Assembly (NCBI GenBank): GCA_030156825.1
Contig: JASGLU010000015.1
Coordinates: forward strand, 1-35,841
Direction of reading: 5' to 3'
DNA from: Candidatus Atribacteria bacterium
Lineage (GTDB): Bacteria; Atribacterota; Atribacteria; Atribacterales; JASGLU01
DNA: 35,841 bases
The notes under the pieces are model-generated. The model worked only from the letters and a program-made list of their open reading frames with translations. It was not told the DNA's origin and ran no database searches. Of this stretch, positions 1 to 35,841 are shown one piece after another. Within the stretch, counting starts at the first letter, position 1; every line of letters begins with the position of its first letter. The translations under genes were made by a program, and so were the position numbers.

Positions 1-15
1 TAGATTACAAGATAA

Positions 16-55
16 TTTTACTCCTTGAGGGGAAGCTTCCCCTCAAGGAGTAAAA
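16..55. repeat. Perfect 40-bp inverted repeat between genes
   Basis: Each base from 16 to 35 pairs with its partner from 55 back to 36, centred on AAGCTT. As RNA this would form a very stable hairpin. No run of U follows it (the sequence continues TAAAAACTTAGG), so it does not look like an intrinsic terminator. It lies just upstream of a sugar ABC permease, where a binding-protein gene would be expected to end outside the window. Similar palindromes follow the two other binding-protein genes here. The likely role is to protect the 3' end of the binding-protein mRNA and lower expression of the permeases. Confidence 0.85.
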
Positions 56-72
56 ACTTAGGAGGGGGGCAA

Positions 73-963
73 ATGTCTCGCAAAGGTAAATTTTGGAAGA
101 CAGAGTCAACTTTTGCTTATTTGTTATTACTACCCGCTTTGGTCTTTCTTATAATTTTCATGTTTTATCCTATCGCTTATGTTTTGCTCATGTCCTTTTT
201 TGAAGTTAACAAATTATCCGAGTTAGTTTCTTTTTCCGGACTGAGCAACTACCGTTATATGTTTGCAAGACCAGAATTTCGGCAAATCATAATCCGCTCT
301 TGCGTTTGGACCGCCCTGGCAGTAGCAGCCAAAACCGCAATCGGTCTTATCATTGCTCTTTTACTAAATGTAGAATTTAGAGGTAGAAAAATTGCTCGAA
401 CTTTATTAATCTTACCTTGGGCCAGTTCAGTTCCCATCAGCGCCATGATCTGGCAATGGACTTATAATAACGATTTTGGGCTCTTAAACCATACCCTGCA
501 AACCTTAGGTATCAACCCGCCCATCTGGTTGGCTTACCCCAGATCGGCTTTCTTTGCTTGCCTTTGGGTAGACATCTGGTGCGGGATTCCCTTTATGGCC
601 CTGGTTTTTCTGGCCGGATTACAGGCCATCCCTCAAGAACTATACGAAGCGGCCGAAGTGGATGGAGCAGGTTCTCTGGCTAAATTTCGTTCGGTTACTC
701 TTCCTCTCTTAAGTGGAGTTTTAACTGTTGCCACCTTGCTCTCAACCCTCTGGACTTTTAACGATTTTAACGTTATTTACATCCTTACTACCGGAGGACC
801 CGGCACCTCTACCGACATCTTAATAACCTATATCTATAAGTATGCTTTCCAGTATCTCCGGTTTGGCCCAGCAGCTGCAATGGCAGTGATAACTTTTATT
901 ATCTTACTAATTGTAAGTCTTGTTTATGCTCGAACCTACTTCCGAGAAGAAGGAGCGACTTAA
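73..963 (+). CDS. Sugar ABC transporter permease, MalF/UgpA type
   Basis: This is an inner-membrane permease subunit of a carbohydrate importer of the CUT1 class, about 296 residues. Several hydrophobic segments are visible, the first at about residues 13-40. The cytoplasmic EAA loop that docks the ATPase is at about residues 192-213 (EAAEVDGAG...LPLL). I placed the start at ATG 73 because GGAGGGGGG sits just before it. An in-frame ATG at 25 lies inside the palindrome and would add 16 unlikely residues. The partner permease begins two bases after the stop. The binding protein is presumably upstream of the window, and no ATPase gene is nearby, so a shared ATPase elsewhere is likely. The substrate is not predictable from the permease. 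Confidence 0.92.
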   Translation: MSRKGKFWKTESTFAYLLLLPALVFLIIFMFYPIAYVLLMSFFEVNKLSELVSFSGLSNYRYMFARPEFRQIIIRSCVWTALAVAAKTAIGLIIALLLNVEFRGRKIARTLLILPWASSVPISAMIWQWTYNNDFGLLNHTLQTLGINPPIWLAYPRSAFFACLWVDIWCGIPFMALVFLAGLQAIPQELYEAAEVDGAGSLAKFRSVTLPLLSGVLTVATLLSTLWTFNDFNVIYILTTGGPGTSTDILITYIYKYAFQYLRFGPAAAMAVITFIILLIVSLVYARTYFREEGAT

Positions 964-964
964 A

Positions 965-1795
965 ATGAGAAAAAAAAGACTGGGTTACTATTTAGTTTAT
1001 CCTGCAATTATCTTTATTTTGCTAATTCTTCTTTTTCCTTTTTTAGTAATGATATCCACTGCCTTAAAACCATTAGATGAAGTTTATGCCACTCCTCCCC
1101 ACTGGATTCCCCAAAACCCTACCTTAGCGAACTTTTCTGATGTCTGGGTCAAGTACCCTTTGGGCAGCTACTTCAAAAACAGTTTAATCGTGGCTGTTGG
1201 AACTACCCTAATTAACACTATTCTTTGTATTCCAGCTGCCTATGCTGTTGCTCGGCTAAGGTTTCGGGCTAAAAGCTTTATCATGTATCTCTTCTTAATA
1301 GTACAAATGTTCTCTCCTATCATTGTGGTCATATCGCTATTCAAAATTATTGCCCGCTTAGGTTTGCTCGACAATCTGTTATCCCTTATCTTTAGCAATG
1401 GAGTTTTTACCTTAGCTTTTGCGATCTGGCTTCTGAGCAGTTATTTTCGTAGTGTTCCCAAAGAAATAGAAGAAGCAGCCCTGATTGACGGATGTTCTCG
1501 CTTCCAGTCTATTATACGAGTCCTCATCCCAATAGCAATGCCAGGACTAGTTACCACTATTATTTATACCTTTATTACCGCCTGGAATGAATTTATGTTT
1601 GCTCTAACTTTTATTACCTCCATGGATAAAAGGCCTTTGACCTTAGGTCTTTACAACTTTATTGGTCGCTGGACGGTACAATGGCAATATTTGATGGCTG
1701 CCGCCATACTGGCCCTTATTCCGGTAGTAATTCTTTTTATGCTTATTGAAAGAGATTTGGTTAAAGGCTTAGCCGGAGGGGCGGTAAAAGGATAA
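965..1795 (+). CDS. Sugar ABC transporter permease, MalG type
   Basis: This is the second permease of the importer, about 276 residues with six predicted membrane segments. The EAA loop is at about residue 170 (EEAALIDGCSRF). The extreme C-terminus (LVKGLAGGAVKG) has the form usual for MalG-like subunits. ATG 965 is chosen as start because GAAGGAG lies about ten bases upstream; an earlier in-frame ATG at 920 would overlap the preceding gene by 44 bases. It is translationally close-coupled to the upstream permease. The operon appears to end here, since 346 bases without a gene follow before the regulator. Confidence 0.92.
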   Translation: MRKKRLGYYLVYPAIIFILLILLFPFLVMISTALKPLDEVYATPPHWIPQNPTLANFSDVWVKYPLGSYFKNSLIVAVGTTLINTILCIPAAYAVARLRFRAKSFIMYLFLIVQMFSPIIVVISLFKIIARLGLLDNLLSLIFSNGVFTLAFAIWLLSSYFRSVPKEIEEAALIDGCSRFQSIIRVLIPIAMPGLVTTIIYTFITAWNEFMFALTFITSMDKRPLTLGLYNFIGRWTVQWQYLMAAAILALIPVVILFMLIERDLVKGLAGGAVKG

Positions 1796-2080
1796 CTCTG
1801 AAAATCGATTTTAGTAACTCAGAGCCCTAATGCCAAAACTGAAATCAAAGTCCAACTTTTCAAGACCAGGTAATAAATTCGATCTTTTGACCCAAGTTAC
1901 ACCATAAGTTCCAGAAATCAGTCTATATCAGCTCTTTTCTTTTGGGGATTCTCATTTTCGGGTAACACAGATTAAAAGACCTTGAAAGGCTTGCGGATTA
2001 AAGAGTTACTAAATAATTATACTATAAAACAGGGTATTGTTCTGGGAAAAATCTGCAAGTTGGGTTGGGTTAAATTGATA
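1796..2080. other. Intergenic stretch with no recognisable gene
   Basis: No convincing ORF or RNA is seen between the permease and the regulator promoter. Just after the permease stop is a weak stem, CTCTG at 1796-1800 against CAGAG at 1820-1824, enclosing the self-complementary AAAATCGATTTT. It has no U-tract and is a poor terminator. The region near 2011-2030 is AT-rich (TATACT and TATAAA can be picked out) but no well-spaced -35 element accompanies them. Binding sites for regulators may be here, but I cannot define one. Confidence 0.5.
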
Positions 2081-2109
2081 TTGACAATTTTTTGCTGGTG
2101 GAGTAGACT
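2081..2109 (+). promoter_or_regulatory. Sigma-70-type promoter of the ROK regulator
   Basis: There is a perfect -35 box TTGACA at 2081-2086, a 17-bp spacer, and a -10 box TAGACT at 2104-2109 (four of six matches to TATAAT). The predicted start of transcription near 2116 leaves a leader of only about 25 bases before the regulator's ATG. Confidence 0.7.
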
Positions 2110-2121
2110 TGGTTAAATTAG

Positions 2122-2142
2122 TTTGTTCTTAGGTCGAACAAA
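2122..2142. promoter_or_regulatory. Palindromic operator over the regulator start codon
   Basis: TTTGTTC (2122-2128) and GAACAAA (2136-2142) form a perfect 7-bp inverted repeat with a 7-bp spacer. It sits just after the predicted transcription start, and its last base is the A of the ATG. The size and symmetry suit a dimeric winged-helix ROK repressor, and the position predicts autorepression. The gene has only a weak Shine-Dalgarno (TAGGT) inside the spacer. Confidence 0.65.
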
Positions 2143-3305
2143 TGAGAGGATTAACCAACAGCCAAATCAACCAGATTCATCAAAAAATGATATTTCGCCT
2201 TATTTGGGAAAACGGGCCTATTTCCCGTTCTCAAATTCAAAAGGTTTTGGGGCTTAGTAAATCAACCGTATCGGTTATTACTCGAGGGTTGATCAATAAA
2301 AATTTAATTCAGGAGATCGGACAACAAGATTCCCCCTTAGGACGTAAGCCAAAAAATCTCTCTATAAATTACAATTATTTTCATCTCCTCGGCATTCAAA
2401 TAAAAGATTCGGGAGAAATTGAAGCTGGTTTAGTTAACTTTGGAGGCAAAATTAAAAAGTGGAAAAAAACTAAAATCGCTAACAATTCTTCCCCCCAGGA
2501 AGCAGTAAAAGCGGTGAGTATTCTCATAAACCGCTATTTATCAACTCCGCTCCCTCTCCCTATTTTAGGAATTGGAATAGGTGTACCCGGTATCGTAAAC
2601 CATCAAAAAGGTATTATCGAATATTCGACCCATTTCAACTGGAAAAACTTCCCTTTGAAAAAATTAATTCAGAAAGAAATTGCTCCGGAAATATCTCTAA
2701 TTGTGGATAACAGAACTATGGCAACTACCTTAGGTGAGGTGTGGTTTGGAGATTCACGGGAAAACAAAAATTTTATCTGCGTAAACTATGGATATGCCAT
2801 AGGGGCCGGTATTGTAATAGATGGAAAATTATACCGTGGTTCCCCCAACGGCGCTGGAGAAATAGGACAAATTAGAATAGAAACCTTAAACCAAGATCTT
2901 GAATTCACCACCAATGTGTCACTCGAATCCCTCAGTTCTTTACCAACGATTATGGAAAGCTTAGGTGAAACCTATGAAGGGGAAAGTAAAGCTGCTCGAA
3001 AGTTAAAATCAAATATCAACCATCCCAAAGTGCAGAAATCCTTAAAGCAAGCCTTTGCTAATTTAGGAAAGGTAACCGGTATACTAATAGCTACTCTCGC
3101 CCCTGAAAGTATTGTCTTTGCCGGAGCTTTACCTCAAGTTGCCCCTTATATGTTCAGAGAAGAAGTTCAAAAATGGGTTCAAGCAACTACCCTTGAGACA
3201 ATGTTCAAAAAGGTTTCTCTCAAAATTAGCTCCTTAACCGAAACTAAGGAACTATTGGGAAGTGCCTCTTTGGTTTTAGAAGATTTTTGTAGTCTGAATA
3301 CCTGA
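2142..3305 (+). CDS. ROK-family transcriptional repressor (NagC/XylR-like)
   Basis: A 387-residue sugar-responsive repressor. The N-terminus holds a winged helix-turn-helix (about residues 15-65, with SRSQIQKVLGLSKSTVS). The rest is a ROK fold, with GIGIGVPGIV at about residue 147 and the signature GSPNGAGEIGQ at about 235. Two hallmarks of active ROK proteins are lost. The phosphate-binding DxGGT motif near residue 85 reads QIKDSG, and the zinc ligands (GH...CxCGxxGC) are absent: GEIG is followed by Q and no cysteines. It is therefore a regulator rather than a sugar kinase, and its effector site is unusual. It begins the large catabolic gene run and probably controls it and itself through the 7-7-7 palindrome at its start. 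Confidence 0.9.
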   Translation: MRGLTNSQINQIHQKMIFRLIWENGPISRSQIQKVLGLSKSTVSVITRGLINKNLIQEIGQQDSPLGRKPKNLSINYNYFHLLGIQIKDSGEIEAGLVNFGGKIKKWKKTKIANNSSPQEAVKAVSILINRYLSTPLPLPILGIGIGVPGIVNHQKGIIEYSTHFNWKNFPLKKLIQKEIAPEISLIVDNRTMATTLGEVWFGDSRENKNFICVNYGYAIGAGIVIDGKLYRGSPNGAGEIGQIRIETLNQDLEFTTNVSLESLSSLPTIMESLGETYEGESKAARKLKSNINHPKVQKSLKQAFANLGKVTGILIATLAPESIVFAGALPQVAPYMFREEVQKWVQATTLETMFKKVSLKISSLTETKELLGSASLVLEDFCSLNT

Positions 3306-3335
3306 AGGTTGTAATCAAGAACAGGAGGCGATTTT

Positions 3336-4364
3336 ATGGAAAAAATAGGTTTTGGTATCATTGGCGCAGGTTTATGGGGCGAATCTCATGCCCGAATTTA
3401 CTCCTCTCATCCTCTATCCCAACTTGTAGCAGTATGCGATTTAAATCAGGAAAGAGCTCATCATATTGCACAAAAATATGGAGCCTCACAGTATTACACT
3501 GACTATCAAGAAATGCTTCAAAACCCGGATATTAAAGCCGTAAGCATAGTTACTCCCGACTTTGCCCACCGAGAACCATTTATTGCCGCCTGTCAAGCCG
3601 GTAAAGATATTTTAATCGAAAAACCTTTAGCCACTACTCACCAGGATCTATTACAAATGAAAAATGTTTATCAACAAACCGGTGTACGAGTGATGGTAGA
3701 TTTTCATACCCGGTTTAACCCTCCAATAGCCATTGCTCAAGAAAATATTCTTGAAGGTAACCTGGGTCAACTTATTTCCTTTTATTATCGTTTAAATGAC
3801 GTTATTTCGGTGCCACTCAATATGCTCTCCTGGGCTGCTCAAAGTTCTATTCTTTGGTTCTTAGGCAGCCATGCCATAGATACCCTCCGTTTTTTAGGGG
3901 GAAGCGAGGTAAAACGGGTATACTCAGTTTCTCGCTCAGAAGTGCTTGTGAGCAAAGGATTACCCGTGCCAGATATTTACCAGAGCATTTTAGAATTTGA
4001 AAATGGGGCAATTGCTACAATAGAAAATAACTGGATTGTCCCCAATACCAACCCTCATTGGAATGATATTAAACTCAATATCTTAGGAACTAAAGGAATG
4101 ATTAATATGGACTTAACTGGCAACCAAGCCATAGAACGATACCTGGAAGATAAAAGCGACCACCCAGACATTTTAATAATGCCCACTATTCATGGAAAAC
4201 CAATGGGTTTCGCTCACGAAAGCATCCGAGATTTCATTGAAAAATTAGCTAATGGAGAAAAATTTGTTGCCGACTTTCAGGATGGTTACCAGGTGAGTAA
4301 GGTGGTTCTCTCCCTTTTAGCATCAGCCGACGAGAGAATGCCTAAAGAAGTAAAATACGAATAG
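3336..4364 (+). CDS. Gfo/Idh/MocA-family NAD(P)-dependent oxidoreductase 1
   Basis: A 342-residue dehydrogenase of the glucose-fructose oxidoreductase / inositol dehydrogenase family, predicted to oxidise a hydroxyl of a sugar or cyclitol with NAD(P) in the cytoplasm. The N-terminal Rossmann fold shows GAGLWG at about residues 9-14, and the catalytic-lysine motif EKPLAT is near residue 96. The helix that normally carries DxxxHxxD reads FLGSHAID, so the His and second Asp are present but the first Asp is a Phe. This may mark a different subfamily or a changed mechanism. The start is ATG 3336 behind AGGAGGCG. It lies between the ROK regulator and a binding-protein gene. The exact substrate is unknown. 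Confidence 0.9.
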   Translation: MEKIGFGIIGAGLWGESHARIYSSHPLSQLVAVCDLNQERAHHIAQKYGASQYYTDYQEMLQNPDIKAVSIVTPDFAHREPFIAACQAGKDILIEKPLATTHQDLLQMKNVYQQTGVRVMVDFHTRFNPPIAIAQENILEGNLGQLISFYYRLNDVISVPLNMLSWAAQSSILWFLGSHAIDTLRFLGGSEVKRVYSVSRSEVLVSKGLPVPDIYQSILEFENGAIATIENNWIVPNTNPHWNDIKLNILGTKGMINMDLTGNQAIERYLEDKSDHPDILIMPTIHGKPMGFAHESIRDFIEKLANGEKFVADFQDGYQVSKVVLSLLASADERMPKEVKYE

Positions 4365-4372
4365 GGAGGTGA
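4364..4372 (+). promoter_or_regulatory. Orphan Shine-Dalgarno-like site ahead of a binding-protein gene
   Basis: GGGAGGTGA matches the 16S anti-Shine-Dalgarno well but no recognisable gene starts just after it. The binding-protein gene starts 64 bases downstream with its own AAGGAG. A 19-codon reading frame could start at the overlapping GTG (4369) and end at 4428, but it has no Shine-Dalgarno of its own. A ribosome-docking site that stabilises mRNA, as in the STAB-SD of Bacillus thuringiensis cry genes, is one reading. Confidence 0.4.
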
Positions 4373-4435
4373 AAAAACTTAAAAACCCATTTTTAATTTT
4401 GAAGGTAAAAACATTAAAAGGAGAGTGAATCAAAA

Positions 4436-5767
4436 TTGAGAAAAACATTGATTTTAGCCATTTCCTTAATAACTCTGATAGCTATGACCAGCTTGGCTGG
4501 AGCCCAACTTTCTCCCGAGGTAGCCAGCTGGACAGAGATGATCAGAGAAAAATATGAAGGTACAACTATTACCTGTGCTTTTTGTCCCCATCCTGCTACG
4601 GATGCAATCCAAGCAATGGAAGACGAGTTTACCCAATTAACTGGAATAAAAGTGAGATGGGATATTATCGAAGAGGGATATTTGCGAAATAAGCTTTTAA
4701 TTGAGCACGAAGCTAAAACTGGAGTATATGATGTTTTACTGATCGATGCTTTTAATTTAGCTGAATACTCTCCCTCAGGCGTTGCTCTAGACTTAGCTCC
4801 TTTTCTTCAAAATTCTGAACTAACTCCTGAATGGTTTGACTGGGAAGATATACTCCCTGCCTATCGGGAAGGCATTGCTCAATATCAAGACACTATCTAC
4901 GGAGTGCCGGTTGCCGGAGAAACCCGTTATGTTGGTTATCGGGAAGATTTACTCGAAGAATATGGAAAAACACCTCCTGAAACCTTAGACGATTTTTTAA
5001 ATTTAGCTAAGTTCTTCAACGGCAAAGAAGAAAATCTATATGGAATTGCTATGAGAGCTCAAAAAGGAGTCCATTTTGGTTCCGGTTGGATGACTTTGAT
5101 GTATTCTTTGGGAGCTCAATTTCTTGATCAACAAACCTGGGAAGTAACGGTTGATCACCCTAATACTATTGAATCTTTAGAATACTTTGTTGAACTTTTG
5201 AAACAAGGTCCTCCAGATATTGCTGTATATACTCATGAAGAAGCGGTATCCGCTTTTGCCTCCGGAAGAACTGCTATGTGGCTCGATGCTACCGCCCTCA
5301 CTCCCTGGATTATTGACCCCACTAAGTCTTTAATCGCCGATAAAGTAAATTTTGTTCCACCTCCGGCTGGACCTGCCGGGGCCTATGGTGCTTTAGCTGG
5401 TTGGAACATGGGTATTTCCAGTGACTCAGACAAAAAAGAAGCAGCCTGGGCTTTTATCGTGTGGGCAACTAGTAAATACAATGCTAAAACCTATGTAAAA
5501 AATGGTGGTACTCCTGTCCGAGAGTCAGTATACCAAGACCCAGAATTAATAGAAGAAAATTGGACTTTCCCCATTCAACTCGCTTCTTTAGACCGCGCTT
5601 ATAATTTAGTTAAAGAAGGCATAAGTTGGATACCACCCCATCCAAACTTTATGAAGGTATTAGAAGTTGTTGGTGATTACGGGGCCGACGTACTAACTGG
5701 ACGAATGACTGCCGAAGAAGCTATGCGAGAAGCTCAAAAAGAGGTAGAAAAAATAATGGCTGATTAA
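4436..5767 (+). CDS. Extracytoplasmic sugar-binding protein, family 1 (MalE/UgpB type)
   Basis: A 443-residue solute-binding protein that delivers a sugar to the MalFG-type permeases just downstream. The start is TTG 4436, with AAGGAG 12 bases before it. The signal peptide covers residues 1-23 (basic RK, then a hydrophobic run, ending in AGA before QLSPE). There is no lipobox cysteine, so it is predicted to be a soluble periplasmic protein, implying a diderm envelope. An unusual CAFC pair occurs at the start of the mature domain (about residues 47-50), where a disulfide or metal site is possible. The stop codon lies inside a perfect 42-bp palindrome. Confidence 0.9.
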   Translation: MRKTLILAISLITLIAMTSLAGAQLSPEVASWTEMIREKYEGTTITCAFCPHPATDAIQAMEDEFTQLTGIKVRWDIIEEGYLRNKLLIEHEAKTGVYDVLLIDAFNLAEYSPSGVALDLAPFLQNSELTPEWFDWEDILPAYREGIAQYQDTIYGVPVAGETRYVGYREDLLEEYGKTPPETLDDFLNLAKFFNGKEENLYGIAMRAQKGVHFGSGWMTLMYSLGAQFLDQQTWEVTVDHPNTIESLEYFVELLKQGPPDIAVYTHEEAVSAFASGRTAMWLDATALTPWIIDPTKSLIADKVNFVPPPAGPAGAYGALAGWNMGISSDSDKKEAAWAFIVWATSKYNAKTYVKNGGTPVRESVYQDPELIEENWTFPIQLASLDRAYNLVKEGISWIPPHPNFMKVLEVVGDYGADVLTGRMTAEEAMREAQKEVEKIMAD

Positions 5768-5801
5768 ATCAAGGGGGGGTACCCCCCCTTGATTTAATCA
5801 G
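5760..5801. repeat. Perfect 42-bp inverted repeat overlapping the binding-protein stop codon
   Basis: Bases 5760-5780 are the exact reverse complement of 5781-5801, centred on TA within a G7-TA-C7 core. The left arm contains the last two codons and the TAA stop. No U-run follows. A ribosome terminating at the stop would sit on the hairpin's base. This is best read as a 3'-end stabiliser and attenuator between the binding protein and its permeases. Confidence 0.88.
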
Positions 5802-5818
5802 AAAGGATAATATAAATC

Positions 5819-6700
5819 ATGAAAAACAGAAAAAAAGAGCATTTATATTTTATTTTGCCCGGTGTTTTAACCTTACTTCTAATTGTCATCTTTCCGACTA
5901 TTTTTCTTTGGTACATTAGCTTTACTGACTACGAGCTTTCGGCAGGATGGGAAAACCGAAGAATGGTAGGTTTTGAAAATTATACTTATCTCTTGACCAG
6001 AGACAAGGATTTCTGGTATTCAACAGGAATAAGTATTTTCTTTATGATTTTTACCGTAGGAGTAGAATTTATTCTTGGTTTAGCTACCGCCCTTCTCTTT
6101 AACCGTCAAATAAGGGGTAAACGATTGTGGATGTCTTTTCTGATGATACCCATGGTCATCACCCCTACTATCATCTCTTTGATCTGGAAGTTAATGTTAA
6201 ATACCGAATACGGGGTCCTAAATTATATCTTATCCCTCTTTTCTATTTCAAAAATCAACTGGTTAGGCTATGAAAATGCTTTATGGTCAGTTATGATGGT
6301 TGATATTTGGGAATGGACTCCTTTTATGGCTCTTATATTATATGCCGGGCTTCAAGCGCTTCCCCAAGAACCCTACGAGGCGGCTACCGTGGATGGGGCT
6401 TCTTCTTTCCAAATCTTTCATTACTTAACCTTACCCCTACTAAAACCCATAATAGTAATTGCTCTTCTCCTCCGTTCCATCGATTCTCTAAAAACTTTTG
6501 ATATTGTGTATGGTTTAACCCAGGGTGGACCAGGTAATGCCACTGAACTCTTAAGTTTGCATATCTATCGGTTAGGTTTTAAACACACCGGATGGATCGG
6601 AAGGGCTTCGTCCAATGCCGTAATTTTACTTTTGCTCATTACCCTTCTTGTGACAATTCTTTTGAGAAGTATGCGACAAACCAATGAGGGGGAGACTTAA
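5819..6700 (+). CDS. Sugar ABC transporter permease, MalF/UgpA type
   Basis: A 293-residue inner-membrane permease partnered with the next gene and the preceding binding protein. The first membrane segment is at about residues 10-34. The EAA loop is at about residue 185 (EAATVDGASSF...LPLL). It starts at ATG 5819 behind AAAGGA, only 17 bases after the palindrome. Its stop overlaps the next start by one base (TAATG), so the two permeases are translationally coupled. It lacks the long periplasmic insert of enterobacterial MalF, as is normal for CUT1 permeases outside that group. Confidence 0.93.
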   Translation: MKNRKKEHLYFILPGVLTLLLIVIFPTIFLWYISFTDYELSAGWENRRMVGFENYTYLLTRDKDFWYSTGISIFFMIFTVGVEFILGLATALLFNRQIRGKRLWMSFLMIPMVITPTIISLIWKLMLNTEYGVLNYILSLFSISKINWLGYENALWSVMMVDIWEWTPFMALILYAGLQALPQEPYEAATVDGASSFQIFHYLTLPLLKPIIVIALLLRSIDSLKTFDIVYGLTQGGPGNATELLSLHIYRLGFKHTGWIGRASSNAVILLLLITLLVTILLRSMRQTNEGET

Positions 6701-7533
6701 TGTTAACCAACTTCAATAAAAAAAGAACTATCAATTTCTTTTTAAATCTCTTAATGATTTTGGTAGTATTAGCAGCGGTATTCCCTTTTTTCTGGATGGT
6801 CATGACCTCTTTAAAAACCAGAGCTCAAACTATCGATCCTTCAATTTGGATATTTAAACCAACTTTAGAAAATTATCAGGCAGTTTTTGAAAAAAGAGAC
6901 CTTTCGCTATACATAAAAAATAGCTTTATAATTGTGAGCTTAACTACCGTAATATCAGTATTTCTTGGAACCCTAACTGCCTATGGATTAGCTAGATATA
7001 AATTTTCTCACAAAGAAGATTTAGCATTTTGGATATTATCTCTTCGGATGTTACCACCTATGGCAGTAGTCATTCCTTTTTTCCTGTTAGGTCGTTTTAT
7101 CGGATTACTCGATACCCATTTACTTCTCATCGTCGTCTATTTCAGCTTTAATATCCCCTTTACCGTATGGATGATGAGAGGCTTTATTGAAGACATTCCT
7201 CTCGAGTTAGAAGAGGCAGCTTGGGTCGATGGTTGTTCTCGACTTCAAGCTATTATGAAAGTTGTCTTTCCTTTAGTTATCCCAGGAATTGCTGCTACTG
7301 CTATTTTCTGCGTTATTCAATCCTGGAATGAGTTTGCCTTGGCTTTTTTCCTAAGTAGCTTTAATGCTCGTACTGTTCCCACTACTGTCACCTTTTTTCT
7401 TTCGGTAATTGGGGTACTATGGGGAGAAATGGCTGCGGTAGGTGTTGTAGCTACTGTTCCAGTTTTAGTTTTCGCTTTCATCGTCCAAAAATACTTAGTC
7501 CGTGGTCTAACTTTTGGAGCAATAAAAAGTTGA
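6700..7533 (+). CDS. Sugar ABC transporter permease, MalG type
   Basis: A 277-residue second permease with the typical six-segment pattern. The EAA loop is at about residue 170 (EEAAWVDGCSRLQ) and the C-terminus is LVRGLTFGAIKS. It is one-base coupled to the MalF-type gene. No nucleotide-binding subunit is encoded with this importer, so energy must come from an ATPase encoded elsewhere, as in systems that share a MsmK/MsiK-type ATPase. An 86-base gap follows before the aminotransferase gene. Confidence 0.93.
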   Translation: MLTNFNKKRTINFFLNLLMILVVLAAVFPFFWMVMTSLKTRAQTIDPSIWIFKPTLENYQAVFEKRDLSLYIKNSFIIVSLTTVISVFLGTLTAYGLARYKFSHKEDLAFWILSLRMLPPMAVVIPFFLLGRFIGLLDTHLLLIVVYFSFNIPFTVWMMRGFIEDIPLELEEAAWVDGCSRLQAIMKVVFPLVIPGIAATAIFCVIQSWNEFALAFFLSSFNARTVPTTVTFFLSVIGVLWGEMAAVGVVATVPVLVFAFIVQKYLVRGLTFGAIKS

Positions 7534-7553
7534 CAGTCTTAACCTAATTTGGA

Positions 7554-7568
7554 CAAAGGTTACCTTTG
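7554..7568. repeat. 15-bp palindrome, possible operator
   Basis: CAAAGGT (7554-7560), T, ACCTTTG (7562-7568) is a perfect 7-1-7 inverted repeat in the 86-base gap before the aminotransferase gene. The one-base centre makes it more natural as a protein-binding DNA site than as an RNA hairpin. A TTGACA at 7530-7535 lies nearby but has no matching -10 box. Confidence 0.4.
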
Positions 7569-7619
7569 AAGGAAAAAATGTTAAAATAACTTTAATTATT
7601 AATAAAGGAGGGGTTTTTA

Positions 7620-8897
7620 ATGAACAAAACTTTAGCCATCTTTGGAGGGGATCCAGTTAATCAAGAACCTTTTCCTCAGTGGCCTTCCTTTTCGGAAAAG
7701 ACCAAAAAAGAAGCGCTAAGTCCTCTACAAAATGGTTTGGTAAATTATTGGACTGGCTCGAGAGGAATAGAATTCGAAGAAAAATGGGCCAAATACTGTG
7801 GTTGCCAATTTGGAGTTTCTACCACTAATGGTACTTCAGCTCTACACACCGCTTTAGCCGCTTGCGATATTGGTCCGGGAGATGAAGTAATCGTTCCTTC
7901 CTATTCTTTCATCGCCTCTTCTTTTTGCGTATTGCAAGCTGGAGCTATTCCGATTTTTGCCGATGTTCGACCGGATACTCACACTATCGACCCCCAAGAT
8001 ATTAAACGTAAAATTACTCCCCGTACTCGAGCTATTATCCCGGTTCATTTATATGGTATTCCCTGCGATATGGATGCCATTATGGAAATTGCCCAAGCTC
8101 ATAATTTATACGTAATTGAAGACGCAGCTCAATCTCATGGTAGTGAATTCAAAGGGGAAAAAGTGGGTAGTATCGGTCATGTGGGGTGTTTTAGCTTCTG
8201 CCAATCCAAACATTTTACTACCGGAGGCGAAGGCGGATGTTTGGTTACCAATAACGAGAACATTGCCTGGAAAGCTCGTTCCTTCAGAGATCATGGATAC
8301 GACGTAAAAGAGCGGCTTAGATTGTTAGAAATGGAAAAGAAACTTTTCTACATTCATGAACGAGTAGGTTTTAACTATCGATTAACCGAAATCCAATCTA
8401 TCATCGGCTTGAGTGAATTGGATAGATTCGACAGCTGGAACAAGCCGCGAAGAATAAAAATTGGGGAAAAATTGCTCCACGCCTTTCAAAATCACCCTGG
8501 CATCTTATATCTTCCGCCCCACAAAAAAGAAGAAAAATACATTTCCTTCTGGCTCTTCCCTATAGTGCTTGATACCGAAAAGATCAGTTGTTCTATAAAA
8601 GATTTCTGGCAAGCCATTGAGCGGGAAGGAGTGCCGGTATCCCCTGTTTTATGGCCTCAAATGTATAAAGAAAAGGCTTATTTAGAACACAATGGTTTTG
8701 GAAAAACCAAGTTTCCCTTTCGTTCTCAAGAATATACCAATCCAGAGTCGGTAGAATACCAAAAAGTGTTCTGTCAAAACGCAGCCTGGTTGGAAGAGCG
8801 AACCTTTTCTTTTCCCTGTCACCCAGTATACGAGGACCTTCACGTTGACCTCATGATAGAAGCTTTTCAAAAAGTTTACAACTACTATAAAAAATAA
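7620..8897 (+). CDS. DegT/DnrJ/EryC1/StrS-family PLP aminotransferase
   Basis: A 425-residue PLP-dependent sugar or cyclitol aminotransferase. Visible are TTNGTSALHTAL (phosphate binding, about residues 67-78), EDAAQSHGSE at about 166, and the Schiff-base lysine at about residue 197 in SKHFTTGGEGG. The N-terminus (LAIFGGDPV) resembles the scyllo-inosose and AHBA-synthase-like branch rather than nucleotide-sugar aminotransferases. The family exchanges a keto group and an amino group on a six-carbon ring with glutamate or glutamine. Among uptake and catabolic genes it could run in reverse, removing an amino group from a ring carbon after dehydrogenation, or could make an amino sugar. ATG 7620 has AAAGGAGGGG ahead. 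Confidence 0.9.
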   Translation: MNKTLAIFGGDPVNQEPFPQWPSFSEKTKKEALSPLQNGLVNYWTGSRGIEFEEKWAKYCGCQFGVSTTNGTSALHTALAACDIGPGDEVIVPSYSFIASSFCVLQAGAIPIFADVRPDTHTIDPQDIKRKITPRTRAIIPVHLYGIPCDMDAIMEIAQAHNLYVIEDAAQSHGSEFKGEKVGSIGHVGCFSFCQSKHFTTGGEGGCLVTNNENIAWKARSFRDHGYDVKERLRLLEMEKKLFYIHERVGFNYRLTEIQSIIGLSELDRFDSWNKPRRIKIGEKLLHAFQNHPGILYLPPHKKEEKYISFWLFPIVLDTEKISCSIKDFWQAIEREGVPVSPVLWPQMYKEKAYLEHNGFGKTKFPFRSQEYTNPESVEYQKVFCQNAAWLEERTFSFPCHPVYEDLHVDLMIEAFQKVYNYYKK

Positions 8898-8949
8898 CTA
8901 CCTAATCACGGGGGAAAGCGGAAAATAAAAAGGAAAGAGGTGTTTCTGA

Positions 8950-9999
8950 TTGACTATCAAATGGGGAGTAATCGGCGCTGGAGGGATTGCCAGACGGCGT
9001 ACTATCCCGGAAGTTATTCAATACGCTCAAAATAGTGTTATTAAGGCTGTTATGGACCCTAACCCCCAAAGTTTAGCCGAAATTCAGAAAGAATTTAACT
9101 TGGAAGCAGCCTTTACCACTTTAGAAGAGATTTTGAAAGAAGATTTAGATGCGGTATACATTGCCTCCCCTGTATTTGCCCATTTCGAACAAGCTGTTCA
9201 GTCTCTGCAAGCGGGAAAAAACGTTTTGTGTGAAAAGCCTCTATCTCTTAGTATTAGAGAGGGAGAGGAAATGGCTGAAATCGCCGAAAAAAAGAAGCTT
9301 AAGTTAGGGATAGCCTTTATGATGAGGTTTAACGTCTACCATCAAAAAATCAAAACCTTAATTGATGACCATCAGTTAGGAAAAATAGTAGCTGCTCGAG
9401 CCCAACTCACTTGCTGGTATCCTCCTATTCAAAACGCCTGGCGGCAGATACCTCAGCTTTCAGGAGGAGGGGCCCTGGCTGACATGGGGTGTCACTGCTT
9501 GGACTTGCTTGAATATTTCCTGGGTAATATCACTGCTACTGTGGGATTTTTAGATACCACCGTTCACCCTTATCAGGTAGAAGACACTGCTAATGTGATT
9601 TTAAAGTTTGAAAGCGAAGCACAGGCAATGGTAGATAACTATTTTAACGTTCCCGATAAAGCCGCCAACAATCTGCTTGAAATATATGGCACCAAAGGGG
9701 CTATTTTAACCAAAAACACCATAGGCCAAGACCCAGGAGGCACTATGTGGCTTTACCAAGAAAAAGAAGAAAAGAACTATGATGCTCAACAGAGCCGAAA
9801 GAAAATCTCCTACCAATTGGTTGAGCTTAAACCCTCTCCCTTATATGCACAAGAGATCGATGCTTTCAGCCAATGGATAAGCACAGGGGTGAAGCCAAAA
9901 CCGGATTTAAGTGCTGCAATAGGAATCAGAAATTTGAAAGTTTTAGACTCCATCTATCGATCAGCCAAAGAGAAAAAGGTAGTGGAAGTTACAAAATAA
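8950..9999 (+). CDS. Gfo/Idh/MocA-family oxidoreductase 2
   Basis: A 349-residue NAD(P)-dependent sugar or cyclitol dehydrogenase. The Rossmann motif GAGGIARR is at about residues 9-16 and the catalytic lysine is in CEKPLSL. The active-site helix carries the full DxxxHxxD pattern (DMGCHCLD). The TTG at 8950 is chosen as start because AGAGGTG is seven bases upstream and the glycine motif falls at the expected distance. It lies between the aminotransferase and the NagB-like gene, so it may supply or use the keto-sugar handled by those enzymes. The substrate is not identifiable by eye. Confidence 0.9.
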   Translation: MTIKWGVIGAGGIARRRTIPEVIQYAQNSVIKAVMDPNPQSLAEIQKEFNLEAAFTTLEEILKEDLDAVYIASPVFAHFEQAVQSLQAGKNVLCEKPLSLSIREGEEMAEIAEKKKLKLGIAFMMRFNVYHQKIKTLIDDHQLGKIVAARAQLTCWYPPIQNAWRQIPQLSGGGALADMGCHCLDLLEYFLGNITATVGFLDTTVHPYQVEDTANVILKFESEAQAMVDNYFNVPDKAANNLLEIYGTKGAILTKNTIGQDPGGTMWLYQEKEEKNYDAQQSRKKISYQLVELKPSPLYAQEIDAFSQWISTGVKPKPDLSAAIGIRNLKVLDSIYRSAKEKKVVEVTK

Positions 10000-10013
10000 A
10001 GGAGGAAATAAAA

Positions 10014-10934
10014 ATGAGCACCTTTACTTACTCGTTAGCTAAATTTATTCCTTTCCAGGATCAGATTGAATGTGAGAGGGTAAGAAAAATCAAAAAGGAG
10101 GAAATCACTAACCATCCTAATCCCGAATTTAAAATTAGAGTAGTTGAAGAAAAAAACGAATTCTATCTGGCAATGGCACTGGATTTAATCCAACGAATTG
10201 TTGAGGCTCGGGAAAACCACCGGTCTTTGGTACTTATCCTTCCTGTAGGCCCGGTCCCCCAGTACTCGATAGCTGCCCGGATGATTAACCAACTTCGAAT
10301 TCCCCTGGACCATCTCCATACTTTTAACATGGACGAATATGCTGACCAGGACGGAAACACTGCTCCTCCTACCTGGACAGGTTCTTTTCAAAAAGCAATG
10401 TGGGATAATTTCTTCCAGTTAATCGATCCCCAACTTCGCCCACCGGAAAAAAATATTCACTTTCCAACCAAAGAAGCTCTTCCTGATTATGAAAAAATGA
10501 TCGATGACTTAGGAGGAGCCGATTGTTGTTTCGGGGGAGTAGGATGGTGTGGACATATCGCTTTCTGGGAAGCCCATTTAGGATTCGAATTTGGAGATGA
10601 CCTTGATGCTTTTAAAAAAGCCGGCCCCCGATTGGTAGAACTCCACCCCATGACCATTATGCAAAACGCCCTCCACTCTTTCAGTGGAGACTGGTCCTGG
10701 GTGCCTCCCTGTGCCAACACCATCGGCCCGGCTCAGATTGTAGGAGCCAAAGACCGAAGCTTCTGGCTGGATGGCTGTTGGGAAGGAGGAGTAAGTTGGC
10801 AAAAGTTTATTGCCCGCTTGGCAGCCCATGGAAGGGTTAATCCGTTAGTACCGGCTTCTATCTTGCAAACGGTTCCCGGTACCTATACTATGCTTGGTGG
10901 AGTAGCAGAAAACGTAGAAATTCACATGGCTTAA
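10014..10934 (+). CDS. NagB-like sugar isomerase/deaminase with altered active site
   Basis: A 306-residue protein of the glucosamine-6-phosphate deaminase fold. The start ATG 10014 follows AAAGGAGGAA; a longer frame from 9873 would overlap the previous gene. The catalytic MDEY motif is kept (Asp107), and so are His181 and Glu186 in GHIAFWEAH. The residue matching Asp141 of E. coli NagB is Cys179 (GVGWCGH instead of GxGNDGH). The N-terminal phosphate-binding loop (GGTP in NagB) reads GPVP. The substrate may therefore lack the 6-phosphate, or the chemistry may be isomerisation only. Neighbours are a dehydrogenase and a PIG-L deacetylase, as in amino-sugar degradation clusters. Confidence 0.82.
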   Translation: MSTFTYSLAKFIPFQDQIECERVRKIKKEEITNHPNPEFKIRVVEEKNEFYLAMALDLIQRIVEARENHRSLVLILPVGPVPQYSIAARMINQLRIPLDHLHTFNMDEYADQDGNTAPPTWTGSFQKAMWDNFFQLIDPQLRPPEKNIHFPTKEALPDYEKMIDDLGGADCCFGGVGWCGHIAFWEAHLGFEFGDDLDAFKKAGPRLVELHPMTIMQNALHSFSGDWSWVPPCANTIGPAQIVGAKDRSFWLDGCWEGGVSWQKFIARLAAHGRVNPLVPASILQTVPGTYTMLGGVAENVEIHMA

Positions 10935-10948
10935 AAAGGAGGTAAATT

Positions 10949-11824
10949 ATGAACCGAGCTGATTTTACTTTTTACCATTTAAGGTCGGGTGAAAAAAGCC
11001 CGGATATCTCTCTCCTTTTTCCCGGTTGGCAGGAAGGAGATGAAAGAGTGGCTATCTTTTCCCCCCACGATGACGACGCTCTCTTAGGTCCAGGTTATCT
11101 TCTACAGGCTATCCCTCTTTTTGGAGGGGAGGTAGAGATAATTATTTTCTGCAACGGTTCTGGCGGATATAGTACAATCGAACATAAACCAATTATCAGC
11201 GCCCTTCGGGCCCGAGAGACAGCCCAGGCCTATCAAAAACTGGGTATAGTCGAAAGCAAAATCCACCGCTTAGACTATGATGATTATAGTGTCTGGCCTT
11301 TTATTGGTTGGAAATTAGCTACCGGAGCAGAAGGCACTTTTCAGAAAATTCTCCCTCTTCTACGAAAGTTAAAAATCACCCGTGTAGTAGCTCCCAATGG
11401 CTATCAAGAACACTTAGACCATACTGCCACTTTTTGGGTGGCCTCTTTTGATACCCCCCAGGCGGGAGACCCGGTGATGGCCGATTGGGGAGAGAACTAC
11501 CCGGTCCGCTCTCTACTTCAATATGCGGTATGGAGCGATTTCTCCCCAGAAGATGCCTTTCTTCAGGGGGAATCACCGACAATCAGGGCTAATCTTGCGC
11601 TAAAAGCTCCCGCCAAAGCCGAAGAAAATATCCAAGAGGCTATGCAGGCATTTCGTACTCAAGCTAATATTATCGCTGGTTTAATGAGCGAACGAGCTGA
11701 GCGGCAGATTTCCCAACAAGAGTTCATCGAAGTTTATCTGAGTTTTGATCCTCGACCAAAATGTGATTATCGAAAATATATAAACAAAATAGAAGAAATT
11801 GATAAAAGAGGTGGAAAGGAATGA
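10949..11824 (+). CDS. PIG-L/LmbE-family N-deacetylase
   Basis: A 291-residue zinc-dependent deacetylase of the family that includes MshB, BshB and GlcNAc-PI deacetylase; members remove N-acetyl from sugar amides. The metal and base motif PHDDDALLG is near residues 39-47 (His40, Asp42, Asp43), where the family usually has PHPDDExxG. The second metal motif HLDH is at about residues 155-158. ATG 10949 has AAAGGAGG before it. The stop overlaps the next gene by four bases (ATGA). It suggests that an N-acetylated amino sugar or amino-cyclitol passes through this pathway. Cytoplasmic, as no signal peptide is seen. Confidence 0.88.
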   Translation: MNRADFTFYHLRSGEKSPDISLLFPGWQEGDERVAIFSPHDDDALLGPGYLLQAIPLFGGEVEIIIFCNGSGGYSTIEHKPIISALRARETAQAYQKLGIVESKIHRLDYDDYSVWPFIGWKLATGAEGTFQKILPLLRKLKITRVVAPNGYQEHLDHTATFWVASFDTPQAGDPVMADWGENYPVRSLLQYAVWSDFSPEDAFLQGESPTIRANLALKAPAKAEENIQEAMQAFRTQANIIAGLMSERAERQISQQEFIEVYLSFDPRPKCDYRKYINKIEEIDKRGGKE

Positions 11825-12663
11825 AAAAAGGGATTAATCAATGGGCTTTCCCCTCTTCCATCTCAGTAAAAGAAATACTGGAATTAGCTCATCAGTTTGG
11901 CTTTCAAGGAGTTGAACTTTGCCCATCTGCGCAAGGGGAATTATCTTTTCCCCTTACTCAAGAAAAAATTTCTGAGATTCGAAACTTAGCTCAGGATTTT
12001 AATTTGGAGATAAGAAGCATAGCTACTGATTTACTTTGGAAGTATAATTTAGCCTCTTCTAATCAGAATTCTCGAAAAAAAGCCAAAGAAATAGTAAAAA
12101 GACTGGTTGAGACCGCTGCAAACCTGGGAGCACAGTCGGTTCTCATCATTCCTGGATATGTAAACGTTCCCTGGGATTCTTCCTCTGAGGTAGTTCCCTA
12201 TCAGGAAGCTTTTTATCGGGTTCAAGAATCGCTCAAAGAACTGGCTCCACTGGCTCAAGAAGCTAAAGTATACTTAGCAATAGAAAATGTCTGGAATAAA
12301 CTATTTCTTTCTCCACTTGAGTTCTGCTCTCTGATAGATAGCATTGAAAGTCGGTGGGTGAAAGCTCACTTCGATACAGCCAACGTGTTAATAGCCGGTT
12401 ACCCTGAACAGTGGATTAAGCTTTTGGGAGAAAGGATTATCACTGTTCACATAAAAGATTTTAAATTATCGGTAGGAAACATAAACGGTTTTTGCCTTCC
12501 TTTAGAAGGAGATGTTAATTGGCCTCAGGTTATGCAAAGCCTGCAAGATATCGGTTATGACGATTACCTTATCGCCGAAGTTATTCCTCCCTACAGCTAT
12601 TCTAAGGAAGCACTCTTAGCCAACATCTCTTTTAACCTTGATTGTCTTTTAAAAATGCCCTAA
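11821..12663 (+). CDS. TIM-barrel sugar isomerase/epimerase (IolE/xylose-isomerase-like) 1
   Basis: A 280-residue member of the AP-endonuclease-2/xylose-isomerase-like barrel superfamily. The metal quartet can be read in order: Glu in AIENVW, Asp in HFDTANV, His in VHIKDF and Glu in IAEVIPP. Relatives include 2-keto-myo-inositol dehydratase (IolE), keto-sugar epimerases, and the barrel subunits that cleave 3-keto-glycosides. It overlaps the deacetylase by four bases. Together with the Gfo/Idh dehydrogenases it forms the pairing seen in inositol and keto-glycoside pathways. The precise reaction is unknown. Confidence 0.87.
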   Translation: MKKGINQWAFPSSISVKEILELAHQFGFQGVELCPSAQGELSFPLTQEKISEIRNLAQDFNLEIRSIATDLLWKYNLASSNQNSRKKAKEIVKRLVETAANLGAQSVLIIPGYVNVPWDSSSEVVPYQEAFYRVQESLKELAPLAQEAKVYLAIENVWNKLFLSPLEFCSLIDSIESRWVKAHFDTANVLIAGYPEQWIKLLGERIITVHIKDFKLSVGNINGFCLPLEGDVNWPQVMQSLQDIGYDDYLIAEVIPPYSYSKEALLANISFNLDCLLKMP

Positions 12664-12674
12664 AATAAAGAAAA

Positions 12675-12684
12675 AAAGGAGGTG
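12675..12684 (+). promoter_or_regulatory. Orphan Shine-Dalgarno-like site ahead of a binding-protein gene
   Basis: AAAGGAGGTGA (inside a longer A-run) matches the 16S 3' end almost without gaps, but the only frame behind it is GTG-ATT-TAA. The real gene starts 82 bases downstream with its own AAGGAGGT. The placement mirrors the site at 4364 ahead of the other binding-protein gene, which argues for a shared leader function such as transcript stabilisation. Confidence 0.42.
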
Positions 12685-12765
12685 ATTTAACCTTATTATA
12701 AATTGGTTTTAGACATTTTTTAAACCTATTTATTAACTACTAAATCCTAAGGAGGTATAACGAAC

Positions 12766-13770
12766 ATGAACCGAAAAATTACTCGTAATTTTTCCTTTTT
12801 GTTTTTAGTGGCTCTTATGGTGGTTGGTTTAGTCGGGACGACTTTTACCCAGGAAGAAAAAACTTATACCTTTGGTAATATTGCTTTCAGTCGAACCGAC
12901 GTTTGGAACAACTACTCCATTTTAGCTTTTGAGTATGCTGCCCGGCAAAAAGGGATTGAAACTATCGTTTTAGATCCAGAAGGTAACTTAGAAAAAGCAG
13001 TGGCAGCGATGGAAGATTTAATCACCAAAGAAGTAGACGGAATTTCAGTTTATACTATTACTCCTGAGCTGGATTGTACTTTAGCTCAGATGGCCAATGA
13101 AGCGGGAATCCCAGTCACCTTTGAAAATTCCCTTCCAGCCGAAGACTGCCGCTCTTCTTATATTTCCTGTGTAGCCTGTCAGTATGACGATATCGGTTAC
13201 GCTGCCGGCAAGTTTATCTCTGAAAATTACCCAGGGAGCAAACTTTTTTACGTAATGGGGGCTCCGGGAATGGGAATTACCGAGCTTTACGAAGAAGGCC
13301 TTCACCGAGCCTTAGAAGAATACGGAACGGTAGAGTTGGTATCCACCCAACCTACCGACTGGGGTGCCGAGCAAGCAATGAACGTTACTCAAAATGCCAT
13401 CCAGTCCGGATTAGAATTTGACGTCATTTTTGCCAATAACGAACAAATGGCTACTGGAGTGATAAATGCTCTAAAAGATGCCGGACTTTTTGGGGAAATA
13501 AAAATAGTTGCTACCGGCGGAGGTCCAGACGGATTGAAAATGATCGAAGACGGATTACTTGACGCTACCATGAGTGCTCCCGTTTCCCTTCAGGGTCTTT
13601 TAACCTTTAAAAATCTCTACCAGTATGTAGTCAAAGGAGAAGAGCCACCTAAATTCATTCCCTTGCCTATTATCCCAATAACTAAAGACAACTTAGATGA
13701 AGCTATTCCCTGGGAAATTAATGATGAGACCTATCCCTTAGCGTTAGAAGTTATTGGGGGTATTGACTAA
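12766..13770 (+). CDS. Ribose-type periplasmic sugar-binding protein (Peripla_BP_4)
   Basis: A 334-residue solute-binding protein for the CUT2-class importer encoded downstream. The signal peptide is about residues 1-30 (NRKITRN, then a hydrophobic run), with no lipobox, so it is probably free in a periplasm. The binding-protein fold is recognisable from AAMEDLITKEVDGISV and from VIFANNEQMATGVINALKDAG. The mature protein has four cysteines, three of them close together (EDCRSSYISCVACQ), which is rare for this family. ATG 12766 follows AAGGAGGT. Similarity in type to MocB/IbpA-like inositol-binding proteins is possible but unproven. A stem-loop begins at the last base of the stop codon. Confidence 0.9.
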   Translation: MNRKITRNFSFLFLVALMVVGLVGTTFTQEEKTYTFGNIAFSRTDVWNNYSILAFEYAARQKGIETIVLDPEGNLEKAVAAMEDLITKEVDGISVYTITPELDCTLAQMANEAGIPVTFENSLPAEDCRSSYISCVACQYDDIGYAAGKFISENYPGSKLFYVMGAPGMGITELYEEGLHRALEEYGTVELVSTQPTDWGAEQAMNVTQNAIQSGLEFDVIFANNEQMATGVINALKDAGLFGEIKIVATGGGPDGLKMIEDGLLDATMSAPVSLQGLLTFKNLYQYVVKGEEPPKFIPLPIIPITKDNLDEAIPWEINDETYPLALEVIGGID

Positions 13771-13800
13771 AATCAGGTGGGGTCTTCCCCCACCTGATTT
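13770..13800. repeat. Stem-loop after the ribose-type binding-protein gene
   Basis: Bases 13770-13782 pair perfectly with 13788-13800 (13 bp, loop TCTTC). The stem starts on the last base of the TAA stop. The right flank is TTTATTAAAG, a very short T-run, so it would be at most a leaky terminator. It fits the same pattern as the repeats at 16-55 and 5760-5801. About 100 bases without other clear signals follow before the ATPase gene. Confidence 0.8.
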
Positions 13801-13904
13801 ATTAAAGAGAGTTAAATTTACTCAGAGAGTAGAAGCTATTGATAGAGAATTACCTTTTTAAGGCTTTATCTTGAATAAAAAATAGATAGAGAGGAAAATA
13901 TTCA

Positions 13905-15425
13905 TTGAACGGTGCCCCAAAAAAATTTGCTATTCAGGCGGAAAATATTTCCAAAATCTTCCCTGGAGTACAAGCTTTAAATCAAGTATCTTTTGACCTT
14001 TATCCGGGAGAAATCCACTGCATCGTAGGAGAAAATGGAGCCGGGAAATCCACCCTAATTAAAATTTTATCCGGTTTTTTAAAACCAGATAGAGGAGAAA
14101 TTATCGTTGATAGTCAGCGTTTTAAAGCTCTAACTCCCCATCAAGCTCAAACACTGGGCATTCAAGTGGTTTACCAAGAAAATATTCTGGCTCCCACTGT
14201 GAGTGCAGCGGAAAACGTCTTTGCTGGACAGGAAAAAGTTGGTAATTTTGGTTTAATTGACCATCAAAAAACTTTCGAAGAGGCAGAAAAAATTTTTTCC
14301 TCTTTAGGGGTAAAGTTAGACTCCCGCATGTTGGTAGAAAACTTAAGTCCGAGTGAACAACAGTTTGTTAAAATTGGTCGAGCGTTAGCGTTACAACCTC
14401 GAGTGTTGATATTGGATGAACCTACTGCTATGTTTGATAAGCAAGAGGCTGAAGCAGTTTTAAGTTTAATCCAGGATATTAGCCAAAGAGGAATCGGGGT
14501 TATCTATATTTCCCACCGCTTAGAAGAAATCATCGATATCGCTCACCGAATTACCGTTTTAAAAGATGGCCAAAAAGTGGCCTGTCACGATATCAAAACT
14601 GAGCAAATAAACCTTGACTACATTGCCCGAGAGATGGTAGGGCGAGAAGTTAAATTTTTTCAAAAAAAGAAGCAAACCAAAAAAGGAAAGGTTGCCCTTG
14701 AAATTAAAAACCTAAAAATAAAGGAGGCCGGACCCGAAGTTTCCTTTCAGCTGTATCAGGGAGAAATCCTGGGCATCGCCGGTTTAATAGGGTCAGGAAG
14801 AACTGAAATTATGAAAGCCGTTTTTGGAGCAGGTCAAAAATTGAAAGGAGAAGTATCAGTAGCCGGAAAGAAGTCCCAAATTAGAAATCCGGCTGAAGCT
14901 ATCCAATTGGGCATTGGATTTATAACTGAAGACCGGCAAAAAACCGGGCTGGCCCTAAATTTAAGTGTAATCAAAAATACCACCATTGTCGGTTTAAATA
15001 AGCTCCCGACTTCTTTTTTTAATCTTTTTCTTAACCTTCCTCAGGAAAAGCTGATAGTCCAACAATTGGTGGAAGAATTAGCAATCAAAACTCCTTCCCT
15101 GGAACAGGAAATCAGATTTCTGAGCGGTGGTAACCAACAAAAAGTTATTCTGGGGCGCTGGCTGTTTAAAAATGTAGATATTTTTATCTTTGATGAACCC
15201 ACTATCGGGATCGATGTCAGCGCCAAGTCAGAAATTCATAAACTTATGGCTAATTTAGTCGATAACGGAAAATCTATTATTATGATCTCTTCTGAGATGC
15301 CAGAACTTGTAGCTATGAGTGACCGAGTATTGGTAATCCGGGAGGGAGATATTGTGGCCGAATTAAGAGCCGAAGAAATAACGGAAGAAAATATCATTCT
15401 CCACGCTTTTGGGGTGAAAAATTAA
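13905..15425 (+). CDS. Sugar ABC transporter ATPase with two nucleotide-binding domains (RbsA/MglA type)
   Basis: A 506-residue tandem ATPase. Domain 1 has Walker A GENGAGKST (about residues 41-49), signature LSPSEQQFVKIGRA and Walker B LILDEPTA. Domain 2 has the degenerate Walker A typical of the family (GLIGSGRTE), then LSGGNQQKVILGRW and FIFDEPTIGID. The arrangement identifies the CUT2 class (ribose, galactose, xylose, inositol). The start is TTG 13905 behind GAGAGG. The gene ends in a one-base overlap with the permease gene (TAATG). With the preceding binding protein and next permease this is the only complete importer in the window. Confidence 0.95.
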   Translation: MNGAPKKFAIQAENISKIFPGVQALNQVSFDLYPGEIHCIVGENGAGKSTLIKILSGFLKPDRGEIIVDSQRFKALTPHQAQTLGIQVVYQENILAPTVSAAENVFAGQEKVGNFGLIDHQKTFEEAEKIFSSLGVKLDSRMLVENLSPSEQQFVKIGRALALQPRVLILDEPTAMFDKQEAEAVLSLIQDISQRGIGVIYISHRLEEIIDIAHRITVLKDGQKVACHDIKTEQINLDYIAREMVGREVKFFQKKKQTKKGKVALEIKNLKIKEAGPEVSFQLYQGEILGIAGLIGSGRTEIMKAVFGAGQKLKGEVSVAGKKSQIRNPAEAIQLGIGFITEDRQKTGLALNLSVIKNTTIVGLNKLPTSFFNLFLNLPQEKLIVQQLVEELAIKTPSLEQEIRFLSGGNQQKVILGRWLFKNVDIFIFDEPTIGIDVSAKSEIHKLMANLVDNGKSIIMISSEMPELVAMSDRVLVIREGDIVAELRAEEITEENIILHAFGVKN

Positions 15426-16372
15426 TGGGTAAACCAAAGAAAATATCAAAAATTTTTGATCGACAAATCCTTTTTCTTATTCTGGTAATCATCTTGCTCT
15501 CTTTGGTGTTTGGCTCTATAAACCCTAAGTTTTTAACCTGGCGAAATCTGCTGGCCATCTTTCAGCAAATAGCGGTGCTGGGAATAGCTACTATGGCTAT
15601 GGCTCTACTTTTAATTTCGGGGGGAATAGATCTTTCTATCGGTTCGATGATTGGTCTAAGTGGAGTAGTGATATGCAAATTGGTTATGATTGGATATCAC
15701 CCAGCCTTTGCTATTTTTATCGGAGCCTTGATTCCTATCGGTTGTGGGTTAGTTAACGGTATTATTGTGAGTAAAAGCAAATGTGTCCCCCTCATTGTTA
15801 CTCTTGGAATGAGCTATGTCTATTACGGGATGGCCCTGGTTATTTCCGGTGGTCTATTTTTGTCCCTCAAAGGCCATTTTACTTTCTTGGGACGAGGTCG
15901 AGTTCTTGGTATTCCGGTTCCCATGATGGTAGTTATCGCGACGGTAATCCTCATCCACGTTTTATTAAAATATACCCGCTTAGGTAGAAGATTGGTAGTA
16001 ATGGGGGGGAATGAACAAATGGCTTTTCTCTCCGGAATCAATGTTGATCGCTTAAAAATCAAAGTTTACACCATAAGCGGAGCTATCGTATCTTTGGCCT
16101 CTTTAGTTTTAGTTTCTCGCTTAGGTAATGTTTTAGCCGATGTAGGCAGCGGATATGAACTTGAAGCTCTGGCTTCGGCCATTATCGGCGGGGTTACTTT
16201 TGAAGGAGGAAGAGGTACCATGTTCGGAGCTTTTCTGGGGGCCATTTTGCTTGGTATTGTAAAAAATGGCCTGAACATTCTTAACGTATCCTCTTATTTC
16301 CAAACTTTTACTCTGGGTATTATTATTGTGGTAGCAGTAGTAATCAGTAACATTGAAAAAATACGGGCTTAA
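15425..16372 (+). CDS. Sugar ABC transporter permease, RbsC type
   Basis: A 315-residue integral membrane protein of the CUT2 permease family. Family hallmarks include GGIDLSIGSMIGLSGV at about residues 67-82 and the C-terminal GGVTFEGGRGTMFGAFLGA. Eight to ten hydrophobic segments are visible. It is coupled to the ATPase gene by a one-base overlap. The next gene begins 15 bases after its stop behind an AAAAGGAGG site, so the enzymes that follow are probably on the same transcript and act on the imported sugar. Confidence 0.94.
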   Translation: MGKPKKISKIFDRQILFLILVIILLSLVFGSINPKFLTWRNLLAIFQQIAVLGIATMAMALLLISGGIDLSIGSMIGLSGVVICKLVMIGYHPAFAIFIGALIPIGCGLVNGIIVSKSKCVPLIVTLGMSYVYYGMALVISGGLFLSLKGHFTFLGRGRVLGIPVPMMVVIATVILIHVLLKYTRLGRRLVVMGGNEQMAFLSGINVDRLKIKVYTISGAIVSLASLVLVSRLGNVLADVGSGYELEALASAIIGGVTFEGGRGTMFGAFLGAILLGIVKNGLNILNVSSYFQTFTLGIIIVVAVVISNIEKIRA

Positions 16373-16387
16373 AAAGGAGGGATATGT

Positions 16388-17191
16388 ATGTCAAATCTTA
16401 TCGCAGTTTCCACCAATACTTATCATAAATTTTCACTGGAAGAGGCTCTGTCTGGCATTGCTCAAGCCGGCTTCCGCTCGGTGGAGTTATCTACGGTCAA
16501 AGGGTGGACCGAGCATTTTCCTCTTGATGACTATTCTCCCCAAGAACTTCATAATCTACAAGTTAAATTTAACCAGTACAATTTACAACTGGTAAACTTA
16601 AGTGCTCACTCCGACCTGGGAACTGCCGAAGGAGTAGAACACCTCAAAAAAGCCGTTGATTTTGCAGAGCAAGTGGGAGCCAAGGTAATAAATACTGGTA
16701 CTATTGAAAAAGAAGAGCACCTCCCTGCTCTTTTGGATAATCTTTCTGTCTTGGGGGACTATGCCCAAAAAAAAGGCAAAAAAATTGGATTAGAAATCCA
16801 CGGTGACTTTTTAAAAAACGGTCTGAAAGCAAAAGAATTAATGGAGCAGGTCCGCCACCCAGCTATCGGTATTAATTATGATACCGGAAATGCCATATTT
16901 TATGGGAATTCCAAACCAGAAGAAGATATTAAATATTGCCTATCCTGGTTAGTTCATATTCATCTTAAAGATAAAAGAGGAGGATACAAAGTTTGGGATT
17001 TTCCAGCCCTGGGAGAAGGTGAAGTTAATTTTCGAGATTTCTTTTCGGTACTCGATCAAAATAAAATACAAGTCCCTTTAAGTGTGGAAATCGAGTTTGA
17101 TGGTAAATTTGACCATGATCGAGAATTTGTAGACCAAGCGGTTCGCCAATCTTTCCAATATCTCTCTCAGCTCGGCTTGACCAAAAAATAG
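16388..17191 (+). CDS. TIM-barrel sugar isomerase/epimerase (xylose-isomerase-like) 2
   Basis: A 267-residue barrel enzyme related to IolE/IolI, D-tagatose 3-epimerase and hydroxypyruvate isomerase. The metal ligands are visible as Glu in GLEIHGD, Asp in NYDTGNA, His in HIHLKDK and Glu in SVEIEFD. It starts at ATG 16388 after AAAAGGAGGG; an ATG at 16384 is out of frame. It is only loosely similar to the other barrel at 11821, so the two probably catalyse different steps. It sits between the ribose-type importer and a third Gfo/Idh dehydrogenase. Confidence 0.87.
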   Translation: MSNLIAVSTNTYHKFSLEEALSGIAQAGFRSVELSTVKGWTEHFPLDDYSPQELHNLQVKFNQYNLQLVNLSAHSDLGTAEGVEHLKKAVDFAEQVGAKVINTGTIEKEEHLPALLDNLSVLGDYAQKKGKKIGLEIHGDFLKNGLKAKELMEQVRHPAIGINYDTGNAIFYGNSKPEEDIKYCLSWLVHIHLKDKRGGYKVWDFPALGEGEVNFRDFFSVLDQNKIQVPLSVEIEFDGKFDHDREFVDQAVRQSFQYLSQLGLTKK

Positions 17192-17200
17192 GAGGTAAAA

Positions 17201-18211
17201 ATGAAAAGAATTGCTATTTTAGGAGCAGGTTTTATTGCGGGAGTCCATTTGGAAGCCTGGAAGAGAATAGAAGGCGCTCAGGTAGTAGCTTTTTTTGAAA
17301 CTCAGCCCGAGCGAGCTCAAGATTTCCAAGAAAAACAAGGTATTCCCCACTATGACTCCTTCTCTCGACTTCTTGAGGAAAAAGAGGTAGAAATAGTCGA
17401 TATTTGTCTTCCCACTTTTCTCCATCGGGAATATGCGGAAATAGCCGCTCAAGCTAAAAAACACCTATTTTGTGAAAAACCAATTGCTACTACCTTAGAA
17501 GATGCCCAAGCTATAAAAGAAATTTGTTCTAAAAATGGAGTTAAACTGATGATAGGGCATGTCCTTCGATTCTGGAACGAATATGTAAAAGCCAGAGAAA
17601 TCGTAAAAGAAGGCACCTTGGGAGAAATCCTTTCTCTGTCAGCCCATCGCCTAAGTGTTGCCCCCACCTGGTCACAAAATCACTGGATTTTAAACCCTAA
17701 TCTGAGTGGAGGTGCTTCCGTTGACCTACATATCCACGACCTTGATTTTGCCAATTGGCTTTTAGGTAAGCCTCAAAAAATATTTGCCTCAGGTAATCGC
17801 TCAAATAAAGGAGCGATAGACCACATCGTAAGCAACCTCTCTTACGGACCCAACACCTTCTCCCAAATAGAAGGTGGATGGATGATGAAAGGAGATTTTC
17901 CCTTCAGCTGCGGGTTCCGAATTTTAGGAACCAAAGGGGTGCTGGAGTGGGACTTTCGAGCAGGGGTAAATATTGAACAAAGAGGTAAAGGGGCTCCCCT
18001 GGTACTTTATCAGGAAGATAAAACAAAAGAGGAACTATATCTTCCTGGAGAAGACCCTTATTATCAGGAGTTGAAATATTTCTTTAACTGTTTAGAAGAA
18101 GGCCGAAAAATAGAATCAGCTACCGCCGACCAGGCTATTTTAGCCCTCAAAGTTGCTCTTAAGGCTCAACAGTCGATAAAAGAGGAAAAAGTTTTAGAAT
18201 TGGATTCCTAA
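17201..18211 (+). CDS. Gfo/Idh/MocA-family oxidoreductase 3
   Basis: A 336-residue NAD(P)-dependent dehydrogenase. The Rossmann motif GAGFIAGVH is at about residues 8-16, the catalytic lysine motif is CEKPIATT, and the active-site helix is DLHIHDLD, which fits DxxxHxxD. It begins nine bases after the barrel isomerase and is probably coupled with it. Three different members of this family in one gene run imply more than one oxidation or a reversible oxidation-reduction sequence on the same scaffold. Confidence 0.9.
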   Translation: MKRIAILGAGFIAGVHLEAWKRIEGAQVVAFFETQPERAQDFQEKQGIPHYDSFSRLLEEKEVEIVDICLPTFLHREYAEIAAQAKKHLFCEKPIATTLEDAQAIKEICSKNGVKLMIGHVLRFWNEYVKAREIVKEGTLGEILSLSAHRLSVAPTWSQNHWILNPNLSGGASVDLHIHDLDFANWLLGKPQKIFASGNRSNKGAIDHIVSNLSYGPNTFSQIEGGWMMKGDFPFSCGFRILGTKGVLEWDFRAGVNIEQRGKGAPLVLYQEDKTKEELYLPGEDPYYQELKYFFNCLEEGRKIESATADQAILALKVALKAQQSIKEEKVLELDS

Positions 18212-18225
18212 AATGGAGGTATTTT

Positions 18226-19209
18226 TTGAGCGAATACTCATTTACTTTAGCTAATGATGTTCCTTTAGCCGAAGAACAATTGCTTAATCTTCACCAAAAG
18301 TGTTTTGGCCATTATGAAGGGGTACTTCCTTTTGATCGGCCAACTCTTTCCTGGTATCTTGCTCGACCGGGTTTAGGGTTAGACCATACTCTGGTTATAA
18401 CTTTTCAGGGGGAAATTGTTTCCAGTCTCTTCCTTACTCTTACTAAAATGTATTTTGCCAAGGAAATAGTTCCAGTAGGAATCATAGACACGGTTATGAC
18501 TCACCCTCACCATCGGAAGCAAGGGTTGGCCTCTCAACTCCTAAAAGAAGCAGAAACTATCATAAAGGATAGAAGATGTATCTTCGGTTATCTTTATACT
18601 ATTCCGGATACTCCTCAATTCGGACTTTATCAAAAACTTGGTTATCAACCTTTCCGACGAGTGTACCACTTTCAAGCTTCTGCTCCCCTCTGCCCTTCTT
18701 TCGACCTAACTCCTTTCCCTATCTACTTCGAAGAAGATAGACTACAGAAATTTCTTAACCAGACTTTTGCCAACTATGATGGGTTCATTCCTTTGGATTC
18801 GAACCAATGGAAATGGAGGAAAAAAGAAAGACCACCCAATCTCCCAGCCAAGTTGCTGGCAACCGGAAAAGAAGAGATTGAAGCTACTATTACTCAAAAC
18901 CCGGGTAAAATTATCATCCAAGGAAAGGAAGAGGAAGCCCTTTTTCTTTCCGACTGGGGAGGACAGTCTTCCCAAAGTAAAATGGAAGCTTTGCTCCTGG
19001 CTTTACCCCCTTTTCCAAAAGGGAAAATAGATATCCTTTGTCCTCAGGTTAACCGGGAGGATTGGCAATTACTCAAACAAACTGGTTTCTTCCCTACTCT
19101 CCCTGAGCAAGCTATGTTGTGCCCCCTTACACCTCAGGGAAAAACTTTGATGAACCAAGCGGAGGGAAATTTTTGGTATCCTCTAATAGAATCGATGGTA
19201 GGAGTATAG
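18226..19209 (+). CDS. GNAT-family N-acetyltransferase (Eis-like, two-part)
   Basis: A 327-residue acetyl-CoA-dependent acyltransferase. The acetyl-CoA-binding region is at about residues 83-110 (VMTHPHHRKQGLASQLL, the R/QxxGxG/A motif), followed by LYQKLGYQPF. The C-terminal half (about 170-327) resembles a second, degenerate domain as in Eis-like enzymes, but I cannot name it. The start is TTG 18226 behind GGAGGT. It is the last gene of the + strand run. An acceptor amine on a sugar or cyclitol is plausible, given the aminotransferase and deacetylase nearby. Its stop is four bases from the stop of the convergent kinase gene. Confidence 0.78.
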   Translation: MSEYSFTLANDVPLAEEQLLNLHQKCFGHYEGVLPFDRPTLSWYLARPGLGLDHTLVITFQGEIVSSLFLTLTKMYFAKEIVPVGIIDTVMTHPHHRKQGLASQLLKEAETIIKDRRCIFGYLYTIPDTPQFGLYQKLGYQPFRRVYHFQASAPLCPSFDLTPFPIYFEEDRLQKFLNQTFANYDGFIPLDSNQWKWRKKERPPNLPAKLLATGKEEIEATITQNPGKIIIQGKEEEALFLSDWGGQSSQSKMEALLLALPPFPKGKIDILCPQVNREDWQLLKQTGFFPTLPEQAMLCPLTPQGKTLMNQAEGNFWYPLIESMVGV

Positions 19210-19213
19210 GAAA

Positions 19214-20398
19214 TTAGCCAGCGAGTAGCCGGTACACTTCCCGGGCGATCATTAACTCTTCGTTGGTTGGAACTACCCATACCTCAACCGCAGAGGCAGC
19301 AGAACTTATTTTCCCCTCCTTCCCTACCATCTCCCGGTTGGCTTTCTGATCAAGGAAGAGGTTTATAAAATCCAAACCAGAGCAGATTTGCTTTCGGATG
19401 TAAGGATCGTTTTCCCCAATACCACCGGTAAAAGATAAAACTTCCACTCCATTTAACAAAGCTAAAAAAGCTCCAATATACTTTTTTACTTGATATACAA
19501 AAACCTCAATAGCCAGTTGAGCCCGCTCATTACCAGTCTCAGCCAGTTTTTCCAGTTCCCACATTTCACTACTAACTCCAGAAATCCCCAGAAGCCCTGA
19601 CTCCCGCGTCAGGATATTGTTTATTTTATCCGGAGTCCACCCTTTTTTCTCTTCCAAATAGGTAATAACTTGCGGGTCAAAATCTCCCGGACGGGTGGAC
19701 ATAATAGTCCCGCTCTGTGGAGTAAAACCACTCGATATATCAAACGACTTACCATCATAAATAGCACATACACTACCACCGCTTCCCAGATGGCAAGAAA
19801 TTAATTTTCGAGAAGAGGGGGAAAGTTCTCTTACCCGAGAAGAAATATAACGGTGAGAATTACCGTGAAAACCTAACTTTTCAATCTTCAATTCCTGACA
19901 TAATTCCCAGGGTAAGCCGTACAACCGATGGGGCAGGGGAATAGAAAGGTGGAAAGTAGTTTCAAAAACCCCTATTAAAGGAACTGAGGGAGTTTGTTCC
20001 TGGAAAATTTTGATAGCCAGAAGGGCTGGGGGATTATGGACCGCCGTCACCTGAGCAAGGTCTTCTAAGGTGGCAATCACTTGCTGATCGATAAAAGAAG
20101 TTTGCGTAATCTGCTTACCACCATTAATCAATTTGATTCCTATCGCTCCCAAATCCTTTTCCGATTGTAAAAAATCTTCTTCTTTTAAGGTTTCTAAAAT
20201 TAACTTCAAACCTTGCTCGTGGTCAATTTGCGGTTGCTCTTTTTTTATTTTTTTATCTCTGAAAACTCCCTCTAAAAAAGCATCTTCTCGATAAAGGCGT
20301 TTTACACTCCCCTGGCAAAGAGAATCTTCTCCTCCATCCATACGGAACAATTGATATTTAATAGAGGAACCACCACTGTTTATCACTAAAATTTTCAT
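19214..20398 (-). CDS. Acetate kinase-family protein, divergent active site
   Basis: A 394-residue member of the acetate/propionate kinase family, about the usual length. The fold motifs are clear: N-terminal NSGGSSIKYQ, HNPPAL, GFHGNSH, GFTPQSGTIMSTRPGD, FTGGIGENDPYIR and PTNEELMIARE. Several residues known from Methanosarcina acetate kinase differ. The position of Arg91 is Lys89, Asp148 is Glu146, and the Asn of HLGNG is Ser. It could still make ATP from acetyl phosphate, or it may use another acyl phosphate. No phosphotransacetylase is adjacent. The start overlaps the stop of the upstream thiolase gene by four bases. Confidence 0.8.
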   Translation of the reverse strand: MKILVINSGGSSIKYQLFRMDGGEDSLCQGSVKRLYREDAFLEGVFRDKKIKKEQPQIDHEQGLKLILETLKEEDFLQSEKDLGAIGIKLINGGKQITQTSFIDQQVIATLEDLAQVTAVHNPPALLAIKIFQEQTPSVPLIGVFETTFHLSIPLPHRLYGLPWELCQELKIEKLGFHGNSHRYISSRVRELSPSSRKLISCHLGSGGSVCAIYDGKSFDISSGFTPQSGTIMSTRPGDFDPQVITYLEEKKGWTPDKINNILTRESGLLGISGVSSEMWELEKLAETGNERAQLAIEVFVYQVKKYIGAFLALLNGVEVLSFTGGIGENDPYIRKQICSGLDFINLFLDQKANREMVGKEGKISSAASAVEVWVVPTNEELMIAREVYRLLAG

Positions 20399-21309
20399 TC
20401 CGAAGCCCCTTTTCTTTCTAATCTTTCCATTGTTTTACAAAAAGAACATTTCTCTTGAGTGGTAGGCATTCCACAAACTGAGCATTCTCTAAGCTCAGGA
20501 GGAGAAACTTCCTTGGTAAAATAACTCTGTCCTTTTTCTACAAATCCCAACCAAAACATGTGTTTTGTACCAGGAGACCGCTCTTCCAGAAGCTCTAAAG
20601 CCTCTTTGTAATCCCAAGTTTTAGCTTTCCGAGATAGAGGACACCGTTCGTCAATATAAGACAGGTGATGGAGAGAAGAATAGATTTTTATTTCCTCTCC
20701 AGTCAGAGTGTAAAAGGGTTTAACTTTCTTTACCATTTTAGGGTGAGGACTTGGTAAAACTGGGCTTTGGTGAGCTAAATAATCTTCCTGCCAATGTAAC
20801 ACGTTGCCCAAAAGGATGGCCGCTTCATCATCTAAGTTATGGCCAGTAGTATACACCGAAAAACTATTTTCCCAGGCAAAACGATTAAGTAAGTGTCTTT
20901 TAATCATGCCACACAAAGAACAGGTCGGGCGGCGAATTCTTCTGGTTAGATCGGGGATAGACCAACCAATCTCCTTCGCTACTTCTACTATCCAGAGCGG
21001 TAACGAGTCTTGTCTTGCGAATTCTTCTACCAATGAACGAGAGTGAAGAGAATGATCCCCAATCCCCAGGTCAAAATGGATAGCTTCTACCCGGTAGCCG
21101 GCCTCAACCAGATAATGCCAGAGAGCCATGCTATCCTTCCCTCCCGAAACTCCTAAAAGTATTCGGTCATCTCTGGTAAACATTTGCCCTCTTCGAATGG
21201 CATTCTCTACCTGACGAGAAAAAAACAGATCAAAACAGGTGGGACAAAAGGCCGAGTTATGTCTTCTTATTTTCACTACAGCCGGTTTTTTACATCGAGT
21301 ACACTTCAT
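20395..21309 (-). CDS. ttuA: tRNA 2-thiouridine synthetase, TtuA/TtcA/Ncs6 family
   Basis: A 304-residue PP-loop tRNA thiolase. The layout is an N-terminal zinc finger (CTRC...CPTC, residues 3-25), an ATP-binding PP-loop SGGKDS (55-60), the iron-sulfur ligands CSLC (Cys130, Cys133) and Cys223, and a C-terminal zinc finger (CSVCG...CSFC). This matches Thermus thermophilus TtuA, which installs 2-thio on ribothymidine 54 to stabilise tRNA at high temperature and binds a [4Fe-4S] cluster through three cysteines at nearly the same spacing. A Ncs6-like role at U34 cannot be excluded. The gene is four-base coupled to the acetate kinase-like gene. Confidence 0.82.
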   Translation of the reverse strand: MKCTRCKKPAVVKIRRHNSAFCPTCFDLFFSRQVENAIRRGQMFTRDDRILLGVSGGKDSMALWHYLVEAGYRVEAIHFDLGIGDHSLHSRSLVEEFARQDSLPLWIVEVAKEIGWSIPDLTRRIRRPTCSLCGMIKRHLLNRFAWENSFSVYTTGHNLDDEAAILLGNVLHWQEDYLAHQSPVLPSPHPKMVKKVKPFYTLTGEEIKIYSSLHHLSYIDERCPLSRKAKTWDYKEALELLEERSPGTKHMFWLGFVEKGQSYFTKEVSPPELRECSVCGMPTTQEKCSFCKTMERLERKGASE

Positions 21310-21353
21310 TTACCTTCTCTTTCAAATTGAGTCCAGACCCAAGCAGCCAGTCT

Positions 21354-22613
21354 TTATATGGGCTTGGCGTGGGTCAACAAGTATTTTTCGGCCTTTTCTG
21401 ACCACAGATTATCAGTTTCAGAAATTATCTCTGCTAATGCCGCAAAAAGAGGGTCTGATTTACCTTTCTCTTTGAAATCTGCTAACGGAGTGAGCTCTAA
21501 ATCGATGTTGGTATAGATCAATTTTTTACCTCCGGGAATCTTGGGTAAATTCAAAGTGGTTTCTATCACACTGTTTAATCCACCTATATGGGTAATCATG
21601 GGAGAAGGGTTTATAACTTCTTTTTCCATTAAGTCGAGAGATTCCACCATATCGTCAGTGTTACCCCCACTGGTTCCGACAACATGATGGGAAAGGTAGT
21701 GAACATTATAAAAGTTGATTTTGGCTGAAAAATTAGTATCGGTTGGTCCGGCAAAGAAATTTAAACAACCATCTCGGGCCAATATACTATCTCCTTGCTC
21801 CACTACCGAGGTCACCGGGGCCAATATAAAGACATCGTTGTATCCTGCTCCCTGAGTAAGAGATAAAAGATGGTTAACCGGATCCTCCAGGCTGCCAGTG
21901 TTTACATATTCCAAATGAATCCCCAAACTTTCTGCCATTGGGGGAGAGTAGATAGAGCGAGCGCGATGCAGACGGTTATCATCGATATCAGTTATCACTA
22001 AAAAATCCGGTTTTTGCTGACTGTGTAACACATAATCTATAAACCCCAGCCCCATGGGACCGGCCCCAGCCAAGATTGCCATATTCCCTCCTTTGGCTGG
22101 ACCCATATGGTGAATATAATTTTCTTCTATATGAAAAGAAGCCTTAAAAGCAGCCACTATACAAGACATGGGTTCGGCCAGTGAACCATAAAAGAATGCC
22201 TCTCCGTTATAACTTAAAAGACAATTCATTTCCATCACTTCGTTGGGGATGATAACATAGGTGGCATCACCTCCAATATAAGGGTAGGAATAACCGGGTG
22301 CCCACATAGTTCCCTGGTATTTCAAGTTTGGCTGAATAGAAAAGCGTTGGCCTTCTTTGAATTTAGATTTCCATTTTGCTCCAACTTCAACCAATTCTCC
22401 ACAAAACTCGTGGCCTATAATAACAGGGTTTTTCTCAATCCCTTCTGGAACTCTTTTATGGTCACTCCCTTGTATAGCTTCTTTATAGGAAGACATACAG
22501 ATACTATCACAGACCACATGGGCTAATATTTCATCATCCCGAATAGGAGGAAGTTCAAACTCTTCCAGCCGCAAATCCCTTTTTCCGTATAAACGCACGG
22601 CTTTGGTTTTCAT
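21354..22613 (-). CDS. Zinc-dependent medium-chain dehydrogenase, L-sorbose-1-phosphate reductase (SorE)-like
   Basis: A 419-residue member of the zinc alcohol dehydrogenase superfamily. Catalytic zinc ligands can be read as Cys near residue 38 (DSICMSS), GHE at about 66-68 and the Glu of SLAEPMSC at about 145. The nucleotide-binding glycine motif is GAGPMGLG, followed by an acidic ITDID. The four-cysteine structural zinc lobe of ordinary alcohol dehydrogenases is absent. Length and overall pattern recall SorE-like sugar-phosphate reductases found with polyol systems. It sits alone among housekeeping genes, so its sugar partner is unclear. The start codon has GGAGTG upstream; 58 bases separate it from aroE. 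Confidence 0.78.
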   Translation of the reverse strand: MKTKAVRLYGKRDLRLEEFELPPIRDDEILAHVVCDSICMSSYKEAIQGSDHKRVPEGIEKNPVIIGHEFCGELVEVGAKWKSKFKEGQRFSIQPNLKYQGTMWAPGYSYPYIGGDATYVIIPNEVMEMNCLLSYNGEAFFYGSLAEPMSCIVAAFKASFHIEENYIHHMGPAKGGNMAILAGAGPMGLGFIDYVLHSQQKPDFLVITDIDDNRLHRARSIYSPPMAESLGIHLEYVNTGSLEDPVNHLLSLTQGAGYNDVFILAPVTSVVEQGDSILARDGCLNFFAGPTDTNFSAKINFYNVHYLSHHVVGTSGGNTDDMVESLDLMEKEVINPSPMITHIGGLNSVIETTLNLPKIPGGKKLIYTNIDLELTPLADFKEKGKSDPLFAALAEIISETDNLWSEKAEKYLLTHAKPI

Positions 22614-22671
22614 ATTTTTATTCTCACTCCTTTAATTTTCATCTCCCAAGTTATTTAAATTGAACTTTTTA

Positions 22672-23526
22672 TCAAGAAATATCTTTTAGGGCTCTGGCCA
22701 TCGCTTCAAGTGGAGCCGGTTTACCGGTAAACAGCTCAAAACTGGCCGCTCCTTGATAAATTAACATCTTTTTACCATCGAAACTGACCCAGCTTCTTTT
22801 TTTAGCCTGTTGCACCAGTGGGGTTTCCCCTGGACGGTAAACTATATCCATCAAAAAACTACCATTTGGTATTTTATCCCAAGGAAGAAAAATCTCCTCT
22901 CCTTTCAGTCCTAAAGAGGTAGCATTAATCACTATTTCCACTTCTTGCAAAAAAGGACATTCCCCCGCCAATAGGCTCTCCCAATTTCCCACTTGAATTT
23001 CTAAAAAAAGTTGATCTTTGGCCCAGGAAGCTAATCTTTGTGCTCGTTCTGGAGTACGATTAACCACAAAAATAAAGCCAACTCCTTTTTGCCAAAGAGC
23101 ATACACTATGGCGCGGCTTACCCCACCTGCTCCTAAGAGAAGCACCTTCTTCCCCGCAAGGTCTATTTTTTCTGTCTCCACCGACCGGACAAAACCAATC
23201 GGATCAGTATTATACCCGATTAATTTCCCCTCCCGATTTACCACGGTATTTACCGCTCCAATTACTTTTGCCTCCTGAGTAAGTTCATCTAAAAAAGGGA
23301 CAACCGCTTCTTTGTGAGGCAAAGTCAGATTAAAACCTCTGATTCCCAAAGCTTGCATTCCTCCCAAGGCTTTTACCAGCTGTTCCGGCAACACATCAAA
23401 AGCCAGGTAAACGTAGGGAAGTCCGGCTGCTGACAAAGCAGCATTTTGAAATAAGGGAGAAAGCGAATGGGCTATCGGGTGGCCAATAACCCCCAAAAGA
23501 CGGGTCCCACTTGAAATATCAATCAT
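22672..23526 (-). CDS. aroE: Shikimate dehydrogenase
   Basis: A 284-residue NADP-dependent enzyme that reduces 3-dehydroshikimate in aromatic amino-acid synthesis. Diagnostic motifs are GHPIAHSLSP near the N-terminus (substrate binding), NLTLPHKE with the catalytic lysine at about residue 70, GAVNTVV, the Rossmann loop LGAGGVSRA, and NATSLGL. The C-terminal YQGAASFELFTG closes the active site as usual. It overlaps the yqeG-like gene upstream by eight bases. In Bacillus yqeG and aroE also lie near one another, so the neighbourhood is conserved. Confidence 0.95.
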   Translation of the reverse strand: MIDISSGTRLLGVIGHPIAHSLSPLFQNAALSAAGLPYVYLAFDVLPEQLVKALGGMQALGIRGFNLTLPHKEAVVPFLDELTQEAKVIGAVNTVVNREGKLIGYNTDPIGFVRSVETEKIDLAGKKVLLLGAGGVSRAIVYALWQKGVGFIFVVNRTPERAQRLASWAKDQLFLEIQVGNWESLLAGECPFLQEVEIVINATSLGLKGEEIFLPWDKIPNGSFLMDIVYRPGETPLVQQAKKRSWVSFDGKKMLIYQGAASFELFTGKPAPLEAMARALKDIS

Positions 23527-24031
23527 AGTTAGACTTCCGGAACTTTTTCAAAATAAACCCCTCTAATTGTCTTACCATCCTCGTCCAAATAAATTCTTTG
23601 GAAGTGGTTGGTCTCACTAAAATCGTATAAACCCCTAAGCGGTTACCTCCCCAAACATCGGTAAAAACCTGATCACCCACTAAAGCAACCTCTTCTCGGG
23701 TTAATTCCATAGTTGCTAATGCTTTCCTTAAGGCCACCCGACGAGGCTTTTTAGCTAAAGAAATACCGGGGACTTTTAAAATCTGCGAGAAATATTCTAC
23801 TCGCTCGGCTAAACCGTTAGAAACAATAAAAACCTGAAACCCCTTCCCCTTGCTTTCTCGAACCCAGTTGACCACAGAAGGAGAAATTTGACGAGAATCC
23901 CAATCCACTAAAGTATTATCTAAGTCAAGGATTAAACCCGATATCCCCTTTTCTTTTAAAGAGTCCAACGATATATCGGCTAAACCCTCTACCCAAAGGT
24001 TGGGAAAAAATCGACTCCAAAAAGTCTTCAC
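23519..24031 (-). CDS. YqeG-family HAD phosphatase (subfamily IIIA)
   Basis: A 170-residue HAD-superfamily phosphatase. The nucleophile motif DLDNTLVDWD is at about residues 36-45, motif II is VSNG, and the late acidic motif is GDQVFTDVWGGN. The start codon is GTG at 24031, just after GGAGGA, with a four-base overlap with the mltG stop (GTGA). Relatives may dephosphorylate phosphatidylglycerophosphate or other phosphoesters; the exact substrate is uncertain. The position between mltG and aroE matches conserved Gram-positive-type clusters. Confidence 0.88.
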   Translation of the reverse strand: MKTFWSRFFPNLWVEGLADISLDSLKEKGISGLILDLDNTLVDWDSRQISPSVVNWVRESKGKGFQVFIVSNGLAERVEYFSQILKVPGISLAKKPRRVALRKALATMELTREEVALVGDQVFTDVWGGNRLGVYTILVRPTTSKEFIWTRMVRQLEGFILKKFRKSNYD

Positions 24032-25014
24032 CAGTCTCCTCCATTTTTGTGGTTTAGATGTTCCTGATAAGTTCGAGAAAAAACATGTTTACCCTGCTCT
24101 TCATTTAAAACAAAATAAAGGTAATCAGTCTGATCCGGCTCCAGCACCGCTTGAATGGAATCCCAACCAGGATTACAAATGGGCTGAGGTGGCAACCCTT
24201 TTACTATATAGGTATTAAATGGAGAGTCAATTTCCAAATCCTTATTAGTTAAGGTAGTTACTTTTTTCCCTTCTTCCTGGTAAATAGCATAAACTACTGT
24301 GGCACAGGACTGAAGTCGCATATTCTGGTTAAGCCGGTTGATAAATACCGAAGCCACCGTTGCCTTCTCCTCTGGTAATTTAGCCTCTTTTTCCACAATT
24401 GAAGCCAGAGTTACTATTTCAAACAAGGATAGATTTTCTTTTTGGGGAAAATGAGGTATTACTACTTGTTCAAATCGGCTAAGTTGAGCTTCTATTACTT
24501 CCCGGGCAGAATAAGGAGAGGGAAAAAAGTAAGTGTCAGGGAAAAGCACCCCTTCCAAGCTATCAAAGGAGCGTAAGTACTCTCGGTTAAAAAGTTGGGG
24601 TTTTTGGACCAATGCTAAATATTCTTCTTTTGAGCAAATTTTCTCTGCTTCCAACACTTCTCCCATCTGTTCACTGGAAAATCCCTCCGGGAAGGTAACC
24701 TTTACTAAACTTTGAGGTCCTCTAATCAGTTTACCCACTATCTGGTTTACCGATTCTCCTATGCGAAAAGAGTAACGACCGGGCAGTAGTCTATCATCCG
24801 ATTTAAATAAAAAGAAAAAGGCCAAAAATCGGTTTTGGGAAATCAATCCTTCTTCTTCCAATTTCTCAGCGATTTCTTTTGCTGAGCTACCTAAGGGAAT
24901 AAAAATTTCTACCTCTTCTCCTCTAATTCCCAAATCCAGGTAGAAGGCTAACTCTACCATAAGTGCTCCCAACCAGAGTAAACATAGCAAACTCCAAAAG
25001 AGCTTACCTTTCAT
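24028..25014 (-). CDS. mltG: Endolytic murein transglycosylase MltG
   Basis: A 328-residue membrane-anchored enzyme that cuts nascent glycan strands and terminates peptidoglycan polymerisation. One N-terminal membrane helix (about residues 5-27) is followed by a LysM-like region (AKEIAEKLEEEGLI) and the YceG domain with EGVLFPDTYFF, the catalytic glutamate in ASIVEKEA, and FINRLNQNMRLQS. It overlaps ruvX by 11 bases. The normal family motif LQSDPTV reads LQSCATV here. It confirms that the organism has a peptidoglycan wall. Confidence 0.94.
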   Translation of the reverse strand: MKGKLFWSLLCLLWLGALMVELAFYLDLGIRGEEVEIFIPLGSSAKEIAEKLEEEGLISQNRFLAFFFLFKSDDRLLPGRYSFRIGESVNQIVGKLIRGPQSLVKVTFPEGFSSEQMGEVLEAEKICSKEEYLALVQKPQLFNREYLRSFDSLEGVLFPDTYFFPSPYSAREVIEAQLSRFEQVVIPHFPQKENLSLFEIVTLASIVEKEAKLPEEKATVASVFINRLNQNMRLQSCATVVYAIYQEEGKKVTTLTNKDLEIDSPFNTYIVKGLPPQPICNPGWDSIQAVLEPDQTDYLYFVLNEEQGKHVFSRTYQEHLNHKNGGDW

Positions 25015-25420
25015 GGTTTTGCCCCAGGTACTTTTCTAAAATAAGAGCCGCTGATATCTTATCAACTATCATTTTCCTTTTTTTACGACTAACATCAGCC
25101 TCGATTAACCTTTTTTCTGCCTCTTTGGTAGTAAGCCGTTCGTCAAAAAAGACCACTTTTCCTGAAAACAGCTTTTTTATCTCCTGCCCCAACTTAACTA
25201 TCACCGAGTCTTCTCTTTCTTGGGCAGTTTTCATACCTAAAGGTAAACCAATAATTATAGTATCAATTTTTTGTTGCTGGGCTAAGCGAACGATCAGCTT
25301 AGCATCTTCTGTCCATCCTTGGCTTTCTAACACCTGGGCCGGGAAAGCCAGAGAAGTCCCATGGTTGAAAGCAATACCAATTCTTTTTTCTCCCCAATCA
25401 ATTGCCATGCATTTTTTCAT
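25004..25420 (-). CDS. ruvX: YqgF/RuvX pre-16S rRNA nuclease-like protein
   Basis: A 138-residue RNase H-fold protein implicated in 16S rRNA 5'-end maturation and once proposed as a Holliday-junction resolvase. It carries DWGEKRIGIA near the N-terminus (first catalytic Asp), IIIGLPLGM, and FFDERLTT with the second acidic residue; a third Asp occurs in DKISAALIL. The start at 25420 overlaps alaS by 23 bases. An in-frame ATG at 25408 is also possible, and neither has a strong Shine-Dalgarno, so translation is probably coupled to alaS. Confidence 0.93.
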   Translation of the reverse strand: MKKCMAIDWGEKRIGIAFNHGTSLAFPAQVLESQGWTEDAKLIVRLAQQQKIDTIIIGLPLGMKTAQEREDSVIVKLGQEIKKLFSGKVVFFDERLTTKEAEKRLIEADVSRKKRKMIVDKISAALILEKYLGQNHER

Positions 25421-28025
25421 TGCTTATTTCTCTTAACCTGGATATCAGGTCTCTCCAGCGCTCTTTAGGGAAACCTCCGAACTGGGCCAAGGTAGGTTTT
25501 CCTCCACCCCCACCTCCTAATTCTCGAGTAATACTTTTAACAATTTGGGATAAATTTAGTGAAGGGAGATTTATTCCGGCTACAATTCCTTGAATTTTCC
25601 CGTTTTTTTCCACCCCCAGAATCACTATTCCTTGCTTAATAGCTCCTCCAATTTGATCCACTATTTCTCGTAAAAGGTCAATCGACAAAAAGGAATCGGA
25701 AAAAAGATGCTCTACCAGGGATTTCTCTGTATCAGATGAAACTTGAGAGAGAATTTCCTGAATAGCTAATGCCACTTTGGCTTTCTGCAATTCCTTCTTA
25801 AGCTGTTTATTTTCTTCTACCAGAGTACTAACATAAGAAGTAATCTCGTTCGAAGCAAGATTTAATGTTTCCTTGATTTCATCTACCAGCGTTCCCCTCT
25901 CCCGGAAATAGTTTAGGGCCTCTATCCCGGCTATCGCTTCAATCCTTCTTAGACCGGAACCAATACTTGACTCAGAAATAATTTTAAAGCCGTTAGCCTG
26001 GGCCGTCCTTTCTAAATGAGTACCCCCACACAGCTCGGCAGTATAGTTGCCAATCCGCACCACCCGCACGATCGGATCATATTTCTCTTCGAACAAAGCG
26101 ATTACTCCCCGCCTTTGGACTTCTTCCAGGTTGGAATAAGTTACGCTTACCGGGATATCATCAAAAATTCGCTCGTTCACCCAGGCTTCTATTGCCTGAA
26201 CTTCTTGAGCGGTCAAAGGAGAAAAATGGGTAAAATCAAACCGTAGCCCGGTTTCTCCTACCCAGGACCCAGCCTGCTTTACCTGAGGACCAAGTATCTC
26301 TCTCAGAGCTCGATGCAGAAGATGAGTAACCGTATGATGTGCCTCCAGCATTTTTCTTCGTCTGGGGTTCACCAGGGTAAAAGCGGTGTCGCCTACCCTT
26401 AAACACCCTTCTTTTACTACCCCTTGATGGATTATAACTCCACCTGGTCCAGGAAATACCTGATTTATTTCCATTTTTCCTGCCGCCCCCACTAAGTAAC
26501 CGGTATCCCATTCTTGACCGCCTCGTTCTGGATAAAATGAGGTTTTATCCAGAACTATCAATCCTTCTTCTCCCTGCTCAAGCTGGGAAACTCGTTTTTT
26601 CACTCGAGCTATTCCTAAAACTGAACCAGAAGAGGTCAAGGAGTGATAACCTACAAACTGGCTGGTCAGACCAGAAAATAAACCCGCGATTTCTTTTTCC
26701 GCCTTTAGCTGATTTTGTTGTATTTCCACTGATTGGCGAGCTTTATTTTTCTGAGATTCCATCTCTTTTGCAAATTCTTCCTCTCTAAAGGAAAGGCCGC
26801 TTTCAGCTAATATTTCTTGTGCCACATCAGGCGGAAAACCATAAGTATCATACAAACGAAAAATTTCTCGACCGGAAATGATTCTTTGCTTCCGTTGGAG
26901 AGCATCTTTGATGATACTATCCAGTTGGCTACCCCCAGATAACAGGGTTTCCTCAAACCTTCTTTCCTCTTGTAAGGTGATCTGGATAATAAGTTTTTCC
27001 TTTTCTTTCAGTTCAGGATACCTATCTTCCACCGTTTGCACGGCCGAAAAAATTAGTTGATGAAGAAAAGGACGGTCAAGGGAAATTTTTCGGCCAAACC
27101 GATGGGCTCGCCTGATCAGCCGGCGCAAAACATAGCCCCGTCCTTCGTTAGCTGGATAAACCCCATCCCCAATAAGAAAGGTAATGGCTCTAATATGGTC
27201 AGCTACCACTCGGAAAAAAGGGCGAGTTTCCAAAGAGGAGTAAGAACAGCCGGAAAGTTTTTCTAAATCCTGAATGATGGGTAAGAACAAATCGGTTTCA
27301 AAATTACTCTCTGCTTCCTGAACAACCGAAGTGATTCTCTCCAATCCCATCCCGGTATCGATATTTTTCTGGGGAAGAGGAAGGAGAGTCCCATCAGCCT
27401 GCCGGTCAAATTCCATAAAAACTAAGTTCCAAATTTCTAAGTATCGATCGCAATCACACCCTGGCTTACAATCGGGACGACCGCATCCTCTTTTTTCTCC
27501 CAAATCAAAATAAATTTCCGAACAAAAACCACAAGGACCAACAGGTCCGGCTGCCCAAAAATTATCTTCGTCGCTTAAAAAGACTATCCTTTCTAGAGGA
27601 ACTCCCACCATCTTTTGCCAAATATGAGAGCTCTCTTGGTCCTTTTGATGAACTGAAACCCAAATTTTTTCCGGAGGAAGTGCTAACTCTTTAGTTAGAA
27701 ACTCCCAAGACCACTGACAAGCCTCCTGTTTGAAATAATCTCCAAAAGAAAAGTTGCCCAACATTTCAAAAAAAGTATGGTGTCGAGGAGTAAACCCTAC
27801 ATTTTCTAAATCTGACACTCGAACACATTTTTGAATAGTGCAGGCCCGGGAAAAATTAGGCCTTAATTTACCCAAGAAAATAGGCTTAAAGGGCACCATG
27901 CCTGCTATAGTTAAAAGAAGAGTTTGATCATCTGGAATAAGCGAAGCACTAGGAAGAACCCGATGATCCAGCTTTTCAAAAAAACGGAGAAACCGTTCCC
28001 CTATCTCTTTACTCTTCAACTTCAT
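25398..28025 (-). CDS. alaS: Alanyl-tRNA synthetase
   Basis: An 875-residue full-length class II synthetase that charges tRNA-Ala in the cytoplasm. The N-terminal catalytic domain contains the AGMVPFKPIFLG and TPRHHTFFEMLGNFSFGDYF motifs and TGMGLERI. The editing domain has its zinc site visible as HHTVTHLLH and CGGTHLERT. A C-terminal coiled region and the glycine-rich C-Ala domain (GGGGGGKPTLAQFGG) are complete. ATG 28025 follows AGAGGT. It begins the run alaS-ruvX-mltG with overlapping genes downstream and a 54-base gap upstream. Confidence 0.97.
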   Translation of the reverse strand: MKLKSKEIGERFLRFFEKLDHRVLPSASLIPDDQTLLLTIAGMVPFKPIFLGKLRPNFSRACTIQKCVRVSDLENVGFTPRHHTFFEMLGNFSFGDYFKQEACQWSWEFLTKELALPPEKIWVSVHQKDQESSHIWQKMVGVPLERIVFLSDEDNFWAAGPVGPCGFCSEIYFDLGEKRGCGRPDCKPGCDCDRYLEIWNLVFMEFDRQADGTLLPLPQKNIDTGMGLERITSVVQEAESNFETDLFLPIIQDLEKLSGCSYSSLETRPFFRVVADHIRAITFLIGDGVYPANEGRGYVLRRLIRRAHRFGRKISLDRPFLHQLIFSAVQTVEDRYPELKEKEKLIIQITLQEERRFEETLLSGGSQLDSIIKDALQRKQRIISGREIFRLYDTYGFPPDVAQEILAESGLSFREEEFAKEMESQKNKARQSVEIQQNQLKAEKEIAGLFSGLTSQFVGYHSLTSSGSVLGIARVKKRVSQLEQGEEGLIVLDKTSFYPERGGQEWDTGYLVGAAGKMEINQVFPGPGGVIIHQGVVKEGCLRVGDTAFTLVNPRRRKMLEAHHTVTHLLHRALREILGPQVKQAGSWVGETGLRFDFTHFSPLTAQEVQAIEAWVNERIFDDIPVSVTYSNLEEVQRRGVIALFEEKYDPIVRVVRIGNYTAELCGGTHLERTAQANGFKIISESSIGSGLRRIEAIAGIEALNYFRERGTLVDEIKETLNLASNEITSYVSTLVEENKQLKKELQKAKVALAIQEILSQVSSDTEKSLVEHLFSDSFLSIDLLREIVDQIGGAIKQGIVILGVEKNGKIQGIVAGINLPSLNLSQIVKSITRELGGGGGGKPTLAQFGGFPKERWRDLISRLREISNEKMHGN

Positions 28026-28079
28026 ACTCTATACCTCTTGATCTCTTTTTTATTTTTACTGGATTATCTTTCAATAAGT

Positions 28080-29063
28080 TCAACTGTAGATAACGTCTAC
28101 CACCTGAAAAGTGTTTAACCTCCGATTGGTGGAAGGCATCCATTTTATAGAAACCGGCCAAGCAAAATCTGGTTGAATTCTTCCTCGATGAAGCCAATAC
28201 CGAACTTCGTCATTTCGATATTGACCAACATTCATTCTCGCTACCAAAGTAAGGGGTTTATCTACCCAAATTACTTTTTGAATGGCAGCAATTCCTTGTA
28301 GTTCATGGGAAATACGAGATTGAATCTGGGGCGAAACCGAAGGACGAAGATTGACCAGAGCAATGTTTTCTTTAAGAGGTCCAATAATTTTTACATTAGC
28401 AATTTCAGCCGGGAAATGGTTTTGCTGAACAAAATCTAATAATAGTTGATTACTTTCTATTGCTGCTTGAGCATGAAACGAAGAAACAAGAGGCTTGTAT
28501 AAATGTTTCAAAAAACAGCCTTCTCGAACTTTATTTTCTCCCGTTCTTCTAACCGGTATTTGGAATTGATAGATAATATTCCAAATATCTTCTTTTTCCA
28601 ACTCAAACAGGGGAGAATAGGTGTTATCTAACAACTTAATCCCTCTTTTCCCCCAACTATCGCTTCGGTTAGAGCCACCAATAATTAAGCTATCTGCACC
28701 GAAAAAATTGCGGATAGTACCTAATTTAGCTTTTTTGGTACAGAGGTTACACGCAGGTCCTCCTTTTGCCACCGACTCAATAGTTTCCTGCCCCGGCAAA
28801 TAAAGGTGCTCCACCCCCAGAGTCTTTACTATAAACTCAATATTCTGGCGAGCTTGGCGAGAAAAATAAGGCCCCCAATCCACAGTACAGGCCAACACTT
28901 TCTCTCGGCTCAAAGCTAACAGGGCTAAAAAAAGGGCAACTGTACTATCCATTCCTCCGGAAAAGGCTACCACTACCTTAGAAAAAGAACAGGAAACAAC
29001 CCGCAACTGGTCAACAATAGCCCAAACCGAAGGAGAAGCAGATGTCAGGTTTTGGCTGGTCAT
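28080..29063 (-). CDS. PP-loop ATP pyrophosphatase, LarE-like sulfurtransferase candidate
   Basis: A 327-residue adenine-nucleotide alpha-hydrolase family protein. The PP-loop SGGMDS is at residues 35-40. Three cysteines are spaced as in iron-sulfur-dependent thiolases: Cys105 and Cys108 (CNLC) and Cys183 (EGC). The N-terminal half resembles LarE/TtuA-type enzymes that activate a substrate with ATP and insert sulfur. The C-terminal part (about 210-327) is unfamiliar to me. Partner larB/larC genes are not in the window, so a role in lactate racemase cofactor synthesis is not supported by context. It overlaps the S1-domain gene by four bases (ATGA). Confidence 0.7.
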   Translation of the reverse strand: MTSQNLTSASPSVWAIVDQLRVVSCSFSKVVVAFSGGMDSTVALFLALLALSREKVLACTVDWGPYFSRQARQNIEFIVKTLGVEHLYLPGQETIESVAKGGPACNLCTKKAKLGTIRNFFGADSLIIGGSNRSDSWGKRGIKLLDNTYSPLFELEKEDIWNIIYQFQIPVRRTGENKVREGCFLKHLYKPLVSSFHAQAAIESNQLLLDFVQQNHFPAEIANVKIIGPLKENIALVNLRPSVSPQIQSRISHELQGIAAIQKVIWVDKPLTLVARMNVGQYRNDEVRYWLHRGRIQPDFAWPVSIKWMPSTNRRLNTFQVVDVIYS

Positions 29064-31006
29064 TTTTTGAGACTATTTAAGATGGTGTTTAATTTCTCTC
29101 CTAAGACATCTCCCAAGGTAATTTTGCCATCCCCGGAAGAGTTATTTTGAATTTGATTTTTCTTCTCCTCTTCTTCTTCGGCTTGCTTGATGCTCAAACC
29201 AATCCTTTTCTCTCCATCGTCTAACTTTACGACCTTTACTTTGACTTTCTGCTTTTCTCGTAAAACATCCTTAGGAGAAGAAACTTTTTCCTCGGAGATC
29301 TCCGAGATATGGACTAACCCATCCCAACCCTTTTCCAATTCAACAAAGGCACCAAAGTCAACAATTCTAACCACCTGTCCAGAATGAACGCTGCCAACCG
29401 GGTATTTATTTTTGATTTCTTCCCATGGATCAGGTAAAAGAAGTTTCCGACTCACCACAATCCTCTGCTCGTCCGGCTTAAATTCAATGATTTTCACCTG
29501 AATTGACTGACCTTTTTTTAACACTTGGCTGGGGTGCCTTACCGGTTGCCAATCAAGTTCTGACAGGGGCAGTAAAGCTTCCACTTCCGGAGCTAACTCG
29601 ACAAAAGCACCAAAGTTCATTAATCTTTGCACTAAACCTTCCACCACATTACCTACCTGCCACTTATCAGAGGTTTCCTCCCAAGGATTCGCCCGAAGCC
29701 GCTTTAAGCTTACAACCACCTGCCGGTTATCCCGGTCAAGCTCAATCACTACTCCTTTGGCTAACTGGTTACGCCTCAGTACTTCATTCACCCGGTTAAC
29801 CCGCTTCCAGGATAACTCTTCTAAAGGAATTCTTCCTTCTACTCCTTCTTCTAATTCAAGCAACGCTCCAGCCGGATTAACTTTAGATACCCTAAATTCG
29901 ACTATACTGTCAACCGGGTATTTTTCTTCAATATTTTCCCATGGGTCAGGATAAACCTGCTTTAAACCTAAGGATAATCTTCTCTTTTCTTGATCTATTT
30001 CTAATACCCGAGCTTCCACCACTTCTCCTACTTTTACCACTTCTTGCGGATGCTTCACATAACCCCAAGAGAGGTCAGAAACATGAATTAGCCCTTCTAC
30101 TCCCTCCTCTATTTCTACAAAGACCCCAAAGTTTTTAACTGAAACCACTTTCCCTTTAACTAAATCCCCTTGGTGGAGAGTCTCTCCTATTTTCTCCCAT
30201 GGGTCAGGAGTTAATCTCTTCAGACTCAAGGATATCTCTTCTTTTTCGGGGTCAAAGGCAATTACTTTTGTTTCCACTTCTTTCCCTATCGGTAAAATAT
30301 TTTCCAATTTTCCCGGTCTTCCCCAGGAAACCTCTGAGATATGGAGCAAACCATCAATTCCACCTAAGTCTATAAAGGCCCCGAATTTAGTAATATTCTT
30401 AACTGTTCCTTTTCTGATCTGACCAATTTCCAGAGAAGACATGGTTTCGAGTTTTTTTCTATTCCGCTCTTCTTGCAAAACTTCTTTCCGAGAAACTACC
30501 ACATTCCGGTTCTTGCGATTGGCCTCAATCACTTTAACTGGAATAGTTTGACCTACTAAATCATCTAACTTTTGAGGAACAAAATCTACACAAGAAGCTG
30601 GTAAAAAAGCGTTGATCCCTATATCAACTACCAGACCACCTTTAACTCTTTTTTGAACTTTCGCATCTAAAGTTTTACCTTCTTTTTCGCTTTCTTCTAT
30701 ATCAAGCCAGGCTCCCCGATAACGAGCCCGCTCTCGGGAGAGCCATACATAACCTTGCTCGTCAATCCGAGTGACCATAACCCAGACTTGTTCTCCCTCT
30801 TCTAAGTGGTGTTCTACTTCTCCTTCTTTACCCCAAGCTTTTTCTCGGTAAGGGAGAATTCCTTCAGCCTTGTAGTTAATATTAAGAAAATACCCCTCTT
30901 CTCCTTTTTTTATTACCTTTCCTTTAACTATATCTCGGGGGTGCACTAAGCGGACATTATCCAAATTTGCGCTCAGTAGATTAAGATCCTTTTCTTCCTT
31001 CACCAT
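29060..31006 (-). CDS. rpsA: Ribosomal protein S1-like protein with seven S1 domains
   Basis: A 648-residue RNA-binding protein. I count seven consecutive S1/OB repeats of about 80-90 residues; repeats 3, 4, 6 and 7 have the clear FGxFVEL...LLHISE-type core, while 1, 2 and 5 are more divergent. Repeats 3-6 each end in a PWE linker (PDPWE or ANPWE). E. coli S1 has six repeats. A short tail (LGDVLGEKLNTILN) ends the protein. The start is ATG 31006 because GGAAGGAG lies just upstream; the longer frame from 31066 would run into the structured RNA. It binds mRNA on the ribosome, and the structured RNA directly upstream may also regulate it. Confidence 0.9.
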   Translation of the reverse strand: MVKEEKDLNLLSANLDNVRLVHPRDIVKGKVIKKGEEGYFLNINYKAEGILPYREKAWGKEGEVEHHLEEGEQVWVMVTRIDEQGYVWLSRERARYRGAWLDIEESEKEGKTLDAKVQKRVKGGLVVDIGINAFLPASCVDFVPQKLDDLVGQTIPVKVIEANRKNRNVVVSRKEVLQEERNRKKLETMSSLEIGQIRKGTVKNITKFGAFIDLGGIDGLLHISEVSWGRPGKLENILPIGKEVETKVIAFDPEKEEISLSLKRLTPDPWEKIGETLHQGDLVKGKVVSVKNFGVFVEIEEGVEGLIHVSDLSWGYVKHPQEVVKVGEVVEARVLEIDQEKRRLSLGLKQVYPDPWENIEEKYPVDSIVEFRVSKVNPAGALLELEEGVEGRIPLEELSWKRVNRVNEVLRRNQLAKGVVIELDRDNRQVVVSLKRLRANPWEETSDKWQVGNVVEGLVQRLMNFGAFVELAPEVEALLPLSELDWQPVRHPSQVLKKGQSIQVKIIEFKPDEQRIVVSRKLLLPDPWEEIKNKYPVGSVHSGQVVRIVDFGAFVELEKGWDGLVHISEISEEKVSSPKDVLREKQKVKVKVVKLDDGEKRIGLSIKQAEEEEEKKNQIQNNSSGDGKITLGDVLGEKLNTILNSLKK

Positions 31007-31039
31007 ACAACACTCCTTCCCTTCACCCGTCATCACATA

Positions 31040-31220
31040 TTGTGGTCCCGCTTTGCGGTGTGCCAACCGCTTTGATCCTTACCCTCAAAAAGGTGGGTAT
31101 CCCCTCGGGGGAACTCTCGGTTCCTCCGAAGAAAGGATTCCCAGGATAAGAATGTTGGGTCAAAGCCACTTTGACATCACCCACAAAGCAGGACCACAAA
31201 CCGATAGACCATTTATTTTT
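31040..31220 (-). ncRNA. Highly structured RNA of about 180 nt, probable 6S RNA
   Basis: The strand downstream of aspS folds into one long irregular hairpin. The closing stem pairs 31198-31178 with 31062-31041 (about 20 pairs, one bulge). An inner arm pairs CCAAC (31158-31154) with GTTGG (31067-31063), then ATCC with GGAT and TGGG with CCCA. The apical helix is CTTCGG-A-GGAAC, loop CGAGA, GTTCC-C-CCGAGG (31131-31103). A small hairpin GTCAAAG/CTTTGAC (31175-31159) sits at the junction. Length, rod-like shape, own promoter and placement after hisS-aspS (as for Bacillus bsrA, from memory) suggest 6S RNA, which binds RNA polymerase. No terminator separates it from the S1 gene 34 nt on, so an S1 leader element is the alternative. 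The structure is far more certain than the family. Confidence 0.68.
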
Positions 31221-31227
31221 CTTCACC

Positions 31228-31256
31228 ATAATATCATATTAAGAGCCCCTTTTCAA
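31228..31256 (-). promoter_or_regulatory. Sigma-70-type promoter driving the structured RNA
   Basis: On the minus strand TTGAAA (31256-31251), a 17-bp spacer and TATTAT (31233-31228) each match consensus at five of six positions. The -35 box begins two bases after the aspS stop codon. Predicted initiation near 31220 is about 20 nt before the closing stem of the RNA. It gives the RNA and the S1 gene transcription independent of hisS-aspS. Confidence 0.78.
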
Positions 31257-31257
31257 T

Positions 31258-33012
31258 CTACTTGTTTTCCCGCAAAGAAAGCCCCAACTCTTCTAATTGT
31301 TGCTCATCTACCATTGAGGGAGCACCAGTAAGAAGGCAAACCCCTTTTTGGGTTTTAGGAAAAGCAATAACCTCGCGAATAGAGGTTTCTTTTGCCATTA
31401 ACATGACTAAACGGTCAAACCCCAGAGCAATACCTCCGTGGGGAGGACAACCAAATTGTAACGCTTCCAAAAAGAAACCAAATTTTTCCTGAATTTCCAG
31501 CTCATCCAACTGAAGAAGTCGGAAAATAGTATTTTGAAGGTTCTGATCAAAAATTCGAATACTCCCCCCTCCAACTTCAAAACCATTCAGCACCAAATCG
31601 TAAGCTTGTGCTCTCACTAACTGAGGGTCTTTTCCTATTAGTTCTAAGTCGGAATCCAAAGGAGCGGTAAAAGGATGGTGCACTGAATCCCATCGATTTT
31701 CTTCCTGATTCCACTCAAACAATGGGAAATCTACTACCCAGCAAAAACGAAAATTCTCCCCTATCATTCCCAGTGCTCTCCCCAAGCGGATTCTCAGGGC
31801 TCCCAAAAACTCGTTCAAGTTTTTTTCATTACCCCAACCCACCAGCAAGACTGCTTCCTCTTGAAATGAAAATTTAGCCAGCAGGCTTTCCCAAGCAGAA
31901 GGAACCATTTTAGACTTAAGGGGAGAAGAAATCTTTTGCGAAGTAGATCTAACCCAGGAAAGCGACAAACCTTTCTCTCTGGCCTCTTGAGATAGTTCAT
32001 CGGCCACCTTACGAGAAAACTCTCTCCAATGAGGAAAAAAAAGACCTTTAAAAACTAAATTCTCGGCCCCACCTTTTAAGACAGTAGAATCTTCTCCCTC
32101 AAAAAAGGAGGTAAGGTCTTCCATAACCAGGGGAATTCGTAAATCCGGCTTGTCTGTTCCATATCGGTTGAGCGCTTCTTGATAGGTCAAACGGGGAAAG
32201 GGAAGATTAAGGTTAATTCCCATAATCTCCTGAAAGACAATTCTCATCATTTCTTCTGTCAGCCGGATTACGTCGTCTCGATCGACAAAAGATAACTCGA
32301 TGTCAACTTGAGTAAACTCGGGCTGACGATCAGCCCGTAAGTCCTCATCTCTAAAACATTTAACAATTTGAAAGTAGCGGTCAAATCCGGCAATCATTAG
32401 AAGTTGTTTAAAAAGTTGAGGAGATTGGGGTAAGGCATAAAAAGTACCAACATTCAAGCGGCAAGGAACTAAAAAATCCCGAGCTCCCTCCGGAGTACTT
32501 TTAGTTAAAAAGGGAGTTTCGACCTCAATAAACTTTTCATCAGAAAGGAAACGGCGTATCGATTGCGCAACTTGGTGACGAAGATAAAGGTTATCCCACA
32601 TTTTTCCTCGTCGTAAATCTAAAAATCGATACCGTAAACGAAGGTATTCATCGACTTCTAATTCTTTTTTTTCTAACTCAAAAGGAGGAAGGGAAGAGGT
32701 CGAAAGAATTTTTAGTTCCTCGGTCTCTACTTCAATTTCACCGGTGGCTATTTTTAAATTTTCCAAACCATCCGGTCTTTTCCTTACCGTTCCTTGAACT
32801 TGAACTACGTATTCACTTCGCAAGGTATCGGCTAAGGAGTAAACCGAAGTATTTTTAGAATCAACCACTATTTGAGTTTTTCCCCATCGGTCTCGAAGAT
32901 CGATAAAAATTATGCCGCCATGGTGACGAACGCGGCTGACCCAGCCGGCCAAAGAAACTTTTTTCCCTATATCTTCTTTCCTCAATTCTCCACAAGTATG
33001 TGACCTTAACAT
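31258..33012 (-). CDS. aspS: Aspartyl-tRNA synthetase (bacterial type)
   Basis: A 584-residue class IIb synthetase. It has an N-terminal OB anticodon-binding domain ([20 protein letters not shown]), the catalytic core with [27 protein letters not shown] and [17 protein letters not shown], the bacterial GAD insertion in the middle, and the C-terminal [13 protein letters not shown] motif. Length is normal for the bacterial form. It overlaps hisS by seven bases, so the pair is translationally coupled, as in many Firmicutes. Whether it also charges tRNA-Asn cannot be told without knowing if asnS or gatCAB is present. Confidence 0.97.
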
Positions 33013-34289
33013 AAACTTTTCTCCTTTTGTAAAAGTCTTAAAAGTTCATCCTCTTGTAAAAAGACTTGGCTGCCACTTGTTAAATTTTTCAGAGAAAATC
33101 CACCACGTTCTATTTCTTCTTGTCCAACCATTAATACCCATTTTACTCCCGACTTTTGGGCTTTTTTTAAATGATAACGTAATCCTTTATCAGCAAAATC
33201 ACAGTAAAAAGGAACTCGCCATTTGGTCAACTCCCGTGCTAATCGAAGAACTTGTTTCTCCCCCTCTTCATCCAAGGGGGAGAGGTACAAGCAGGGAACC
33301 TTTTTTGGTCGAGTTTCCTGTTGGGTTTTTTCAAGCAGAAGGACGATTCTTTCTATCCCAGCAGCAAATCCCACTCCGGCAACTCCAGGAACCCCTAAAG
33401 CAGCCGATAGCTGATCGTACCTGCCTCCACCACCAATAGCATCTTGCGCTCCCAACTGGCCAGTTTTAACCTCAAAAGCAGTTTTAGTATAATAATCTAA
33501 CCCCCGAACTAAAAAGGGGTTAATCTGATAAGAGATACCTAAATTTTCTAAACCAGCCTCCACCTTAAATTGATGATTCCGGCAATCCGAGCATAAATAC
33601 TCCTCTATAACGGGGAAAGAAGGCGATTTAAACAAGTTTTGACATCCTTCTTCCTTGCAATCTAACACTCTAAGTGGGTTCTTTTCCAAACGACGCACGC
33701 AATTAGCACAAAGATTATCTTTTCTTTCTTCTAAAAATTTAGTTAGTTTAGACAAGTAAGATGGGCGGCACTTTTCACAGCCCAAACTGTTAAGTTCGAG
33801 GGTTAACTCACTTAAACCCAATTCTTGGTAAATTAAGTAAGCAACTAATATTATTTCCACATCTACCGCTGGCCTGGAAAAGCCCAGGGCCTCAAAACCA
33901 AACTGATGAAATTGGCGCATTCGACCAGCCTGAGGTCGCTCATAGCGAAACATAGGCCCTAAGTAAAACCATTTGACCCGCGGATTAGTAACTGATAATC
34001 CATGTTCAATATAGGCCCGCATAACCGGAGCGGTGCCCTCTGGTCGTAGGGTAATGCTCCTACCTCCTTTGTCCTGAAAGGTATACATTTCTTTTTGGAC
34101 AATATCCGTTTCTTCCCCCACTCCCCGAGCAAAAAGCTCGGTTTGCTCAAAAATAGGGGTTCGAATCTCCTGATATCCAAAAAGGTTGGCCATTTCTCTT
34201 ACTACTTCTTCCACTTTTTGCCACCAAACTACTTCTTCACCTAAAATATCTTTGGTTCCCTTAGGAACCGTAATTTTTTGCTGACCCAT
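33006..34289 (-). CDS. hisS: Histidyl-tRNA synthetase
   Basis: A 427-residue class II synthetase. Motifs seen in order are [20 protein letters not shown] (motif 2 region), [15 protein letters not shown], the histidine-binding [13 protein letters not shown] and GGGGRYDQL, then the C-terminal anticodon domain with [17 protein letters not shown] cysteine-rich stretch in the middle (CEKC, CANC, CSDC) is common in bacterial HisRS. I set the start at ATG 34289, since AGAGGG lies ten bases upstream; an in-frame TTG at 34298 is only one base from that site. It is coupled to aspS by an overlap. Confidence 0.96.
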
Positions 34290-34330
34290 CGTATCCAATC
34301 CCTCTTAACTTATTGAAATCATAGTCTCTT

Positions 34331-34996
34331 TTATCTGATCTCTATTTCTTTTACCAGTTCTATCTCCCCTAAAACTTTTAAAAGATCGGTTGAGCTAACT
34401 CCAGCAGGAATGTCAACCTGCAGCAAACAATCAACCAGCTGTCCTTCCTTTTCTTTACTTAAACTAATTTCTTTGATATCTACCTCCAGCTCACCCAAAG
34501 CACCAGTTAAAACTCCTAAAGAACCTGGTTGGTCAACCACAGAAATCTTTAAAAAGGTTAGCCCTTTTCTTCCGAAATAAGTCTCATACCACCCCAAGGC
34601 TACTAATGCTAAAAGGACAAACCCTACTCCCAATATTCCCAACAAGTACATACCTGTTCCAAAGACAATTCCTATTCCACAGGTTGCCCAAAGGCTGGCA
34701 GCGGTGGTGAGCCCGGTAACCAATTTCCCATGGCGAAAGATAGTGCCTGCTCCCAAAAAGCCAATACCGCTTACAATATGGCCTATTATTCGGGATGGGT
34801 CTGATCCTAACCCACTAAAACCAAAAATCGAGGCCAAAGTAATCAAGCAGGCTCCCGAACAAACTAAAATATGAGTCCGCAGCCCAGCCGGTTTCTCGGC
34901 TCGTTCTCTTTGTAAGCCAATAACTCCTCCGGCTAAAAAAGCACTTAGCATCCGTATCAAAAATTCTAAATACTCAAGCCCGCTTACCTCAGCCAT
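34331..34996 (-). CDS. MgtC/SapB-family membrane protein with C-terminal ACT-like domain
   Basis: A 221-residue inner-membrane protein. The N-terminal MgtC domain shows GGVIGLQRERAEKPAGLRTH, the conserved GFLGAGTIF and TTAASLWATCGIGI. The hydrophilic C-terminal 75 residues look like an ACT-type domain (VVDQPGSLGVLTGALGEL). MgtC homologues affect magnesium homeostasis and F-ATPase activity in pathogens; in free-living bacteria the role is unclear. ATG 34996 is preferred, with an adjacent in-frame TTG at 34999 possible. It overlaps the kinase gene upstream by eight bases. Confidence 0.9.
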   Translation of the reverse strand: MAEVSGLEYLEFLIRMLSAFLAGGVIGLQRERAEKPAGLRTHILVCSGACLITLASIFGFSGLGSDPSRIIGHIVSGIGFLGAGTIFRHGKLVTGLTTAASLWATCGIGIVFGTGMYLLGILGVGFVLLALVALGWYETYFGRKGLTFLKISVVDQPGSLGVLTGALGELEVDIKEISLSKEKEGQLVDCLLQVDIPAGVSSTDLLKVLGEIELVKEIEIR

Positions 34997-35841
34997 CAAT
35001 AATTTCTACTTCTCCTTCCCCCCATCGGGAAACAAATTGTTCAATATCTCTCATATAAGGCAGAGCACTTTGGGCTCCCAGCTTAGTACAGGCAATGGCT
35101 CCAGCATTATTAGCCAGTTTTAAAGCCTCAATCCAATCTTTCTTGGTAGCAATGCCCATTACCAAACCAGCGTTAAAAGCATCTCCGGCTGCGGTGGTAT
35201 CTTCTACTTTTACTTTGCGAGGCAAAAGGTGAAGATAACGCCGCTCATCCAAACTGGCTAAGGCACCGTCTTGCCCTAAAGTAATCACTTTCTGAGCAGG
35301 ACATCTCTTTTCTAAAACTTGCATAGAGCGAACGGCATCTTTCAAAGTATTAATTTTAACCCCGCTTAAAATTTCGGCTTCATACTGGTTGGGAGTAATT
35401 ATATCGTTTGGAAGTAACATTTCGATTGGAAAATGCTGAGCTGGGGCTGGGTTTAAAACCACCCTTACCCCAAAATGATGAGCAATTTCAATGGCTTGGC
35501 ATACCACTTGATAAGGAATTTCAAGTTGTAAAATTAAAAAATCAGAGACCTTAAACAACTGTTTTCCTTTTTCTAAGTCTTCTGTGTCTAACTCCATATT
35601 GGCTCCTGGAGCAACTAAAATTCGGCTCTCTCCTTTATCATCGATGAAGATAAAGGCCAAGCCGGTATGAACCATAGACCTTTTAGTAACAAAATTGTAA
35701 TTCACATTTTCCTGCTCCAAATTTAGAAGCAATCGCTCTCCAAAATCATCGTCTCCCACCTTACCTATTATACTTACCTCTGCTCCTAACCGAGCACAGG
35801 CAATAGTTTGATTATGCCCCTTACCTCCAGGATACATAGAA
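34989..35841 (-). CDS. PfkB-family carbohydrate kinase (ribokinase-like), 5' end outside window
   Basis: A partial ribokinase-family kinase of at least 284 residues; the reading frame is open to the window edge, so the N-terminal strand region is missing. The first PfkB signature is visible (PGGKGHNQTIACARLGA), as is the C-terminal one with the catalytic base (DTTAAGDAFNAG), plus GKVGDDDFGERL. The family phosphorylates ribose or related sugars, adenosine or fructose phosphates; the layout fits ribokinase best. It is at the head of the visible minus-strand run and coupled to the MgtC-like gene. It could serve the ribose-type importer in this window, but it lies about 19 kb from it. Confidence 0.88.
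   Translation of the reverse strand, partial: SMYPGGKGHNQTIACARLGAEVSIIGKVGDDDFGERLLLNLEQENVNYNFVTKRSMVHTGLAFIFIDDKGESRILVAPGANMELDTEDLEKGKQLFKVSDFLILQLEIPYQVVCQAIEIAHHFGVRVVLNPAPAQHFPIEMLLPNDIITPNQYEAEILSGVKINTLKDAVRSMQVLEKRCPAQKVITLGQDGALASLDERRYLHLLPRKVKVEDTTAAGDAFNAGLVMGIATKKDWIEALKLANNAGAIACTKLGAQSALPYMRDIEQFVSRWGEGEVEIIDG

Follow-up and report, generated by a model that had tools for sequence, protein, structure and literature searches.

The window, that is, the whole stretch of 35,841 nucleotides analysed here from a contig of Candidatus Atribacteria bacterium, carries on its minus strand hisS, aspS, a 6S RNA, the gene of ribosomal protein S1, a PP-loop ATPase and alaS, all co-oriented, with a gap of some 250 nt between aspS and S1 (Table 1). 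The RNA adjoins aspS within this gap (aspS end 31258, 6S match from 31197), and the ATG of S1 lies about 35 nt past the 6S match. Among the named genomes found, the nearest AspS is that of Candidatus Caldatribacterium californiense (Atribacterota), with 66% identity. The PP-loop ATPase (window 28080-29063, minus), which stands between S1 and alaS throughout the window's order, gives weak matches to NAD synthase, QueC and PAPS reductase. In this order, hisS-aspS-6S-S1-PP-loop-alaS is retained at every locus that is long enough, and aspS-6S-S1 at the shorter ones; the exception is one genus (g10), in which the 6S RNA remains beside S1 and no longer adjoins aspS. At the g10 locus (L026:140-1182, genome G015) a DUF1538 protein and a P-II-like protein precede the 6S RNA in place of aspS.

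Table 1. Features of the 6S locus in the window, with the basis of each assignment
Feature	Position	Strand	Basis or remark
hisS, next upstream gene	33006..34298	minus	TIGR00442, 485 bits
aspS, upstream neighbour	31258..33012	minus	NF001750, 804 bits
Predicted 6S promoter: TTGAAA, 17 nt, TATTAT, with TG before the -10 (extended -10)	31228..31256	minus	sigma-70-type consensus
Predicted 5' leader before the closing stem	31198..31221	minus	inferred from promoter position
6S RNA, 157 nt	31041..31197	minus	RF00013 match over gathering score
Predicted product-RNA template GGCUUUGACCCAAC	31154..31167	minus	position by alignment to the 6S family
5' side of central bubble, AUUCUUAUCCU	31143..31153	minus	complementary to 31075-31085
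3' partner of the predicted bubble-collapse helix, AGGGUAAGGAU	31075..31085	minus	part otherwise pairs in the inner arm
Ribosomal protein S1, downstream neighbour	29060..31006	minus	NF005208, 666 bits

6S RNA is a well-known small RNA that imitates an open promoter and thereby blocks RNA polymerase. The intergenic stretch between aspS and S1 encodes a genuine 6S RNA, in other words a known kind of RNA in the little-studied phylum Atribacterota. In a covariance-model search, the Rfam 6S model (RF00013) matches the minus strand from 31197 to 31041 over model positions 1-187, its full length, with a score of 69.1 bits (gathering score 46.4; E 8.3e-12), and this is the single match in the whole genome (1.98 Mb, 98 contigs). 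A preliminary description of this DNA, which gave no strand, had placed a probable 6S RNA between aspS and the S1 gene and had proposed the search with RF00013; the search bears it out, with a match well above the gathering score, and assigns the RNA to the minus strand. The match should be strong enough for routine Rfam-based annotation to pick up this RNA.

The same description had credited the segment with a promoter of its own, and this was found upstream as TTGAAA-17-TATTAT and is kept in relatives, the 17-nt spacing and near-identical hexamers preceding the 6S RNA in all 22 members of the order and in most other Atribacterota. The downstream end of the promoter lies 30 nt upstream of the 6S match, and to judge from the promoter sequence transcription should start near 31221; with the match reaching 31041, the interval 31040-31220, which had been given as the limits of the segment, is therefore close to the expected primary transcript. 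Promoter and length also suit the abundant, discrete RNA of about 160-200 nt that is typical of the 6S family. In line with the preliminary description, protein-coding content was rejected for either strand: a 92-aa plus-strand frame had no match in the Pfam search, and a longer S1 frame that begins with TTG and overlaps the 6S RNA was likewise rejected, ATG 31006, just past an AAGGAG site, being the better start of S1. No terminator was found in the window between the 6S RNA and S1. A promoter-like pair, TTGGCA-16-CACAAT, lies at the 3' end of the 6S RNA (window 31066-31039, minus; consensus match only), and the same pair appears in relatives with TTGACA or TATAAT variants, up to ATGGCA-16-TATAAT.

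The 157-nt RNA folds with -83.1 kcal/mol, against -50.8 +/- 4.1 for its shuffles (z = -7.9; none of 200 as good), and the RNA strand of the 181-nt interval described earlier gives z = -6.4. The rod of that description is thus real, while its perfect apical helix is perfect on the plus strand only (where it includes G-U), the RNA itself having one A-C mismatch. Alignment A1, of 22 sequences from the window's order, yields a consensus rod of 45 pairs with 97.6% of the cells paired. Changes on both sides affect 16 of the 45 pairs (89 cells), as against 10.4 pairs and 25.5 cells in shuffled controls, and 2-8 pairs and at most 16 cells when the pairing is slid, counts that are biased towards the rod because the sequences are kin and the structure was derived from their own consensus; despite that bias, the margin over the controls is large. 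The apical helix alone contributes eight such pairs. The rod, with its closing stem, central bubble and apical stem, is thus kept by compensatory changes, and these changes among relatives, which the preliminary description had named as a test, are many.

At the edge of the bubble, the template CUUUGACCCAACA is near-invariant at the sequence level in the 22 sequences of the order; the near-invariant UUUGACCCAACA counts in support of 6S, and the template consensus across the phylum is UUUGA[CGA]CCAACA. The predicted product RNA, 5'-GUUGGGUCAAAGCC, would start opposite the C at 31154, the last C of CCAAC; the short RNAs predicted from the template begin GUUGGGUCAAAG, and 18 of the 22 members of the order are predicted to give the same product 14-mer. 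Compared with the pRNA of B. subtilis 6S-1, GUUCGGUCAAAACUA (PMC12005410), the predicted product is identical at 11 of 14 positions, a likeness that is weak alone, as three of the window's 14-mers reach an equally high score. What counts is rather the conserved position.

The two sides of the bubble also appear able to pair with each other (Table 1). Their complementarity reaches 11 of 11 pairs in the window's RNA, 7-11 of 11 in the order and 3-6 in other Atribacterota families. Two pairs of this collapse helix change on both sides in the order (A-U/G-C and U-A/C-G), representing few independent events, and 84.8% of its cells are paired there, against 36-54% when slid; in family f3 a single position of the helix is broken. 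For the free RNA, the prediction is a largely collapsed bubble and not an open one, which speaks against the 6S reading, although energies computed for 37 C and in the absence of polymerase have little bearing on the bound state. Holding the 5' bubble strand unpaired would cost 6.7 kcal/mol in the window's 6S RNA versus 0.4 in that of E. coli. In predicted folds with the 14-nt template blocked, mimicking a bound product RNA, the collapse helix forms in most members. According to PMC8876501, B. subtilis 6S-1 has a central-bubble collapse helix, and Aquifex is inferred to have one. The potential helix predicted for the window's order would match this B. subtilis type, joining the distal part of the 5' bubble to the inner arm's 3' strand. 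The E. coli 6S RNA (ssrS) belongs to the same Rfam family and has the same rod, but the same calculation gives it no collapse helix (-0.4 vs -6.7 kcal/mol).

We regard it as nearly certain that the locus holds the only 6S RNA (SsrS) gene of this member of the Atribacterota, with a product that would hold the polymerase and release it upon synthesis of a product RNA. The identity of the RNA, its structure and the conservation of its template are established here. Polymerase binding, product synthesis and release are expected from what is known of the 6S family, and would run as follows. Transcribed from its own promoter, the RNA would take the form of a rod interrupted by a central bubble. It would thus imitate an open promoter to the housekeeping RNA polymerase holoenzyme, which it would bind and hold back as long as nutrients were short. 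Once nucleotides returned, the polymerase would copy the bubble into a short product RNA starting GUUGGGUCAAAGCC; its synthesis would open the inner arm, the two sides of the bubble could then pair together, and the polymerase would be released.

The nearness of S1 admits other relationships between the two. The 6S RNA might double as the 5' untranslated region of S1, being processed from a joint 6S-S1 transcript, an arrangement that is compatible with the main reading and that we hold to be a serious, if somewhat doubtful, possibility: the window lacks a terminator and the gap from the 6S RNA to the ribosome-binding site of S1 is near zero throughout the order, but the promoter-like pair at the 3' end of the RNA, as a consensus match only, could drive S1 alone. 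A further step, in which the order's 6S RNA would form the 5' end of the ribosomal protein S1 operon, with its bubble closed when free, such that polymerase sequestration, 6S maturation and S1 synthesis would be coupled, seems to us unlikely. Finally, we consider it very improbable that the element acts in cis as the leader of the S1 mRNA, say as an autoregulatory device, and merely resembles 6S. In favour of this reading, only a few to some 35 nt separate the RNA in the order from the Shine-Dalgarno sequence or start of S1, with no terminator in the window, and genus g10 keeps it with S1 even where aspS is gone. Against it, the 6S model is matched in full, 5-formyltetrahydrofolate cyclo-ligase and not S1 follows the same RNA in other Atribacterota families, and both gene arrangements share the conserved template site.

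Returning to the 6S RNA gene, its distribution places 6S RNA firmly in Atribacterota. Rfam 6S is found in 41 of 50 Atribacterota genomes, with one copy each, and in a further five the RNA is seen by lineage model or by reading of the sequence. Three of these (G002, G010, G016) were recovered by lineage model R1, which was built from an alignment that includes them, all three having first been found by their position after aspS; in the other two the RNA is at least partly visible after aspS, one being cut by a contig end and one broken. In the remaining four genomes the S1 gene is at a contig edge, incomplete or missing. A true absence of 6S from the nine genomes without an Rfam match was thus rejected as far as can be seen, as three plus two have at least part of it and in four the relevant stretch is missing or at a contig edge. 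Our literature search found no paper joining 6S RNA and Atribacterota, and earlier reports, also of the arrangement aspS-6S-fau, are possible.

Like the 6S RNA of the window, B. subtilis 6S-1 (bsrA) lies downstream of aspS, according to work of 2002 cited in PMC12005410; the synteny given in the preliminary description is thus right, and aspS-6S linkage also occurs in the Bacillota loci below. The window's RNA differs from 6S-1 in being short (157 nt in the matched part), in having S1 downstream, where B. subtilis has yrvM, and in being the one copy found in its genome, versus two in B. subtilis (PMC8414754).

In other Atribacterota families aspS is followed in turn by 6S, 5-formyltetrahydrofolate cyclo-ligase (fau; PF01812, 165 bits) and S1, as seen at L011:1501-2390 and other loci of families f5 and f7 (L002-L027). 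The 6S RNAs of L002, L004-L019, L021, L022, L025 and L027 measure 220-236 nt, with an apical domain that is enlarged, conserved and apparently branched, and in those of family f7 the bubble also bears a 7-bp hairpin on its 3' side. The gene after ssrS in E. coli K-12 is likewise fau, coding for the same enzyme; fau is absent from the 6S locus in the window's order. Beyond the phylum, fau lies downstream of 6S in 7 of 29 loci and aspS linkage was found in none of 28 high-scoring 6S loci, both counts being minima because the scan used distant queries and 1.5-kb flanks. Of 38 non-Atribacterota aspS loci scanned, five have a 6S RNA within about 1.2 kb downstream, four in Bacillota and one in Caenarcanum, there on the opposite strand. 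Absences in a larger survey are meaningless, because its stricter filters dropped the window's own 6S RNA.

The sister families, having aspS and fau around the 6S RNA, therefore combine both classical settings, that of Bacillus and that of E. coli, and the window's order would represent a derived form that lacks fau. The combination suggests that a single older arrangement may have given rise to both settings, aspS in Bacillus and fau in E. coli.
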